A stretch of 64,000 nucleotides of DNA from Ancylobacter radicis (lineage in GTDB: Bacteria; Pseudomonadota; Alphaproteobacteria; Rhizobiales; Xanthobacteraceae): the NCBI RefSeq assembly GCF_018449475.1, contig NZ_JAHCQH010000015.1:558001-622000 (forward strand), written 5' to 3'. A program made the position numbers and the translations under genes. Below are positions 1 through 64,000 of the stretch, in pieces. Position 1 is the first letter of the stretch, and the number at the start of each line of letters is the position of its first letter. The notes beneath the pieces were generated by a model. The model saw nothing but the letters and a program-made list of their open reading frames with translations, was not told the origin of the DNA and searched no databases.

Positions 1-2840
1 ACGCCGAGCCGCACATAGGTCAGCGCCGCCGTGCTTTCGGCCGGCACGTCGGAGAAGCCGCCCCCGGCGGCGATCGCCGCCTCCAGCGGCAGTTGCGGCG
101 AAATCCCGGCCTTCACCTGCTTGGCGGTCGGCACGGCGCCGGTCTTGAAATCGATCACGGCGAGGCCCCCGGCGCGCAATTGCTCGATCCGGTCGGCGCG
201 GCCGGTCAGGGTGAAGCGCCCGCCGGCCAGAGCGAGCCGCCCGCCGATCTCGGCGAAGACCCGCCGGGCGCTGGCGCGCCGGCCGCGCTCCCAGGCGATG
301 AAGCGCGGCACCAGCCGCTCGAAGCGCGCCCACCACAGCGCGTGCTCGGCCGGGAAGGCTTCGAGCGCGGCAAAGGCCTGCCGTCCATAGCCGAGCAGCA
401 CGGCCTCCGGCGCGGCCGGCAGCCCCTCGGGAAAATCGCGGGCGAACGCGCCGAGCGCCTCGTGGATGGCGCTGCCGCGTTCCCCGGCGCCGGGCGTCTC
501 GTCCAGCTCGGCCAGCGGGCCGAGGCGCAGCACATGGCGGGCATAGATGGTGTAGGGGTCGCGCAGCCAGGTCTCGATCTCGGTGACGCTGAGCCGGGTC
601 GGCCTCAGCGCCAGCGGCGGCGCCGGCTCCGGCCGGCGGATCGGCGCGGTGCGCGGATCGGCGTCGATCAGCGCACCGAGGCGGCGGTAGCGGTCGCCGC
701 GCGCCAGAGCCGCCTGCCAGCGTTCCGGCCCGCTCACGGCGGCGAGGCGCTGGAGAAAGCGCGAGGGCACGGTGGGCGCCCCGCCCATCTTGCGCGGGCG
801 CGAGAGAATGAGTTCCGGCGCGCCGCAGGCCTGCACGAAGTCGTGGGCGGAGAGGCCGACGCGGCGCTCCGGTGCCTCCAGCCCCAGGGCGGCGCGCATC
901 GGCCGGCTGAGCCAGGGGTCGGTGCGCACCGTGCTCGGCCAGGTCTGCTCGACAAGCCCGGCCAGCACCGTCCGATCGGCATGGATCATGCGGGCTTCCA
1001 GCGGGCCGAAGATGCGCAGCCGGGCGCCGGCCAGCAGCGGCGGGCGCACCGGCCGGTCGGCCAGCAGAAGCGGCAGCGCGGCGGCGTAGTCGGCAAGGCT
1101 CATCTGCGCCGCAAGGCCCGCGCCCTCGGCCATCGCCTCGAAGGCGCCGGCCAGTTCGCTGAGCGCGCTGTCCTCCTCGGCCGCCCCGCCATCCGGCCCG
1201 CTCCACGCCGCCTCGACCGCCGCGCGATGCGCTGCCAGCAGCGTGGCGAAGGGATGGGTGCCCGCCTCCAGCGCGGCGAGCGGGCCGAGCCCGACGGCGA
1301 GGCGCGCGGCAAGATCGGCGGCGCGCTGGCGCGTGTCCTCGCCCAGCGCGGCGCGCGGGTCGCTGCGGTGGTGCAGGGTGGGATCGAAGCTCCGCGCGGC
1401 GGCAAGCAGCCCCTGCGGGCCGGCAGCGGCGCGCGGACCGCGCAGCACCATCAGTTCCAGCGCGTCGGCGGCATCGTCCAGCGCCACCCGCTCCAGACCG
1501 AAACGGGCGAGGCTGTGGCGCAGCAGCGCGGCGAGCGGCACCGGGGCGAATCCCTGCGCGCAAGCATCCGCCACCAGCCGGGCGAAGCGGCCGGACACGC
1601 TCTCGGACAGCGGCTCACCGGCCGAATCGTCAATGGCGACGCCGAAGCGCAGCAGTTCCGCCGCGACGCGCCGGGCGAGGTCGCGGTCGGGCGTGATCAG
1701 CGCGCCGGTCGCGTCCGGGGTCTCCAGCACCTCGCGCAGCGCCACCGCGATGGCCAGCGCCTCCTCGCGTGAATCCTCGGCTTCGATCAGGCTGATGCCG
1801 GCAAAGGCGGCGTCGATGGCGCGGGCCGGCAGGCGTTCGTCGAGGCTCGCCCAGGCCTCGGTGGTGGCAACCGGGCGCAGCGCCTCGGACAGCAGCGCCT
1901 CGCGCCCATGCGGCGCCGGCTCGGCCAGCGCCGTCACCCTGGCGCGCTCGGTCGCCATGTGCCGGCCGAGCAGCAAAGCAAGACCGAATTGCGGATGGCT
2001 CGGCGCCGGCGCCGCCTCATCCGTCAGCAGCCGCCAGGACGGTTCGTCGAGATGGGTGTCGAGGCCGGGCAGCACGACGCAGCCGCGCGGCAGGCGGGCG
2101 ACGGTGGCAAGCAGCCGCCCGGTCGCCGGCATCGAGCCGGTGGACCCCGCCACGATCACCGGCCCGGCATCGGGCTGGCGGACCAGCCGCTCGGCCTCGG
2201 CGGCGATCAGCGTGTCGCGCCGCACGCTGGCATCGACCTCGCCGCGTTCGGCCAGCAAAGCGGGCCAGAAATCGCGGGCCACTTTCAGGAAATCGAGCGC
2301 CATGTCCCAATAGGCATCGTGCTCGCCCGGCACCAGCGTATCGAAGCGGTCCCACGGCACTTCCTGCGCCGCCATCTCGTCGATCAGCTTGCCGAGCGCA
2401 TCGGCCAGCGCCAGTTCCGCCCCCGGCCCGGCAGCGACCGCCACGCGGCCATCGTCGCCGGCCAGCGCGCCGCGCCAATGGGCGACGAGATTGGCCAGAG
2501 CGAGACGCCGCGTGGTCGGCGGCACGGCGCGCGGCGGGCCGGTGTAGCTCTCGGCGAAGGCGAGCGCATCCTCGTCGACATCGCCGAGCGGCACGATGCG
2601 CGGCAGCAGCGTGACGCCGGCCGGCATGCGCGCGGTCAGCGCCTCGGCCAGCAGGCGCCCGGCGCGGCGGGTCGGCAGGAAGATGGTGGCGGAGGCCAGC
2701 GCCAGCGGGTCATTCCCCGGCGCGAAGCCCTCGATCAGCCGCCCGTCGAGCAGCGCGTCGGTGAGTGTCGGCAGGAACGGCACGGAGGGCGGGATGGTGA
2801 ACAGGCGCGGCACGGCGCGCCCGGCCGGGAGGGTGCTCAT
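1..2840 (-). CDS. addB: AddB-type double-strand break repair nuclease/helicase-like subunit (partial, C-terminus off the window)
   Basis: Minus-strand frame from ATG at 2840, open to the left edge (about 946 codons seen, no stop inside). It reads as the alphaproteobacterial AddB subunit of the AddAB complex, which processes double-strand breaks for RecA-dependent recombination. The N-terminus has the usual hydrophobic start and a threonine/arginine-rich loop (FLPTRRAGR). The C-terminal RecB-like PD-(D/E)XK nuclease is visible as a GRADRIE segment followed by VIDFKTG, with D897 and K899 as the nuclease pair, and a conserved QLPLEAA segment just before the edge. The gene follows the MurU-like gene by 27 nt on the same strand, and addA would be expected just left of the window. 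It is listed as partial only because the window ends. Confidence 0.9.
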   Translation of the reverse strand, partial: MSTLPAGRAVPRLFTIPPSVPFLPTLTDALLDGRLIEGFAPGNDPLALASATIFLPTRRAGRLLAEALTARMPAGVTLLPRIVPLGDVDEDALAFAESYTGPPRAVPPTTRRLALANLVAHWRGALAGDDGRVAVAAGPGAELALADALGKLIDEMAAQEVPWDRFDTLVPGEHDAYWDMALDFLKVARDFWPALLAERGEVDASVRRDTLIAAEAERLVRQPDAGPVIVAGSTGSMPATGRLLATVARLPRGCVVLPGLDTHLDEPSWRLLTDEAAPAPSHPQFGLALLLGRHMATERARVTALAEPAPHGREALLSEALRPVATTEAWASLDERLPARAIDAAFAGISLIEAEDSREEALAIAVALREVLETPDATGALITPDRDLARRVAAELLRFGVAIDDSAGEPLSESVSGRFARLVADACAQGFAPVPLAALLRHSLARFGLERVALDDAADALELMVLRGPRAAAGPQGLLAAARSFDPTLHHRSDPRAALGEDTRQRAADLAARLAVGLGPLAALEAGTHPFATLLAAHRAAVEAAWSGPDGGAAEEDSALSELAGAFEAMAEGAGLAAQMSLADYAAALPLLLADRPVRPPLLAGARLRIFGPLEARMIHADRTVLAGLVEQTWPSTVRTDPWLSRPMRAALGLEAPERRVGLSAHDFVQACGAPELILSRPRKMGGAPTVPSRFLQRLAAVSGPERWQAALARGDRYRRLGALIDADPRTAPIRRPEPAPPLALRPTRLSVTEIETWLRDPYTIYARHVLRLGPLAELDETPGAGERGSAIHEALGAFARDFPEGLPAAPEAVLLGYGRQAFAALEAFPAEHALWWARFERLVPRFIAWERGRRASARRVFAEIGGRLALAGGRFTLTGRADRIEQLRAGGLAVIDFKTGAVPTAKQVKAGISPQLPLEAAIAAGGGFSDVPAESTAALTYVRLG

Positions 2841-2867
2841 CGGCCGGCCTCCGCGCGCGCCATCAGA

Positions 2868-3602
2868 TCACGCGGTCGAACGGCGGATGGCCTCCTCGGC
2901 CTGGCCGATCGCATCGGGCGTTCCGACATGCATCCACACCCCTTCCATGCGCAGCCCGAACAGCCGGCCCGCCTCGGCGGCGCGGCGGAACAGCCGGGTC
3001 AGCGAGAACGGCCCAGCGGGCGCGCCCTCGAACAGCCGGGGCGAGAGCACCGCGGCGCCGGCATAGACGAAGGGCGTCACCATGCGCTCGGCGCGCGGGG
3101 TGAGCCGGCTGTCGCGATCCATGGTGAAATCCCCCGCGCCGTCATAGCCGATCGAGGTCGAGGTCGCCGCCAGCAGGAGGCGGGCGTCCATGGTGGCGGG
3201 ATCGAAGCCGGCGGCAAGCTGGGCCAGATTCGGGCGGATGCCCTCGATCCAGATCGTGTCGGAATTGATGGAGAAGAACGGCCCCTCGCCCAGCAGCGGC
3301 AGCGCCCGGACGATGCCGCCGCCGGTGTCGAGCAGTTCGTCCCGCTCATCGGACAGGATGAGCGCGGGCGGGCCGGCGCGGCGAGCGAGATGGGCTTCGA
3401 GAATGTCCGCCTTGTAATGGAGGTTGACCACCGCCGTCTCGACCCCGGCATCCGCCAGCCGGTCGAGCACATGGTCGATCAGCGCGCGCCCATCAACCTC
3501 CACCAGAGGTTTGGGAAGACGGTCGGTCAGCGGGCGCATGCGCGTGCCGAGGCCGGCGGCGAGCACCATGGCGGTGTGGATCGGGGAACGGGCGAGGGTC
3601 AT
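2868..3602 (-). CDS. murU: nucleotidyltransferase, MurNAc-1-phosphate uridylyltransferase (MurU)-like
   Basis: A 244-aa sugar-phosphate nucleotidyltransferase. The signature loop MVLAAGLGTRMRPLT with the following LPKPLVEV is present at residues 12-35, the classic NTP-binding start of this family. Directly upstream is a protein whose C-terminal half resembles AmgK, the anomeric MurNAc/GlcNAc kinase, so the likely role is the UTP-dependent MurU step of cytoplasmic peptidoglycan sugar recycling. Family members can use other sugar-1-phosphates, so mannose-1-phosphate guanylyltransferase cannot be excluded from sequence alone. The ATG overlaps the stop of the upstream gene as ATGA (3599-3602), which implies translational coupling. 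Confidence 0.82.
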   Translation of the reverse strand: MTLARSPIHTAMVLAAGLGTRMRPLTDRLPKPLVEVDGRALIDHVLDRLADAGVETAVVNLHYKADILEAHLARRAGPPALILSDERDELLDTGGGIVRALPLLGEGPFFSINSDTIWIEGIRPNLAQLAAGFDPATMDARLLLAATSTSIGYDGAGDFTMDRDSRLTPRAERMVTPFVYAGAAVLSPRLFEGAPAGPFSLTRLFRRAAEAGRLFGLRMEGVWMHVGTPDAIGQAEEAIRRSTA

Positions 3603-5410
3603 GAAGGGTTCGGTGGGCTCGGCGGCGCGGCGGGCATGTCGGTCGTCACGGCCTCGGGGGTGCCGGAAGCTGATGACGTTTCGATGACAGGCGGCGCCTC
3701 CTCCGGCAGACCCGCCAGATCGTCAATCGGATCATCAGCAGGCTCGTCCCCCGTTTCCGCCGGCAGCGGCGGCACCGGTGCGGCGGGTCGCGCGAGGAAG
3801 GAGGGCGGCGCGGCGGCGCGCGCGGCCGCCAGCATCTCGCCGGGCACCTCGCCCTCGGGCGGCGGCACATGGGCGTCGAACCAGGCTTTCAGCGGCGCGA
3901 GGTCGGTGAAAGCGAGGCTGCGCTGGAGATAGGACCAGATGCGCGGAATGTGGCGGAGATAGCCGGGCTTGCCGTCGCGCTGGTTCAGCCGGGCGAAGAT
4001 GCCGAGGATCTTGGTCGCGCGCTGGGCGCCCATCACCGCATAGGAGGCGGCAAAGCTGCGCAGGTCGAAATCCGGCTCCGCCGCGCGGCGCGCCTTGAGA
4101 TAGCGCCCGAGCAGCGCCAGCTCCAGTTCCTCCGGCACGTCGACGCGCGCATCCTGGGTGAGCGAGGCGACGTCATAGGCCGGCGGGCCCATCACCGCGT
4201 CCTGGAAATCGAGCAGGCCGATCTGCTCCAGCCCGTCGCGTTCCTCGATCCACATCAGGTTCGGCGAATGATAGTCGCGCAGCACCCAGCTCGGTTTCTG
4301 TGCCAGCGAGCCGGCCAGCGCCTGCGTCCACAGCCGGCGGAAGCTGGCCCGGGCGAGCGGCGCCGCCGGCGGCAGACCGCGATGCGGCAGATACCAGTCG
4401 AGCAGCAGCTCGACCTCGATCAGCAGCGCGTCGAGATCATAGGCCGGCAGCACATGGTCGATGCCCGGCGCAACCGGCAGCGTGTCCGGCAGATCCAGCG
4501 CGTGCAGGGCGGCGAGCACGTCGACCGCCACCTCATAGCGTTCCGGCATCGGCGCGGGCGGCGTGCCGGCAAGCACGCCCTCCTCGCCCAGGTCTTCCAT
4601 CACCAGAAGCCCGGCGTCGAGATCGGCGGCGTAGATGGTGGGGGCGGAAAAACCCAGCCCCTTCAGCCCGCGGGCCAGCGCGACGAAGGGCTTCACGTCC
4701 TCGGCGAGATGGGCAATGGCGCTGTAGGACTTGCCGTCGCGCACGATCGGGCCGTCCGGCCGGCGCGGCGCGTTCATCAACACCGCGTTGCGGCGCGAGC
4801 CGATCAGCCGCTCATAGGTGCGGGTCGAGGCGTCGCCCTGAAGATGGCGGCGCTGCGCCGGGCCGAAGCCGGCGGTGTCGATCAGCGAGCGGATCGCTCG
4901 CATCCGGCGCAGCGCGCCGGCCAGCCTTCCATGGCCGAGCAGGCGCACCCGGCGGCGCTGTTCCGGGGCTTCGGGCGGAATGGTGATGCGCAGTTCCAGC
5001 CGGTTGGCCGGCAGCGCGCCCTCGCCCACCCGCTCCGGCCATTCGACCAGCGTCACCGCGCCATCGGTCAGGTCGTACCAGCCCAGCTCCTCCAGCTCCG
5101 AGGTGTCGCCCAGCCGGTAGAGATCGGCATGAACCACGCGGTGGCGGGGCAGGTCATAGGTCTGGATCAGCGTGAAGGTCGGGCTGGGCACCTCCAGCAG
5201 CGGGTCCTGCGCCAGCTCGCGGATCAGCGCCCGCGCCAGCGTCGACTTGCCGGCGCCGAGATCGCCCTCCAGCGCCACCACGTCGCCCGCCTGCAACAGG
5301 GCCGCGAGGTCCATGGCGAGGCGCCCGGTGGCGTGCTCATCCGGCAGCACCACCTCCCAATGGGCGACGGCGGGGGTGGGCACGGGGGCGGTGCTGCGGG
5401 TCTCGGCCAT
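3599..5410 (-). CDS. tsaE: fused TsaE tRNA t6A ATPase and AmgK-like sugar kinase
   Basis: A 603-aa two-domain protein. Residues 1-150 are TsaE (YjeE), the ATPase needed for threonylcarbamoyl-adenosine at A37 of tRNAs, with Walker A GDLGAGKST at 49-57. From about residue 165 to 500 it is an aminoglycoside-phosphotransferase-like kinase: the catalytic loop RDYHSPN is at 378-384 and the metal-binding LLDFQD near 400, as in the MurNAc/GlcNAc kinase AmgK. The last ~90 residues are proline/acid-rich and probably disordered. The start chosen is ATG 5410, four nt after the divL stop and preceded by GGAG at 8 nt; an upstream in-frame start at 5449 would overlap divL. The downstream MurU-like gene fits the AmgK role. 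Confidence 0.88.
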   Translation of the reverse strand: MAETRSTAPVPTPAVAHWEVVLPDEHATGRLAMDLAALLQAGDVVALEGDLGAGKSTLARALIRELAQDPLLEVPSPTFTLIQTYDLPRHRVVHADLYRLGDTSELEELGWYDLTDGAVTLVEWPERVGEGALPANRLELRITIPPEAPEQRRRVRLLGHGRLAGALRRMRAIRSLIDTAGFGPAQRRHLQGDASTRTYERLIGSRRNAVLMNAPRRPDGPIVRDGKSYSAIAHLAEDVKPFVALARGLKGLGFSAPTIYAADLDAGLLVMEDLGEEGVLAGTPPAPMPERYEVAVDVLAALHALDLPDTLPVAPGIDHVLPAYDLDALLIEVELLLDWYLPHRGLPPAAPLARASFRRLWTQALAGSLAQKPSWVLRDYHSPNLMWIEERDGLEQIGLLDFQDAVMGPPAYDVASLTQDARVDVPEELELALLGRYLKARRAAEPDFDLRSFAASYAVMGAQRATKILGIFARLNQRDGKPGYLRHIPRIWSYLQRSLAFTDLAPLKAWFDAHVPPPEGEVPGEMLAAARAAAPPSFLARPAAPVPPLPAETGDEPADDPIDDLAGLPEEAPPVIETSSASGTPEAVTTDMPAAPPSPPNPS

Positions 5411-5414
5411 GGCG

Positions 5415-8018
5415 CTACTCCGCCGCGATCCGGCCGGCGCCGGCCTCAAGAGGGAAGGTGCAGGTCACCAGCGTGCCGCCGCCGGGCGCCGGCGTCAGGG
5501 TGATGGTGCCGCCATGCAGCGCGACCAGCGAGCGCACGATCGACAGGCCGAGCCCCGCCCCGCGATGGCGCGTGCCGGCGGTGTGGCTCTCGAAACGGTC
5601 GAACACGCGCTCGGCGATTTCCGGCGAAATGCCCGGCCCGGCGTCGCGCACGCGGAACACCACCTCGCTGTCGCCGCGCTCGGCCGACAGCGTCACGGCG
5701 GAGCCCTCGGGGGCGAAGCCGACGGCATTGGAGAGCAGGTTATAGAGGATCTGCCGGACGCGCTTGGCGTCGGCGCGGAAGGTGCCGGAGGCGCTGCCGG
5801 GCTCGATGGCAAGGCGTATGCCGCCTTCGCCCAGCCGGTCGCGCACGCCCTCGGCAGCGGCGTCCATGGCGGCGCGGATATCCACCTCGGCGAGGTCCAG
5901 CGTCATCGCGCCGGCGTCGATGGTGGCGAGGTCGAGAATGTCGTTGATGATCGCCAGCAGTGCCGCGCTGGAGTCCGTGATGTGGCTCACATAGGCGCGC
6001 TGGCGGGTATTGAGCGGGCCGATGCCGGTGTCGTCGAGCAATTGGGCGAAGCCGATGATCGTGGTCAGCGGCGAGCGCAGCTCATAGGACACATGGCTGA
6101 CAAAGGTGCTCTTGAGGTGGTCGGCCGCCACCAGCGCCTCGTTGCGCTCCACCAGCGCCCGCTCGACATTCACGCTGTCGGTCACATTGCGCAGCGTGAT
6201 CAGCGTGCCGCCATCGGGCAGCGGCTGGGTCGAGCCGTCGAGAATGGCGCCGTCCGTGCGCTCCATGCGGAACTCGGTCGGGATGCGGGCCTCGATGCCG
6301 GTGACGGCGGCGCGCAGGCGACCCCAGACATCGGCATCCCCGGCAAGCGGGCGGCAGGCCTCGGCCACCTTGTCGATATGCGGATGGGCGGCGAGCAGCG
6401 CGGCGTCGAGCGCCCACAGCCGGGCGAAGGCGGAATTGCTCAGCCCGAGGCGCCCATCGCTGCCGAACACCGCGACCGCCTCGGCCAGCGCGTCCAGCGT
6501 CTCGCTCTGGATGCGGATCAGCGCGTTGTAGCGGCTCTCCAGCGCGAGGCGTTCGGTCACCTCGTCGAACAGATAGGTGATGCCGCCTTCCGGGTTCGGC
6601 GCGGTGACGACGCGCAGCGTGCGCCCGCCCGGCAGATGCCACCAGTGCTCGCGCGGCTCGATGGCGCGGTAGGCGGCGTGAAGCTCCTCGCGCCACAGCC
6701 GGAAATCCGCCTGCTCGGGCAGGCGGCGGGCGGCGCGCAGACGGTCGAGCACCGCCGTGTCGGTCGGCCGGTCGTCGAGGAAGCCGGGGTCCAGTTCGAA
6801 CAGGCTGGCATAGGCGGCGTTGTGGAAGACCAATCGCTGGTCGGCGCCGAAGATGGCGACCGCCGTGGCGAGTTGGTCGAGGGTGCGCCGGTGGGCGCTC
6901 ACCACATGGGCAAGCTCGGTGCGCACGCTCTCGGCCTCGGTCGCGTCGAGCGCGATGCCGGCAAGACCGGCCGGGGTGCCGACTTCCAGCACGTCGAGCA
7001 GGCGCCGCTTGCCGGCCACCACCACCGGCATCCGGGCGGAAAAGGCGCTGCCGGCGGCCCGCGCCTGCGCCGCCTGGGCGCGGCCCTGCTGGTCGATGAG
7101 ATTGAGCCCGCGCAGGGCCGCGTCCTGCCCGTCGCGCGCCTCCACCGCATGGGCATAGGCCGCGTTCGCCCAGCGAAGCTGCCCGTCGGCGCTGCCGAGC
7201 CAGGCCGGAGCGGGCAGCGCATCGAGCAGCCGGCGCAGCGCCGCCGTCTCGGCGTCGAGGCCGCGATAGGCCTCGGTGAGCCGGGCATGGTCGAGCCGCA
7301 CGCCGGTAATGTCGCGCAGGCGCAGGATCACCGCCGAGCCGACCGGGCGGCCATCGGCCTCAATATGCCGGCCATCCTGCGCGGCGAGGGTCAGCGTCAG
7401 CGGCATGCCGGAGGCGCGCAGCCGGTCGACGCCGGCCTCCAGTTCGCGCGCCGAGGCGGGGGCGAGCCAGGCGCCATAGGCGAGGATGCGGGTCGGCGCG
7501 GCGACGCCGGTAAAGGCCGGGGTGTTGCCGATGATCTCCGGGTCGGCGGCGGGATCGCGCCAGACCACGACGATCTGCGGCTCGGCCATGAGCAGCGCCC
7601 GCCCCTCCTCGATCCGCGCCTCAAGCCGCGAAATCTCGCCAAAGGCGAATTGCTCGCGCTCGGCGGTGAGCCGGCGGAAGCGCACATGGACGATGGCGGT
7701 GGTGGTGGCGAAGGCGATCAGGCCCAGCACCAGAGCGAGCGCGATCAGCGCGTCCGGCTGCTGGGCGGCGATGGCGGCCAGCAGATCGGAAAAGGCATCC
7801 GGCGCGCTCGGCCCGGTCTGCGCCAGCGCGCCGGCGGGCAGCGCCACCAGCAGCAGGGCAACGAGGCGGCGGGCGAGTCGTGGGGCAAGGCGGGGCGCCA
7901 TATCGGGCTCAGGCTGCCGGCGGCGGACGGGCCAAAGGCGCGAGACGAGGCCACGCGCCGGGGGCGGCGTCGCTCCCTGCTGGTCCATGGCCTGGTCATT
8001 GCCGGCCGGCTGCGCCAT
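5415..8018 (-). CDS. divL: DivL-like PAS sensor kinase with Tyr in place of the H-box His
   Basis: An 867-aa membrane kinase. The N-terminus has two hydrophobic segments (around residues 35-60 and 80-110), then several PAS-like modules, a HisKA dimerisation helix and a HATPase domain (N-box YNLLSNAVGF, D-box DAGPGIS, G-box GAGLGLS). The phospho-acceptor position of the H-box reads SYELRSPL: Tyr645 replaces His, the hallmark of DivL, which in Caulobacter modulates CckA and binds DivK to control CtrA. Position next to tsaE is the usual alphaproteobacterial context. The ATG at 8018 has an AAGGGGG run 10 nt upstream; a longer frame reaches a TTG at 8099 without a good ribosome site. Family assignment rests on motif plus context. 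Confidence 0.85.
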   Translation of the reverse strand: MAQPAGNDQAMDQQGATPPPARGLVSRLWPVRRRQPEPDMAPRLAPRLARRLVALLLVALPAGALAQTGPSAPDAFSDLLAAIAAQQPDALIALALVLGLIAFATTTAIVHVRFRRLTAEREQFAFGEISRLEARIEEGRALLMAEPQIVVVWRDPAADPEIIGNTPAFTGVAAPTRILAYGAWLAPASARELEAGVDRLRASGMPLTLTLAAQDGRHIEADGRPVGSAVILRLRDITGVRLDHARLTEAYRGLDAETAALRRLLDALPAPAWLGSADGQLRWANAAYAHAVEARDGQDAALRGLNLIDQQGRAQAAQARAAGSAFSARMPVVVAGKRRLLDVLEVGTPAGLAGIALDATEAESVRTELAHVVSAHRRTLDQLATAVAIFGADQRLVFHNAAYASLFELDPGFLDDRPTDTAVLDRLRAARRLPEQADFRLWREELHAAYRAIEPREHWWHLPGGRTLRVVTAPNPEGGITYLFDEVTERLALESRYNALIRIQSETLDALAEAVAVFGSDGRLGLSNSAFARLWALDAALLAAHPHIDKVAEACRPLAGDADVWGRLRAAVTGIEARIPTEFRMERTDGAILDGSTQPLPDGGTLITLRNVTDSVNVERALVERNEALVAADHLKSTFVSHVSYELRSPLTTIIGFAQLLDDTGIGPLNTRQRAYVSHITDSSAALLAIINDILDLATIDAGAMTLDLAEVDIRAAMDAAAEGVRDRLGEGGIRLAIEPGSASGTFRADAKRVRQILYNLLSNAVGFAPEGSAVTLSAERGDSEVVFRVRDAGPGISPEIAERVFDRFESHTAGTRHRGAGLGLSIVRSLVALHGGTITLTPAPGGGTLVTCTFPLEAGAGRIAAE

Positions 8019-8119
8019 CCGCGCCCGTCCCCCTTGCCGACTGTCGCTTGCCCGGTCTGCCGCGCCATCGCGCGACCGAATCACCGAGACTGTACCCAAG
8101 CGTGAGTCGCACTAGAAGG

Positions 8120-8143
8120 GCGGCGACCAAAACGGGTCGCCGC
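8120..8143 (-). terminator. hairpin downstream of cysK
   Basis: Perfect 9-bp stem (GCGGCGACC / GGTCGCCGC) with a six-base loop, 20 nt after the cysK stop. It lacks a clear T tract on the minus strand, so it may be a weak terminator or an mRNA 3'-end stabiliser. Confidence 0.5.
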
Positions 8144-8162
8144 ATCTGGGGATGGCGACCGC

Positions 8163-9146
<984 letters not shown>

Positions 9147-9249
9147 GAACGCCTCCTGCAAACGGGAGAGCCGGGAACCGGCCTTCACCCCGTAACGTTG
9201 CCTGTCGCGGGCACGCCGAGGGGCGCCCCGTCCTTGGAGGCTATCGCTA

Positions 9250-9300
9250 GCTTATTCACGACGTAATGTCGAGGATGCAATTAATAAACAGAATTATATG
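9250..9300 (-). promoter_or_regulatory. AT-rich putative cysK promoter/operator region
   Basis: An AT-rich island in an otherwise GC-rich sequence, upstream of cysK. It contains the short palindrome CGACGTAATGTCG (9259-9271) and the run ATTAATAAACAGAATTAT next to the Rrf2 stop. An Rrf2 target site here would fit the neighbouring regulator. This is inferred from position and symmetry only. Confidence 0.35.
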
Positions 9301-9737
9301 GTGAAATCTATGCCTTCGGGCATGCCCTTGCGCAGCGTGTCCTGCGCGGCGGCGCGGCAGAGATCTTCCACCGTCACCCCGTCCAGCGCCGCCTCGAAGG
9401 CACGCTCGGCTTCCGCGACGGCGGGCTGGACGATGTCGCGCACGATGGCGGGAGACGTCTCCATCGCCTCGTCGGCTTCCGCCTCGACCACGCGCACCAC
9501 TTCCGCGACGCTGATGCGCCGGCGCTCGCGGGCCAGCTCATAGCCGCCGCGCGGGCCGCGCACGCCCTTCAGCACGCCGGCATGGACCAGCGCCTGAAGC
9601 ACCGGTTCGAGATGGCGGGGCGGCAGATCGTGCCGGGCGGCCAGCGCCTTGGCGGCGACCGGCATGCCGCGCGCATGCAGCGCGACGTCGACGACCGCGG
9701 CAATGGCGAGCAGGCTCTTGTCGGACAGGCGCGGCAT
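9294..9737 (-). CDS. Rrf2 family transcriptional regulator
   Basis: A 147-aa winged-helix regulator of the Rrf2 family: an N-terminal helix (SLLAIAAVVDVALHA), recognition helix region LPPRHLEPVLQALVHAGVL and wing KGVRGPRGGYELAR. It has only one cysteine (in DLCRAA), so the three-Cys iron-sulfur ligand set of IscR/NsrR is absent and the protein resembles the cluster-free CymR type. Because it lies directly upstream of cysK, a role in cysteine or sulfur regulation is plausible; in Bacillus, CymR works with CysK. ATG 9737 gives the normal family length; the frame upstream to 9857 encodes no recognisable domain. Confidence 0.85.
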   Translation of the reverse strand: MPRLSDKSLLAIAAVVDVALHARGMPVAAKALAARHDLPPRHLEPVLQALVHAGVLKGVRGPRGGYELARERRRISVAEVVRVVEAEADEAMETSPAIVRDIVQPAVAEAERAFEAALDGVTVEDLCRAAAQDTLRKGMPEGIDFTI

Positions 9738-9810
9738 GGCTCTCGTCGGTTGGACAGGCGGCAGGCGACAGGGCGGAAGGCACTGGCGGTAAAGGCTCGG
9801 CAGACCTTGG

Positions 9811-10290
9811 CTAACCCGATATCGCCGCCGCGTCGAGACCCGTCGAGCCGAATCCACCGCTACCGCGTGTTGTTTCGTCCAAATTCCCGACTTCGACCAG
9901 ATGAACCCGCGTCACCGGCGCCACCACCATCTGGGCGATGCGCTGGCCGCGCTCCAGCACCACCGGCGCCTCGCCCAGATTGACCAGCAGCACCTTCACC
10001 TCGCCGCGATAATCGGCATCCACCGTGCCCGGCGCGTTGAGCACCGTGACGCCCTGCTTCAGCGCGAGGCCGGAGCGCGGGCGCACCTGCGCCTCGAAGC
10101 CCGCCGGCAGGGCGATGGCAAGGCCGGTCGGCACGGCGGCGCGGGCGAGCGGGGCGAGCGTCAGCGCCTCGCCTTCCGGCAGCGCGCAGATCAGATCGAA
10201 CCCGGCCGCGCCCGCCGTGGCATAGGCGGGCAGCGGCAGGCCCCGGCCATGGGGCAGCACCTGAACGCGCAGGTCGAGCGTGGCGGTCAT
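9811..10290 (-). CDS. dut: deoxyuridine 5'-triphosphate nucleotidohydrolase
   Basis: A 159-aa trimeric dUTPase that hydrolyses dUTP to dUMP and pyrophosphate, keeping uracil out of DNA. All five motifs are visible: AGFDL (29-33), RSGLAL (72-77), the catalytic loop [12 protein letters not shown] with Asp91, ERGQRIAQM and the C-terminal glycine-rich [10 protein letters not shown] (142-151). Its ATG overlaps the coaBC stop by four bases, so the two are translationally coupled, an arrangement common in proteobacteria. Confidence 0.96.
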
Positions 10291-11519
10291 GATGAGGTCT
10301 CCGATCCGAGAAAGGCGGCGATGCGGGCCACCAGCCGCTCGGCCACCTGCGTCTTCGAGGCCACCGGCCAGGGTTCCACGCCCTCGGCGCTGATGAGATG
10401 CACCGCGTTGCGATCGCCCCCCATCACCCCGCCCTCGATGCCGCTCTGGGCCGACACGTCATTGGCGACGATCCAGTCGCAGCCCTTGCGGGCGCGCTTG
10501 GCGGTGGCATAAGCGACAACATTCTGCGTCTCCGCCGCAAAGCCGACGACAAGGCGCGGGCGCCCCTCGGTGCGCTGGGCGACGCCGGCGAGAATGTCGG
10601 GATTCTCGGTGAGGGCGAGCGCCGGGAGCGCGCCGCCGTCCTTCTTCATCTTCTCGCCCGCCTCGCTCGCCACCCGCCAGTCGGCCACCGCCGCGGCGAA
10701 GATCGCGGCATCGGCGGGCAGCGCGCCGTCCACCGCCGCCTGCATCTGCCGGGCGGTCTCGACGTGATGGACGGTGACGCCGACCGGATCGGGCAGGTTC
10801 ACCGGGCCGGAAACCAGCGTCACCCGCGCCCCGGCCTTGGCGGCGGCGGCGGCGATGGCGTGGCCCTGCTTGCCGGAGGAGCGGTTGGCGATGTAGCGCA
10901 CCGGGTCGATCGGCTCATGGGTCGGGCCGGAGGTGACGAGCACATGCCGGCCGGCGAGCGGCCCCGGCACGGACGGCGCCAGCAGCGCCTGCGCCGCCGC
11001 GACGATCTCCAGCGGCTCGGCCATGCGCCCCGCGCCCGCCTCGCCGCGCTCGGCCATCGCGCCTTCATTGGGGCCGACAAAATGGATGCCGTCGGCCCGA
11101 AGCTGGCCGACATTGCGTGATGTGGCCGGGTTCGCCCACATCAGCGGGTTCATCGCGGGGGCGACGAGGATCGGCCGGTTGCTCGCCAGCAGCACGGCGC
11201 TGGCGAGATCATCAGCCAGGCCATGCGCCATCTTCGCCATCAGGTCGGCGGTAGCGGGGGCGACGATGAGAAGGTCCGCCTCGCGCGAGAGCCGGATATG
11301 GCCGATATCCTGCTCCGCCTCGCGGTCGAACAGCTCGGTGAACACGCGGCCATGGGCCAGCGCGCCGGCGGCGAGCGGGGTGACGAAATGCTGCGCGGCC
11401 GCCGTCATCACCACCCGCACCGCCGCGCCGCGCTCCTTGAGGCGGCGGATCAGGTCGAGGCTCTTATAGGCGGCGATGCCGCCGCCGATGATGAGAAGAA
11501 CCGTCTTGCCTGCGAACAT
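10287..11519 (-). CDS. coaBC: bifunctional phosphopantothenoylcysteine decarboxylase / phosphopantothenate-cysteine ligase
   Basis: A 410-aa fusion of CoaC (flavin-dependent decarboxylase, residues 1-180) and CoaB (ligase, 185-400), two steps of coenzyme A synthesis. CoaC motifs: catalytic H74 in [18 protein letters not shown] and PAMNPLMW at 121-128. CoaB motifs: [23 protein letters not shown] and KMKKDG before LTENPDIL. One oddity: the segment that carries the active-site Cys in Escherichia coli CoaC (ACG-x-x-G-x-GRM) reads [10 protein letters not shown], with Arg at the Cys position. The dut gene follows with an ATGA overlap. Confidence 0.95.
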
Positions 11520-11634
11520 GATGCCCCCCGCGCCGGCTCACTGAAAGCGCCTATAGCGCGCCCGCGCCGTGCCGCACAGGGACAACATCCTCTGACAGGG
11601 CTTTGATTAAGACCGCCACGTTACGCGGCAACCA

Positions 11635-11751
11635 TCATTCCGCAGGTCCGGCGCGCCGATCATCATGCGCCGATAGCCGGACGGCGGCATAGGCGCCAGC
11701 GAGCAGAAGGGCGGGAATGCCGACGAGAGCGTACCACTGGAGCCATGTCAT
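11635..11751 (-). CDS. tiny single-span membrane protein (38 aa)
   Basis: A 38-codon frame starting with MTWLQWYALVG, then one hydrophobic helix of about 20 residues and a charged tail ending HDDRRAGPAE. The ATG sits on the stop of the preceding 75-codon gene as ATGA (11748-11751), strong evidence that both are translated together. I do not recognise a family. Similar short ORFs are often missed; the support here is the coupling, the transmembrane segment and the clean stop. The 115 bases between it and coaBC contain no other convincing frame. Confidence 0.55.
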   Translation of the reverse strand: MTWLQWYALVGIPALLLAGAYAAVRLSAHDDRRAGPAE

Positions 11752-11975
11752 GGCCTGAGCCTCCCGAGGATAATCCTCACCGCATAATGTAGGGCCGCTC
11801 CAGTCGAAAGCCAAACGACGCTGACGGCAATCGCAAAACCACCGCTGAACGGACCTGGCACGCCAAAGGTAAAGGCAACAAGCGGCGCAACCACGCCGGC
11901 TGCAATGGTGGCCGCCGCGATCGTGTTGACCAGTGTGGCGAGATACTTGGTTCGCTCATTGTGAACGAGACTCAC
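11748..11975 (-). CDS. small two-span membrane protein (75 aa)
   Basis: A 75-aa protein starting at GTG 11975 with GGGGAG about 9 nt upstream. It begins with a polar NERTKYLAT stretch, followed by two hydrophobic helices (about residues 14-36 and 45-65) and an Arg-rich end. The NERTK-x-L-A-T start followed by two helices is reminiscent of small uncharacterised inner-membrane proteins seen across proteobacteria, but no function is known to me. It lies 20 nt after ubiB on the same strand and is coupled to the next 38-codon frame. A much longer reading of this frame, up to 12863, is a shadow of ubiB. Confidence 0.6.
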   Translation of the reverse strand: MSLVHNERTKYLATLVNTIAAATIAAGVVAPLVAFTFGVPGPFSGGFAIAVSVVWLSTGAALHYAVRIILGRLRP

Positions 11976-11995
11976 GCGGCCGCCTCCCCACTCCC

Positions 11996-13588
11996 TCAGA
12001 ACAGCAGGTGCACCGCCAGCAGCGCCGCGATGGCCCAGAGGCCGAAGGTCATCCAGCGATTGCCGCGCCCTTCCGCCCGGCCGATCGCCTCCATCGTCTC
12101 CGGCGCCAGCGCGATTCCCTCGCGGGTGGCGGCGTCGAGCTGGGTGGCGATGCGCTGGCCCTGGGCAATCAGGTCCGGCAGCGTCTGCAGCGAGCGGCCC
12201 AGCGCACCGAAGCCGTCCGCCACATCTTCCAGCCGCCCGGCCGGGCCGAGATTGCGCTCGATCCATGTGCGCACCACCGGTTCGGCGGTCTGCCACATGT
12301 CGAGCTGCGGATCGAGATTGCGGGCGACGCCCTCGACCACCACCATGGTCTTCTGCAGCAGCAGCAGCTCGGGCCGGGTCTTCATGTCGAACAGCGCCGT
12401 CACCTCGAACAGCAGGGTGAGCAGCTTGGCCATGGAGATTTCGCTGGCGCGGCGCGAATGGATCGGCTCGCCAATGGCGCGGATCGCCTGCGCGAAATCC
12501 TCGACCGAATGATGCGGCGGCACATAGCCGGCCTCGAAATGCACCTGCGCGGTGCGCAGCCAGTTGCGGGTGATGAAGCCATAGAGGATTTCGGCCAGGA
12601 AGCGCCGCTCCTTCTGGCCGAGCCGCCCCATAATGCCGCAATCCACCGCCACCAGCCGGCCCTGCGGATCGACGAACAGATTCCCCGGATGCATGTCTGC
12701 GTGGAAGAAGCCGTCGCGCAGCGCGTGGCGCAGGAAGGACTGCATGACGATGCGGCCGAGCGCCGGCAGGTCGTGGCCGCTGGCGCGCAGCCCCTCCAGA
12801 TCGTTCAGCTTGACGCCGTCGATCCATTCGGTGGTCAGCACCTCGCGCCCGGTGCGGTCCCAATCGACCGCCGGCACGCGGAAATCCTCTTCCGCTTCCG
12901 TGTTCTGGGCGAGTTCGGAGAGCGCGGCGGCTTCCAGCCGCAGATCCATCTCCATCGCCACCGAGCGCGCCAGCGTGTCGACAATCGCGACCAGCCGCAG
13001 GCGGCGGCCCTCCGGCGAGGTGCGCTCGCCAAGCCGGGCGGCCCGGTAGAAGGAGGACAGGTCCACCCGGAAGCGGCGCTGCACATCCGGGCGCAGCACC
13101 TTCACCGCAACCCGGCGCACCGTGCCATCGGCCTCGACTACCTCGCCCTGATGCACCTGGGCGATCGAGGCGGCAGCCAGCGGCGGGCCGAGCGTGGCAT
13201 AGACCGCGCTCGCCGGCCGGTCGAAATTGCGCAGAATGGTCGCTTCCGCCACTTCCTGCGGGAAGGGCGGCATCCGGTCCTGAAGCAGTTCAAGGTCGCG
13301 CGCCAGCTGCGGGCCAACCACATCCGGCCGGGTGGCGAGGAACTGGCCGAGCTTCACATAGGAGGGGCCGAGCCGGGACAGCGCCGCGCCAAGCCGCTGG
13401 GCGCTGGAGGCCGGGCCGCGCCGCTCCACCAGCCGGGCGAGACGGAACAGCGGCTCGGAGCCGGGCGGCAGCAGGTCCGGGTCGATGCGCGAGAGCACGC
13501 CCTCGCGGGCCAGCACGAAGCCGGCATGGGCGAGGCGGAGCAAATCACCGAGGGGAGTGGCCACCGGCTCAGATCCGCACGCCGGCAT
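11996..13588 (-). CDS. ubiB: ubiquinone biosynthesis ABC1/ADCK atypical kinase UbiB
   Basis: A 530-aa UbiB, a protein-kinase-like ATPase supporting ubiquinone biosynthesis at the inner membrane. The family KxGQ motif is present ([13 protein letters not shown]), as are the Ala-rich nucleotide loop AAASIAQVH, an ExD in EMDLRLEA, the catalytic HADMHPGN and the DCG metal-binding variant (VDCGIMG) normal for UbiB. A C-terminal hydrophobic helix ([19 protein letters not shown]) anchors it. ATG 13588 overlaps the end of ubiE by 20 nt; an in-frame GTG at 13564, four bases after the ubiE stop, is an equally likely start since family members begin near there. Confidence 0.94.
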
Positions 13589-14384
13589 GCAGGCAGACGA
13601 TGCCGCCGGTCAGCGGCGTGAAGCCGACCCGCTTCAGCCCGGCCTCGCGCATCATCTGCGCGAACAGCTCGGGCGCGGGAAAGCGGCGGATCGATTCGAC
13701 CAGGTACTGGTAGGATTCGGCGTCGCCGGTGACCATCTTGCCCATGCCGGGAATCAGCTTGAACGAATAGGTGTCGTAGATCGCGTCCAGCATGGGCACG
13801 TCGACGCGGGAGAATTCCAGCACAAAGCATTTGCCGCCGGGCTTCAGCACGCGACGCATCTCGGACAGCGCCTTGTCCATGCGCGGCACGTTGCGGATGC
13901 CGAAGGCGATGGTGGTGGCGTCGAAGGAGCGGTCAGCAAAGGGCAGCGATTCGGCGTTGGCCTCGACGAACTCCACCCGCTCGGCCAGGCCCAGCGACGC
14001 GGCGCGCTCGCGCCCGACGCCGAGCATGCCGCCATTGATGTCGGCGACCGTGGCCCGCGTGCCGGCCCCGCCCGCCTCGACGGTGCGGAACGAGACGTCA
14101 CCCGTGCCGCCGGCAACATCGAGCAGCGCGAACGGGCGGTCGGATTTCGGCGGGCGCAGGCGCGAGACCAGCAGGTCCTTCCAGACCCGGTGCAGACCCA
14201 TCGACATGAGGTCGTTCATCACGTCGTAGCGGCGCGCGACGGAGTGGAACACCTCGTCCACCATGCGCTGCTTCTCGCCCAGCGGCACGGTGCGGAAGCC
14301 GAAATGGGTCTCGGCGGCGCGTTCCGTCTCCACGCCCGCGCCGGCCTCCGCCTCGCTGCTCGCCGCTATGATGCCCGCCGCCAT
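13569..14384 (-). CDS. ubiE: demethylmenaquinone/2-polyprenyl-6-methoxybenzoquinol C-methyltransferase
   Basis: A 271-aa class I SAM-dependent methyltransferase. Motif I is [13 protein letters not shown], and the UbiE signatures [17 protein letters not shown] and RVLKPGG-x-x-x-x-LEFS are present. It carries out the C-methylation step of ubiquinone synthesis. It has an Ala/Glu-rich N-terminal extension of about 25 residues. Translation likely continues into ubiB, which overlaps its 3' end, so the two quinone genes form an operon. Confidence 0.96.
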
Positions 14385-14518
14385 GTGCCGCTCCCGCGTC
14401 CTCGGTCAAAATCGCGCGGACCATAGCGGAGGGACCGGCCGGCTCCAAGCGCCGGGACGCGGCAGGAGCCATGCGCGGGAGAGGGGGCGCCGGAGAGGGG
14501 CGCGAAGCGGGCGGCGGC

Positions 14519-15526
14519 TCAGATCACCCGCACCAGCGCGCCGACCGGCACCCGCTCGTACAGGTCGACCACATCCTCGTTGCGCAGGCGGATGCAACCG
14601 GAGGAGACCGCCTGGCCGATCGTCTCCGGCTCATTGGTGCCGTGGATGCGGTAGAGCGTGTCGCCGAGATAGAGCGCGCGGGCGCCGAGCGGGTTGTCCG
14701 GTCCGCCCTGCATCATGCGCGGCAGATCCGGGCGGCGGGCGATCATCTCCGCCGGCGGCCGCCATTCCGGCCATTCGCGCTTGTTGGAGATGCGCTGCGT
14801 GCCGCTCCAGGCAAAGCCTTCCTTGCCGACGCCGATGCCGTAGCGCAGCGCCGTGCCGTCGCCCTGGATCAGATAGAGATAGCGCGCGCCGGTATCGACG
14901 ATCACCGTGCCGACCGGATCGGAGCTGGTATAGCGCACCAGCCGGCGGTCGAATTTCGGATCGACGCCCTTGCCGCCGCTCGCCGTGCGATGGACCGGCA
15001 GCGGCGGGCCGTCCTCGTCGTAGTAATCCGCCTCGTCATAAGCATCGACCGCCGCCGCGCCGACCCCGGCCGGCGGCAGCGCGACATCGCGCCCCGCGCC
15101 CATGGCGGTGACCGTGATGGTGCCGCGCGGCGCCGCGCCGGACGTGCCCCGCGCCGAACCGGAGCCGCCCACCACGCGCGCCGAGCCGCCCGACGCATAA
15201 CCGGTGCCGCCATAGCCGGCGCCGACATCCACGTTCGGGCGTGGGCCGCTATAGGCGCCGGCGGGCGGATAGACGCTTCCCGCGCCCGGCCGCCAGGTCG
15301 AGCCGCCGGACAGGCCGGAGGGCGCCCGCTGCGGCGCCGCGCGCCCGCTGGCCCGCTGGCCGGAATACAGATTGTAGGAGGAGACGAAGCCGTACATGCC
15401 GCTCTGCGCGCGCACCGGGCCGGCGCCGAACCCGGTCGCGACGATCAGCGTCAGAAACGCGCCGCCGGTGATCGCGCAGGCGCGCAGCGGCACGATGGGG
15501 CGGAGGAAGCACGAATCAGCGCGCAT
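14519..15526 (-). CDS. L,D-transpeptidase (YkuD) with long low-complexity N-terminus
   Basis: A 335-aa exported YkuD enzyme. It opens with an Arg-containing start and a hydrophobic signal segment ending GPVRAQ, then about 150 residues rich in Gly, Ser, Tyr and Pro. The YkuD domain occupies about 180-335, with HGTNEP and the catalytic SSGCIRLRN. Such enzymes form 3-3 cross-links in peptidoglycan or attach proteins to it in the periplasm. The ATG at 15526 is chosen over a TTG three codons upstream; neither has an obvious Shine-Dalgarno. A second YkuD protein at 32.1 kb has the same domain but a short lipoprotein N-terminus. Confidence 0.88.
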   Translation of the reverse strand: MRADSCFLRPIVPLRACAITGGAFLTLIVATGFGAGPVRAQSGMYGFVSSYNLYSGQRASGRAAPQRAPSGLSGGSTWRPGAGSVYPPAGAYSGPRPNVDVGAGYGGTGYASGGSARVVGGSGSARGTSGAAPRGTITVTAMGAGRDVALPPAGVGAAAVDAYDEADYYDEDGPPLPVHRTASGGKGVDPKFDRRLVRYTSSDPVGTVIVDTGARYLYLIQGDGTALRYGIGVGKEGFAWSGTQRISNKREWPEWRPPAEMIARRPDLPRMMQGGPDNPLGARALYLGDTLYRIHGTNEPETIGQAVSSGCIRLRNEDVVDLYERVPVGALVRVI

Positions 15527-15651
15527 AGGAGGCAACCCGGCAGGGTGGAATGAACCACAGGTTGGTTCCCCATGGTTAATTTCCCGTTAGTGCCGCCTTA
15601 CCGTCATGCGCGAGGGGCGTGCGCCGCCCGCCTCAGCTCATGAGGGCCGCC

Positions 15652-16161
15652 TCACGGGCAGCGCACATAGACCATGGTGCCGTAGCGCCCGGCGACTTCC
15701 GGGTCGAGCCACTTCATCACCAGCACCTGTCCGTCGAAGCGCAGCACCTCGCGGTCGGTCTCCGCGCCCGGCGGCTCGTCCGGCAGGCCGATATAGATCG
15801 GGCCGGGCAGCACCTGCTTGGAGACCACTTCGGAAGGCTGCGACTGGTCGGCCAGATACATCATGAAGCCGCCCGACGGGCCGGCATTGATGAGATAGGG
15901 CTGGCGGCAGCCCTGCCGGGCCTGCGCCTCGGTGCGCGCCGCATCCTCCGGCCGATGATAGGCGGCGAGCCCCCATTTGCCGATCACCTGCTGCGCCGTG
16001 ATCGGCGAGGTGAAGCGCGGCATGGCCGGCTCCACCGGCTGGGGCGCGGTCTGGTTGGTGGCCGAACAGGCGGCGGTCAGCGCGGCGAGCGCCGTCAGCC
16101 CGGCCAGATTGACCAGGCGGCGGCGGGAGAGGTGGCTAGCGGGGAGGCGGGCAAGCTTCAT
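15652..16161 (-). CDS. lipoprotein of unknown function
   Basis: A 169-aa protein whose N-terminus has twin arginines, a hydrophobic stretch and a lipobox (ALTAAC), predicting a lipid-anchored periplasmic or outer-membrane protein. The mature part (about 137 residues) contains one QGCRQPYLI segment and a C-terminal VYVRCP, giving a possible disulfide. I do not recognise a named family. It is transcribed on its own, back to back with the GNAT gene at 16361; the 199-nt gap between them should hold both promoters. Confidence 0.7.
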   Translation of the reverse strand: MKLARLPASHLSRRRLVNLAGLTALAALTAACSATNQTAPQPVEPAMPRFTSPITAQQVIGKWGLAAYHRPEDAARTEAQARQGCRQPYLINAGPSGGFMMYLADQSQPSEVVSKQVLPGPIYIGLPDEPPGAETDREVLRFDGQVLVMKWLDPEVAGRYGTMVYVRCP

Positions 16162-16360
16162 CGACGACTCCGGGACGGACGGGTGCCGGGAAAGGGATCA
16201 AAGGTCCGGCAGAAGCCCATCGCATTCGATTCGAACACCAGCATAAGGATTGCGCTTTACGCGGAAAGGCCTTGCGAACATAGTCCGCCCGCGCCGCCGC
16301 GTCGAACCCTACCCGCATGCCCGCCCGACTTTTTACGGCGCCGGGGCCGGAGTGTCTTTC

Positions 16361-16894
16361 GTGACCACCTTTCTGATCCGTCCGGCTGGTGATGCCGACG
16401 GCGATTCCATCGCCGCGCTGATCGAATCGGCCTTCGCCGAATATGAGGGCTGCGTCTTTGACCGCGCCGCCGAATTCCCCGAACTCGACGCCATCGCCAG
16501 CCATTTCGCGGGGCGCGGCGGCATCATCTGGGTGGCGGAAGAAAAGGGCGCCGTGCTCGGCTCCATGGCCATCGCCCCGACCGGCGATGTGGATGCCCCC
16601 GCGGGCACGCTGGAGCTGTTCAAGGTCTATGTCGCCCGCGCCGCCCGCCGGCGCGGCATCGCCCGTGCGCTGTTCGAGACCGCCCGCGACCATGCCCATG
16701 CGCGCGGCGCGCCGGAGCTGCGGTTGTGGACCGACACGCGCTTCACCGATGCCCACCGCTTTTATGAACGCTGCGGCTTCGCCCTCCAGAGCAGCCCGCG
16801 CGAGGTGAAGGATCTGTCGGCGACCTGGGAATATCCCTATCGCCTCGCCCTCGCGGCGACCCCCTCCGATATCGCATCGCGCGCGGCGGGCTGA
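16361..16894 (+). CDS. GNAT family N-acetyltransferase
   Basis: A 177-aa GCN5-related acetyltransferase. Motif A is seen as LFKVYVARAARRRGIARALF (the R-x-x-G-x-G/A acetyl-CoA loop) and motif B as LWTDTRFTDAHRFYERCGF. The substrate cannot be told. GTG 16361 is selected by GGAG 8 nt upstream; the frame upstream reaches a TTG at 16250 but encodes only a non-family Arg-rich stretch. The next gene, an EamA transporter, begins three bases after the stop and is likely cotranscribed. Confidence 0.85.
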   Translation: MTTFLIRPAGDADGDSIAALIESAFAEYEGCVFDRAAEFPELDAIASHFAGRGGIIWVAEEKGAVLGSMAIAPTGDVDAPAGTLELFKVYVARAARRRGIARALFETARDHAHARGAPELRLWTDTRFTDAHRFYERCGFALQSSPREVKDLSATWEYPYRLALAATPSDIASRAAG

Positions 16895-16897
16895 TCC

Positions 16898-17815
16898 ATG
16901 TTCCGCCGTCCCCTCCGGGCCGCCTTCGGGTCGGCCGGCTTCGGCCCCGCCATGGCCGCCATGTCCGGCATCGGCCTGCTCTCGATCATGGACGCCGTCA
17001 TCAAGCACGTCTCGGCGGACCATTCGACGCCGCAGATCGCGTTGATGCGCTATGTCTGCGGCACGCTCATCGCCTTCGCGGTGTTCCGGGCCATGGGCAC
17101 GCCATGGCCAAGCCGCGCCACGCTGCGCCCTCACATCTGGCGCTCCCTCGTGGTGGCGGCAACGGCGCTAACCTTCTTCTACGCGCTCGCCGTGCTGCCG
17201 CTCGCGGTGGTGCTGGCGCTCTCCTTCACCGCGCCGATCTTCATCGCCCTGTTCGCCGCCCTGCTGCTCGGCGAGCGGCCGGACCGGACCATCATCAGCG
17301 CCCTGGTGCTGGGCTTTGCCGGCGTGCTGGTGGTGCTCTGGCACGAGGTGGACGGCGCTGGCGCGGCCAATGCCTGGGGCCTCGCGGCGGCGCTCACCTC
17401 CGCCGTCACCTATGCGCTGTCCATGGTGGCGCTGAAAAGCCGCGCCGCGCATGACCCGCTGCCGACCATCGTGCTGCTGCAGAACCTGCTGCCCGGCTTC
17501 ATCATCGCCCCGCTGGCGGCGACGAGCTGGACGGCGCCGGCCCCGGCCGAGTTCATCACCTTTTTCATCATCGGCGCGCTCGGCACCGGCGGGCATCTGC
17601 TGATGGCCTCGGCCTATAAAAGGGCGGAGGCGAGCCGGCTCGGCGTGTTCGAATACACCGCCTTCATCTGGGCGGTCGGCATCGGCTTCTTCGCCTTTGC
17701 CGAGGTGCCCTCGTTGAGCACGCTCGCCGGTGCCGCGCTCATTGTCGGCGGCGCGCTCATCGCCTCGCGGCGCGTGCCCCCGGCACCCGAGCCCGAGGTC
17801 GAGATCGGGCCGTGA
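16898..17815 (+). CDS. EamA/DMT family transporter
   Basis: A 305-aa inner-membrane protein with about ten hydrophobic segments arranged as two EamA repeats (roughly 15-140 and 155-295). It contains the FFYALAVLPLAVVLALSFTAPIF repeat signature and ends in a short polar tail. DMT exporters move amino acids or other small metabolites; substrate unknown. It starts three bases after the GNAT stop, so the pair is probably one transcription unit. Confidence 0.87.
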   Translation: MFRRPLRAAFGSAGFGPAMAAMSGIGLLSIMDAVIKHVSADHSTPQIALMRYVCGTLIAFAVFRAMGTPWPSRATLRPHIWRSLVVAATALTFFYALAVLPLAVVLALSFTAPIFIALFAALLLGERPDRTIISALVLGFAGVLVVLWHEVDGAGAANAWGLAAALTSAVTYALSMVALKSRAAHDPLPTIVLLQNLLPGFIIAPLAATSWTAPAPAEFITFFIIGALGTGGHLLMASAYKRAEASRLGVFEYTAFIWAVGIGFFAFAEVPSLSTLAGAALIVGGALIASRRVPPAPEPEVEIGP

Positions 17816-17889
17816 CCCGCGATCAGGGCTGGACGTGGGGCGGGCGGACGATACCTTGTCGCCAACATTTCCAGCGGGCGGGACAAAAC

Positions 17890-19110
17890 ATGATGCGCGG
17901 CAGCACCCTGGTTCGAGCGGCCCTGATCGGCACGGCTCTCGCCCTCGCCCTCCTCCCGGCACGGGCGGCGGAACCGATCCGCATCGGCGAGCTCAACAGC
18001 TACAAGGCGCAGCCGGCCTTCCTGGAGCCCTATCGCAAGGGCATGGAGCTGGCGGTCAACCAGATCAACGCCGCCGGCGGCATTGCCGGGCGGCCGCTCG
18101 AACTCATCACCCGCGACGATGGCGGCAATCCCGGCGACGCGGTGCGCGTGGCCGAGGAACTGGTCACCCGCGAGAAGGTGGACGCGCTGACCGGCACCTT
18201 CCTGTCCCATGTCGGGCTGGCGGTCGCCGGCTATGCCGCCAAGCGGCAGGTGTTCTTCCTCGCCGCCGAGCCGCTGACCGACAAGATCACCTGGTCGGAC
18301 GGCAACCGCTACACGTTCCGCCTGCGCGCCTCGACCTATATGCAGGTCGCCATGCTGATGCCGGAGGCGGCGGCCGCCAAGCGCAAACGCTGGGCCATCG
18401 TCTATCCGAATTACGAATACGGCCAGTCCGCCGCCGCCACCTTCAAGAAGCTGCTCAGCGCCGCCCAGCCGGATGTCGAGTTCGTCGCCGAACAGGCCAC
18501 CCCGCTCGGCAAGCTCGATGCCGGCCCGGTGGTGCAGGCGATCGCCGATGCCAAGCCCGATGCGGTGTTCAACGTGCTGTTCGGGCCGGATCTCGCCAAA
18601 TTCGTGCGCGAGGCCAATACCCGCGCGGCGCTGGAGGGCGTGTTCGTGGTCAGCCTGCTGTCGGGCGAGCCGGAATATCTCGACCCGCTGAAGGCCGAGG
18701 CGCCGGTCGGCTGGGTGGTAACCGGCTATCCCTGGTACGACATCGTCCTTCCCGCGCACAAAGCCTTCCTCGACGCCTATCAGGGGGCCTATGGCGAGCC
18801 GCCGCGCCTCGGCTCGGTGGTCGGCTATGCCACCATCCGCTCGCTCGCCGCCGGCTTCACGAAAGCCAGCGCCGCTGGCGGCATCGACGCCGAACGCATG
18901 ATCGCGGCCTTCAAGGGGCTGGAGGTGACCGGGCCGTTCGGGCCGTTCATCTACCGCGCCAGCGACCATCAGGCGACCATGGGCGCCTTTGTCGGCACCA
19001 CGGCGGTCAAGCATGGCATGGGCGTGATGACCGGCGCGCGCTATGTCGACGGGGCCAGCGTGCTGCCGTCTGACGCCGAGGTGAAGGCGCTGCGCCCCGC
19101 CGCCGACTGA
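17890..19110 (+). CDS. ABC transporter substrate-binding protein (type 1 periplasmic binding fold, Liv family)
   Basis: A 406-aa periplasmic binding protein with a signal peptide (hydrophobic core ALIGTALALALLPARA followed by AEPIRIGE). Residues after cleavage match the leucine/amide-binding type: GMELAVNQINAAGGIAGRPLELITRDD and later the TGTFLSHVGLAV ligand-loop region. The start ATG 17890 gives a proper signal peptide; the frame also opens at a GTG at 17812 overlapping the EamA stop, which would place 26 unrelated residues in front. It heads an importer operon with a fused permease and two ATPases. Ligand not inferable, but the racemase and MarR downstream point to an organic nitrogen compound. 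Confidence 0.9.
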   Translation: MMRGSTLVRAALIGTALALALLPARAAEPIRIGELNSYKAQPAFLEPYRKGMELAVNQINAAGGIAGRPLELITRDDGGNPGDAVRVAEELVTREKVDALTGTFLSHVGLAVAGYAAKRQVFFLAAEPLTDKITWSDGNRYTFRLRASTYMQVAMLMPEAAAAKRKRWAIVYPNYEYGQSAAATFKKLLSAAQPDVEFVAEQATPLGKLDAGPVVQAIADAKPDAVFNVLFGPDLAKFVREANTRAALEGVFVVSLLSGEPEYLDPLKAEAPVGWVVTGYPWYDIVLPAHKAFLDAYQGAYGEPPRLGSVVGYATIRSLAAGFTKASAAGGIDAERMIAAFKGLEVTGPFGPFIYRASDHQATMGAFVGTTAVKHGMGVMTGARYVDGASVLPSDAEVKALRPAAD

Positions 19111-19160
19111 CGATCCATCGACAGACGATCCGCCGACCGCGCGCCCGGGAACCCGCCATC

Positions 19161-21074
19161 ATGTCCTTCGAGGCGTTCGCCGCCGACTGGCCGCTGGTCC
19201 CCGCCCTCGCCTTCCAGGCGATCAACGGGTTCGCCTCGGCCTCCACCCTGTTCCTGGTCGCCGCCGGCCTGTCGATCATCTTCGGCGTGACCCGCATCGT
19301 GAACATGGCGCACGGCTCCTTCTACATGCTGGGGCTGTACGTCGCGGTCACGCTCGCCCCGCTGGTGCCGGGGCCGCTCGGCTATTGGGGCGCGGTGCTG
19401 GCGGCGGCGCTGGTGATGGGGCTGCTGGGGGCGCTGGTCGAGATCACCGTGCTGCGGCGGATCTACCGCGCGCCCGAGCTCTACCAGCTGCTCGCCACCT
19501 TCGCCCTGCTGCTCGTCATCAACGACGCGGCGCTCTATTTCTGGGGACCGGAGGACATTCTCGGGCCCCGCGCGCCGGGGCTCACCGGCTCGGTCGCGCT
19601 ACTCGGCCGCCGCCTGCCGGAATACGACATCCTGCTCGCTCTCATCGGCCCCATTGTCCTGACTGTCCTCCACATCGTACTGACCCGCACCCGCTTCGGA
19701 CGCCTCATCCGGGCGGCGACGCAGGACCGGGAAATGGTCGCGGTGCTCGGCATCAACGAGGCGCTGCTGTTCACCGCCGTGTTCGCGCTGGGCGCCGCCA
19801 TCGCCGGTTTCGGCGGTGCTCTGCAGATGGCCCGCGAACCCGCCAACCTGTTGATAGACCTCGGTGTTCTCGGTGACGCCTTCGTCGTCGTGGTGGTCGG
19901 CGGCATGGGCTCGATCCGCGGCGCCTACCTCGCCGCCGTGCTGGTGGCGCAGGTCAAGGCGCTGTGCACGGCGCTCGGCATCATTGAGATCGCCGGTATT
20001 TCCTTCAACATGAGCAAGCTCACGCTGGTGGCGGAATTCCTGGTGATGGCCGTAGTACTTATCCTGCGCCCGCACGGCCTGTTCGGCCGCCCGATACCGC
20101 CCGCACATCATCGCGGCAGCGTCGAAGCGCCCCTGCGGCCGCTCACCACAACAGGAAAATTCTCCTTTATCGTCATCATTCTAGGCCTTGCCGCGCTGCC
20201 CTTCCTCGGCGCTGCTTTCAGCTACGCGCCGGTGCTGGCGCTCGATGTGCTGATCGCCGCCCTGTTCGCCGCCTCGCTGCATTTCCTGATGGGGCCGGGC
20301 GGTCTGGCCTCGTTCGGCCACGCCGCCTCGTTCGGGCTCGGCGCCTATGGCACCGCCTTTGCCGCCACCAGCTTAGGCCTTGATACGATTACAGCTTTTG
20401 CCTTCGGCATCGCCGTCGCGGCCTTGGGAGCGGCCCTGCTCGGCAGCGTGGCGGTGCGTCTGGAGGGGGTGTATTTCGCCATGCTGACGCTCGCCTTCGC
20501 GCAGATCGTCTGGTCGGTTGTCTATCAGTGGGAGGATGTTACCGGCGGCTCGAACGGGCTGTTCGGCCTCTGGCCCGACCCGCCCTTTGACAGCCGCACC
20601 GGGCTCTATCTGGCGGCGCTCGCGGTCACCGTGGCGGGCGTCATGCTCTTGCGTTACCTCGCCTTTTCGCCCTTCGGCTACGGTCTGCGGGCAGCCCGCG
20701 ATTCGGCTATGCGGGCGGAGGCCTCGGGCATTCCCGTGGCCCGCCTGCGCTGGCTCGCCTTCATTGTCGCCGGCACGCTGGGCGGCGCCGCCGGCGGGCT
20801 GTTCGCCTTCGCCAAGGGCTCGATCTCGCCGGAGGCGATCTCGGTCGGGCGCTCCATCGACGGTCTTGTCATGGTGCTGCTCGGCGGCGTGCAGAGCCTT
20901 GCCGGACCGCTGCTCGGCGCCGGCACGCTCACCGTGCTGCAGGACACGGTGATGCGCGAGACGGATTACTGGCGCGCCCTGCTCGGCGGCCTCATCCTGC
21001 TGGTCGTGTTCGCCTTTCCCGGCGGAATCGCCGGCGGCCTCGCCCTGCTGGCACGCCGCGGAGCCGGGCGATGA
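19161..21074 (+). CDS. fused LivH-LivM ABC transporter permease
   Basis: A 637-aa permease joining two proteins that are usually separate. Residues ~15-305 are LivH-like (GLSIIFGVTRIVNMAHGSFYMLGLY; GAAIAGFGGALQ; VVVVGGMGSIRGAYLAAVLV). Residues ~330-635 are LivM-like (FLMGPGGLASFGHAASFGLGAYG; VRLEGVYFAMLTLAFAQIVW; FGYGLRAARDSAMRAEASGI; VMVLLGGVQSLAGPLLGAGTL). Each half carries its own EAA-type loop for contact with an ATPase. The linker is short (about 25 residues, HHRGSVEAPLRPL). The ATPase gene overlaps its stop as ATGA. Confidence 0.92.
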   Translation: MSFEAFAADWPLVPALAFQAINGFASASTLFLVAAGLSIIFGVTRIVNMAHGSFYMLGLYVAVTLAPLVPGPLGYWGAVLAAALVMGLLGALVEITVLRRIYRAPELYQLLATFALLLVINDAALYFWGPEDILGPRAPGLTGSVALLGRRLPEYDILLALIGPIVLTVLHIVLTRTRFGRLIRAATQDREMVAVLGINEALLFTAVFALGAAIAGFGGALQMAREPANLLIDLGVLGDAFVVVVVGGMGSIRGAYLAAVLVAQVKALCTALGIIEIAGISFNMSKLTLVAEFLVMAVVLILRPHGLFGRPIPPAHHRGSVEAPLRPLTTTGKFSFIVIILGLAALPFLGAAFSYAPVLALDVLIAALFAASLHFLMGPGGLASFGHAASFGLGAYGTAFAATSLGLDTITAFAFGIAVAALGAALLGSVAVRLEGVYFAMLTLAFAQIVWSVVYQWEDVTGGSNGLFGLWPDPPFDSRTGLYLAALAVTVAGVMLLRYLAFSPFGYGLRAARDSAMRAEASGIPVARLRWLAFIVAGTLGGAAGGLFAFAKGSISPEAISVGRSIDGLVMVLLGGVQSLAGPLLGAGTLTVLQDTVMRETDYWRALLGGLILLVVFAFPGGIAGGLALLARRGAGR

Positions 21075-21823
21075 GCGTGCTGGCGGTCGAGGCGCTCTCC
21101 AAATCCTATGGCGGCGTGCAGGCACTGGACGGGGTGAGTTTTTCGGTCAGCGCGGGCGAACTGCTCGCCCTGATCGGCCCCAATGGCGCCGGCAAATCCA
21201 CCTGCTTCAACATCGTCAACGGGCAGATCCGCGCCGATTCCGGCCGCGTCCGGCTCAATGGGCGCGACGTCACCGGCGCCTCGCCCCGCCGCATGGCACT
21301 GGAAGGCGTGGGCCGCAGCTTCCAGGTCGCGCAGGTCTTCGGCTCCATGACGGTGCGCGAGAACGTGCAGACCGCGCTGCTCGCCGCCCGCCACCGGCTG
21401 CTCGGCTTCCTGCGGCCGGCAGCGACGCTGCTGCGCGCGGAGGCCGAGGCGCTGCTGGAGCAGACCCGCATGGCCGCCCGCGCGGACGAGCCCGCCGCGG
21501 CGCTGGCCTATGGCGATGTGAAGCGGCTCGAACTCGCCATGGCACTCGCCACCGCGCCGCGCCTTCTGCTGATGGATGAACCGACCGCCGGCATGGGCGT
21601 CGAGGAGCGCCTCGCCCTCATGGCATTGGTGCGCGACCTCGCCCGCACCAATGGGCTCGCCGTGTTGTTTACCGAACATTCGATGGATGTCGTCTTCGGC
21701 CATGCCGACCGGGTGATCGTGCTCGCGCGCGGCCGGCTCATCGCCGACGGCACGCCGCAGCAGGTGCGCGCCGATCCCAAGGTCGCGGACATCTATCTCG
21801 GCCGCCGGGGAGGCGCCGAATGA
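21071..21823 (+). CDS. ABC transporter ATP-binding protein (LivG-like)
   Basis: A 250-aa ATPase. Walker A GPNGAGKST, Walker B LLLMDEPTAGM and the H-loop TEHSMDVVF are clear. The ABC signature is the LivG-style variant LAYGDVKRLELAMALA rather than LSGGQ. It begins within the permease stop (ATGA) and ends in an ATGA overlap with the second ATPase gene, so binding protein, permease and both ATPases are one operon. Confidence 0.92.
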   Translation: MSVLAVEALSKSYGGVQALDGVSFSVSAGELLALIGPNGAGKSTCFNIVNGQIRADSGRVRLNGRDVTGASPRRMALEGVGRSFQVAQVFGSMTVRENVQTALLAARHRLLGFLRPAATLLRAEAEALLEQTRMAARADEPAAALAYGDVKRLELAMALATAPRLLLMDEPTAGMGVEERLALMALVRDLARTNGLAVLFTEHSMDVVFGHADRVIVLARGRLIADGTPQQVRADPKVADIYLGRRGGAE

Positions 21824-22515
21824 GCCGGCCGATGCTGGAGATCGAAGGGCTCGACGCCTGGTATGGCGCGGCGCGCATCCTGTTCGACCTGTCGCTCACC
21901 GTGGCGCGCGGCGAGGCGGTGGCGCTGATCGGCCCGAACGGCGCCGGCAAGACCACGACGATGAAGGCCATCATGGGTCTGGTGCGCCGACACGCGCGGC
22001 GCCTCAGCATCGACGGACAGGACGTTGCCACGCTTGCAACCTTCCGCATCGCGAGACTTGGAGTCGGCTACGTACCTGAGGACCGCCGCATCTTCACCGA
22101 CCTCACCGTGGCGGAAAATCTCGCCCTTGCGCGGCGCCCGGCCCGTGCGGGCGCGCCGGCCTGGGACGAGGCGGCCCTCTTCGCGCTGTTCCCCAACCTC
22201 GCCGGCATGCTCGACCGGCCGGGCGGACAGATGTCCGGCGGCGAACAGCAGATGCTCGCCCTCGCGCGCGCGCTGGTCGGCAACCCCGCCCTGCTGCTGC
22301 TCGACGAGCCCTCGGAAGGAGTTGCGCCAATCATTGTTGAACAAATGATCGAGACCATTAGATCAATGAAGGCGCGGGGATTGTCGATCCTCATTTCCGA
22401 GCAGAACATCGACCTGTGCAATGCCATCTGCGACCGCACTTATGAGATCGAGCACGGCGCGTTGCGTCCCGGCGGGCTTGTGGAGAAAAACTCTTCACGC
22501 CCTCAGAATGAATAA
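21820..22515 (+). CDS. ABC transporter ATP-binding protein (LivF-like)
   Basis: A 231-aa ATPase completing the importer. Walker A GPNGAGKTT, signature MSGGEQQMLALARAL, Walker B LLLLDEPSEGVAP and the LivF phrase VGYVPEDRRIFTDLTVAENL are all visible. It is the last gene of the transporter operon; about 100 bases of AT-richer sequence separate it from the MarR gene. Confidence 0.93.
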   Translation: MSRPMLEIEGLDAWYGAARILFDLSLTVARGEAVALIGPNGAGKTTTMKAIMGLVRRHARRLSIDGQDVATLATFRIARLGVGYVPEDRRIFTDLTVAENLALARRPARAGAPAWDEAALFALFPNLAGMLDRPGGQMSGGEQQMLALARALVGNPALLLLDEPSEGVAPIIVEQMIETIRSMKARGLSILISEQNIDLCNAICDRTYEIEHGALRPGGLVEKNSSRPQNE

Positions 22516-22556
22516 ACTTTGTGCAGCGTGGGATAATTTAACGATGTTCGGCTTCG

Positions 22557-22581
22557 ATGATTTGCGAGCCGGCTCAATCAT
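22557..22581. promoter_or_regulatory. possible MarR operator (imperfect palindrome)
   Basis: An imperfect inverted repeat, ATGATT-tgc-GAGCC / GGCTC-AATCAT, lies 36 nt before the preferred MarR start. MarR proteins usually bind such palindromes near their own promoter, so this is a candidate autoregulatory site. It overlaps an alternative upstream ATG, arguing that translation begins further down. Confidence 0.35.
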
Positions 22582-22616
22582 GCTCTGATATTCCCCACCA
22601 GCGAGGGGGCAGAGTG

Positions 22617-23075
22617 ATGGCGGGTCGACGCCGTTCCAACGACACGACCGGCACTACCTCGGACGAGTCGTATCGGCTGAGCGAGCAGATCGGCTTTATC
22701 CTGCGCGTCGCCAGCCAGCGCCACACGGCCCTGTTCGCCGCCGACATGATCGAGGGGCTGACGCCGCCGCAATTCGCCGCGCTGGCCAAGCTGCTCGAAG
22801 TCGGCCCCTGCTCGCAGAACCGGCTCGGCCGCCTCATCTTTCTCGATGCCGCCACCATCAAGGGCGTGGTGGATCGGCTGATCGGCCGCGGCTTCGTGCT
22901 GACGGCGGAGGATCCGCTGGACAAAAGGCGACGGGCCGTCGGGTTGACCGAGCGCGGCCATGCCGTGACCCAGGCGGCGATCACGGCGGCCAGCCGGATC
23001 AACGAACGCACGCTGGAACCGCTAAGCAGCGAAGAACGCTCGCATCTGCTCGATTTGCTGAAGAAGCTGACCTGA
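22617..23075 (+). CDS. MarR family transcriptional regulator
   Basis: A 152-aa MarR protein: dimerisation helix LSEQIGFILRVASQRHTALF, winged-helix core LTPPQFAALAKLLEVGPCSQNRLGRLIFLDAATIKGVVDRLIGRGF and wing DPLDKRRRAVGLTERG. ATG 22617 places a purine-rich GAGGGGGC upstream; another ATG at 22557 lies inside a palindrome. It sits between the ABC importer and the racemase and ends one base from the convergent racemase stop. Its sequence style (SEQIGFILR-x-x-x-QRH) resembles regulators of aromatic or organic-nitrogen catabolism. A role in control of the importer is inferred from position only. Confidence 0.85.
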   Translation: MAGRRRSNDTTGTTSDESYRLSEQIGFILRVASQRHTALFAADMIEGLTPPQFAALAKLLEVGPCSQNRLGRLIFLDAATIKGVVDRLIGRGFVLTAEDPLDKRRRAVGLTERGHAVTQAAITAASRINERTLEPLSSEERSHLLDLLKKLT

Positions 23076-23076
23076 T

Positions 23077-23892
23077 CTAATCGCCGCGCGGGGCGAAGTC
23101 GGCCAGCCGTCCGGCATAGGGCTTGACGCGCGGCGCGGCGTAGGGCCCCAGCTTGGAGGTGGCGAGCCCCGTGCGCACCAGCCCCTCCGCCAGCGTCACC
23201 GCGCTCGCCACACCGTCGATCACCGGCACGCCGTGCTGGACGGAAAGCGAGCGGGCGAGGTCCGCCATGCCCGCGCAGCCGAGCACGATGGCCTCGGCCT
23301 TGTCCGCGCGGATGGCGCGGCCGATCTCGTCGGAGATGCGCCCCCGCGCATCGCTGGCCGGATCTTCCAGTTCCAGCACCGCCACATCCGAGGCGCGGAT
23401 GGCGCAGCAGCGCGCCAGCAGGCCGTAGCGCGCCAGATTGGCCTCGATCACCGGAACCGAGCGCGCGAGCGTCGTCACCACCGCGAAGCGATGGGCGATC
23501 AGGCTGGCGAGATGAAAACCCGCCTCGCCGATGCCGACCACCGGCGCCCGCGCCAGCGTGCGCGCCGCATCAAGCCCGGTATCGTCGAAACAGGCGATGA
23601 TATGGGCGTCCACCGGACCGCCGATCCCGCCCACCCCCTGCTTGCCCGTCCCCTGCTCGGCGGCGGCGATGGCGGCGAGCAGACCCGGCAGCGCCAGCGC
23701 GTCGTCATAGAAGCCCTCGATCGAGGCGGGTCCCATGGACGACGTCACCGCCACGATCTGCGTGCCGGGGCTTGCGACCATGCGCGCGGCGGCAGCGGCC
23801 TTCTCGGTCATCGAGGCGGTGGTATTGGGATTGATCAGATGGATGCGCAAGGCAGAGCGGTCCGTCGCTGGAGGATTGCCCGCTTCTAGCAT
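23077..23892 (-). CDS. Asp/Glu/hydantoin racemase family protein
   Basis: A protein of up to 271 aa beginning, after a short leader, with RIHLINPNTTASMTEK, the start typical of hydantoin racemase relatives. Two catalytic cysteines of the fold are present in HIIACFDD and IVLGCAGMA. Such enzymes racemise hydantoins, allantoin or amino acids or act as decarboxylases or isomerases. The ATG at 23892 lies only six bases from the end of the tRNA-Gln gene and has no ribosome site; a TTG at 23850, just before RIHLINPN, would give the normal family start. It is convergent with the MarR gene. Linkage with the importer suggests a shared nitrogenous substrate. Confidence 0.8.
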   Translation of the reverse strand: MLEAGNPPATDRSALRIHLINPNTTASMTEKAAAAARMVASPGTQIVAVTSSMGPASIEGFYDDALALPGLLAAIAAAEQGTGKQGVGGIGGPVDAHIIACFDDTGLDAARTLARAPVVGIGEAGFHLASLIAHRFAVVTTLARSVPVIEANLARYGLLARCCAIRASDVAVLELEDPASDARGRISDEIGRAIRADKAEAIVLGCAGMADLARSLSVQHGVPVIDGVASAVTLAEGLVRTGLATSKLGPYAAPRVKPYAGRLADFAPRGD

Positions 23893-23898
23893 GGAGGC

Positions 23899-23973
23899 TG
23901 GCTGGGGCGGGAGGATTCGAACCTCCGCATGGGGGAATCAAAATCCCCTGCCTTACCGCTTGGCGACGCCCCA
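23899..23973 (-). tRNA. tRNA-Gln (anticodon TTG)
   Basis: A 75-base cloverleaf including an encoded CCA. The acceptor stem TGGGGCG pairs with CGCCCCA, followed by discriminator G and CCA; the T arm has GGTTCGAATCC and the anticodon loop is TTTTGAT with TTG, reading CAA glutamine codons. It lies directly upstream of the racemase gene. Confidence 0.95.
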
Positions 23974-24129
23974 TCAGCCGGCTAGCGCGGCGCGGACATA
24001 GCCACAGGATGGCGCGGCTTTCAACCGTCCCCCCGTCCGCGTCATCCACAGGCTGGGCATGATCCACCATTTCGCGGCCGACTGCCCTTGCTACCCTGCT
24101 CATTCGCATGCTAGAGGCTCGCGCCGCGG

Positions 24130-24206
24130 CGGAGTGTAGCGCAGTCTGGTAGCGCACCTCGTTCGGGACGAGGGGGTCGCAGGTTCAAATCCTGCCACTC
24201 CGACCA
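24130..24206 (+). tRNA. tRNA-Pro (anticodon CGG)
   Basis: A 77-base cloverleaf with encoded CCA. The acceptor stem CGGAGTG pairs with CACTCCG, discriminator A and CCA follow, the D arm contains GCGCAGTCTGGTAGCGC, the T loop is GGTTCAAATCC, and the anticodon loop TTCGGGA shows CGG for proline. Confidence 0.95.
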
Positions 24207-24322
24207 CTATTTCCCGAGATCCATCCCTGACCATCCGGTCTTCCCCGCGCGCCTCCGGGCGAGCCGGGGCGGGGTTGACGTTACGTCTCGAAAAAGCCGG
24301 GACGGCTCGCCACATAGGGCGA

Positions 24323-25252
24323 ATGAACCTTCCTTCCGCCTTCTCCCCTCTCCCCTGCCCCGATGACGCGACCGGCCAGCCGCGACGCGTCGGCGTCGAG
24401 GTCGAGTTCACCGGCCTGTCCGAGCGCCGGGCGGCCGGCGTGCTGGCGGGGCATCTCGGCGGGCGGGTGGAGGAGGAAGACCCGTTCGCTTTCCACCTCG
24501 TCGGCTCCGCGCTCGGGCGGATCAGCATCGAGCGCGATCTGCGTCACATCCATCCCCATCGCCCCTACCGCCATCCCGCCCCATGGCTGCGCCCGCCGGT
24601 CTCCACGCTGGTCGGCGCCTGCCTGGGCGCAATCGTGCCGCGCGAGATGGTGACGGAACCGCTGCCGCGCGAGGCCCTCCCGCAGGTGGACGCGGTTCTG
24701 GACGCGCTGCGGACGGCGGGTGCGCGCGGCGATGGGGCGACGCTAGCCGGCTCGCTGGGCCTGCATCTCAACATCGCGCCGCCCGATCACCGCGTGGAGA
24801 CGCTGCTGGCGCTGCTGCGCGCCTATCTGTTGCGGGAGGAGGCGTTGCGGGCGGACATACTGCGCGGCGCTCTCGTGCGCTTCCATGCGCCCGAGCCGTT
24901 CCCGGCGGCTTATCGCCGGCAGGTGCTCGACCCGTCCTACGCGCCCGATCTCGGCGGGCTGTGCGAGGATTATCTGGCGGCCAATCCGACCCGCAAGCGC
25001 GGGCTCGATCTCCTGCCGCTGTTCCTGGAGCTTCTGGGCGACCGGGTCGCGCCGCGCATCACCGACAAGGTGAAGCCCCGGCCCGTGCTGCATTACCGGC
25101 TGCCGGTCGCCCATGTCGGGGTGGCCGGCTGGAGCCTGGCCGCCGACTGGAACCGCTGGGTCGCCGTGGAGCGTCTGGCAGGGGACGCGCCCGCCCTCGC
25201 CCGAGAGGGGGCACGGGCGGCGTTGAGGGTCGCGGACGGGCCTGAGCCCTGA
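24323..25252 (+). CDS. amidoligase family protein
   Basis: A 309-aa protein with the amidoligase (ATP-grasp-related glutamine-synthetase fold) start RVGVEVEFTGLS at about residues 24-35, the glutamate-rich metal site of this family, and SLGLHLNIAPP near 150. Family members form amide bonds and often accompany a gamma-glutamyl hydrolase; no such partner is present here. ATG 24323 has AGGGCGA just upstream; the upstream frame (TTG 24275) is unlikely. It stands alone after tRNA-Pro. Substrate unknown. Confidence 0.75.
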   Translation: MNLPSAFSPLPCPDDATGQPRRVGVEVEFTGLSERRAAGVLAGHLGGRVEEEDPFAFHLVGSALGRISIERDLRHIHPHRPYRHPAPWLRPPVSTLVGACLGAIVPREMVTEPLPREALPQVDAVLDALRTAGARGDGATLAGSLGLHLNIAPPDHRVETLLALLRAYLLREEALRADILRGALVRFHAPEPFPAAYRRQVLDPSYAPDLGGLCEDYLAANPTRKRGLDLLPLFLELLGDRVAPRITDKVKPRPVLHYRLPVAHVGVAGWSLAADWNRWVAVERLAGDAPALAREGARAALRVADGPEP

Positions 25253-25324
25253 CAGGCCCGGAAGGGCCTCAGCCGGCCTGCACGGCCCGCAGATGGCCCA
25301 TTGTGCGGCGCGGGGTCGTCTCGC

Positions 25325-25819
25325 TCAGGCACCGCTCGGCGAGCACCTGAAGGGAGGCGGCGGCGCGGCGGCGCGGCGGCGGCTGCTCAGATTCTCGTGC
25401 AGCAGCCGGGCACTTTCCACGCGCCCGCTCTGGCGCAGCCAGCCGATCACCGTGGCGTAGCGCGTCGCGCTGTAGGCGGCGACCGCCTCGACCGCGCCGA
25501 TGATGGCAGTGTCGAGAACATGGTAGCTGTCGATCTCGTCATTGAGTTCGTCGGCGCTGATGAAAATGCCGTCGATCGCCGGGCTCTCGACCACGCAGGG
25601 CGCCGCACCCTGCAGGCGGAACACCTCGTCGACCCGCGCCATATAGGCTTCCGAAGCCTCGACCCAATTCTGCATCTCATTCTGCAGGCGTTCGTCAGAG
25701 AGCTTGCCGGCGAGGTGCGGCAAGGCCCGCTGGATGCGCCGCTCGGTGTAGCGCAGCTCACCGAGCGATTGCAGAAGGAGGTCGTCGAGCGACTTGATGT
25801 CTTTCGTGAGCAAACCCAT
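25325..25819 (-). CDS. ferritin-like DUF892 (YciE/YciF) family protein, first copy
   Basis: A 164-aa DUF892 protein: MGLLTKDIKSLDDLLLQSLGELRYTERRI, then helices ending HVLDTAIIGAVEAVAAYSATRY, carrying the Glu/His pattern of the ferritin-like di-iron fold. It is a paralogue of the gene at 51356-51862. The last ~17 residues (SSRRRAAAPPPPF...) do not resemble the family's usual C-terminal helix, whereas a neighbouring frame over the same DNA reads ASLQVLAERCLSE, suggesting a one-base change in the GCC/CGC run near 25365-25395. ATG 25819 has GGGAGAGG upstream. An EcfG-type promoter lies 53 nt further up. Confidence 0.82.
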   Translation of the reverse strand: MGLLTKDIKSLDDLLLQSLGELRYTERRIQRALPHLAGKLSDERLQNEMQNWVEASEAYMARVDEVFRLQGAAPCVVESPAIDGIFISADELNDEIDSYHVLDTAIIGAVEAVAAYSATRYATVIGWLRQSGRVESARLLHENLSSRRRAAAPPPPFRCSPSGA

Positions 25820-25871
25820 CGCGCCTCTCCCAATGCGTTGATTGGCAGGACGAAACGCCTGCAATCCGGGT

Positions 25872-25896
25872 AACGCGAAGGGTTCGGCGAGGTTCC
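25872..25896 (-). promoter_or_regulatory. EcfG-type promoter of the first DUF892 gene
   Basis: On the minus strand GGAAC (25896-25892), a 16-base spacer, then CGTT (25875-25872): an exact match to the alphaproteobacterial general stress sigma consensus. It is in the 94-nt gap before the DUF892 gene, predicting a leader of about 45 nt. Confidence 0.75.
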
Positions 25897-25913
25897 AGGG
25901 TTGCGCGACGGCC

Positions 25914-26528
25914 TCAGGCCGGGCGGAAGGTGCCGTCCTTGTTCAGCATCTCCAGCACTCCGGTGGCCACCGCGAAATAAGCCCCGTGCAGCACCAGCTT
26001 GCCGTCGTCGAGCCGCTCCCGGACCCAGGGGAATGTTTCCAGATTGCGCAGCGAGAGCTTCACGCACTGGTGTTCGAGAATGCGGCGCTGCTCCTCCGGG
26101 TCCTGCGAGAGCTGCAGCGCGATGTCCCGCGCGGGCGTGGCGATGCGGATCCAGTCCGGCAGGAAGTCCTGCGCGGCGTCCGGCGCGCCGTCGATCAGGG
26201 CGCCGGCACCGCCGCACAGCGCGTGGCCCATGACGACGATCTCCGAGACCTCCAGCACCCGCACCGCGAATTCGATCGCCGCGCTGGTGCCGTGGTGATG
26301 ATGGTCCGGGGTCGAGTAGGGCGGCACGATATTGGCGACGTTGCGGACCACGAACAGCTCGCCGGGGCCGGCATCGAAGATCATGCTGGGATCGACGCGG
26401 CTGTCGGAGCAGGCGATCACCAGCGTCTGCGGCCGCTGCCCGCGCGCCGCCAGCTTTTCGAACAGGGCCTTGCGCTCCGGCCAGGAGGTTGCGCGAAACC
26501 GCCGATAGCCGTCGACCAGCTGATCCAT
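25914..26528 (-). CDS. beta-class carbonic anhydrase
   Basis: A 204-aa beta-carbonic anhydrase interconverting CO2 and bicarbonate in the cytoplasm. The zinc ligands are C40 in CSDSRVD (with the D42-R44 dyad), H102 and C105 in GHALCGG. Length is normal for the bacterial type. ATG 26528 has GAGGG seven bases upstream; a second ATG at 26546 is possible. It is divergent from the MBL hydrolase gene at 26696. Confidence 0.93.
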   Translation of the reverse strand: MDQLVDGYRRFRATSWPERKALFEKLAARGQRPQTLVIACSDSRVDPSMIFDAGPGELFVVRNVANIVPPYSTPDHHHHGTSAAIEFAVRVLEVSEIVVMGHALCGGAGALIDGAPDAAQDFLPDWIRIATPARDIALQLSQDPEEQRRILEHQCVKLSLRNLETFPWVRERLDDGKLVLHGAYFAVATGVLEMLNKDGTFRPA

Positions 26529-26695
26529 CTCATATCCCTCGCTCATGCACGCCGCCTGCGCTCCATAATCGCGCCCGTGACCGGTGGCAATGCTGCCGCA
26601 GCGGCCGGCTCGACAGCGCCGGATCGCTCGGCTACTCCGGGGCGCCCGCCGACGCCGATCCCGGCGGCGGTGGCACCGGCAGGGGACAGACGCTC

Positions 26696-27607
26696 ATGGC
26701 CGAGGACATCCCTTTCGACCGCGCCTTCGATGCGGTCGCCGGCGTGGCCGACGAGGTCGCGCCGGGCGTGCGGCGCGTGCTGGCGCCCAATGCCGGACCG
26801 TTCACCTTCACCGGCACCTGCAGCTATATCGTCGGGCGCGGCGAGGTCGCGATCATCGATCCCGGCCCGGACGATCCCGCCCATGTCGAGGCTCTCATGG
26901 CGGCGGTGGCCGGAGAGACCGTCACCCATGTGATCCTCACCCATACCCACCGCGACCATAGCGGCGCTCTGGAGCCGATCGTCGCGCGTACCGGCGCGGC
27001 GACCTATGGCGAGGGACCGCACCGGGCGGCGCGGGCGCTGCATAGTGGCGAGGTCAACGCGCTCGACGCCGCCGCCGACCGGGCTTTTCTGCCGGATGTG
27101 GCGCTGGCCGATGGCGCGCGCATCAAGGGGCGGGACTGGGCGCTCACCGCGCTCGCCACGCCCGGCCATACCGCCAACCACATGGCCTTCGTGCTGGAGG
27201 GCGCCGGGCTGATCTTCGTCGGCGATCATGTGATGGCGTGGTCCACCTCCATCGTCGCCCCGCCGGATGGCTCGATGAGCGACTACATGGAGTCGCTGCG
27301 CCGGCTCGGGGAACGGGCGGAAACGCTCTATCTGCCCGGTCATGGCGGCCCGGTGCGCGACGGCCATGCCTTTGTCGGGCGCTATATCCGGCACCGCCAG
27401 GCGCGGGAGGGGGCGATCCTGCGTGCGCTCTCCCGCGGGCCGATGCCGATCCCGGAGATCGTGCGGACGATCTATATCGGGCTCGACCCGCGCCTGTTCG
27501 GCGCCGCCGGCCTGTCCACGCTGGCGCATCTGGAGGATCTGGTCGGGCGCGGGCAGGTGCTGACCGACGGGCCAGTGGCGCTGGACGGCGTGTTCCAGCT
27601 CGCCTGA
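26696..27607 (+). CDS. MBL-fold metallohydrolase
   Basis: A 303-aa metallo-beta-lactamase-fold hydrolase. The metal motif THTHRDHSG (H83, H85, D87, H88), the TPGHT segment (third histidine) and FVGDHVMAW (bridging Asp) are visible, as is a C-terminal winged-helix-like region typical of LACTB2-type hydrolases. Substrate unknown; relatives act on thioesters or nucleic acids. ATG 26696 has AGGGGAC upstream; the frame continues far upstream without homology. Confidence 0.87.
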   Translation: MAEDIPFDRAFDAVAGVADEVAPGVRRVLAPNAGPFTFTGTCSYIVGRGEVAIIDPGPDDPAHVEALMAAVAGETVTHVILTHTHRDHSGALEPIVARTGAATYGEGPHRAARALHSGEVNALDAAADRAFLPDVALADGARIKGRDWALTALATPGHTANHMAFVLEGAGLIFVGDHVMAWSTSIVAPPDGSMSDYMESLRRLGERAETLYLPGHGGPVRDGHAFVGRYIRHRQAREGAILRALSRGPMPIPEIVRTIYIGLDPRLFGAAGLSTLAHLEDLVGRGQVLTDGPVALDGVFQLA

Positions 27608-27643
27608 CGCGACCGGAAGCGGCGAGTCAACGGCGGGGCGGAT

Positions 27644-28429
27644 TCAGCGCCGGGGGCGGCCCTGCGCCTCGGCGAGTTCGGTCAGGAGCTGGTCGATGCG
27701 GCGGGCATTGGAGCCGAAATCGCGGTCGCCATTGCGCGAGACCGAGCGCATGTCGACCGTGGTGCCCTCGGCGGTGCGGCGCAGGCGGATGACGATGTCG
27801 TCGCGCAGGCCGAATGGCAGGCTGCGCGCCACCGCCTCGATGCGCCCCTCGCGCTGCCCGCCGCGCGGCGGCACGGCGTCGACCACCAGCCATTTGTGCC
27901 GGGTCACCAGTCCCATCACGGCTTTATAGATATCGTCCGGCGGCACGTCGAAGGTGATCGACTTGATGCCGGGATAGGCGTCGCGCTGTTCGGCGGCGGC
28001 CATCGCGCCGGGATAGGCGAGCGGATTGGCGGCCCGCGAGCGCACCACGCCGAGCGTCTGGAATTCCGGCGGGTCCTGCGCGTCGGTGGTGATGTCGTGC
28101 AGCACCGGCAGGCCCACGCTGAGCGCCGCCACGGTGGCCGTGGGCGCGAGCAGCAGGAGCGCCAGCGCCGCCGCGCCAATCACCCGGCCGAGCCCGCGCA
28201 GCCCCTCGTTCCAGATCACCACGAAACCGGCCAGAGCCAGCAGCAAAGCCAGCCCCGACAGGCTGACGCCCGCCAGCACGGCATAGACGGCGCTGCGAAA
28301 ATCGAGCGTCTCGGTCGCGTAAAGCAGCAGCGCGATGGCGGTCACGGGCAGCGCGAACACCGCCGCGCGCAGGCTCCACACCGCGAGCCGCGAGACACGT
28401 TCCTCGACATAGAGCCGGCGGCGGATCAT
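27644..28429 (-). CDS. DUF1499 family membrane protein
   Basis: A 261-aa protein with three to four N-terminal hydrophobic segments (about 15-110), then a soluble DUF1499 domain marked by HDITTDAQDPPEF, EAVARSLPFGLRDDIVIR and VDMRSVSRNGDRDFGSNARRI. Function unknown. GAGGGGG lies upstream of ATG 28429. It starts ten bases after the HAD phosphatase stop on the same strand, so they form an operon, and it ends convergently with the MBL gene. Confidence 0.83.
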   Translation of the reverse strand: MIRRRLYVEERVSRLAVWSLRAAVFALPVTAIALLLYATETLDFRSAVYAVLAGVSLSGLALLLALAGFVVIWNEGLRGLGRVIGAAALALLLLAPTATVAALSVGLPVLHDITTDAQDPPEFQTLGVVRSRAANPLAYPGAMAAAEQRDAYPGIKSITFDVPPDDIYKAVMGLVTRHKWLVVDAVPPRGGQREGRIEAVARSLPFGLRDDIVIRLRRTAEGTTVDMRSVSRNGDRDFGSNARRIDQLLTELAEAQGRPRR

Positions 28430-28439
28430 CCCGGCCCCC

Positions 28440-29147
28440 TCACGCCGGCGCGAACATCAGGTCGGCGAGATGCTCGACCGAATCGACCACGAGATCGGCC
28501 TCGTTGGCGAAGTCGTCGACCGGCTGCGGCCCGCAGCGCACGAGGATCGCCTGCGCCCCCGCCGCCTTGGCGGTGTCGAGATCGTGCCGGGTATCGCCGA
28601 CGAGGGCGATTTCGCTGGGCTTCAGGCCGGTGAGCTTGCTGAAGGCCTCCACCATGCCGGGCGCCGGCTTCGAGCCATAGCCCGAATCATGGCCGTAGAT
28701 GGCGCTCAGCAGCGGCATCAGGCCGAGCATGTCCGCCTGAATGCGCGCATTGGCCTCGCCGTCATTGGTGGCGATGCCCAGCGGTAGGCCGAGCCGTTGG
28801 AAGCGCGCCAGAGCCTGCGCCGGATGGCCCAGCGGGGTGAGGTGGCGCCGGCCATGATCCACGAACAGCCGGTCGACTTCGCGGAAGAAGGCAATATCCG
28901 CCGCCCGCCCCAGCACCTTTGCCCAGGCCGGCCCGTATTGCCGGGAGGAGCCGGCGATCAGCGGCGAGGTCTGGAGGAAGCGGCGCTCGCCGGGAACATA
29001 ATGGCTGACCGCGTGCAGCGCCTCCAGCGCGCGCACATCGGAACCGGCCAGATCCGCCATCACGGCACCGGCGGCCGGTCCCCAGGTGAGGTCGAAATCG
29101 ACCAGGGTACCGTCCTTGTCGAACAGAATGGCGCGTGGGGCGTTCAC
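28440..29147 (-). CDS. HAD family hydrolase (phosphoglycolate phosphatase-like)
   Basis: A 235-aa HAD phosphatase: nucleophile D10 and acid D12 in LFDKDGTLVDF, motif II THR/Ser in IATNDGE, Lys in GSKPAPGMV and acidic motif IV LVGDTRHDLDTAKAAGA. Gph-type enzymes hydrolyse 2-phosphoglycolate, but related HADs vary. It begins at GTG 29147 with GGAGGA 9 nt upstream. The reading frame continues upstream for 360 codons, but that part is a shadow of the extensin-like gene on the other strand. Confidence 0.87.
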   Translation of the reverse strand: MNAPRAILFDKDGTLVDFDLTWGPAAGAVMADLAGSDVRALEALHAVSHYVPGERRFLQTSPLIAGSSRQYGPAWAKVLGRAADIAFFREVDRLFVDHGRRHLTPLGHPAQALARFQRLGLPLGIATNDGEANARIQADMLGLMPLLSAIYGHDSGYGSKPAPGMVEAFSKLTGLKPSEIALVGDTRHDLDTAKAAGAQAILVRCGPQPVDDFANEADLVVDSVEHLADLMFAPA

Positions 29148-29193
29148 TAGGGGTCGTCCTCCGGACGAACAGAACAGAGAGGCGCCTGATAGC

Positions 29194-30525
29194 ATGGAAT
29201 TCCACCGGCTCCCAAGGTACGGGTCGCGGCCTGCACTGGCGCTCGCCCTCCTCCTTCTGGCGGCACCTGCCGCAGCCGAACCGCTCGCCGAGATCGGCAG
29301 CGGCTTCGACGAGGCCGGCCGGGCGCTGAACCGGCAGATCGGCGATTGGGTCGGCTCGCCCAAACCCGCCCGCCGCGCCTCCCCACGGCGCCCCATGCCG
29401 GCCACCGCGCCCCTGCCGATGCCGCGCCCGAGCGACACCGCCGCCCCCGCCCCGGTGGCGGGAGAGGACACGGCGGTGACGGCGGCGCCGGCTCCTCCCG
29501 TCAGCCAAACGCCCGCTCCCCCGCCGACCCCGTCGACATCCGAAACCCCGGCCGAGCCGGCGCCCCCCGATGTCGCGGCGGCGCCCCTGCCGGCGGGCCC
29601 GGCGCGGGCGGAGATGAAGCCCTCCCCTCTGGAAAAGCGCGCCGCCCTGCGAGCCGTGCCCATGCCCGCTCCACGCCCGGATAGGGCGCCGGATGGGGCG
29701 TCGGGTGACGCGCCGGACGACGCACAGGCGGCACAGCCCGCCCCACCGCCCGCCGCCGCGCCGGAGATGAAGACCGCCGCCCTGCCCCCTCCCACCGCGC
29801 CCCTGCCCCCATCGGAGCCCGCCCCCGCCGCCGTGCCGACCATCTGCCCGGAACTGTCCGCCGAAAATCTCGGCGAGTTCACGCCCATGGTCGTGACCGC
29901 CACGCAGGCCGCCTGCGCGGTGGATCGCGGGGTAAGCCTGTCGGCGGTGCGCATGAAGGATGGCCGGCTGGTGACGCTGGAGCCCGCCGCCGTGCTCCGC
30001 TGCGAGATGGCCGCCTCGGTCGCGCACTGGCTGCGCGAGCAGGTGGAGCCGGCCGCCGCCACGCTCGGCGCGCCGCTGAAGACGGTGCTGGTCGCCGCCT
30101 CGCAGCAATGCCGGCCGCGCAACCGCGTGGCGGGCGCCAAGATCAGCGAGCATGGACGCGGCAACGCGATCGACCTGCGCGGCATTGTCCTCGCCGATGG
30201 CAAGCGGGTCGTCATCGGCACGCCGTCATCGGGGCGCGAGGAGGCCATGCCACTCGCGTTTCAGGAACGGCTCAAGGCCAGCGCCTGCGCCGACTTCACC
30301 ACCATTCTCGGCCCGGGATCGGACGGCTATCACGAGCAGCATCTGCATCTCGACCGCGCGGTGCGGCGCAGCGGCGCGGTGCTCTGCCGCTGGGCGACCG
30401 CCGAGCGGCCGAAAACGCCGGCCACCCCACCCAAGCCGCCGGCGCGCCCGGCTGAAGCACCCGATGAGCCGGAGGAGCCGGTGGGAGACGCACCGGCCGC
30501 GACAGAAAACCCGCCCGCGCCGTGA
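29194..30525 (+). CDS. extensin-like family secreted protein
   Basis: A 443-aa exported protein. A signal peptide (ALALALLLLAAPAAA) is followed by about 190 residues of Pro/Ala-rich low-complexity linker and the extensin-like C-terminal domain (about 210-410), with ACAVDRGVSL, QCRPRNRV, the metal-site motif SEHGRGNAIDLRG and DGYHEQHLHLDRA. The HxxxxxxxD and HLHLD pattern resembles LAS/VanX-type peptidases, so cell-wall peptide cleavage is plausible but not shown. A second Pro-rich tail closes it. Confidence 0.85.
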   Translation: MEFHRLPRYGSRPALALALLLLAAPAAAEPLAEIGSGFDEAGRALNRQIGDWVGSPKPARRASPRRPMPATAPLPMPRPSDTAAPAPVAGEDTAVTAAPAPPVSQTPAPPPTPSTSETPAEPAPPDVAAAPLPAGPARAEMKPSPLEKRAALRAVPMPAPRPDRAPDGASGDAPDDAQAAQPAPPPAAAPEMKTAALPPPTAPLPPSEPAPAAVPTICPELSAENLGEFTPMVVTATQAACAVDRGVSLSAVRMKDGRLVTLEPAAVLRCEMAASVAHWLREQVEPAAATLGAPLKTVLVAASQQCRPRNRVAGAKISEHGRGNAIDLRGIVLADGKRVVIGTPSSGREEAMPLAFQERLKASACADFTTILGPGSDGYHEQHLHLDRAVRRSGAVLCRWATAERPKTPATPPKPPARPAEAPDEPEEPVGDAPAATENPPAP

Positions 30526-30627
30526 GTTTTTCGCGCCCTCCGCTGCGTCATGCTGCGAAGGGCGCCCTTTCGGGCGGTGCGCGCTCGCACTAGGCTGGGG
30601 CTTCGATACCTTTCTGGAGCCCGGCCG

Positions 30628-32010
30628 ATGCTGACCAACATGCAGACTCGCGATGTCGAGACGCTGATCCACCCCTATACGAACCTCGCCGCCTTCCGCG
30701 AGACGGGGCCGCTGATCCTCGATCGCGGCCAGGGCGTGTGGGTGCACGATGTCGACGGCAAGCCTTATCTGGAGGGCATGGCGGGCCTGTGGTGCACGGC
30801 GCTCGGCTACGGCAATGAGGAACTGGTGGAAGCGGCGGCGACGCAGATGCGCAAGCTGCCCTTCACCCACATCTTCGGCGGCAAGAGCCACGACCCGGCG
30901 ATCGAGCTGGCGGAAAAGCTGAAGGAGATGGCCCCGGTGCCGATCTCCAAGGTGTTCTTCACCAATTCGGGCTCGGAAGCCAACGACACCCAGATGAAGC
31001 TCGTCTGGTACATGAACAATGCGCTGGGCCGGCCGCAGAAGAAGAAGATCATCTCCCGCATGCGGGCCTATCACGGCGTGACCATCGCCTCGGCCTCGCT
31101 CACCGGCCTGCCCGGCAACCACAATGATTTCGACCTGCCGATCGCCGGCGTGCGGCACACCACCTGCCCGCATTATTACCGCCAGGCCGAGGAAGGCGAG
31201 AGCGAGGAGGCCTTCGCCACCCGCCTGGCCGCCGAGCTTGAGGCGCTGATCCTGGCCGAAGGGCCGGAGACGGTCGCCGCCTTCATCGCCGAGCCGGTAC
31301 TGGGCGCCGGCGGCGTGATCGTGCCGCCCAAGACCTATTACCCGAAGATCCAGGACGTGCTGACCAAGTACGATATCTTCTTCATCGGCGACGAGGTCAT
31401 CACCGGCTTCGGCCGGCTCGGCACCGCCTTTGGCTGCGAAGCCATGGAGATGAAGCCCAACTCCATCTCCATCGCCAAGGCGCTGTCCTCGGCCTACCAG
31501 CCGATCGGCGGCGTCATGATCCCCGAAGACATGTACCAGGCGATGGTCGATGAGAGCCGCAAGCTCGGCAGCTTCGGCCATGGCTACACCTATTCCGGCC
31601 ACCCGGTGGCCGCCGCCGTGGCGCTGAAGACGCTGGAAATCTACGAGCGCGAGAGCATCTTCGAGCGGGTGCGGGCGAAGATCCCGCAATTCGTCGCCCG
31701 TCGCGCGGCGCTGGAAGATCACCCGCTGGTGGGCGAGGCGCGCGGCGCCGGCATGGTCGCCGCCATCGAACTGGTCGCCGACAAGAAGACCAAGCACCAG
31801 TTCGACCCGAAGCTCGGCATGGCCGCCAAATGCGTCGCCTTCGCGCAGGCCGAGGGTCTGATCGTGCGCAACGTGTTCGGCGATGCCGTCACCATCTGCC
31901 CGCCGCTGGTCATCTCGCCGGCCGAGATCGACGAGCTGTTCGACCGCCTCACCCGCGCGCTCGACAAGACCCTCGACTGGGCGGTGAGCCAGAAGCTGCT
32001 CGCGGCCTGA
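30628..32010 (+). CDS. class III PLP-dependent aminotransferase (omega-amino acid:pyruvate type)
   Basis: A 460-aa fold-type I aminotransferase. Key elements: SGSEAND for phosphate binding, YHG stacking at 148-150, D255 in [13 protein letters not shown], and the PLP lysine K284 in [15 protein letters not shown]. Homologues are often labelled aspartate aminotransferase family or putrescine/beta-alanine:pyruvate transaminases; the exact amine donor is unclear. ATG 30628 has GGAG about 10 nt upstream. A 14-bp hairpin ends this gene and the convergent L,D-transpeptidase. Confidence 0.9.
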
Positions 32011-32020
32011 GTCCGGTCAA

Positions 32021-32058
32021 CCTCATCCCGGATGGCCGCACGGCCGTTCGGGATGAGG
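32021..32058. repeat. extragenic palindrome after the aminotransferase
   Basis: Inverted repeat CCTCATCCCG ... CGGGATGAGG with an inner GGCC/GGCC pairing, 10 nt after the stop. It looks like a REP-type intergenic palindrome; I see no second full copy in the window. Confidence 0.55.
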
Positions 32059-32084
32059 TCTCGGGAGCATCCCGGCACAAACAA

Positions 32085-32114
32085 AAAGGGGCGCTGCCGC
32101 GGCAGCGCCCCTTT
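32085..32114. terminator. bidirectional rho-independent terminator
   Basis: A perfect 14-bp stem, AAAGGGGCGCTGCC / GGCAGCGCCCCTTT, with a two-base loop between convergent genes. The minus strand continues as TTTTTGT, a good T tract for the L,D-transpeptidase; the plus side has a weaker one for the aminotransferase. Confidence 0.85.
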
Positions 32115-32135
32115 CAATTCAGGATGAGCGAAGGC

Positions 32136-32738
32136 TCAGAGCACCACCACCTCGGTGCCCGAGGGCACGCGGGTGTAGAGGTCGATCACGTCCTCGTTCA
32201 GCATGCGGATGCAGCCGGAGGAAATCGCCTGCCCGATATATTCCGGCTGGTTGGTGCCGTGAATGCGGAACAGCGTGTCCTTGTTGCCCTGGTAGAGATA
32301 CAGCGCGCGCGCCCCCATCGGGTTGTGCGGGCCGGGGCCGACGAAGTTCGGGATGCCGGCAAGACGCTGCTTGATCTCCGGGGTCGGGGTCCAGGTCGGC
32401 CATTCGGCCTTGCGGCCGATCTTGGCTTCACCCTTGAACGCCAGCCCCTCTTCGCCGACCGTCACGCCGTAGCGGATGGCCTTGCCGTCGGCCTGGACCA
32501 GATAAAGATACTTCTTGTCGGTATCGACAACGATGGTGCCCGGCTTTTCGCTGCCCGCGTAATCGACGATCGACCGCTGGTAGATATCCGGCGGCAGGAC
32601 CTTCTGATAAGGCGCATTGGCGAGCAATTGCTTGTCGCGCGGCGTCAACGACGCCGTCGGCGCCGGTTGACGCTCCACAGAGCTGCACGCACCCAAGAGG
32701 AGCGCCAACAGGACAGCTCCCGCCCCGCGCATAATCAT
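32136..32738 (-). CDS. L,D-transpeptidase lipoprotein
   Basis: A 200-aa YkuD protein beginning with a lipoprotein signal (hydrophobic core then lipobox LGACSS, C18). The catalytic domain fills residues 60-200, with RIHGTNQP and SSGCIRMLNEDVIDLY. It should be membrane-anchored in the periplasm and cross-link peptidoglycan or couple proteins to it. ATG 32738 has GGAG about 9 nt upstream. Close relative of the enzyme at 14519-15526 in the catalytic half, with a much shorter N-terminus. Confidence 0.9.
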   Translation of the reverse strand: MIMRGAGAVLLALLLGACSSVERQPAPTASLTPRDKQLLANAPYQKVLPPDIYQRSIVDYAGSEKPGTIVVDTDKKYLYLVQADGKAIRYGVTVGEEGLAFKGEAKIGRKAEWPTWTPTPEIKQRLAGIPNFVGPGPHNPMGARALYLYQGNKDTLFRIHGTNQPEYIGQAISSGCIRMLNEDVIDLYTRVPSGTEVVVL

Positions 32739-33032
32739 TTCGCAATGCTCCGAATCAGTTTGCACGCATGAAGCGTGCGGCTTCACCCTTGACTGTCGAT
32801 TAACCGAACTTGGTTCCGCCTTGAAGGGGCCACATGAGTGGCGAGCGAAGGCGGTTCGGAAATGTTGCTCAAAAAGCTCACTTCTGGTGGAAGAACTCCA
32901 AAAAGCCGGTTTAGACCCCTCCCTAACGTCAAGAGCCTTACCGCGGACCTCGACTCTGCATATTTTTGACGCAGTCGACGGCCATTTCGTCGGCATCCAC
33001 CCGGCGAACGGGTGGTCCACATGGAGGAAGTC

Positions 33033-33263
33033 ATGTCTACCGAAGACAAGCCGGCCCCCCAAGGCCGGCCGAGCGACCGCTGGGACCGCTCGGAACAGAG
33101 TGCTCATTGGCGTGAGATCGGCATCTCCGCGGTTGCCGCCGCTGCGCGTTATGCCTCCGACAAGAAAACGGTATCCGATGCCCCCGCGATGGGTGCGGCG
33201 CGGACCGATGGCGCGGAAGCGAAGATCGTAACGCTTCGCGACGTCGAATATTTCGCGGCCTGA
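33033..33263 (+). CDS. small hypothetical protein (76 aa)
   Basis: A 76-codon frame from ATG 33033 with an excellent GGAGGA seven bases upstream. The product is hydrophilic, starting MSTEDKPAPQG, with a central Ala-rich helix (GISAVAAAARYASDKK) and a KIVTLRDVEYFAA end. No family recognised. The 294 bases upstream (32739-33032) contain no other gene and hold the divergent promoters of this frame and the L,D-transpeptidase; I see no clear consensus there. Confidence 0.6.
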   Translation: MSTEDKPAPQGRPSDRWDRSEQSAHWREIGISAVAAAARYASDKKTVSDAPAMGAARTDGAEAKIVTLRDVEYFAA

Positions 33264-33394
33264 TTGCCACCGGCCGAACAGCCGGGACGAGCTCGTCCGC
33301 CCCTCCCCCCGAACATCCTCCGACATCACGCCCGTTGGCCGTGCGCCTTCGGGCGACCCGACGTCGCGACGCTGTTATAGGGATGCGTGAAATC

Positions 33395-33432
33395 CTGCTG
33401 CGGCCTTCCGCCATGCCGGAAGGCCGCAGCAG
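33395..33432. promoter_or_regulatory. long perfect hairpin in the corA leader
   Basis: A 16-bp perfect inverted repeat (CTGCTGCGGCCTTCCG and its complement) with a six-base loop, ending 26 nt before the corA start codon and just ahead of its ribosome site. There is no T tract, so it is more likely an mRNA leader structure or a stabilising element than a terminator. Confidence 0.55.
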
Positions 33433-33458
33433 TTGCCATCACGTCCGGGGAGTGCCGA

Positions 33459-34433
33459 ATGATCACCGCCTATTGCATCCGCAACGGGGCGCTGCAGGGG
33501 TTTGACGTCCCTGCGGAAGGCCCCGTGCCGCCAGACGCCCTCTGGATCGACATGCTCCGTCCGGCCAGCGGCGAGGACGCGCTGGTCGAGGCCGCGCTCG
33601 GCATCGGCGTGCCGACCCAGGCGGAAATGGTCGAGATCGAGCCGTCGAGCCGGCTGCGGATCGAGAACGGCGCGATCTACCTGACCGGCAGTCTGGTCTG
33701 CCGCGCCGACGAGGAGCGCCCGATCCTCTCGGCCGTCTCCTTCATCCTCGTCAACCATCGGCTGGTGACGCTGCGCTATGATGAGCCCAAGCCCTTCCGT
33801 CTGGTGATGGCGCGGCTGACCCATGGCTGCTCGGCGACGCTGACCGGCGAGCAGCTCCTGATGGAACTGCTCGATGCCATCGTCGACCGCGCGGCCGATA
33901 TCATCGAGCATCTGAGCGAGCAGATCGAGGCGCTGTCCGAACGCATCTTCGATCGCGAGGCGCGCACCGACCAGAACCAGCGTTACCGGGCGCTGCTCAA
34001 CATGATCGCCCGCAAGGCCGACCTCGGCTCCAAGGTGCGCGAGAGCCTCGTCAGCATGGCCCGCATCTTCACCTTCCTCGCCGCCGAGGGCGAGACGAAG
34101 GCGCTGTCCAAGGACCAGAAGGCGGCGCTCAAGAGCCTTCAGCGCGATGCCACCTCGCTCACCGACCATGTGAGCTATCTCGGCGACAAGATCACCTTCC
34201 TGCTCGACGCCACGCTCGGCCTCGTCAGCATCGAACAGAACAACATCATCAAGATTTTCGCGGTGCTCTCGGTGGTGCTGATGCCGCCGACGCTGATCGC
34301 CTCGATCTACGGGATGAATTTCGAGCACATGCCCGAACTGGCCCTGACATGGGGCTACCCGTTGGCATTGATCGCCATGCTGGTCGCGGCGATCGTGCCC
34401 TACTGGATCTTCAAGTGGCGCCGATGGCTGTAA
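33459..34433 (+). CDS. corA: CorA-type magnesium/divalent metal channel
   Basis: A 324-aa CorA family channel. The soluble N-terminal domain with long stalk helices precedes two C-terminal membrane helices; the pore signature YGMN is present with GMN at 285-287, followed by FEHMPEL and a final basic KWRRWL. CorA pentamers carry Mg2+ (also Co2+/Ni2+) into the cytoplasm. ATG 33459 has GGGGAG 8 nt upstream. A strong hairpin sits in the leader. Confidence 0.93.
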   Translation: MITAYCIRNGALQGFDVPAEGPVPPDALWIDMLRPASGEDALVEAALGIGVPTQAEMVEIEPSSRLRIENGAIYLTGSLVCRADEERPILSAVSFILVNHRLVTLRYDEPKPFRLVMARLTHGCSATLTGEQLLMELLDAIVDRAADIIEHLSEQIEALSERIFDREARTDQNQRYRALLNMIARKADLGSKVRESLVSMARIFTFLAAEGETKALSKDQKAALKSLQRDATSLTDHVSYLGDKITFLLDATLGLVSIEQNNIIKIFAVLSVVLMPPTLIASIYGMNFEHMPELALTWGYPLALIAMLVAAIVPYWIFKWRRWL

Positions 34434-34451
34434 GCGGCGCCCGCGGCCGGC

Positions 34452-35201
34452 TCACACGTGCTGGCCGCCATTGATGTGGATCTCGGCCCCGTTGAGATAG
34501 GACGAGGTCTCCGTGCACAGCACATAGATGATCTTGGCCACCTCGTCGGGCGTGCCGAGCCGCTGCATCGGGATCTGCTCGACGATCTTCTCCGTGCCGG
34601 GCGAGAGGATCGAGGTGTCGATCTCGCCGGGCGCGATGGCGTTGACCCGCACGCCGAGCGGGCCGAAATCGGCCGCCATCTCGCGCGTCAGCCCGGCCAG
34701 CGCCGCCTTGGAGGTGGCATAGGCCGCGCCGGCGAAGGGGTGCACCCGCGAGCCGGCGATCGAGGTGACGTTGACCACCGCGCCATGGGTGCGCTTCAGC
34801 TCCTCCAGCAGGCCGCGCGCCAGCAGGATGGGGGCGAAGAAATTCACCTGGAAGACCTTGTGCCAGGCCTCCTGCGGCGTGTTGAGCGTGCTCAGCCGCG
34901 AACCGCCCGCGCCCTTGGGCGAGATACCGGCATTGTTGACGAGGGCGTGCAGCTCGCCATTCTCCAGCCGGCTCTTGATCTCGTCGACCGCGCGCAGCGT
35001 GTCCTCGGGATTGGAGAGGTCGACCTGGATATGGTCCTCCGGCCCCATCTCCCACGGACAATTCTCCGGGAAGGCATGGCGCGAGCAGGTGATGACCCGC
35101 CAGCCGGCGGCGGAGAACCGCTTGACGGTGGCATGGCCGATCCCGCGCGAGGCGCCGGTGAGCAGCAAGGTACGGCGAGGCTGATTGGAACCCTTGATCA
35201 T
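34452..35201 (-). CDS. SDR family oxidoreductase
   Basis: A 249-aa short-chain dehydrogenase/reductase: cofactor loop TGASRGIG at residues 15-22, NNAG, catalytic Ser in NVTSIAGS and Tyr-x-x-x-Lys in YATSK, and NAIAPGEIDT. NAD(P)H-dependent; substrate unknown. It ends convergently with corA and is separated from the upstream pdxH by 64 nt that contain a triple tandem repeat. Confidence 0.88.
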   Translation of the reverse strand: MIKGSNQPRRTLLLTGASRGIGHATVKRFSAAGWRVITCSRHAFPENCPWEMGPEDHIQVDLSNPEDTLRAVDEIKSRLENGELHALVNNAGISPKGAGGSRLSTLNTPQEAWHKVFQVNFFAPILLARGLLEELKRTHGAVVNVTSIAGSRVHPFAGAAYATSKAALAGLTREMAADFGPLGVRVNAIAPGEIDTSILSPGTEKIVEQIPMQRLGTPDEVAKIIYVLCTETSSYLNGAEIHINGGQHV

Positions 35202-35232
35202 GGGGCAGTCTTAGCTCAGCTCGGGAGGGGTG

Positions 35233-35282
35233 TCAGGGAGAAAGACGGGGCAGGGAGAAGACGGGTCAGGGATAAAGCCGGG
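35233..35282. repeat. three tandem ~17-bp repeats overlapping the 3' end of pdxH
   Basis: Three consecutive units of the form (t/g)CAGGGA(g/t)AAaGaCGGG at 35233-35249, 35250-35265 and 35266-35282. The third copy contains the pdxH stop codon and last codons, so the array appears to have grown outward from the gene end. Confidence 0.6.
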
Positions 35283-35892
35283 TCTTGGTCCAGCCATCCG
35301 CCTCGGGGGTGGCGCGGGCGAACACGATGCGGTCATGCAGGCGGAACGGCCGGTCGTGCCAGAACTCGATCTGCACCGGGCGAATGCGATAGCCGTTCCA
35401 GTGCGGCGGGCGCGGCACGGTGCCGAGCGCGTGCTTGGCGGTGAGCTTGGCCACCGCTCCCTCCAGCGCGAAACGCCCTTCGAGCGGGCTCGACTGCTGG
35501 CTCGCCCAGGCGCCGATCTGCGACAGGCGGGGGCGGCTGGCGAAATAGGCGTCCGCCTCGGCCACGCTCACCATCTCCACCGGGCCGCGTACCCGGATCT
35601 GCCGGCGCAGCGACTTCCAGTGGAACACCACCGCCGCCTTGCACATGGCGGCGAGTTCGCGGCCCTTGGCGCTGTTGGAATTGGTGAAGAACACGAAGCC
35701 GCGCTCGTCGCGGGCGTTCAGCAGCACCATGCGCACATCCGGCAGCCCGTCGGCGTCGACGGTGGCCAGCGCCATGGCGTTGGGATCGTTCGGTTCGCTC
35801 GCGCGGGCTTCCGTGAACCAGTCCTCGAAAAGCTGGAAAGGCTCGGCGGCCAGCGTGAAATCACCGGATGTTAACTCTTCAGGCGCTTCCAT
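35266..35892 (-). CDS. pdxH: pyridoxamine 5'-phosphate oxidase
   Basis: A 208-aa FMN-dependent oxidase completing PLP synthesis from pyridoxine/pyridoxamine phosphate. Characteristic pieces: [36 protein letters not shown] (FMN and substrate site), [22 protein letters not shown], and the C-terminal W-x-x-x-RLYP. ATG 35892 gives the normal length; the frame upstream runs through the divergent lipoprotein gene and is a shadow. Confidence 0.95.
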
Positions 35893-35950
35893 AAGGGCAG
35901 TCTCGACGATTGGACCCGAGGGCCCGGCGATGTTCCTAAGGCGGCGACAG

Positions 35951-36430
35951 ATGGCGTCATCTGCGATGATGCTCATCTCGGCTCCATATACGCGCGCAGC
36001 GGCGCTTCGCACAGCGCGTTGCACGCTGACCTTCGTCGCGGTCGGCGCGGTGCTGGGCGGCTGCTCGGGCACCGCCGCGCTCGATCCGATGGCGACCGGC
36101 TCGATCAGTGCCCACCCCGTGGCCTATGCCTCCGAGCCCGTGCCGAAAGGCGTGGCGCCGGAGGATTGGGTGGCGGCGCGCAAGGCGCTGGCCGAGGCGC
36201 TGGTCGACAAGGAGGCGGCGCCGAGCGTGCCGTGGGAGAATTATCCCGGCGCCACCCGCGGCACCGTGACGCCGCTCGGCCCGACCGCCGATGCCGGCGG
36301 CAGCGGCCAGTGCCGCGAATTCCTCATGAGCTTCGTCAAGCAGAGCGGCGAGGAATGGCTCCAGGGCGAGGCCTGCCGGACCAAGGCGGGCTGGAAGGTC
36401 GATCAGGCCCGGCTGCTCGAACGCAGCTGA
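35951..36430 (+). CDS. surface-type lipoprotein
   Basis: A 159-aa protein with a basic start, a hydrophobic core and a lipobox (AVLGGCSG). The C-terminal domain [31 protein letters not shown] resembles the RT0821/17-kDa surface antigen type, with two cysteines that could bond. ATG 35951 has AAGG about 9 nt upstream, but ATGs at 35966 and 35969 are possible. It is divergent from pdxH. Confidence 0.7.
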
Positions 36431-36589
36431 GGCCGCAGCCGCCTCGCCAAGCTTCCCGCCAGCTTCGCGCCGCAGGCTCCCGCAGAAGGTTTTCCGCGAA
36501 GCCGGCTTGCCGGCCCGGTGGCCGTTGCATTGGCGCAACACGCCTCCTACATGTCGGACAGCCGGAACCGCCGGACGAGACCATCATCC

Positions 36590-37540
36590 ATGCGCGATCC
36601 CTACGATATTCTCGGCGTTGCCCGCAGCGCCGACCCCGCCGAAATCAAGCGCGCCTACCGGCGCCTTGCCAAGAAACTGCACCCGGACGCCAACAAGGAC
36701 GATCCGAAGGCGCAGGACCGTTTCGCCGAGCTCAACTCGGCCCATGAAATCCTGTCCGACCCCGACAAGCGCGGTAAGTTCGACCGCGGCGAGATCGACG
36801 CCGAAGGCAAGCCGAAAGGCTTCGAGGGCTTTCCGGGCGGCGGCTTCGGCCGGGGCGGCTTCCAGCGCGGCCCGGGCGGGGGCGAGACGATTTTCGAGAG
36901 CTTCTCCTACGGTCCCGAGGGCGCCCGCCGCTCCGGCCATGGCCCCCATGACGCCGGCGGCTTCGACGACGTGCTGTCCGACATATTGGGCGGCCTCGGC
37001 GGCGGACGCGGGCGGGCACGCGGCCGCGCCGAGACCCCGCGCGGCAACGATATCGACATCACCGTGCCGGTGCCGCTGGAGACCGTGGTCGAGGGCGGGC
37101 CGGTCAAGGTGCGCCTGCCCAATGGCCGCGTCGTGGAGGTGAAGATCCCCGCGCGCGTTGCCGAAGGGCACCGGATGCGCATGAAGGGCCAGGGCGAGCC
37201 CAGCGCCTTTGGCGGCACGCCGGGCGACGCCTATCTCGTCGTCGCCTATGCGCCGCACCGCGTGTTCAGGATCGAGGGGACGGATCTGCGGGCCGATGTG
37301 GCGCTGCCGCTCGCCCAGGCCGTGCTCGGCGGCAAGCTGCGCGTGCCGACCCTGGGCGGCGAGGTGGAACTGTCCGTTCCGGCCTGGACCGATTCGGGCC
37401 GCACCTTCCGCCTGCGCGGCAAGGGCCTGCCCAAGGCCGAGGGCGGCGAGGGCGACCTGCTCGCCACCGTCCGCATCGCCCTGCCGGAGGAGCGCGACGC
37501 CGAGCTTGAGGCGCTGATGCGCAAGCACGCCGGAGCCTGA
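36590..37540 (+). CDS. DnaJ C-terminal domain protein (CbpA-like co-chaperone)
   Basis: A 316-aa J-domain protein. The J-domain is residues 1-66 with HPD at 31-33; a long Gly/Phe/Arg-rich stretch (75-150) follows, then the two beta-barrel client-binding domains (ITVPVPLETVVEGG ... RTFRLRGKGLP ... GDLLATVRI). No zinc-finger cysteines are present, placing it in the type II/CbpA class that works with DnaK. ATG 36590 begins exactly at the J-domain. No close partner chaperone gene is in the window. Confidence 0.88.
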   Translation: MRDPYDILGVARSADPAEIKRAYRRLAKKLHPDANKDDPKAQDRFAELNSAHEILSDPDKRGKFDRGEIDAEGKPKGFEGFPGGGFGRGGFQRGPGGGETIFESFSYGPEGARRSGHGPHDAGGFDDVLSDILGGLGGGRGRARGRAETPRGNDIDITVPVPLETVVEGGPVKVRLPNGRVVEVKIPARVAEGHRMRMKGQGEPSAFGGTPGDAYLVVAYAPHRVFRIEGTDLRADVALPLAQAVLGGKLRVPTLGGEVELSVPAWTDSGRTFRLRGKGLPKAEGGEGDLLATVRIALPEERDAELEALMRKHAGA

Positions 37541-37736
37541 CGCAGCGGATTACAGGATTGAGCCTGACGGCGCGCCGGATCCGCCGGGTGCGGAATCGCC
37601 CGTCGAAGCCCCCATCCCGGATTGCCACCATGGCCGGGGACGTGTCTGACTGTAACCGCTCGCTTGAGCGGCTCCTGCCGCTGTGCGATAGGAACCCTTC
37701 GCCACTGCACAGTGGGCAGAGAGTACGGAGCACGGC

Positions 37737-38561
37737 GTGACGGGCATGGCATCGGTTGGTTTGATGAACGGTAAGCGCGGCCTCATTATGGGGGTTGCCA
37801 ATAACCGTTCCATCGCATGGGGCATTGCCAAGGCCGTCCATGCTCAGGGCGCGAAGCTCGCCTTCACCTATCAGGGCGAGCCGCTGAGGAAGCGCGTGGA
37901 GCCGCTGGCGAACGAACTCGACGCCGCCGTCGTCGGTCACTGCGACGTCACCGACCCCGCCACCATCGATGCCGTCTTCGCCGAGACCGAGCGCCAGCTC
38001 GGCGGGCTCGACTTCCTCGTTCATGCCATCGCCTTCTCCGACAAGAGCGAGCTGGACGGGCGCTATGTCGACACCACCGCGGACAATTTCAGCAAGACCA
38101 TGCTGATCTCCTGCTACAGCTTCACCGCCGTCGCCCAGCGCGCCGAGAAGCTGATGACCAATGGCGGCTCGATGCTGACGCTGACCTATTACGGCGCCGA
38201 GAAGTGGATGCCGCATTACAATGTGATGGGCGTCGCCAAGGCGGCGCTGGAGTCGAGCGTGCGCTACCTCGCCGCCGATCTCGGCCCCAAGAACATTCGC
38301 GTGAACGCCATCTCCGCCGGCCCGATCAAGACTCTCGCGGCCTCCGGCATCGGCGATTTCCGCTATATCCTGAAGTGGAACGAGCTGAACGCGCCGCTGC
38401 GCCGTACCGTGACCATCGACGAGGTGGGCGATACCGGCATGTACCTGCTGTCCGATCTCGGGCGCGGCGTCACCGGCGAGATTCACCACGTCGATGCGGG
38501 CTATCATGTGGTCGGCATGAAGAATCCCGAGGCGCCGGACCTGACGCTGGATCGCGACTGA
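37737..38561 (+). CDS. fabI: enoyl-[acyl-carrier-protein] reductase (NADH)
   Basis: A 274-aa FabI, the last reduction step of fatty acid elongation and the target of triclosan in other bacteria. Cofactor phrase GVANNRSIAWGIAKA, the FabI active site with Y151, Y161 and K168 (Y-x6-K), and RVNAISAGPIKTLAASGI are visible. GTG 37737 has GGAG at the right distance (6 nt); the ATG three codons later would leave 15 nt. It is followed by an exported protein and a phosphatase on the same strand. Confidence 0.95.
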   Translation: MTGMASVGLMNGKRGLIMGVANNRSIAWGIAKAVHAQGAKLAFTYQGEPLRKRVEPLANELDAAVVGHCDVTDPATIDAVFAETERQLGGLDFLVHAIAFSDKSELDGRYVDTTADNFSKTMLISCYSFTAVAQRAEKLMTNGGSMLTLTYYGAEKWMPHYNVMGVAKAALESSVRYLAADLGPKNIRVNAISAGPIKTLAASGIGDFRYILKWNELNAPLRRTVTIDEVGDTGMYLLSDLGRGVTGEIHHVDAGYHVVGMKNPEAPDLTLDRD

Positions 38562-38601
38562 TCCCGCGCCCCGACGGCCCCCTCCGGCACAGGAGACAGC
38601 G

Positions 38602-39234
38602 ATGACCAAGGCTCGGCTCGGAACAGGCGCAACCCGGAACCCGATGAGCGCCGCGACGGCGCGGCGACGCGTGGCACGCGCGGCGGTGCTGGCCCTTCTC
38701 GGCGGTGGGATTTTCGCAGGCGGATTTTCCGTGGGTGTGGCGCAGGCCGCCTCCTCCATCACCGTCCAGCCGGGCCCGCCCGGCCCGCAGGACCGGGGCG
38801 TGCCGCCGACCTTCGAGGAATATCCGCTGCTGCCGCGCATTTTCGGGCCGGGCGGGGCGATCTTCCCCGGCTATGTCGCGCCGATCGACCAGAACGGCGA
38901 TACCCGCGTCTCCCTGCTCACCGGCAGCGGCGGGCGGATGGTGTTCGCCGCCGGTACCGCCGACACGCGCTGCCAGACCGAACAGGCGCCGATCATCACC
39001 ATTCTCGATGCGCCCGCCGGCGTGAAGCTCTCCACCGACTATGGCAATTTCACCGTGGATGCGGTGCAGGCCGGCACCTCCTACTGCCTCGGCCGCGTCA
39101 TCCAGGGCACGCGGGTCTTCGTCAGCGGCCGGCTGCCACGCGGCGGCGCCACCGCCACGCTGCGCGTCGCCTATCCCCATGCCGGGCGAAACGGGCGCAC
39201 CTACACCCAAACCGTGACACTGCCCGCCCGATGA
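38602..39234 (+). CDS. exported hypothetical protein
   Basis: A 210-aa protein with an Arg-rich N-terminus, a hydrophobic segment (VLALLGGGIFAGGFSVGVAQA) and a likely cleavage after AQA. The mature part has two cysteines (TRCQTE and SYCLG) about 50 residues apart, probably a disulfide, and beta-rich character. No family recognised. AGGAGA precedes ATG 38602. Its stop overlaps the phosphatase start as ATGA. Confidence 0.7.
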   Translation: MTKARLGTGATRNPMSAATARRRVARAAVLALLGGGIFAGGFSVGVAQAASSITVQPGPPGPQDRGVPPTFEEYPLLPRIFGPGGAIFPGYVAPIDQNGDTRVSLLTGSGGRMVFAAGTADTRCQTEQAPIITILDAPAGVKLSTDYGNFTVDAVQAGTSYCLGRVIQGTRVFVSGRLPRGGATATLRVAYPHAGRNGRTYTQTVTLPAR

Positions 39235-39821
39235 GCCGCTGCCGCATCTTTCTGGTCCGTCATGGCGAGACCGACTGGAACCTCGCCGGCCGCCTTCAGG
39301 GCCATCACGACATTCCGCTGAACGATCTCGGCCGCGAACAGGCGGCCAAGACCGCCCGCGTGGTCGACCGCCTCGCCGGCGGCGCGGCGACTCTCGATTA
39401 TGTGGCGAGCCCGCTCGGGCGGACGTCCCAGACCATGGCGATCCTGCGCGCCGAGCTGGGCCTGCCGCCGGACGAATTCCGCCGCGACGCGCGGCTGAAG
39501 GAAATCGGCTTCGGCCGCTGGGAAGGCTTCAGCTGGACCGAGCTGCGCCGGCGCGATCCCGCCAGCGTCGCCGTGCGCAAGACTGATCCGTGGAATTTCG
39601 TGCCGCCGGGCGGCGAGAGCTATGCCATGCTGACCGAGCGCGTCATGGGGGCGATCAACGAGATCACCGCCGACAGCGTGGTCGTGACCCATGGCGGCGT
39701 GGTCCGTGCCATGTTGCATGTCCTCGCCGGCATGCCGCCGGAGCAGGCGGTGGACCTGCCGGTGCGCCAGGGCGCGGTCTACATGGTCGAGAACGGCGCT
39801 TTCGAACTCGCCGTCGCCTGA
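39231..39821 (+). CDS. histidine phosphatase family protein
   Basis: A 196-aa member of the phosphoglycerate-mutase/acid-phosphatase superfamily with the catalytic LVRHGET near the N-terminus, ASPLGRTSQTM, the acid in RLKEIGFGRWEG and the second His in VVTHGGVVRAML. Substrate not inferable; cobalamin, phosphosugar or other phosphatases share these motifs. Coupled to the upstream gene by ATGA. Confidence 0.88.
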   Translation: MSRCRIFLVRHGETDWNLAGRLQGHHDIPLNDLGREQAAKTARVVDRLAGGAATLDYVASPLGRTSQTMAILRAELGLPPDEFRRDARLKEIGFGRWEGFSWTELRRRDPASVAVRKTDPWNFVPPGGESYAMLTERVMGAINEITADSVVVTHGGVVRAMLHVLAGMPPEQAVDLPVRQGAVYMVENGAFELAVA

Positions 39822-39849
39822 CGGCACCACCCGGCAAAGGGAGCCCCCC

Positions 39850-41229
39850 ATGGGCGTCACGCTGATCACCGCCTCGGAGGCCTCCAATCCCCGCCCGATC
39901 TGGTGCGTCACGCCGCAGAACTGGCGCGAGGTGGCGGGCGGCCTGCCGGCGCCGGCGCTCTCCTTCGCCGAGGCCACCGGCTTCAAGGCGGAACCGGGCG
40001 CACTGCTGGTCCTGCCCTCGGCCGATGGCGCCATTGCCGGCGTGCTGTTCGGCTGCGCGGAGCCCCCGCGCGACCCGCTCTCCTTCGGCAAGCTCGCCAC
40101 CACCCTGCCCGCGGGCGATTACCTTCTGGAGCGCGCCCCGGCCGATCCACGCCTTGCCACGCTCGGCCTGCTGCTCGGCGCCTACCGCTTCACCCGCTAC
40201 CGGGCGCGCTCCCGCGCGGCGATCCGGCTGGTCGTGCCCGAGGGCGTCGACAAGGCGGCGGTGGAGCGCACGGCCGAGGCGGTGACGCTCGCCCGCGATC
40301 TCGTCAACACGCCGGCCAACGACCTCGGCCCGGCCGAGATCGAGGCGGCGGTGCGCACCCTAGCGGCCCGCTTCGGCGGCGGCGTGCGGGTGACGACGGG
40401 CGACGATCTGCTGGCCGCCAACTTCCCCCTCATCCACGCCGTCGGCCGCGCCAGCCCGCGCGCGCCGCGCCTCATCGATTTGAGCTGGGGCGAGCCGGAC
40501 GCGCCCAAGGTCACGCTGGTCGGCAAGGGCGTCGCCTTCGACACGGGCGGGCTCGACATCAAGCCGGCGAGCGGCATGCTGCTGATGAAGAAGGACATGG
40601 GCGGCGCGGCGAGCGCCATCGGCCTTGCCCAGATGATCATGGCCCGCAAGCTGCCGGTCCGCCTGCGCCTCATCGTGCCGGCGGTGGAGAACGCGGTAGG
40701 CGGCGCCGCCTTCCGGCCCGGCGACATCCTGGCCTCGCGCAAGGGGCTCTCGGTCGAGATCGGCAATACCGACGCCGAAGGCCGGCTGATCCTCGCCGAT
40801 GCGCTGTCGCTGGCGGATGAGGAGGCGCCCGAGCTGCTGATCGACTTCGCCACCCTCACCGGCGCCGCCCGCGTCGCGCTCGGCCCGCAATTGCCGCCGG
40901 CCTACACACCGGACGACACGCTCGCCGCCGACCTTGCCCGCCATGCCCTTGCGGAAGCCGATCCGCTCTGGCGGATGCCGCTCTGGCAGCCCTATGCGTC
41001 GATGCTCGACAGCCCGATCGCCGATCTCAACAACGCGCCGAGCGGCGGCTTTGCCGGCTCCATCACCGCCGCGCTGTTCCTCCAGCGTTTCGTCGAGCGG
41101 GCCGGGGCCTGGCTGCATCTCGACATCTACGCCTGGAACCCGTCGAACCGGCCGGGCCGCCCGGAAGGCGGCGAAGCGCAGACCATCCGCGCCCTCGACG
41201 CCCTGCTGACGGAGCGTTACGCCCGTTAA
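39850..41229 (+). CDS. leucyl aminopeptidase family (M17) metallopeptidase
   Basis: A 459-aa M17 aminopeptidase: metal and catalytic motifs GKGVAFDTGGLDIK (225-238), MKKDMGG and NTDAEGR at 306-312. It should remove N-terminal residues from peptides in the cytoplasm as a hexamer. Slightly shorter than classical PepA, with a divergent N-terminal domain. AAGGGAG precedes ATG 39850. A MarR gene and an NlpC/P60 gene follow on the same strand, a peptide-degradation set. Confidence 0.9.
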   Translation: MGVTLITASEASNPRPIWCVTPQNWREVAGGLPAPALSFAEATGFKAEPGALLVLPSADGAIAGVLFGCAEPPRDPLSFGKLATTLPAGDYLLERAPADPRLATLGLLLGAYRFTRYRARSRAAIRLVVPEGVDKAAVERTAEAVTLARDLVNTPANDLGPAEIEAAVRTLAARFGGGVRVTTGDDLLAANFPLIHAVGRASPRAPRLIDLSWGEPDAPKVTLVGKGVAFDTGGLDIKPASGMLLMKKDMGGAASAIGLAQMIMARKLPVRLRLIVPAVENAVGGAAFRPGDILASRKGLSVEIGNTDAEGRLILADALSLADEEAPELLIDFATLTGAARVALGPQLPPAYTPDDTLAADLARHALAEADPLWRMPLWQPYASMLDSPIADLNNAPSGGFAGSITAALFLQRFVERAGAWLHLDIYAWNPSNRPGRPEGGEAQTIRALDALLTERYAR

Positions 41230-41249
41230 CCCATTGTTGGATCAATGGG
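41230..41249. terminator. small hairpin after the aminopeptidase gene
   Basis: A 7-bp perfect stem CCCATTG / CAATGGG with a six-base loop, directly at the stop codon. It could be a weak terminator or part of a control site for the MarR gene that begins 64 nt further on. Confidence 0.35.
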
Positions 41250-41312
41250 CGCCATGGTACGAACAATCCGCAGCCGTAACGATTTGCGGCAGGGATCAGC
41301 GGAGTGCGCACC

Positions 41313-41660
41313 ATGGCGGTCGAGATGCGCCCATCGCAGGCGCTGCGCCTTCTGCATGAGCTGTCGCTCGCGCAGGTGCGCGACGATGCGCCCGATCTCA
41401 GCCCGCGCCAGCTCGCCATCCTGCTCTGCGTCTATCTGGAAGCCCCGCCGCACACCGTGCGCGGCCTCGCCGCCCGGCTCGGCGTGACCAAGCCGGTCAT
41501 CACCCGCGCGCTCGACACGATGGGCGCGCTCGGCCTCGTCTCGCGCCGGCGCGACGAGGCGGACAAGCGCAACGTCATCATCCAGCGCACCGTCGACGGC
41601 GCGCTCTATCTGGAAAAGCTCGGCGATCTCGTGGTCGCCGTGGCCCGCCATCTGCGCTGA
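41313..41660 (+). CDS. small MarR-like winged-helix regulator
   Basis: A 115-aa winged-helix protein: LSPRQLAILLCVYLEAPPHTVRGLAARLGVTKPVITRALDTMGALGLVSRRRDEADKRNVII is a full MarR DNA-binding core, but the N- and C-terminal dimerisation helices are short. ATG 41313 has GGAG eight bases upstream; a GTG at 41304 is also in frame. Placed between an M17 aminopeptidase and an NlpC/P60 peptidase, it may control peptide or cell-wall turnover genes; this is positional inference. Confidence 0.8.
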   Translation: MAVEMRPSQALRLLHELSLAQVRDDAPDLSPRQLAILLCVYLEAPPHTVRGLAARLGVTKPVITRALDTMGALGLVSRRRDEADKRNVIIQRTVDGALYLEKLGDLVVAVARHLR

Positions 41661-41677
41661 GAAATGCGAGCACGCCC

Positions 41678-42529
41678 GTGACCGATCGCGACCCGCGCCT
41701 CACCCCCGCCCGCCCGGACCTCGCCGCCGCCAGCCTGCGCGGCCTGGTCGAGGCCCCGCTCTATGTGGAGGGCACGGTGTACCGGGTGGTCCACGCCACC
41801 GCGCCGATGCGCAGCGAGCCCTCGCCCGAGGCGCCGCTGACCACCGAGGCGCTGTTCGGCGAGACGGCGACGATCTTCGAGACGACGATGGAAGGCTGGG
41901 CCTGGGGCCAGCTCGACGCGGACGGCTATGTCGGCTGGCTGCCGGCGGAGGCGCTCGGCCCGGTCGGCCCGGCGGCCACCCACAAAATCGCCGCGCTGCG
42001 CACCCCGGTCTTTCCCGGCCCCTCCATCAAGCTGCCGCCGAGCGCGCTGCTGTCCTTCGGCAGCCGGGTGAACGTGGTGGAGACACGCGAGCGTTTCGCT
42101 GTCACCGCCGAAGGCGGCTTCCTGTTCGCCGGCCATCTGGTGCCGCTGGAGGCCGTGGAGACCGATTTTGTCACCGTGGCCGCGCGTTTTCTCGGCGCCG
42201 CCTATCTGTGGGGCGGGCGCTCCAGCCTCGGGCTGGACTGTTCCGGCCTTGTGCAGATCGCGCTCACCGCCTGCGGCATCGCCTGCCCGCGCGACAGCGA
42301 CATGCAGGAGGCCGCGCTCGGCACGGCGGTTCCGTTCGATGGCGACCTCGCCACGCTCCGGCGCGGCGACCTGCTGTTCTGGCCGGGCCATGTCGGCATG
42401 GTCGAGGATCCGGCGACGCTGCTGCACGCCACCGCCTTCAGCCTGTCGGTGATGCGCGAGCCGCTCGCCCCCGCGTTGGCCCGCATTGAAACCGGCGGCA
42501 CGCCCCTGCGCAGCGTCCGGCGGCTGTAA
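41678..42529 (+). CDS. C40 (NlpC/P60) cell-wall peptidase with N-terminal SH3-like domains
   Basis: A 283-aa protein with two SH3b-like regions (about 35-100 and 110-160) and a C-terminal NlpC/P60 domain. Catalytic residues: C188 in GLDCSGLVQ, H238 in WPGHVGMV and a polar third residue H250 in LLHATA. These enzymes cut D-Glu-mDAP bonds in peptidoglycan stem peptides. There is no signal peptide, suggesting action on recycled muropeptides in the cytoplasm. GTG start 17 nt after the MarR stop. Confidence 0.86.
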   Translation: MTDRDPRLTPARPDLAAASLRGLVEAPLYVEGTVYRVVHATAPMRSEPSPEAPLTTEALFGETATIFETTMEGWAWGQLDADGYVGWLPAEALGPVGPAATHKIAALRTPVFPGPSIKLPPSALLSFGSRVNVVETRERFAVTAEGGFLFAGHLVPLEAVETDFVTVAARFLGAAYLWGGRSSLGLDCSGLVQIALTACGIACPRDSDMQEAALGTAVPFDGDLATLRRGDLLFWPGHVGMVEDPATLLHATAFSLSVMREPLAPALARIETGGTPLRSVRRL

Positions 42530-42547
42530 GCCGCCCGCCCCTGCGCC

Positions 42548-45280
42548 TCAGAACTCCCCCGCGAAGATATTAAGCCGGCGAAGTATCGCCTTCTCCACTT
42601 CCAGCACGAGCATCAGCGCGACGCCGATGGCGATGATCATCACCCCGTCGAGCAGGGCGACCGGGCGCGTCTCGAACACCGCCTGGAGCGGCGGCAGATA
42701 GGTGAAGGCCAGCTGGCCCGCCACCACGGCGGCCAGCGCGATCAGCACCGCCCGCGTGCCCAGCGCCCCCTGCCAGGTGATGGAGCGCATGTGCAGGAAG
42801 CGCACATTGAACAGATAGAAGATCTCCATCACCACGAGCGTGTTCACCACCAGCGTGCGGGCCATCTCCAGCCCCTGCCCGCGCGACAGCGCGAGATGCA
42901 GCACCCCGAACGTCGCCAGCATGAACAGGATGGAGACGAAGGCGACGCGCCACAGCATGAACGGCGTGAGCAGGCTGGCATGGGACGGGCGAGGCGGGCG
43001 TTCCATGGTGCCCGGCTCGGTCGGCTCGAAGGCGAGCGCCAGACCCAGCGTGATGCTGAGGATGAGGTTGAGCCAGAGGATCTGCGCCGGCGACATGGGC
43101 AGCGTCGCGCCGAGCAGGATGGCGATGATCACGCCCAGCACCTCGCCGCCATTGGTCGGCAGGGTAAAGGCGATCATCTTGCGAATATTGTCGTAGACCG
43201 TGCGCCCCTCCCGCACCGCCGCGACGATGGAGGCGAAATTGTCGTCCACCAGCACCACTTCGGCCGCCTGCTTGGCCGCTTCCGTGCCCTTGCGGCCCAT
43301 GGCGATGCCGACATCGGCCTGCTTGAGAGAGGGCGCGTCATTCACCCCGTCACCGGTCATCGCCACCACATCACCGGTCGATTGCAGCGCCCGCACGATG
43401 CGCAGCTTGTTCTCCGGGCTGGTGCGGGCGAACACGGTGGTGGCGTGGGCAAGCGCCACGAGATCGGCATCGGTGGTGGCATCCACCTGCGCGCCGGTCA
43501 TCACCAGAGGGCTCTCGCCCAGCCCGAGCTGGCGGGCGATCGCCTGCGCGGTGGCGCCATGGTCGCCGGTGATCATCTTGACGCCGATGCCCGCGCTCCG
43601 GCATTCGGCAATCGCCGCCACCGCCTCCGCGCGCGGCGGATCGATGAAGCCGACCAGCCCAAGGAAATCGAGCCCGTCGAGAGAGTCCACGGCAAGCCGG
43701 GCCGGCGCGCCCTCCGCCAGACGCCGCGCGGCAAAGCCCAGCACGCGCTCGCCCTGCCGGGCGGAGGCGTCGATGGCCGCATTCCAGCCGGCCTCGCCGG
43801 CAGCGCCCGCGCACAGCGCCAGCACCGCCTCGGGCGCGCCCTTCACGAAAATCACCGTCTCGCCCGACGGGCCGCGCGCCAGCACCGCCATGAAGCGATA
43901 GGCGGCATCGAAGGGGATCGCGTCGAGCCGCTCCCATGCGCCGCGTTCCACGGCGGGCACCATCCCGCCCTTCACCGCCAGGGCGACGAGGGCCGCTTCC
44001 ATCGGGTCGCCCTCGGCCAGCCAATGGCCGTTCTCGGCCCGTAGATGCGCGTCGTTGCACAGCAGCGCGCAGCGCAGCAGTGCCTCGCTGGCGGTGGCGG
44101 GATCGCCCGCCCCCACCCAGTTCAACTCGCCCTCCGGCGCATAGCCGATGCCGGATATCGCAACCTCAGCGGTGCGACCCTCGCCCGCCGGCAGGAACAG
44201 CCGGCGCGCGGTCATCTCGTTGCGGGTCAGCGTGCCGGTCTTGTCCGAGCAGATGATCGAGGTCGCCCCCAGCGTCTCCACCGCCGGCAGCAGGCGAATC
44301 ACCGCATGGCGCCGGGCCATGCGCCGCACGCCGATGGCCAGGGTGATGGTGATCACCGCCGGCAGCCCCTCCGGCACCAGCCCGACGGCAAGCGCCACCA
44401 CCGCCATCAGCGCCTCGCTCCAGCCATAGCCGCGCACCAGCACCGCGAACAGGAACAGCGCCGCGCCGCCGATCAGCACCACCCAGGTGAACGACCGGGC
44501 GAAGGCGTTGATCTGGCGCAGCAGCGGCGTCACCATCGGCTCGACATCGGCCATCAGCGTGCCGATGCGGCCGATCTGCGTGCGCGGGCCGGTGGCGACC
44601 ACGATGCCGGTGCCCTGCCCGGCGGCGACCGTGGTGCCGGAAAACGCCATGGAATGCCGGTCGCCCAGCGGCGCCTCGGGAGCGGCGGGGTCGGACCGCT
44701 TGGCGGCGGTGACGGATTCGCCGGTCAGCATCGCCTCGTCGATCAGCATGCCCCGCGCCAGACTGAGCCGCGTATCGGCCGGCACGCGGTCACCCGCCTC
44801 CAGCAGCACCCGATCGCCGGGCACCAGTTCATGGGCGGCGACGCTGAGCCGCTGGCTGCCGCGGATGATGCTGGCCTGCGGCGCGATCATGTTGCGGATG
44901 GCGCGCAGCGACTGTTCGGCCCGGCCCTCCTGCACGAAGCCGACCACCGCATTGACCAGCACCACCGCGATGATGACGCCGGCATCGACATGATGGCCGA
45001 GGATCAGCGCGGCCAGCGCGCCGGCCAGCAGGAAATAGATCAGCGCATTGTTGAACTGGGCGAGAAAGCGCAGCAGCGGCGAGCGGCCGGGCGGCTCGGG
45101 CAGCGCGTTGGGACCGTGGGCGGCAAGGCGCCGGAGCGCCTCCTGCGGGCTCAGCCCGCCCAGTGGCGCCTCAAGAAGCCGCGCCACCTCCTCATGCGGC
45201 AGCGCGTGCCAGGGGTCCTCCATGGCGGAGCGGGCCGGCGCGGCGTCGAAAGGGGAGAGCGGAGCAGGCGGTTGGGTCAT
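42548..45280 (-). CDS. P-type cation-transporting ATPase (type II, PEGLP class)
   Basis: A 910-aa P-type ATPase. The phosphorylated Asp is D346 in ICSDKTGTLT; TGES lies in the actuator domain, PEGLP in membrane helix 4 just upstream, GDGVNDAPSLKQADVGIAMG near 640-660, and an N-terminal cation ATPase domain plus six C-terminal helices complete it. The PEGLP motif and layout match type II pumps (Ca2+, Na+/K+ or H+ relatives); the ion cannot be fixed. The start is taken as ATG 45280; the frame is open upstream to 45748 but that part overlaps the DUF2076 gene and its terminators. Confidence 0.92.
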   Translation of the reverse strand: MTQPPAPLSPFDAAPARSAMEDPWHALPHEEVARLLEAPLGGLSPQEALRRLAAHGPNALPEPPGRSPLLRFLAQFNNALIYFLLAGALAALILGHHVDAGVIIAVVLVNAVVGFVQEGRAEQSLRAIRNMIAPQASIIRGSQRLSVAAHELVPGDRVLLEAGDRVPADTRLSLARGMLIDEAMLTGESVTAAKRSDPAAPEAPLGDRHSMAFSGTTVAAGQGTGIVVATGPRTQIGRIGTLMADVEPMVTPLLRQINAFARSFTWVVLIGGAALFLFAVLVRGYGWSEALMAVVALAVGLVPEGLPAVITITLAIGVRRMARRHAVIRLLPAVETLGATSIICSDKTGTLTRNEMTARRLFLPAGEGRTAEVAISGIGYAPEGELNWVGAGDPATASEALLRCALLCNDAHLRAENGHWLAEGDPMEAALVALAVKGGMVPAVERGAWERLDAIPFDAAYRFMAVLARGPSGETVIFVKGAPEAVLALCAGAAGEAGWNAAIDASARQGERVLGFAARRLAEGAPARLAVDSLDGLDFLGLVGFIDPPRAEAVAAIAECRSAGIGVKMITGDHGATAQAIARQLGLGESPLVMTGAQVDATTDADLVALAHATTVFARTSPENKLRIVRALQSTGDVVAMTGDGVNDAPSLKQADVGIAMGRKGTEAAKQAAEVVLVDDNFASIVAAVREGRTVYDNIRKMIAFTLPTNGGEVLGVIIAILLGATLPMSPAQILWLNLILSITLGLALAFEPTEPGTMERPPRPSHASLLTPFMLWRVAFVSILFMLATFGVLHLALSRGQGLEMARTLVVNTLVVMEIFYLFNVRFLHMRSITWQGALGTRAVLIALAAVVAGQLAFTYLPPLQAVFETRPVALLDGVMIIAIGVALMLVLEVEKAILRRLNIFAGEF

Positions 45281-45413
45281 CGCGGCGACAGGCCCTTCAT
45301 CTGGGGGGAAGGAAACGCTAGCGACGCCGGCCCGCCTGACAACCGGACATTCCCGGATGGCCGATCGGAAAGCCAAGCAGGACGGGAACATCGGGCGGCC
45401 GGGACAAAAGGAA

Positions 45414-45489
45414 AGGCCGGCCATCCGGCCGGCCTCCCGAGAGTATCGATGAAAGGAGTGTCGATGAAAGGCCGGCCTTCCGGCCGGCC
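45414..45489 (-). terminator. tandem terminators of the ECF sigma operon
   Basis: Two near-identical hairpins: 45414-45435 (AGGCCGGCC-ATCC-GGCCGGCCT) and 45470-45489 (GGCCGGCC-TTCC-GGCCGGCC), separated by 34 bases that hold a duplicated TCGATGAAAG. On the minus strand both are followed by short T runs. They lie just after the DUF2076 stop and should end the sigma-factor operon. Confidence 0.65.
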
Positions 45490-45497
45490 CGTCACGG

Positions 45498-46265
45498 TCA
45501 GATTTCCTCGTCGCCGCCGAACCAGCCGCCGCCATCGAACCAGCCGCCTTCATCGGAGGCGTTGATGTCGTCGGCGCCGGCATCGGCGGCATTATCCGCC
45601 GGGGCGTCGGCCGCCGGGTCTTCCGCCGGTGCCTCGGCGGCTTTCGCCTCGCCGCCGGAGAGCATGCTGGAAATGGCGCTGCCCAGAAGCACGCCACCGG
45701 CGACACCCATCGCGGTCTGCGCGGCACCCGCAAGGAAGCCGCCACCACCCCCGCCGAAGCCGGGCCGGCCGAGCCCGCCGGGCTGGCCCTGCGGGTTCAT
45801 CCCGGGAGCATTCATGCCCTGTGCGCTCATGCCGGGAGCGTTACCCGGCTGGGGGCTGCCGCCCCAGGCCGGCGACGCCGCCCCGGCCGCCGCGCCCGCC
45901 CCCGACCCGAAGGCGGGATTGGCCGCGCGCGGCATGGAGGGGACGGAGCCGCGCCGGGGCGCCGGCTGGCTGGAGCCGAACAGCGAGCCGAACAACCCGC
46001 CGGACGCGGCCGGACGCGACTCATTGGCCTGACGCTCCGCCTCACTGGCCTGACGCTCCAGCTCCTCGATGCGGGCCTGCGCCTGCTGCAGCGCATAGTC
46101 CTGCATGACGATGGTCTGCGCCATCAGATAAGGCGCAGCCGGCTGGCGGGCGATCCGCTGGCCGATATAACCCTCGGCCTGGCCGTCGCGCGGGGGCGCG
46201 CGGCGTTCCGCTTCCGCGAGCTTTTCGAAAAGCCCGTCAATGGCTTGGCGATCCTGGTCGTTCAT
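45498..46265 (-). CDS. DUF2076 domain-containing protein
   Basis: A 255-aa DUF2076 protein. The N-terminus (MNDQDRQAIDGLFEKLAEAE ... PAAPYLMAQTIVMQDYALQQAQARIEELER) is the family helix pair; the middle is Gly/Pro/Met-rich with the short tandem GMSAQGMNAPGMNPQG; then GFLAGAAQTAMGVAGGVLLGSAI forms a hydrophobic segment, and the C-terminus is acidic with Gly/Trp (GGWFDGGGWFGGDEE). Family members are periplasmic ligand-binding-like proteins of unknown role. It starts 25 nt after the Bax-inhibitor gene, last gene of the ECF operon. Confidence 0.82.
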   Translation of the reverse strand: MNDQDRQAIDGLFEKLAEAERRAPPRDGQAEGYIGQRIARQPAAPYLMAQTIVMQDYALQQAQARIEELERQASEAERQANESRPAASGGLFGSLFGSSQPAPRRGSVPSMPRAANPAFGSGAGAAAGAASPAWGGSPQPGNAPGMSAQGMNAPGMNPQGQPGGLGRPGFGGGGGGFLAGAAQTAMGVAGGVLLGSAISSMLSGGEAKAAEAPAEDPAADAPADNAADAGADDINASDEGGWFDGGGWFGGDEEI

Positions 46266-46290
46266 CGCGCGATCTCCCTTCGTGACCCCG

Positions 46291-47013
46291 TCACTCCCGC
46301 TCGCCGGTCAGGTTGAGCAGAAGCTGGAAGATGTTCACGAAGTTCAGATAGAGCGACAGGGCGCCAAACACAGCCAGCTTCTGCTGCGATTCAGCATCGA
46401 AATTGTCCGCGTACTGTTCCTTGATGCTCTGCGTATCCCAGGCCGTCAGGCCGACGAACACAAGAATACCGACCACGGACACGATGAATTGCAGCATCGA
46501 CGAGCCGAGGAAGATGTTCACGACGCTCGCAATGACCACGCCGATCAGACCCATGATCAGGAACGAGCCGAACTTCGACAGGTCACGCTTGGTGGTATAG
46601 CCATAAAGACTGGTCGCACCGAACATGGTTGCGGCGATGAAGAAGGTGCGCGCGATCGACGTGCCGGTGAACACCAGGAAGATCGAGGCCATCGACAGGC
46701 CCATCACCGCGCAGAACGCCCAGAACATCATCTGCGCCGTACCGGCCGACATGGCCTGGATGCGGAACGAGAAGAACAGAACGAAGGCCAGCGGCGCCAG
46801 CATCACCACCCATTTCAGCGGGGTGGAAAAGATCGGCACATAAAGCGCCGGCGTGGTGCCGACGATGAAGGCGACGGCACCGGTGATGACGAGGCCGAGC
46901 GCCATGTAGTTGTAAACGCGCAGCATATGCTTGCGCAGGCCCTCGTCGAAAACGGCCTGGTCGACGCCACGGGCGCCGGTCTGCCACTGATAGCCGAAGT
47001 TCGGCGTGTTCAT
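46291..47013 (-). CDS. Bax inhibitor-1 / YccA family membrane protein
   Basis: A 240-aa protein with seven hydrophobic helices and the BI-1 phrase LTAWDTQSIKEQY plus the final LYLNFVNIFQLLLNL. BI-1 proteins are proposed Ca2+-leak channels or protease modulators (YccA binds FtsH). ATG 47013 is favoured because GGAG lies six bases before it; the ATG at 47019 sits too close to that site. It follows the anti-sigma gene by 35 nt. Confidence 0.9.
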   Translation of the reverse strand: MNTPNFGYQWQTGARGVDQAVFDEGLRKHMLRVYNYMALGLVITGAVAFIVGTTPALYVPIFSTPLKWVVMLAPLAFVLFFSFRIQAMSAGTAQMMFWAFCAVMGLSMASIFLVFTGTSIARTFFIAATMFGATSLYGYTTKRDLSKFGSFLIMGLIGVVIASVVNIFLGSSMLQFIVSVVGILVFVGLTAWDTQSIKEQYADNFDAESQQKLAVFGALSLYLNFVNIFQLLLNLTGERE

Positions 47014-47048
47014 TTCCATCTCCTGTTGAGGAAATCGACCCTTGCGGA

Positions 47049-47837
47049 TCAGTAGAGCGAGCGCGCCAGAGAGGCGGCCGCCCGATCGAGTTCGCGGGTC
47101 TGTCCCTGGGCGACCAGGGCGTAGGCGACCTCACCGACCTGCCAATAGGCGGCGCTGAGGTCCTCCCGCGGAACGGTGGTGGCCGGCACCACATCAAAGC
47201 TGCCCGGCCGGACGGCGAACAGCGAGACGGCGCCGAAATCCTTTGTTTTAACAGATACTTCCACACTCGGCCCGAAGGCCGAGGGGAAGACCTGCACATC
47301 CGCCACCTGCCACTCCTGCGGCAGGTTCGGCATGATGATGGCGGTGGCCGAGCGGATCTCGGCCGGGTCATAGGCGGTCGCGCCCGGTTGCGAGCTCATG
47401 CCGGCGCGCAGGGCGCTGGTGCGATGGGCCCGCACCGCCTCTTCCAGATAGGCCGGCGGAAGATCGGAGGCCACGACCCGGCTGACGCCGAGCGGTCCGA
47501 ACTGAGCATGGGCCAGCCAGCCCGCACCGACCAGCAGCGCCACGGACGCGGCGATCCGCACAAGGCGCAGCCAGCTCTGGCGCGACAAAGCGTTCTCCAG
47601 CCGGCGGGCCGCCTCGGTGGTGGCCAGACGCGCCCCCGCGCCAACCGCCAAGCGCGGCGTATCGGCCAGCGCCAGACGCAACTCGTCGCGAATCCGCAAA
47701 TCCGCCATCACCCGCGAGGCCTCGATCGGGTTGGCGCTGAGATAGGCCTCGACATCGATCCGGCGGGCCACCGCCAGCTCGTCATCGACATAGGCCTGAA
47801 GGTCCGTATCGGAGACCGGATCAAGGGGACGGCTCAT
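47049..47837 (-). CDS. membrane anti-sigma factor
   Basis: A 262-aa protein. Residues 1-60 resemble an anti-sigma domain (DTDLQAYVDDELAVARR), a single hydrophobic helix follows near residue 95-115 (LVRIAASVALLVGAGWLAHA), and a periplasmic domain of about 140 residues ends in RELDRAAASLARSLY. It overlaps the sigma factor gene by 17 nt, the usual arrangement, with GGAGGAG upstream of ATG 47837. No zinc-binding HxxxCxxC is evident, so a non-ZAS type. Confidence 0.83.
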   Translation of the reverse strand: MSRPLDPVSDTDLQAYVDDELAVARRIDVEAYLSANPIEASRVMADLRIRDELRLALADTPRLAVGAGARLATTEAARRLENALSRQSWLRLVRIAASVALLVGAGWLAHAQFGPLGVSRVVASDLPPAYLEEAVRAHRTSALRAGMSSQPGATAYDPAEIRSATAIIMPNLPQEWQVADVQVFPSAFGPSVEVSVKTKDFGAVSLFAVRPGSFDVVPATTVPREDLSAAYWQVGEVAYALVAQGQTRELDRAAASLARSLY

Positions 47838-48378
47838 CCGCTCCTCCAACAAGACGCAAATGGGTGGGGCGCACGGCCGTCCCGTCCTCGATCGCCCGCA
47901 ACGCGGCGCGGGCGCGGGAGAGACGGGACATCAACGTGCCCTGGGGAATACCAAGCGCAGCCGCGGCCTCGGCGTAACCGAGGCCTTCAATGGCCACGAG
48001 ATGCAGCGCGGCGCGCTGCTCCTGCGGCAAGTGCATGAAGGCCTCGCGCACCTGAGCGAGACGCACATGATGCTCCTGCCCCGGCTCACCTGCCGGCTCG
48101 GCCAGCTCCATCGCCCGGCGCTCACGCACGCCCTCGGCGCTGCGGGCCCGGCGGCGGTCGATGAAGGCGTTGTGCAGGATCGACAGCAGCCAGCCGCGCA
48201 GCCCCTTGCCGGGCGCACCACGCTCCGGGGAGAAGGTGCCACGCCGCTCATAGGCCCGCACCAGCGCGTCATGGACCAGGTCCTCCGCATCGGCGTCGTC
48301 GCGGGTCAGCGAGCGCGCATAGCGCCGCATCACCCCGAGCTGGGCCGGTACGTCGAACGTGGTTTCGTCGCGCTTCAT
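47821..48378 (-). CDS. ECF family RNA polymerase sigma factor
   Basis: A 185-aa ECF sigma factor: region 2 VMRRYARSLTRDDADAEDLVHDALVRAYER and LRGWLLSILHNAFIDRRRA, region 4 HLPQEQRAALHLVAIEGLGYAEAAAALGIPQGTLMSRLSRARAAL. It is paired with a membrane anti-sigma factor, not a NepR-type partner, so it is not the general stress EcfG itself. A GGAAT-N17-CGTA element ends nine bases before ATG 48378, suggesting autoregulation and a nearly leaderless mRNA. Confidence 0.9.
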   Translation of the reverse strand: MKRDETTFDVPAQLGVMRRYARSLTRDDADAEDLVHDALVRAYERRGTFSPERGAPGKGLRGWLLSILHNAFIDRRRARSAEGVRERRAMELAEPAGEPGQEHHVRLAQVREAFMHLPQEQRAALHLVAIEGLGYAEAAAALGIPQGTLMSRLSRARAALRAIEDGTAVRPTHLRLVGGADEPSP

Positions 48379-48386
48379 AACTCGTA

Positions 48387-48412
48387 TACGGAGCCCCGCG
48401 CTCCCCTATTCC
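48387..48412 (-). promoter_or_regulatory. likely autoregulated promoter of the ECF operon
   Basis: On the minus strand GGAAT (48412-48408), 17-base spacer, CGTA (48390-48387, continuing TAC). Position just ahead of the sigma gene and the ECF-like form (GGAAT / CGT) suggest the sigma factor drives its own operon. Transcription would begin at or next to the ATG. Confidence 0.5.
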
Positions 48413-48448
48413 CGGTATTGCGCAGTTTATTTCATGCCGCTGCGACAG

Positions 48449-48473
48449 GGAACGCGGCCGCCTCTGCGCCGTT
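48449..48473 (+). promoter_or_regulatory. EcfG-type promoter of the ROK-like gene
   Basis: GGAAC at 48449-48453, 16-base spacer, CGTT at 48470-48473, exact match to the general stress sigma consensus. It lies 30 nt before ATG 48503, so the leader would be about 20-25 nt, with AGGA as ribosome site. Confidence 0.75.
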
Positions 48474-48502
48474 CTCTCACGGATGAATATGAGCAGGATA
48501 CC

Positions 48503-49630
48503 ATGGCCGAGAAAAACCGCGACAACGCCGCCCGCAGCGCCTCCGACGCTCCGCCCGCCGTCGCCCACGGATCGCCGACCCTGACCGCGGTCACGGTCGA
48601 CGCCAGCAACAGCCAGATGCGCGAGGAAGACGGCTTTGTCGGCGACCGCGCCCGACGCGCGGCATTCTTCCAAAGCCTTGATCGCTGGCGGGAAATTGCC
48701 GGCGACGCGGCACCGCTGGGCGAGACGGCGACCGCCGACATCTCCAAGCGGCAGATCGACGACGTGCTGATGGAGGGCGATCCGGTCGAACAGGCGGTGA
48801 TCCTGAGCGCGGTTGAGGAATATGCGGGCGAGCTTGCCACCGTTGTGCGCCGGTTGCTGCGCACCAAGGAGTGGCGCGGCACCGAGCGCATCGCTATTGG
48901 TGGCGGGCTGAAGGCCGGGCGTTTCGCGGAGATCGCCATTGCCCGCGCCGAGTTGATTGCCCGTTCTCACGACACGGAAATCGAGCTGCGGCCCATTCGC
49001 CATCACCCGGACGAGGCGGGGCTCATTGGAGCGGTTCATCTGGCGCCGAGCTGGATGTTTGCCAATTTCGGCGAGATTCTCGCGGTGGATATTGGCGGCA
49101 CCAATATTCGCGCCGGTATCGTGCGCTTGAACCTTGATAAGGCAGAGGATTTGTCGAAAGCGAAGGTGCGTACCAGCCAGATCTGGCGCCATGGGGACGA
49201 GGATCCCAAGCGGGACATGGCGATCGAGCGGCTTGCCAAGATGCTGAAAGATCTGGTGGGCGAAGCTGAAGAAGAAAAGTTGTCGCTTGCGCCCTTCATC
49301 GGCGTGGGCTGCCCCGGCGTTATCCAGCCGGACGGCTCGATTGCCGCCGGCGCGCAGAACCTGCCAGGCAATTGGGAGAGCTCGCGCTTCAATCTGCCAG
49401 CCGCTCTCTGGCAGGCGATACCGGAGATCGGCGGGCGCGAGACCACGGTGGTGGTCCATAATGATGCTGTTGTTCAAGGGCTTAGCGAGGTGCCGCTGAT
49501 GCAGGATGTGACGCATTGGGGCGTGCTGACGATCGGCACCGGGCTCGGCAATGCCCGTTTCACCACTCGCGCCCGGCCGAACGACGAACGGAAAGCCGTG
49601 CGCCGGAAGAACGGGGCTGGCGGCGATTAA
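48503..49630 (+). CDS. ROK-like protein with apparently permuted domain order
   Basis: A 375-aa protein. The segment from about 95 to 182 (EYAGELATVVRRLL ... RIAIGGGLKAGRFAE ... DEAGLIGAVHLA) resembles the C-terminal lobe of ROK sugar kinases/repressors, yet it precedes the N-terminal lobe: ATP motif DIGGTNIRAG (196-205), GVGCPGVIQPDG, catalytic Asp in VVHNDAV and GTGLGN near the end. The CxCGxxGCxE zinc motif and its flanks are missing. Codon third positions are less GC-rich after about 48880 than in neighbouring genes. Expression is likely from the EcfG-type promoter just upstream. Kinase activity and substrate are unknown. Confidence 0.75.
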   Translation: MAEKNRDNAARSASDAPPAVAHGSPTLTAVTVDASNSQMREEDGFVGDRARRAAFFQSLDRWREIAGDAAPLGETATADISKRQIDDVLMEGDPVEQAVILSAVEEYAGELATVVRRLLRTKEWRGTERIAIGGGLKAGRFAEIAIARAELIARSHDTEIELRPIRHHPDEAGLIGAVHLAPSWMFANFGEILAVDIGGTNIRAGIVRLNLDKAEDLSKAKVRTSQIWRHGDEDPKRDMAIERLAKMLKDLVGEAEEEKLSLAPFIGVGCPGVIQPDGSIAAGAQNLPGNWESSRFNLPAALWQAIPEIGGRETTVVVHNDAVVQGLSEVPLMQDVTHWGVLTIGTGLGNARFTTRARPNDERKAVRRKNGAGGD

Positions 49631-49645
49631 TTGAATTCCGGAGCG

Positions 49646-50065
49646 TCAGACATGGCCCTCGCTGCGCTCTCCAGCCTCCCGCTCCTGCCGCGCAAGATCT
49701 TCATATTCCTCGCGAATCCGTTCCAGGGCGGTATCGTCAAGCTCCTCAAGATCGAGGAGGATCCGGCGGGCCTTGTCGTTGCGGGCGATGAGTTCGTCGA
49801 TCTTGATGTGCAGGGCGGCGGTGTCGCGGTTCTGGCTGTTCTGAATGACGAACACCATCAGGAAAGTGATGATGGTCGTCGATGTATTGATCACCAGCTG
49901 CCAAGTATCGCCGAAGCCGAAGATCGGGCCGCTGGCGCCCCAGATGGCGATCAGACCCAGCGCGCCGGCGAAGATGACGGGCTTGCCCGTCTGCAATGAA
50001 ACCCATTGCGCGAAACGGGTGAAGAGCGAGCGGCGCGGGGCGCCGGAGCGGGGCGTACGCGACAT
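49646..50065 (-). CDS. low-affinity iron permease family protein
   Basis: A 139-aa membrane protein with two hydrophobic helices (VIFAGALGLIAIWGASGPIFGF and LVINTSTTIITFLMVFVIQNSQNRDTAA) followed by a charged coiled-coil-like C-terminus (KIDELIARNDKARRILLDLEELDDTALERI). This matches the low-affinity iron permease (FET4-like) family, whose bacterial members have no proven transport role. GAGGAAGG lies upstream of ATG 50065. It is convergent with the ROK-like gene. Confidence 0.85.
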   Translation of the reverse strand: MSRTPRSGAPRRSLFTRFAQWVSLQTGKPVIFAGALGLIAIWGASGPIFGFGDTWQLVINTSTTIITFLMVFVIQNSQNRDTAALHIKIDELIARNDKARRILLDLEELDDTALERIREEYEDLARQEREAGERSEGHV

Positions 50066-50091
50066 GGCCTTCCTCAGCTTTTGCCGCTGAC

Positions 50092-50116
50092 AACGTCCTT
50101 CCGCCCCGGTCGTTCC
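50092..50116 (-). promoter_or_regulatory. EcfG-type promoter of the iron permease-like gene
   Basis: Minus-strand GGAAC (50116-50112), 16-base spacer, CGTT (50095-50092), exact consensus, in the 74-nt gap between the SDR stop and the permease-like start. Confidence 0.75.
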
Positions 50117-50139
50117 TGCCGCCTTGCCCCCATCCCGAT

Positions 50140-51000
50140 TCAGATCATCGGCGCGCCGCCGGTGACGGCGATGGTGGCCCCGGAGACATAGCTCGACAGC
50201 GGATCGGCCAGCATCACATAGGCGGTGGCGAGTTCCGCTGGCTGGCCCGGCCGCTTCATCGGCACCTGCTCGCCGAAATGCGTCACCTTTTCCGGCGGCA
50301 TGGTGGAGGGAATGAGCGGCGTCCAGATCGGGCCGGGCGCCACGGCGTTGACGCGGATATTGCGCGGCGCCAGCATCTGGGCGAGGCCGGCGGTGAAGTT
50401 CTGGATCGCGCCCTTGGTGGTGGCATAGGCCAGCAGGTTCGGGCTCGGCTTGTCGGAATTGATCGAGGCGGTGTTGATGATGCTCCCGCCCTCGCCCATG
50501 TGCGGCACCGCCGCCTTGCAGATATAGAACATGGCGTGGATGTTGACGCGGAAGGTCAGATCCCACTCCTCGTCGGAAATATCCTCGATCTTCTCGAAAC
50601 TTGCCTGATGCGCGGCATTGTTGACGAGAATGTCGACCCCGCCCAGTTCGCGCCGGGCAGCCTCGACGAGGTCGCGGCACTGCTGCGCGTGCTGGATGTC
50701 GCCGGGCATGAGCACGGCGCGCTGCCCGGCCTCCTCGACCAGGCGCTGCGTCTCGGCGGCATCATCGCCTTCATTGAGATAGGAGATCAGCAGGTCCGCC
50801 CCCTCGCGGGCATAGGCCAGAGCCACGGCCCGGCCGATGCCGCTGTCGCCGCCGGTGATGAGCGCGCGCTTGCCCTTGAGCCGCCCCGAGCCCTTGTAGC
50901 TCGCCTCGCCATGATCCGGGCGAGGCTGCATTCCGGCGGTCATGCCGGGCATGGGCTGGGGCTGTTCGGCGAAAGGCGGCGTGGGGTAATTCAAGCTCAT
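50140..51000 (-). CDS. SDR family oxidoreductase (YghA/YhdF-type)
   Basis: A 286-aa SDR with the Pro-rich N-terminal arm typical of this subgroup (YPTPPFAEQPQPMPG), cofactor loop TGGDSGIGRA, NNAA, Ser in NTASINS and the catalytic YATTKGA, then NAVAPGPIWTPLI. Relatives are NADP-dependent aldehyde or glucose reductases induced by stress. AGGAG lies just upstream of ATG 51000. It follows the DUF3008 gene by 71 nt on the same strand; short palindromes (CCTGATTTTCAGG-like) occupy the gap. Confidence 0.9.
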   Translation of the reverse strand: MSLNYPTPPFAEQPQPMPGMTAGMQPRPDHGEASYKGSGRLKGKRALITGGDSGIGRAVALAYAREGADLLISYLNEGDDAAETQRLVEEAGQRAVLMPGDIQHAQQCRDLVEAARRELGGVDILVNNAAHQASFEKIEDISDEEWDLTFRVNIHAMFYICKAAVPHMGEGGSIINTASINSDKPSPNLLAYATTKGAIQNFTAGLAQMLAPRNIRVNAVAPGPIWTPLIPSTMPPEKVTHFGEQVPMKRPGQPAELATAYVMLADPLSSYVSGATIAVTGGAPMI

Positions 51001-51071
51001 GGCGCACTCCTGCGTCGGGGCATGCTGATGACAATTCAGGATTTTCTTGAAAATCAGGGCTCTCCTGAAAA

Positions 51072-51266
51072 TCAGGATCTGCGATCGTCGACATGGGCGG
51101 GCTTGCCCTTGCGAGGGGTCGCGGCGAGATCTTCGAGCTGGTCCTCGGTCATCGACTTTTCCATCGATTTCGAGGCGCCCTTAAGGTCGCTTTTGCGGCC
51201 CTCGCCACGCTTGGCGGCGAGGGCTGCCCCCGCCGCCATCTGCTGCGCCTTCGATTTTGCCGGCAT
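51072..51266 (-). CDS. DUF3008 small basic protein
   Basis: A 64-aa DUF3008 protein: MPAKSKAQQMAAGAALAAKRGE, then KGASKSMEKSMTEDQLEDLAATPRKGKP. Small, basic and hydrophilic; function unknown but commonly found with stress genes. GGGAGA six bases before ATG 51266 fixes the start; the longer frame to 51350 has no support. Confidence 0.85.
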   Translation of the reverse strand: MPAKSKAQQMAAGAALAAKRGEGRKSDLKGASKSMEKSMTEDQLEDLAATPRKGKPAHVDDRRS

Positions 51267-51308
51267 GGGAAGTCTCCCGTGAGCGTTCTGCAAACCGGAT
51301 GACGGCCT

Positions 51309-51332
51309 GGCGGGAGAGTATTGCCTCCCGCC
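51309..51332. terminator. hairpin between the ferritin-like and DUF3008 genes
   Basis: Perfect 8-bp stem GGCGGGAG / CTCCCGCC with an eight-base loop, 24 nt after the DUF892 stop. No T tract, so it may only attenuate transcription into DUF3008 and the SDR. Confidence 0.45.
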
Positions 51333-51355
51333 ATAGGCCTTACGGTTCATTGACT

Positions 51356-51862
51356 TTACTCAGCGGCGCGCAGATTGATCTTCGCCTCGGCGAGCTTGCT
51401 GAGCTTCACATCGGTGTTTTTCTCTTCCGCGAGGTTCTTTTCCAGCACGCTCGCGCAGTCCGGCCGGCCGAGCTGCTTCGCCCAGGCGACAAGTGTTCCG
51501 TAGCGCGTGATCTCGTAATGCTCGACAGCCTGCGCCGCCGCGATAAGAGCCGCATCAAGAACCTGCTTGTCGGCGACTTCGCCCGCGATTTCCTCGGCCT
51601 CGTCAATGATTCCATCGATCGCCGGGCAGGTTACGGACTTCGCTTCTACGCCGTGCAGGCGGAATACTTCTTCCAGACGGACGACGTGATTCTTGGTTTC
51701 GGTGAGGTGATGCGTGAAATCTGCCTTGAGCTGGGGATCGGTTGCCTTCTCGATCATCGTCGGCAGCGACTTGGCAATCTTGTTCTCGGCGTAATAGATG
51801 TCACGCAGCGTGTGGACGAAAAGGTCGTCCATCGTCTTGATATCTTTTGAAAACAGACCCAT
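51356..51862 (-). CDS. ferritin-like DUF892 (YciE/YciF) family protein, second copy
   Basis: A 168-aa DUF892 protein: MGLFSKDIKTMDDLFVHTLRDIYYAENKI, ETKNHVVRLEEVFRLHGVE, QAVEHYEITRYGTLVAWAKQLG, ending with a full C-terminal helix (EEKNTDVKLSKLAEAKINLRAAE) that the first copy lacks. The glutamate/histidine arrangement fits a ferritin-like di-iron site. AGGAGGAAA lies upstream of ATG 51862; the frame is open far beyond, without a stop, into a proline-rich stretch. An EcfG-like promoter is about 85 nt upstream. Confidence 0.9.
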   Translation of the reverse strand: MGLFSKDIKTMDDLFVHTLRDIYYAENKIAKSLPTMIEKATDPQLKADFTHHLTETKNHVVRLEEVFRLHGVEAKSVTCPAIDGIIDEAEEIAGEVADKQVLDAALIAAAQAVEHYEITRYGTLVAWAKQLGRPDCASVLEKNLAEEKNTDVKLSKLAEAKINLRAAE

Positions 51863-51945
51863 GGTACTTTCCTCCTGTAACGGCTTTATTTTACCGTGAT
51901 CGCGCATTGAACAACATGAATGTTCGCGCGCGAGACTGCCCTGAC

Positions 51946-51970
51946 AACCGACAAAAGGGCCGAGCGTTCC
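51946..51970 (-). promoter_or_regulatory. EcfG-like promoter of the second DUF892 gene
   Basis: Minus-strand GGAAC (51970-51966), 16-base spacer, GGTT (51949-51946): consensus in the -35 and one mismatch in the -10 element (CGTT expected). Downstream lie DUF892, DUF3008 and the SDR in one direction, likely one stress operon. Confidence 0.6.
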
Positions 51971-51982
51971 CCGATTTATTGA

Positions 51983-52339
51983 TTGGTTACCAAGAATGCC
52001 CTCCTGTACCGCCGCGCTCACGGCGCCTCCTTGGAGCGGAGTGTCAGTGCAGTGAGGTGGACGATGTGTATCAGTGTGGCGTGTGTGTCCGAGCACCACG
52101 GCGCGGGAGAGCGCGCCCCTGTCATCCCTGCGTCGGGGCTGGTTGCCGTGGGGGAATGGCGGAGCCGGTGGCGGGTCGCTGATGCCGGGCGGCTGGGGAT
52201 CGCGAATGGCGGGCACGTCGCGGTCACGCACCGGCGGGCGCACCGGGTCGCGGATGGGTTCGTGAATCGGGGGAGGTCCCGGCATCGGCGGAACGCCGGG
52301 CGGAAGGGGTGGGCTGTCGGAACTCGGGTTCGGCGTCAT
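51983..52339 (-). other. proline-rich reading frame without a stop before DUF892
   Basis: A minus-strand frame from ATG 52339 with a good GGAGG eight bases upstream encodes a Pro/Asp/Arg-rich stretch (MTPNPSSDSPPLPPGVPPMP, then IHEPIRDPVRPP repeats), a style seen in small hypothetical proteins of related bacteria. After about 65 residues the sequence loses this character, yet no stop occurs until the end of the DUF892 gene. It also overlaps the end of the endonuclease/phosphatase gene. A lost stop or a decayed small gene is possible; I do not assign a firm CDS. No other gene is visible between 51863 and 52223. Confidence 0.3.
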
Positions 52340-53126
52340 GGCGTGGGCCTCCGCTCTGCAACCAGTCCGGGTCAACGGTCCCTTCCCGCTCCGGTTCCGC
52401 CATGGCGGAGGCCGGCGGCAGGCAGATGTCGGCGATGACGGGAAGATGATCCGAGCAGGCCCGTGCCGCCGGATCGGTGCCGACCTCGACCAGCATGCCG
52501 GGATGGCTGCAATAGATGCGGTCGAGCCGCAGCGTCGGGCGGAAGGCGGGAAAGCTGCGCTGCTCGGTGCGCTCGGGCAGCACGCGGGTGAGGGTGCGTG
52601 TCACCAGCCCAAAGGAGAACCAGTCGTTGAAGTCGCCCATCATCAGCGTCGGCAGCGGGCGGCGGCGACCCAGTTGGTGACGCCTCGCCATGGCGGCGAG
52701 CGTCATCACCTGGCGCCGGCGCTCCAGCAGCGCGAGGCCGACATGCACGGCGACCACGTGCAACGGCCCCTGAGGGGTATGCACCCTCGCCTCGATGGCG
52801 ATGCGCGGCTCGCGCCGGCGCACGGAGAGGTCGTGCAGTTCCACGCCGTCCATCGGCCAGCGCGAGAACAGGGCATGGCCGTAATGCCCGTCCGGCACGG
52901 CGATGGTGCGGGCCTCGGTGAAATGGCCGATGCCCAGCCCCTGCAGCGGGGCGAGACATTCAAGGCCTCGGCCGCGCGTGTCGATTTCCTGCAAAGCGAG
53001 GATGTCCGGGCGATGGCGGGCGATCAGCGCGGCGATGCGGTCGAGATCGAAGCGCCCGTCCGGCCCGATGCCGCCATGGATGTTCCAGGTCATCACCCGC
53101 AGGGCGGCGGCACCGGCAGGGTTCAA
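52224..53126 (-). CDS. endonuclease/exonuclease/phosphatase family protein
   Basis: A 300-aa EEP-fold hydrolase: VMTWNIHGGIG, LALQEIDTRG (metal Glu), VAVHVGL, MMGDFNDW and the final SDHLPVIADI catalytic His/Asp pair. Family members cleave phosphodiesters in nucleic acids or inositol/sphingolipids. The start is most likely TTG 53126, which overlaps the phospholipase D stop as TTGA and has GGAGG five bases upstream; a GTG at 53183 and an ATG at 53093 are alternatives. The last ~60 residues are a disordered polar tail. Confidence 0.82.
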   Translation of the reverse strand: MNPAGAAALRVMTWNIHGGIGPDGRFDLDRIAALIARHRPDILALQEIDTRGRGLECLAPLQGLGIGHFTEARTIAVPDGHYGHALFSRWPMDGVELHDLSVRRREPRIAIEARVHTPQGPLHVVAVHVGLALLERRRQVMTLAAMARRHQLGRRRPLPTLMMGDFNDWFSFGLVTRTLTRVLPERTEQRSFPAFRPTLRLDRIYCSHPGMLVEVGTDPAARACSDHLPVIADICLPPASAMAEPEREGTVDPDWLQSGGPRHDAEPEFRQPTPSARRSADAGTSPDSRTHPRPGAPAGA

Positions 53127-55306
53127 GCGGGCCTCCGCATGCGCGAGACCAGCATCTGGAGGCCGATCGAGACGAGAATCCACAGCAGCACGAAGCCGCC
53201 CAGCAGGGCGACGCTGCCGAGCGACGGGTTGGAGATGACATCGACGATCTGCCGGCCGAGCGCGGTCAGCACGATGAGGCCGGGCAGCAGGCCGAGCGCG
53301 GTCCCCGCCGCGTAGTCGAGGAAGCGCACGCCCGCCGCGCCGGCCACGAGATTGACCACGGTGAAGGGCGCCACCGGCACCATGCGCACGGTCGCCACCG
53401 CCAGCACGCCGCTCTCGGTGAGGCGGCGGCGGATGCGGTTGATGCGCGGGCCGATGAAGCGGCGCACCAGCCCGGAACCCAGTCGGCGGCCGATGCCATA
53501 GGTGGCGAGCGCGCTGGCCATGGCGCCGATGCCGGCGATCACCGCCCCGCTCCAGCCGCCGAACAGCGCCACCGTGGCGACGATGAGCACCGACACCGGA
53601 AAGACGAGAAAGCCGGCCGCAATGAAGATGCCGACCATCAGCGCCGGCGCCCAGGGACGGTCGGCGATGCCGTTCATGGCGGAAATGATGCGCTCGGGCT
53701 CGGAAAGCGGCGAATTGGCCCAGGCCACCAGCAGGCCGGCGATCACCAGCACGGCGATGGCGCCCGCCACCAGCCAGCGGCGGCGCGGGTTGCGGGCCGC
53801 TTCCTCGGGCCGCTCCTCATAGATCGGCTCGACCGGATCGGCGAGCGAATCGATGCCGATCAGCATGTCCGCCTCGCCCTCGCGCGGCACCGGCAGCAGC
53901 GCCCGGCCACCGGTGCGCGCCGCCCCGTCCACCACCGCCCGCAGCGAGCCGGAACGGCCGAACCAGACGGCCACCTCCTCGCCGGACAGGCCGAGATGCT
54001 CGCCCAGCAGCCGATTGCGCACCGTGGCGACGGCGCGGCGCTCGGTCTCCTCATCGGCGTCGATGACGAGATCGCACTCGCTGTCAAAACCCATGGAGCG
54101 GTTGCACAGATTGGCCGAGCCGACGCGCAGCAGCCGGTCGTCGATGATGGTGACCTTGGAATGCACCATGACCGGGGCTTTCGCGCCCTCCCGCTCCACC
54201 TGCGGGAAGACGAAGCGCACGCGATCGGCGACGCCGGAGGCATCGAGCCGCTGCAGCACGCGGGCGCGCCCCGCCCCCATCGACTGGTGCTCGAACCAGC
54301 TCCGGTAGCCCTGCGGCACGACGATCACCGCCTCAAGCGCCGGGCGGGCGCGCATCCGGGCGATCAGCCGCTCGGTGAAGCGTTCGCAGGTGAAGAACTG
54401 GTTCTCCATGTAGATCTGGCGCTCGGCGCTGTCGATCATGTCGAAGAACAGCGCCTCGACCTCGCGCACCTCCGGCTCGCTCTCGAAGCTCGGCAGGGTG
54501 CGGGAAATGCCGATGCCGACAGCGCGGAAATCCGGCTCCAGCCCCGCCGGCCAGTAATCGCCCTCGTCGCGGCGGCGCGGCACGGGCAGGCGCTCGCAGG
54601 CGGCGCGCTTCCAGCGGTCGCGGAACAGCCGGCCGAGGGCGGAGGCGGCCGCCCCGTCCACCGCCATCTGCACGTCGTGGAACGGCGAATAGGCGGCGCC
54701 CGTCGGGTCGATGCGGCGCGGATCGTCCGGGAGGTGATCGCTGGTGTCCCAGCGCCGGCGGGTCAGGTCGAGCCCGCCGGAGAACGCCATGGCGTCGTCG
54801 ATGACGACGATCTTCTGGTGGTGCGAGGCGCCGAGCGGGAGCGAATCGTCGAGGCACAGCTCGATCTGCGGCGGGGTCGACCAGAGGAAGGAATAGATCG
54901 GCGTCAGCTCGCGCTCGAAGGCGAACAGTACGGAATAATCCCACAGCAGCAGCCGCACGCGCAGGCGCGGATTGCGCGCCACCAGCGCCGAGAGGAAGGC
55001 GGCGAGCGTCTCCGGCAGCCCGTCATCGGCGGTGCCGTCCGGGCCGACCAGCTTCATCCGGCTGTCGAGATCCCAGCCGGCGATATGGATGGTGTCGCGC
55101 GCATTGAGCAGCGCGCGGCGCAGCGCGCCGAAATAATTGGCGCCATCGGCGATCACCGCGGCGCGCCCGGCCGGCTCCACCCGCCAGACATTGCGCCCGA
55201 CACGCAGCACCGGGCCGGCGCCGAGCGGGGCCGGCGGCGCGGCGGCAACCGGGGCCGGGCGTTCGGCGAGGGCGTTTTCCATCATGTCTTCAGCAAGCCG
55301 GGGCAT
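53123..55306 (-). CDS. phospholipase D family protein fused to a VTT (DedA-like) membrane domain
   Basis: A 727-aa two-part protein. Residues ~30-480 hold two PLD/cardiolipin-synthase HKD motifs: HHQKIVVID (H163, K165, D170) and VHSKVTIIDD near 380, each followed by the GSAN/GGLD-type loop. From about 510 there is a membrane part with five or six helices, including GGWSGAVIAGIGAMASALATYGIGR and RMVPVAPFTVVNLVAGAAGV, characteristic of VTT/SNARE-associated proteins. A role in membrane phospholipid remodelling under stress is inferred. The downstream EEP gene is coupled; an EcfG-like promoter precedes it. Confidence 0.87.
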   Translation of the reverse strand: MPRLAEDMMENALAERPAPVAAAPPAPLGAGPVLRVGRNVWRVEPAGRAAVIADGANYFGALRRALLNARDTIHIAGWDLDSRMKLVGPDGTADDGLPETLAAFLSALVARNPRLRVRLLLWDYSVLFAFERELTPIYSFLWSTPPQIELCLDDSLPLGASHHQKIVVIDDAMAFSGGLDLTRRRWDTSDHLPDDPRRIDPTGAAYSPFHDVQMAVDGAAASALGRLFRDRWKRAACERLPVPRRRDEGDYWPAGLEPDFRAVGIGISRTLPSFESEPEVREVEALFFDMIDSAERQIYMENQFFTCERFTERLIARMRARPALEAVIVVPQGYRSWFEHQSMGAGRARVLQRLDASGVADRVRFVFPQVEREGAKAPVMVHSKVTIIDDRLLRVGSANLCNRSMGFDSECDLVIDADEETERRAVATVRNRLLGEHLGLSGEEVAVWFGRSGSLRAVVDGAARTGGRALLPVPREGEADMLIGIDSLADPVEPIYEERPEEAARNPRRRWLVAGAIAVLVIAGLLVAWANSPLSEPERIISAMNGIADRPWAPALMVGIFIAAGFLVFPVSVLIVATVALFGGWSGAVIAGIGAMASALATYGIGRRLGSGLVRRFIGPRINRIRRRLTESGVLAVATVRMVPVAPFTVVNLVAGAAGVRFLDYAAGTALGLLPGLIVLTALGRQIVDVISNPSLGSVALLGGFVLLWILVSIGLQMLVSRMRRPA

Positions 55307-55343
55307 CACTATCCGGTCTCCAGGGAAGCGAGGTCGGGGCGTC

Positions 55344-55368
55344 AACCGCCGCCGCGCCGCAAGGTTCC
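55344..55368 (-). promoter_or_regulatory. EcfG-like promoter of the phospholipase D / EEP pair
   Basis: Minus-strand GGAAC (55368-55364), 16-base spacer, GGTT (55347-55344), one mismatch to the CGTT -10. It sits 38 nt before the ATG in the divergent gap with the M20 gene. Confidence 0.6.
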
Positions 55369-55499
55369 CCCGCGCAGTACCGCCCTGCCCCTGCCGCATG
55401 GCGGGCTTTGGGGCGCGAGCCTGTCTCGCCCCGCCTTGTCTCGCCCCGCCGCCGGCGCCATACAGGATGCGGGCGTGGTCAGCGGCAGGCAGGCACAGC

Positions 55500-56684
55500 A
55501 TGGAACAGCAGTCTCAGCCCGGCGTGCTGCCGGACCTCATGGCGCAGGCCGCCGAACTCACCTCCTGGCGCCGCACGCTGCACGCCATGCCGGAAACCGC
55601 GTTCGAGGAACACCGCACCAGCGCCTATGTCGCCGCCAAACTGGAGAGCTTCGGCCTGCCGGTGCATCGCGGCCTCGCCGGCACCGGTCTGGTGGCGACG
55701 CTGACGGGAAAGCGCGGCGACGGCCCCGCCATCGGCCTGCGCGCCGACATGGACGCGCTCGACATCCTTGAGGCGACCAACCTGCCTTACCGTTCCGACA
55801 CGCCCGGCAAGATGCACGCCTGCGGCCATGACGGGCACATGACCATGCTGCTCGGCGCCGCCCGGCATCTCGCGGGCAACCCGGATTTCGCCGGCACGGT
55901 GCATTTCATCTTCCAGCCGGCCGAGGAGAATGAGGGCGGCGGCAAGGTGATGGTCGAGCAGGGCCTGTTCGACCGCTTCCCGATGCAGGAAGTGTACGGC
56001 CTGCACAATTGGCCGAACGCGCCCTTCGGCACCTTCCTCGGCCGCAATGGGGCGATGTTCGCCGCCTTCGACATTTTCGAGGTGAAGGTGATCGGGCGCG
56101 GCGCCCATGCCGCCATGCCCCAGCGCGGCATCGACCCGGTGCTCGCCGCTTCGCTGATCGTCGCGCAGCTGCAATCCATCGTGGCGCGCTCGGTCAGCCC
56201 GCAGGAGGCGGCGGTCTTGACCGTCACGCAGATCCATGGCGGCGACACCTGGAACGTGATCCCGGACGAGGTGGTGCTGCGCGGCACGGTGCGCACCTTC
56301 ACCAAAGAGGTGCGCGATCTGGTCGAGGGGCGTTTCCGCGCCGTGGTCGCGGGGGTGTGCGCGGCGCAGGGGGCCCGCGCCGAAATCCGCTATGAGCGGC
56401 GCTACCCGGCGCTGGTCAATCACACCCGCGAATTCGGCCACGCGCTCGCCGCCGCCGACGTCACTGCCGGGGGGCAGGTGGTGCCGGATTTCGAGCCGAT
56501 CATGGCGGCGGAGGATTTCGCCTATATGCTGGAGGCGGTGCCGGGCGCCTATCTGTGCCTCGCCAGCGGGCCGGGGCCGAATTTGCACAACGCCGCCTAT
56601 GACTTCAACGACGCGCTGCTGCCGGTCGGCGCCAGCTACTGGGTCAATCTGGTCCAGGCCCGGCTGGGCGCGGCGACGGCCTGA
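55500..56684 (+). CDS. M20 family amidohydrolase
   Basis: A 394-aa M20 metallo-amidohydrolase with the two-metal motif MHACGHDGH (C108, H110) and the acidic QPAEENEGG, plus the dimerisation domain RGAHAAMPQRGIDPV. Such enzymes hydrolyse N-acyl amino acids, aminobenzoyl-glutamate or hippurate; IAA-Leu hydrolase-type annotation would also fit. ATG 55500 gives normal length. The gene is divergent from phospholipase D and ends nine bases from the convergent TauE/SafE gene. Confidence 0.9.
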   Translation: MEQQSQPGVLPDLMAQAAELTSWRRTLHAMPETAFEEHRTSAYVAAKLESFGLPVHRGLAGTGLVATLTGKRGDGPAIGLRADMDALDILEATNLPYRSDTPGKMHACGHDGHMTMLLGAARHLAGNPDFAGTVHFIFQPAEENEGGGKVMVEQGLFDRFPMQEVYGLHNWPNAPFGTFLGRNGAMFAAFDIFEVKVIGRGAHAAMPQRGIDPVLAASLIVAQLQSIVARSVSPQEAAVLTVTQIHGGDTWNVIPDEVVLRGTVRTFTKEVRDLVEGRFRAVVAGVCAAQGARAEIRYERRYPALVNHTREFGHALAAADVTAGGQVVPDFEPIMAAEDFAYMLEAVPGAYLCLASGPGPNLHNAAYDFNDALLPVGASYWVNLVQARLGAATA

Positions 56685-56693
56685 TCAGGGCGT

Positions 56694-57452
56694 TCACAGC
56701 CCCAGAAGCTGCGTGCCGCCGTCCCAGAGCAGTTTCAGCGAGAGCAGGAACAGCGCGATCACGATAAGCCGGTAGAACAGCGCCTCGGGCAGGCGGCGCG
56801 TCACCCACACGCCGACGAAGGTGGCGATGATCGCGGCCGGCAGCAGCAGCGCGGCGATCTTCAGATTGGCCGGGCTGAGCTGGCCGAGCGCCCAATAGGG
56901 CGGCAGCTTCATCGCGTTGATGGCGGCGAAGGCGATGGTGGTGGTGCCGGCATAGACCATCTTCGGCAGGCGCTGCGGCAGCACATACATCTGGTAGGGC
57001 GGCGCGCCGCCATGGGTGACGAAGCTGGTAAAGCCGGACACCGCGCCCCAGAACACGCCGCGCGGCACATCCGCCGGGCGCGGCGTCGCCCCCACATTGC
57101 CGAACCAGCGCACGAGGCAGAAGGCGAGCCCGATCAGGCCGACGATCGCCTCCACCATGGCGTCGGTGACGAAGGAGGCGGTGGCCCAGCCAATGCCGAT
57201 GCCGAGCGCGGCGGCGGGGATGATGATGGCGAGGATGCGGGGGGAGAATTCGCGCCGGTAGGCCCAGACGCCGAACATGTCGCTAACCACATAGACCGGC
57301 AGCAGCAGGCCAGCGGCGGCGATGGGCGGCATGACCAGAGCCATGATCGGCACCGACAAAGTGCCGATCATCGGAACGCCGCCCTTGCCCATGCCGACGC
57401 AGAAAGCCGCGAGAAGGGCGGCGGCGGCAAAGGCTGGATCGACAGGAAGCAT
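56694..57452 (-). CDS. sulfite exporter TauE/SafE family protein
   Basis: A 252-aa membrane protein with about eight hydrophobic helices and the two TauE/SafE repeats (FCVGMGKGGVPMIGTLSVPIMAL near the N-terminus; GFTSFVTHGGAPPYQMYVLPQRL in the middle). Transports sulfur- or carbon-containing organic anions in some species; substrate unknown here. It follows the transaldolase gene on the same strand after a repetitive 106-nt gap. Confidence 0.9.
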   Translation of the reverse strand: MLPVDPAFAAAALLAAFCVGMGKGGVPMIGTLSVPIMALVMPPIAAAGLLLPVYVVSDMFGVWAYRREFSPRILAIIIPAAALGIGIGWATASFVTDAMVEAIVGLIGLAFCLVRWFGNVGATPRPADVPRGVFWGAVSGFTSFVTHGGAPPYQMYVLPQRLPKMVYAGTTTIAFAAINAMKLPPYWALGQLSPANLKIAALLLPAAIIATFVGVWVTRRLPEALFYRLIVIALFLLSLKLLWDGGTQLLGL

Positions 57453-57466
57453 CGGGACTACGCGGC

Positions 57467-57563
57467 AAGAGGAGGGCGGGAGCCCTCCTCTCTCGGATGG
57501 AAGGAGGAGGGCCGTGCCCTCCTCTTGGGTGGAACGAGGAAGGCGGGGCCCTCCTCTATCAGG
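57467..57563. repeat. three tandem ~33-bp hairpin units before and across the transaldolase stop
   Basis: Units at 57467-57500, 57501-57532 and 57533-57563, each of the form GAGGAGGGC ... GCCCTCCTC. The first two form strong hairpins (10-bp stem with GGGA loop; 8-11-bp stem with CGT loop), the third is decayed and runs over the transaldolase stop codon. They could act as serial terminators. Confidence 0.7.
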
Positions 57564-58530
57564 CGGCCTGCGCGCCTTCCAGCCGCTTGGCGACCATGCC
57601 GCGCAGCGTGCGCAGATCCTTGACGAACTGGCGGATGCCTTCCGAGAGCTTCTCGGTGGCCATCGCGTCCTCGTTCATGGCAAAGCGGAACGCCTTCTCG
57701 TCCAGCTCGATCTTGGCCGGCTTGGTGTCGATCTTCGCCGGGTCGAGCTTGCGCTCCAGCACGCCCTCATCCTTGGCGAGGTCGTCGAGCAGCGAGGGGC
57801 CGATGGTCAGGCGGTCGCAGCCGGCCAGCGCCTCGATCTCGCCGGTGTTGCGGAAGGAGGCGCCCATCACCACGGTGCGGATGTCGTGGGTCTTGTAATA
57901 GGCATAGATCTCGCGCACCGACACCACGCCCGGATCGGTCTCCGGGGTGAACGGACCCTCGCCCGCCTTGACGTGCCAGTCGAGGATGCGCCCGACGAAG
58001 GGCGAGATCAGGAACGCGCCGGCATCGGCCGCCGCCACCGCCTGCGCCATCGAGAACAGGAGCGTCAGATTGCAGTCGATGCCTTCCTTCTGGAGCACTT
58101 CGGCGGCGCGGATGCCTTCCCAGGTCGAGGCGATCTTGATCAGGATGCGCTCGCGGCCGACGCCGCGCGCCTCGTAATCGGCGATGAAGCGGCGCGCCTT
58201 GGCGAGCGTCGCCTGGGTGTCGAAGGACAGGTCGGCATCGACCTCGGTGGAGACGCGGCCCGGCACGATCTTGGAGAGCTCGGCGCCGAAATTCAGCGCG
58301 AGGCGGTCGCACGTCGCGTCGATCACCGCTTCGCTCGCGCCGCCCTGCGTGCGGCCCCAGGCGATCGCCTCATCGACCAGCGGCGCATAAGCGGGCATGC
58401 CCGCCGCCTTGAGCAGCAGCGTCGGGTTGGTGGTGCAATCCTGCGGCTTGAGCCGGCGGACCGTCTCGATGTCGCCGGTATCGGAGACGACGACGGTCAT
58501 GGAGCGGAGTTGTTCGAGCTTGGACGGCAT
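57559..58530 (-). CDS. tal: transaldolase
   Basis: A 323-aa TalA/B-type transaldolase of the non-oxidative pentose phosphate pathway, transferring dihydroxyacetone units between sugar phosphates. The Schiff-base lysine is K132 in [31 protein letters not shown] and [10 protein letters not shown] are conserved. ATG 58530 gives the family length; the frame upstream is unlikely. The region 58531-58835 to its right has no gene: it holds promoter space for tal and the divergent CYTH-like gene, and a GGCCC-rich stretch. Confidence 0.95.
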
Positions 58531-58835
58531 GGTGCGGTCTCTCTTGTTGCGGCGGCCCGGGAGGGGCGCCACCGGCGGCGGATGGTCATCACGGCTGAAT
58601 CACGCAGCGGCGCCGGCTATAAGCTGGCCGAGGCCTTGCAACGCCCTGACGACGCTCTTGTGACACATCTCGACTAAGCGTAAATCCTAGTGCCCTTCGC
58701 GCCCGGAGGGAACCATCCGGCAGTTCGAACAGCGTGCTTGTTTAACGACGGGTGCGGACGAGCCTGCCCGGAAGCCTGCTGCTCTCTCGCGACCCCCTTC
58801 GGCCCGGCCCTGGCCCGGCCCCTTCGAGGCGTTCA

Positions 58836-59675
58836 ATGGACGATATTCACTACCGTGAATACAAGATCCTGCTGCGGCCGGAGCGTTTTTTCGACCCGCA
58901 CCAGTTCGAGGTGTACTGGCACAAGCTGTGCCTCATCGCCCCGGAATTCAAGGTCGGCGTGGTCACCAACAAGGATGGCTTCAAGCGCCATGTCCGCGAG
59001 GTGCTGTTCTACGACACGCCCGATTACGACCTTTACCGGAACGCCTTCATCCTGCGCAAACGCACCTTCTACACCGATGGCTGGCCGGAGCCCGAGCACG
59101 AGCTGACCTTCAAGTTCCGTCACCCCGATCTCGACACGGCGGCGGCGGTCGACGTCACCCCGCATATGAGCGGCACCGCCAACATCAAGTTCAAGGAGGA
59201 GCTGCTGCCGCTCAAGGAGAGCGTCGGCGGCATGCGCTCGCTCTATTCGCATAATTGCGTGCTGCTCACCCCTGGCCTTGTGCTGGACGAGGGGCTGGAG
59301 CGCATCTCCAAGGTGTTCCCGGCCATCGCCCAGCATTGCGATTCGCACAAGGACGAGAAAGTCTCGCTGGTGAACAACCTCCCCGTTGAGGAAGTGCAGG
59401 TGAATGTCGGCTCCTTCGATTTCGGCCATGGGCTGATCGCCAAGGCGACCATCGCGGTCTGGCGCGACCGCGGCAGCGAGACCTCGATCATCGGCGAATT
59501 CGCCTTCCAGGCGAAGTTCGACCGCTACGACCAGATGCACGCCAAGGCCCGCACCCGCTCCGAGGAGTTCTTCAAGGCGGTGCAGATGCAGGCGCCGGAA
59601 TGGGTGCAGCTCGGCGCCACCAAGACGGCGCTGGTGTATAATTTCGGCAAGCAGCTCATCGACAGTCACGAGTGA
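58836..59675 (+). CDS. CYTH-superfamily-like protein of unknown function
   Basis: A 279-aa soluble protein. It has charged beta-strand alternation (YREYKILLRPERF, VREVLFYDTPDYDLYRNAFILRKRTFY, HELTFKFRHPD, NIKFKEELLPL) similar to triphosphate-tunnel (CYTH) proteins, which bind polyphosphate or nucleotides in a tunnel lined by Lys, Arg and Glu. No exact family recognised. GAGG before ATG 58836 fits. It is 10 nt before the chromate transporter genes and likely cotranscribed; a link to oxyanion handling is speculative. Confidence 0.6.
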   Translation: MDDIHYREYKILLRPERFFDPHQFEVYWHKLCLIAPEFKVGVVTNKDGFKRHVREVLFYDTPDYDLYRNAFILRKRTFYTDGWPEPEHELTFKFRHPDLDTAAAVDVTPHMSGTANIKFKEELLPLKESVGGMRSLYSHNCVLLTPGLVLDEGLERISKVFPAIAQHCDSHKDEKVSLVNNLPVEEVQVNVGSFDFGHGLIAKATIAVWRDRGSETSIIGEFAFQAKFDRYDQMHAKARTRSEEFFKAVQMQAPEWVQLGATKTALVYNFGKQLIDSHE

Positions 59676-59685
59676 GCGTGCGCGA

Positions 59686-60297
59686 ATGAGCGGCAAAGTC
59701 GAGCCCGCGCCGGCCGAGGACGCCGGCAGCTACAGCCTGCCGCGCGACGTGCCGCTGTGGGAGATCTTCGTCACCTTCCTGATCATCGGCGCCACCAGCT
59801 TCGGCGGCGGCGTGGTGGCCTATCTGCGCGCCGGGCTGGTGCTGAAGAAACGCTGGCTCGACGAGGAGCACTTCATGTCGGCGCTGGAGATTTCCCAGGC
59901 GCTGCCGGGGCTCAACGCGACCAATATGAGCATCATCGTCGGCGACCGGCTGCGCGGCGTGCCGGGCTCGATCATCGCCTTTCTCGGCATCACCCTGCCC
60001 GGCGCGGCGCTGGTGATGATCCTCGGCGTGCTCTACGCCTCGAACGCCCATAACCCCTACGTCAACGCCACGCTGATCGGCGTCGGCGCGGCGGCGGTGG
60101 GGATGCTGACCGCCGTGACCGTGCAGATCGGCCGCAAGCAGTTCGGCGGGCTGGTGGATGCCGCCATCATCGCCGTCACCGTGGTGATGGTCAGCGTGCT
60201 GCACATCTCGCTGGTCTGGGTGCTGCTCACCGTGGGGCCGGCGGCGGTGTTCATCTATCGGCCCCGCAAGGATATCCCCCCGGAGACCGGCGAATGA
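59686..60297 (+). CDS. chromate transporter, first half (short-chain CHR)
   Basis: A 203-aa CHR domain protein: FVTFLIIGATSFGGGVVAYLRAG is the N-terminal half signature (FGGG/GG motif), followed by EEHFMSALEISQALPGLNATNMSI and five hydrophobic helices. In the family, full ChrA is one 400-aa chain; here it is split in two coupled genes. Exports chromate, or takes up sulfate-like oxyanions, when both halves assemble. Overlaps the next gene by four bases (ATGA). Confidence 0.88.
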   Translation: MSGKVEPAPAEDAGSYSLPRDVPLWEIFVTFLIIGATSFGGGVVAYLRAGLVLKKRWLDEEHFMSALEISQALPGLNATNMSIIVGDRLRGVPGSIIAFLGITLPGAALVMILGVLYASNAHNPYVNATLIGVGAAAVGMLTAVTVQIGRKQFGGLVDAAIIAVTVVMVSVLHISLVWVLLTVGPAAVFIYRPRKDIPPETGE

Positions 60298-60818
60298 ACG
60301 AGAACCTGTCCGTCCTCGCGGTCTTCTCGCTGCTCTCGGTGCTGGCGGTGGGCGGCGGCGCCGCCGTGCTGCCGGAGACCAAGGCGCTGGTGGTCGACGC
60401 CCATCACTGGCTCAATGACGACCAGTTCCGCGACATTTACGGCCTCGGCCAGGTGGTGCCGGGCCCGAACATGCTGATGGTGATGGTGATCGGCTATCAC
60501 GTCACCGGCTATACCGGGGCGCTGCTGGCCTTTCTCGGCTTCTTCGTGCCGGCGGGGGTCATCTCCTGGGGCGCCTCGCGGGTGTGGGACCATTTCGAGG
60601 GCTCGCCCTGGCGCGCCTCGCTGCAGAAGGGCATGGCGCCGCTGGTGGTCGGGCTGATGGCGGCGGGCGCGATCTCCATCGCCAAGACCGCGATCGACGG
60701 CGCGCTCACCGTCGCCATCGCGGTGGCGGTGTTTCTCGGCGTGTATTTCGTCAAGAAGGTGAACCCCGCCTTCTTCGTGCTCGGCGGGGGCGTGGTCGGG
60801 CTGGCGCTGCTGAGCTGA
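60294..60818 (+). CDS. chromate transporter, second half (short-chain CHR)
   Basis: A 174-aa partner of the preceding CHR protein: FSLLSVLAVGGGAAVLPE and QFRDIYGLGQVVPGPNMLMVMVIGYHVTGYTGALLAFLGFFVPAGVI are the C-terminal-type CHR motifs, with five to six helices. Translational coupling with the first half implies equal production and a heterodimer. Confidence 0.88.
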   Translation: MNENLSVLAVFSLLSVLAVGGGAAVLPETKALVVDAHHWLNDDQFRDIYGLGQVVPGPNMLMVMVIGYHVTGYTGALLAFLGFFVPAGVISWGASRVWDHFEGSPWRASLQKGMAPLVVGLMAAGAISIAKTAIDGALTVAIAVAVFLGVYFVKKVNPAFFVLGGGVVGLALLS

Positions 60819-60833
60819 GGCGCGCGCCGGCCC

Positions 60834-61535
60834 TCACCCCTGCTTGGGCGGCAGGTAATGGCTGATCGTGTGGGCGAGGCCCGGCGCGGTCAGGGTCTGC
60901 AGCCACACCTTGCCGGGCCCCGACAGCTTCACCAGGAACAGCCCGTCGCCGCCGAACAGCGCGTTCTTGATACCGCGCATCATCACCAGCTCGAACGACA
61001 CGCTGTCCTCGAAGAAGCCGACATGGCCGGGATGGACCATGAGGAACTGGCCGGGCTGGAGATCATAGGTGACGATCTCGCCGCCGACCTCGATCCACGC
61101 CTTGGCCTCGCCCGAGAGCTTCTGCAGCACGAAGCCCTCGCCGCCGAACACCGCCCCGCCGAGCGACTGCTGGAAGGCGGAGGCGATCTCCACCCCCGGC
61201 GTGCCGCAGACGAAGCCGTGGCGGTGCACCAGATAGCCGCGCGCGCGGGTGACCTCGACCTCGACGATGTTGCCCGGCAGCTTGGCGGCGAAGGCGACAT
61301 TGCCCGGCCCGCGCTGGGCGGCGAATTCGGTCATGAACAGGCCGGCGCCCGACACCGCGCGGCTCACCAGCCCGAACAGGCCGCCACCCCCGCCGCCGCC
61401 GACCGCCGTGGAGGTGGTCATGGCGATGTCGCCGGACATCCAGGACAGCTGGTCGGGCACGCCGACGACCTTCTCGCCGGCCTCCAGATAGATTTCCAGC
61501 ACGGGCAGCGTGGTGCCGATGATCTTCGAGCGCAT
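60834..61535 (-). CDS. AIM24/TIGR00266 family protein
   Basis: A 233-aa beta-rich protein with the AIM24-type repeats (VEVEVTRARGYLVHRHGFVCGTPGVEI; GEGFVLQKLSGEAKAWIEVGGEIVTYDLQPGQFLMVHPGHVGFFE; GLFLVKLSGPGKVWLQTL) and a Gly-rich loop GGGGGGGLFGLVSR. Function unknown; mitochondrial homologues associate with membranes. GGAGGA six bases before ATG 61535 fixes the start. Confidence 0.88.
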   Translation of the reverse strand: MRSKIIGTTLPVLEIYLEAGEKVVGVPDQLSWMSGDIAMTTSTAVGGGGGGGLFGLVSRAVSGAGLFMTEFAAQRGPGNVAFAAKLPGNIVEVEVTRARGYLVHRHGFVCGTPGVEIASAFQQSLGGAVFGGEGFVLQKLSGEAKAWIEVGGEIVTYDLQPGQFLMVHPGHVGFFEDSVSFELVMMRGIKNALFGGDGLFLVKLSGPGKVWLQTLTAPGLAHTISHYLPPKQG

Positions 61536-61718
61536 GGCGTTCCTCCGGCGGATGGTCTGGGGCGCGTCGGGGAACCTTAGGCCAGGAGGCGGGGAAATCC
61601 AGATTGCCGCCTCGGTTTCCCGGCCGATAATTTTTTGCCGTCCCATGGGGTTATCCATGGCGTGCGGCAGGCCACGTGATATCGTCGAGCGGTCCAGTCA
61701 AATCTTCGGGAGCGTTCC

Positions 61719-62045
61719 ATGCGGAACCTTTTCTCGGCCTTCTCCTGTTCTGCGCGCAAGACCCTGCTCGGCGCCGCCCTCGGTGCCGCCACGCTCGCCG
61801 CCACCGCCCTCAGCGGCACGAGCGCGAATGCCGCGATCGCCGGCCCCGCCGTCGGCACGGCCGTCCCCTCGATCGAGCTCACCGAGAATGTGCGCTGGGT
61901 CTGCGGCGTCTGGCATTGCTGGTGGCGTCCCAACTGGAACTATGGCGTGGTGCCGCCTTATGCCCGCGCCTGGGGCCCGCCGGATCGTCCCGGCTGCTTC
62001 TGGCGGCGCAACTGGGGCGGTGGCTGGAGCCATATCTGCCCGTGA
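61719..62045 (+). CDS. small secreted cysteine/tryptophan-rich protein
   Basis: A 108-aa protein with a signal peptide (LLGAALGAATLAATALSGTSANA) and a mature part of about 65 residues rich in Trp, Arg and Pro with four cysteines (WVCGVWHCWWRPNW, GCFWRRNW, HICP). Similar short GCG/CRPN-type exported peptides occur in alphaproteobacteria; no function assigned. GGGAG lies six bases before ATG 61719 and a T-rich terminator follows. Confidence 0.7.
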   Translation: MRNLFSAFSCSARKTLLGAALGAATLAATALSGTSANAAIAGPAVGTAVPSIELTENVRWVCGVWHCWWRPNWNYGVVPPYARAWGPPDRPGCFWRRNWGGGWSHICP

Positions 62046-62080
62046 CCGTCAATGGCCCCACGGGGCCGGATCGCTGACGC

Positions 62081-62106
62081 AAAAGGGCGCCGCAGGGCGC
62101 CCTTTT
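62081..62106 (+). terminator. rho-independent terminator after the small secreted protein gene
   Basis: Perfect 11-bp stem AAAAGGGCGCC / GGCGCCCTTTT with a four-base loop, ending in TTTTAC, 36 nt after the stop. Confidence 0.8.
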
Positions 62107-62122
62107 ACATGTTGGCAGCGTC

Positions 62123-62164
62123 GCCCCAGTAACTTGGCCCCAGTAACTTGGCCCCAGTAGCTTT
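62123..62164. repeat. three tandem 14-bp repeats before the YoaK gene
   Basis: The unit gCCCCAGTAACTTG occurs at 62123-62136 and 62137-62150, with a changed third copy (gCCCCAGTAGCTTT) at 62151-62164, ending 19 nt before the YoaK start. It occupies the 5' leader, so copy number could affect initiation. Confidence 0.75.
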
Positions 62165-62183
62165 GCTTCAGCAGCCCCGCCTC

Positions 62184-62858
62184 ATGCCCAGCGGTATTCG
62201 CCCTCTCCTGTTCGCCAGCTTCGCCACGCTGATCGCCGGCTTCGTCGACGCGGTCGGCTATGCGCATCTGGGCGGGCTGTTCCTGTCCTTCATGAGCGGC
62301 AACAGCACCCGGCTCGGCATCCAGTTCGCCAGCGGCCACTGGGAGCTGGCCGGGCTGACCGCGACCATCGTCGCCAGCTTCACCGCCGGTGCCTTTCTCG
62401 GCACGCGGCTGGCCGACGCGGCGGGTGACTGGAAGCTGGTCGCCATTCTCGCCGTCGAGGTCGCCCTGTTCGCGGCGGCGGCCCTGCTCACCGGCGCGGG
62501 CGCCGGGGCGCCGGCGCTGATCCCGGTGGCGGTGGCGATGGGGATGCAGAACAGCGTCCACCAGCTGATCGCCGGGGCCGATATCGGCAAGAGCTTCGTC
62601 ACCGGCGCGCTGTTCGGCGTCGGCCAGTCGCTGGCCCGGCTCTCCAGCGGCAGGAGTCGCCCTTCCGAGGCGCTGGCCTATGCCGGCTCATGGGCCTGTT
62701 TCGTGGGTGGGGCGGGCATTGGCGCGCTGACGCTGGGGGCGCTGGGCCTGTCCCTCGCGCTGGTGGGAGCGGGCCTGCTGCTGGCGGGGCTGGCTCTCAC
62801 CGCCCTGGCCTTCCACGGCCATCTAATCCACCCGGTCGGGGAATCGGGCGGCGACTAA
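62184..62858 (+). CDS. YoaK/DUF1275 family membrane protein
   Basis: A 224-aa protein with about six hydrophobic helices and the YoaK family phrases FASFATLIAGFVDAVGYAHLGGLFLSFMSGNSTRLG, MGMQNSVHQLI and VTGALFGVGQSLAR. Function unknown; proposed small-molecule transporter. ATG 62184 chosen; the frame also begins with TTG 62148 inside the tandem repeat. Confidence 0.87.
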   Translation: MPSGIRPLLFASFATLIAGFVDAVGYAHLGGLFLSFMSGNSTRLGIQFASGHWELAGLTATIVASFTAGAFLGTRLADAAGDWKLVAILAVEVALFAAAALLTGAGAGAPALIPVAVAMGMQNSVHQLIAGADIGKSFVTGALFGVGQSLARLSSGRSRPSEALAYAGSWACFVGGAGIGALTLGALGLSLALVGAGLLLAGLALTALAFHGHLIHPVGESGGD

Positions 62859-62863
62859 GCCGG

Positions 62864-63211
62864 CTATTCCAGACCGATCGCGTCGCGCGCGGCGGCGACA
62901 TCCTTCTGGCAGGCTTCTTCATCCCCGGCGGCGGCGGCCGCGCGGGCGCGCTCCAGCGCCTTCTGCGCGATCTCCGGCTTCACGCCATCGCCGATCTCCG
63001 CCTCGGTCTTGGCGAGGGCGGATGGCGAGGGATCGTGGCTGAGCAGCGCGCTGTCGCTCTCCGGCGCGCTCGGGCCGCTCGCGGCGAGGTCGGCGATCAT
63101 GCGGTCGAGCGCGGCCTGGGTGTCGTCGGCCGCCTGGGTGCAGGGGCTGGCCAGCGCGGCCGGCGCGGCGAGAAGAAGGGCGGCGAGAAGGAGCGGCAGG
63201 GTGGGCTTCAT
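62864..63211 (-). CDS. small exported hypothetical protein
   Basis: A 115-aa protein: signal peptide with hydrophobic core LLLAALLLAAPAALA then a mature Ala/Glu-rich part with two cysteines (SPCTQAAD and EEACQKD) and predicted helices (AEIGDGVKPEIAQKALERARAAAAAGDEE). No family recognised. Convergent with the YoaK gene with five bases between stops. Confidence 0.65.
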   Translation of the reverse strand: MKPTLPLLLAALLLAAPAALASPCTQAADDTQAALDRMIADLAASGPSAPESDSALLSHDPSPSALAKTEAEIGDGVKPEIAQKALERARAAAAAGDEEACQKDVAAARDAIGLE

Positions 63212-63316
63212 GATCTGTCTCTAACGCGCGGCGACGCAGGGCACCTCAGTCTAGCAGCAGGAGCGGGGCCATTTCGAGCGCGACCTGATGCCGGCCGGCG
63301 CGGCACCGGCACCGCG

Positions 63317-63910
63317 CTAGTCCCGCGCGATCAGCTCGCGCTCGCCGCGATGCACCGACAGGGAACCGATCGGCCGGCCCGGCGCGCGGCGGCGCAGCAT
63401 GGTCGGGCGGCGGTGCTTGAGCGCGCCGCGCCGCCGGCGGCGCAGGCGCGGGGTGGCGACGGTGAGCCGGCCGATCATCTGATAGGCCGGGCGGCGCGAA
63501 CCGTCCGCCTCGGTGATCAGCATGGGCAGGCCGAGCGCGGTGCTCCAGCCGCGCCATTCCGCCACCACATCGTCGATATGCGGCGCCGAATAGAGCGTCA
63601 CCGACAGCGCCGGATCGGCGTGGACCAGCACGATGGCCACGCCATCGTCGTCGCCCTCGGGATCGAGCAGCGCCACGGCGAGGCCCTGATAGGCGGACAG
63701 CGCCAGACGCAGCTTCATCGGCGCCCCGGCGCTGCGCCGGCGCAGCACGAGATGGTCGCGGTAGAGTTCGATCCGCCGCACGCCATTATCGGCCGCCGGA
63801 TCGATCGACTGGAAGATGAGCGGATACTGGGCGTCCTCGCTGGGACGCTCCAGGCTCACATAGGGGTAGATCGGATCGGAGGCCCGCGCCTCCGCTCTGA
63901 ACGGACGCAT
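63317..63910 (-). CDS. DUF6101 family protein
   Basis: A 197-aa basic protein found in Hyphomicrobiales. Recognised by VRRIELYRDHLVLRRRSAGAPMKLRLALSAYQGLAVALL and HIDDVVAEWRGWSTALGLPMLI with an Arg-rich tail (LRRRRRGALKHRRPTMLRRR). The tail could bind nucleic acid or membranes; function unknown. It is preceded by promoter-sized sequence to the window end. Confidence 0.75.
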   Translation of the reverse strand: MRPFRAEARASDPIYPYVSLERPSEDAQYPLIFQSIDPAADNGVRRIELYRDHLVLRRRSAGAPMKLRLALSAYQGLAVALLDPEGDDDGVAIVLVHADPALSVTLYSAPHIDDVVAEWRGWSTALGLPMLITEADGSRRPAYQMIGRLTVATPRLRRRRRGALKHRRPTMLRRRAPGRPIGSLSVHRGERELIARD

Positions 63911-63969
63911 GATCGTTATCCCTGCCGGTTTTCAGGCTCTAGCGGCCCCGGTCGTATCGGGAAGCTAAC

Positions 63970-63990
63970 GCCCGACCCCTCGCTTCGGGC
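63970..63990. terminator. possible hairpin at the right window edge
   Basis: Six-bp inverted repeat GCCCGA / TCGGGC with a nine-base loop. Nothing else is visible in 63911-64000; it might end a gene lying beyond the window. Confidence 0.3.
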
Positions 63991-64000
63991 TTAAGGGAAA

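Follow-up and report, generated by a model that had tools for sequence, protein, structure and literature searches.

The gene at 48503–49630 on the forward strand encodes a protein of 375 amino acids plus a stop codon, which is very probably a naturally circularly permuted kinase of the ROK type, with a hexokinase fold. It lies in a 64,000-nucleotide stretch of the Ancylobacter radicis genome, referred to here as the window, and full-length homologues of it were found. A wider reading, to which we give about even chances, is that one ancient permutation inside the second RNase-H-like lobe gave rise in the Hyphomicrobiales to a new, widely distributed clade of sugar kinases under stress control. 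The members of this clade would begin and end at the ATP-side hairpin, and their sugar site would have been rebuilt without the zinc and GExGH motifs.

A GTG codon at 48359 opens a longer frame. The ATG at 48503 is the preferred start codon because a promoter of the EcfG type (48449–48473) sits between the two codons and because relatives have a Met near this position, the Met closest to the expected place having been picked in each relative. All parts of the protein lie on the forward strand. Residues 1–27 (48503–48583) form an N-terminal tail, in which the first 20 residues were predicted with low confidence and the HG at 22–23 is nearly invariant. Residues 28–182 (48584–49048) correspond to the second part of the ROK C-lobe moved to the front, as assigned from hhalign, the N-part model and comparison with PDB entries. 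Their elements run in the order beta-3', helices, beta-4' with the GGG adenosine motif (residues 133–135, 48899–48907), a helix, beta-5' and the final helix. Residues 183–189 (49049–49069) are a linker between the former C- and N-termini, according to the secondary structure of the model. The ROK N-lobe follows, together with beta-1' and beta-2' of the C-lobe (residues 190–356, 49070–49570). This part carries the DIGGTN phosphate-1 motif (residues 196–201, 49088–49105), HND (residues 319–321, 49457–49465) and the GTGLGN phosphate-2 hairpin (residues 345–350, 49535–49552), soon after which the chain ends. The motif positions given in a preliminary description were confirmed: RIAIGGGLKAGRF at 129–141, DEAGLIGAVHLA at 170–181, DIGGTNIRAG at 196–205, GCPG at 269–272, HNDA at 319–322 and GTGLGN at 345–350, 25 residues from the chain end. 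The same description began the ROK-like N-part at residue 95 or 129, which proved too late, as the actual start is at about residue 28.

Pfam ROK (PF00480) covers only residues 193–350, which correspond to profile positions 2–136 of 294, with a score of 35.1 bits against a cut-off of 22.9. NCBIfam gave only partial matches far under their cut-offs, the best being polyphosphate glucokinase NF045942 (27.2 bits, cut-off 250). Residues 1–190 by themselves had no match in Pfam with an E-value of 10 or less. PDB sequence searches with the single protein and with a 15-row profile gave weak matches to the N-lobe part and none that was convincing for the N-part; profile–profile alignment was therefore used. 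A family alignment of 60 rows was split into an N-part (residues 18–188) and a C-part (residues 189–360) and each part was set against an alignment built from 30 canonical ROK proteins, whose loci came from a phylum-wide search. The C-part aligned with ROK positions 3–141 (hhalign score 58.7, E 2.5e-8), and residues 76–183 of the N-part aligned with positions 198–298 of 305 (score 47.2, E 2e-6), these E-values being those of single comparisons that are to be read alongside the shuffles. Column shuffling of the N-part reached at most 19.9 in 30 trials and the reversed profile reached 14.2, so the N-part resembles the ROK C-terminus more than expected by chance. When the two parts were rejoined in canonical order, 282 columns aligned with a score of 82.0. 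The earlier claim that the ROK C-terminal segment had been placed ahead of the N-terminal one was thus borne out by alignment to canonical ROK proteins. It is very improbable that residues 28–182 are an unrelated domain with a chance GGG and AGLIGA, standing before a truncated ROK N-lobe. The absence of a Pfam match over the first 190 residues and the Foldseek E-values of the N-part, which were above 0.05, would suit such a domain, but the profile match lies far over the shuffles, and all of the 15 best VIA rows obtained with the N-part were sugar kinases and regulators of the ROK or hexokinase fold, with tiling coordinates.

The AlphaFold model of the whole protein was confident (pLDDT 91.4, pTM 0.89), and a hexokinase-type two-lobe fold was found in this predicted model. 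The N-part predicted alone matched ROK C-lobes among PDB entries, and the two pieces adjoin within 2 residues in 10 of the 11 comparable entries. A Foldseek search with the full model gave a list headed by tandem hexokinases with an rmsd near 30; these matches are useless for superposition, but they are telling as to the predicted order of the segments. PDB matches also included the ROK-fold proteins Mlc and Lmo0178, and the absence of a family from such lists does not exclude that family. Since the pieces abut in the ROK C-lobes of the PDB and the profiles give the same order, the predicted arrangement is a circular permutation, in which the old termini were joined via a short linker and new termini were opened inside the C-lobe. 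The predicted fold locates the new termini in the beta-2'/beta-3' turn. Circular permutation, one of two origins proposed beforehand, was upheld by the profile alignment, by structure predictions for the full chain and for the isolated N-part, and by homologues with the same order. The other, C-to-N lobe shuffling, does not fit because the break falls inside the C-lobe and not between the lobes. ROK proteins are frequently dimeric, which lends something to the idea of a domain-swapped dimer, in which two chains exchange N-parts to complete each other's C-lobes and no permuted monomer exists; the sequence order would look identical. The confident monomer model and a linker of about 7–10 residues, which suits joined termini, argue against such a dimer, and we regard it as improbable.

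The family was searched for in the genome of A. radicis and 60 relatives, and 35 of the 61 genomes had a match at E up to 0.001: its own genome, 28 of the 29 others of its genus, and 6 of the 31 more distant ones. These 35 include G021, of the same genus, with a 48-residue fragment only, and G049, a distant genome with a weak match. One near-full-length match was present in 32 of the 61 genomes, and in a 33rd (G001) it came in two pieces of one frame. Across a class-wide sample, 16 of 385 genomes carried the family. A search of genome contigs revealed at least 437 stretches that encode relatives, of which the best 80 were analysed; the record titles include Ancylobacter, Bradyrhizobium, Hyphomicrobium, Bosea, Rhodoplanes and Agaricicola. 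Odd titles among the matches listed were Frankia, a Labilithrix MAG and Paracraurococcus, which may reflect contamination or transfer. In PLSDB, 206 plasmid records matched, 190 of them from Rhizobium or Sinorhizobium. C-terminal fragments of the family lie in G021 (C8:375328–375471) and G340 (C38:1983–2216, L129) and are perhaps decayed copies.

The permuted order was conserved throughout the family. The GGG motif preceded DxGG[TS]N in 126 of 128 family ORFs, the other 2 being unscorable, compared with 0 of 27 scorable canonical ROKs (3 of 30 were unscorable). The chain ended 7–48 residues past GTG[LIM]G[NS] in 126 of the 128; the exceptions were L124, an apparently truncated copy, and L126, which has GTGLGK. 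The 128 ORFs are not equal to 128 independent genomes because the own locus is counted three times (L002, L003, L113), one fragment (L129) is included and some genomes are evidently in both searches. An assembly artefact, a pseudogene or a frameshift could mimic a permutation, and the fragments in G021 and on contig 38 of G340, along with the truncated look of L124, are what might be cited for it. Near-full-length matches in so many relatives, the single frame in G001, the occurrence in several genera and the shared order in 126 of 128 ORFs make this explanation extremely improbable.

No unpermuted close relative was found among 376 class genomes with a canonical-order query, a search that scored up to 5 candidates per genome and could thus miss a distant relative. 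Strong matches occurred only at permuted loci. Each of the 16 was split in two, and the second piece always lay 5' of the first. The alignment of the first piece in G242 continued through a stop beyond the junction, and this was read as alignment overrun. The other results were one fragment (G340 contig 38) and matches at E 8e-4 or weaker. In a quick N-lobe tree, a branch separated each of the permuted, canonical and PPGK-like sets from the other two (SH-aLRT 90, 92 and 82, respectively). This tree held 30 of 60 permuted, 15 of 30 canonical and 15 of 15 PPGK-like rows and had very long branches and no outgroup or root. Allowing for the long branches and the unrooted tree, the permuted sequences are consistent with a single origin.

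D196, G198, G199, N201, R203, C270-P-G, H319-N-D321, G345-T-G, G349-N350 and G133-G-G were invariant in all 60 rows of the family alignment, of which at least L028 and L042 are identical in the N-lobe region used for the tree. Residue 200 of the phosphate-1 motif was T in 43 rows and S in 17. In ROK kinases, these motif residues supply the catalytic base as well as the sites for phosphate and adenosine, and the residue that lines up with the base is D321. Because the ATP-site and catalytic residues are invariant and match known ROK roles, an active ATP-dependent kinase is the most economical reading of the sequence. In such a kinase, the two halves would rebuild the usual cleft, ATP would bind amid DIGGTN, GTGLG and the GGG segment, and D321 would serve as the base for phosphorylation of the sugar. 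The zinc-binding middle section had been described as missing, and CxCGxxGC indeed occurred in 0 of 60 family rows, while CxCGxx[GA]C occurred in 30 of 30 canonical ROKs. The GExGH sugar-binding motif gave the same result, 0 of 60 against 30 of 30. As both motifs are missing, the sugar contacts must have been rebuilt. Residues of the N-terminal stretch between H22 and D48 are, at a guess, candidates for the rebuilt site, with H22 conserved in 59 rows, G23 in 58, D33 in 57, N36 in 60, G44 and F45 in 59, and G47 and D48 in 60.

The missing motifs can also be read differently, namely that the permuted fold is real and catalysis is altered, so that the protein binds nucleotides as a sensor or regulator and does not act as a sugar kinase. 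ROK-fold proteins include repressors, as in the PDB matches Mlc and Lmo0178, and the C-terminal tails are lysine-rich and variable in many rows. Against this stand the complete invariance of D196, G198, G199, N201, R203, N320, D321, GTG and GGG and a Pfam scan of the protein that contained no DNA-binding domain. A regulator is considered unlikely, at roughly one chance in four.

The permuted protein shares with the ROK family (PF00480; NanK, ROK glucokinase, GNE kinase domain) the phosphate-1, ND, phosphate-2 and GGG motifs, the predicted fold of both halves and an N-lobe part over the Pfam cut-off. It differs in its reversed segment order, in lacking both the zinc motif and GExGH, and in ending soon past beta-2'. 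Among features of ROK membership, the Pfam gathering score, the motifs and the predicted fold are thus present, while the order, zinc motif and GExGH are not. The zinc-less polyphosphate glucokinase or glucomannokinase ROKs (NF045942, PDB 1woq) gave the best NCBIfam and single-sequence PDB matches of the N-lobe, and the permuted N-lobe part scored 79.8 against 15 such proteins from Pseudomonadota. NDA/NDAL-type and GTGxG motifs are common to both, and both are missing the zinc loop. In contrast, the PPGK-like ROKs are unpermuted, with 226–259 aa as cut out, and the NF045942 cut-off was not neared by the permuted protein. No likeness of the N-part to these proteins emerged, its score being 20.0 and the shuffles reaching up to 23.9. 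The canonical-order profile scored 80.7 against the PPGK-like set compared with 79.8 for the N-lobe alone, almost no gain. Since the N-part has no particular PPGK likeness, descent from a PPGK-like branch is unsupported. A second ROK in the same genome (L166, C7:513769–514371, reverse strand) is unpermuted and has no zinc motif; it is of the polyphosphate-glucokinase type, with 109.1 bits to NF045942, which is under the cut-off. Very short ROK-like proteins without the zinc motif were also noted (L178–L187, 226–231 aa as cut out), with NDALMQA or NDAMMQA and GLGTGLG motifs. In tandem hexokinases such as human hexokinase I/II (2nzt), the alignment with the permuted chain spans the point where the two halves meet, which is what an origin by duplication and trimming would give. 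Tandem hexokinases differ from the permuted protein in being two complete kinases in one chain, and no tandem ROK intermediate turned up in the searches made for the family.

No description of a permutation in a ROK, hexokinase or ASKHA protein was found in the open-licence literature searched, and an earlier notice may exist elsewhere. Natural circular permutations within a catalytic domain of the hexokinase/actin superfamily seem to be rare. The available portions of PMC11387232, PMC3892343, PMC1079889 and PMC2876114 do not describe the permuted protein. Public records name it 'ROK family protein', an annotation trap that arises because one half of the profile matches. Of 60 PLSDB records listed, the match was annotated as 'ROK family protein' in 32, as 'glucokinase' in 1, as 'hypothetical protein' in 2 and as 'response regulator' in 1 with a weak partial match, and 24 had no annotation under the match. 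Because it departs from ROK proteins in its segment order and in the zinc and GExGH motifs, we would class the protein with a permuted ROK-like family and not with ordinary ROK proteins, though the residues and predicted fold look like those of a ROK kinase. The permutation is fixed across several genera and therefore offers a ready natural experiment on chain order versus folding and domain closure in a cleft-closing enzyme. Many bacteria from soil or associated with plants have retained the rearranged kinase-like protein, some of them with a stress-type promoter ahead of its gene.

The EcfG-type promoter proposed earlier was found as GGAAC-N16-CGTT at 48449–48473 on the forward strand, 54 nt 5' of the ATG; EcfG is the sigma factor of the general stress response. 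The available sections of Jans et al. 2013 (PMC3892343) give the same consensus, GGAAC-N16-CGTT, for R. etli EcfG1. Strict GGAAC-N15-18-CGTT sites occurred upstream in 40 of 125 family loci, which include some genomes twice with identical sites, against 29 of 6250 mononucleotide shuffles; the region scanned ran from 300 nt before the ORF to 30 nt inside it. A loosened pattern over a shorter region gave 42 of 125 against 140 of 6250, and the strict count was kept because the looser pattern brought more chance matches. Within the own genus, counted as one locus per genome (L003–L030), 23 of 28 loci had a strict site. The loci titled Bradyrhizobium among the 125 had no strict site upstream. EcfG-type sites also precede the S. 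meliloti pSymB copy and, by eye, plasmid copies of R. leguminosarum (L161) and Bradyrhizobium (L162). The putative stress function draws support from promoter conservation in only a part of the family.

The region upstream of the gene in the three Hyphomicrobium-titled loci (L067, L078, L105) encodes a GH15 enzyme, a GT20 of the trehalose-6-phosphate synthase type and a PfkB kinase, the last recognised by Pfam in L078 and by clustering in L067 and L105. A trehalose phosphatase was present in two of the three and not found in L105, and an iron permease belongs to the cluster but was not found in L067. In R. leguminosarum L161, a trehalose phosphatase is divergent to the permuted ROK gene. These neighbours fit a putative stress kinase that recycles glucose out of trehalose. 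Most other family loci showed no neighbours of this kind, and for this reason the proposal of an enzyme that acts on glucose or a closely related sugar within the EcfG general stress response is tentative, at somewhat below even chances. As an example of such a role, glucose from trehalose turnover would be converted to glucose-6-phosphate. A stress glucokinase would bring a step of sugar phosphorylation into the EcfG response in rhizobia and related bacteria.

The neighbouring genes in the window lie on the reverse strand. An ECF sigma factor (47821–48378), with Pfam matches to Sigma70_r2, r4 and PhyR_sigma2, is divergent from the permuted kinase gene, and the ORF after it (47049–47834) has no Pfam match and is possibly an anti-sigma factor. 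Genes for a low-affinity iron permease (PF04120), a short-chain dehydrogenase and a DUF892 protein occupy 49646–51859. Several Ancylobacter loci have relatives of the iron permease and DUF892 genes close to the permuted kinase gene, as judged by clustering and by Pfam on L034 and L038. A membrane protein of the Bax1-I family is encoded at 46291–47019, and the genome has four PhyR_sigma2 matches.
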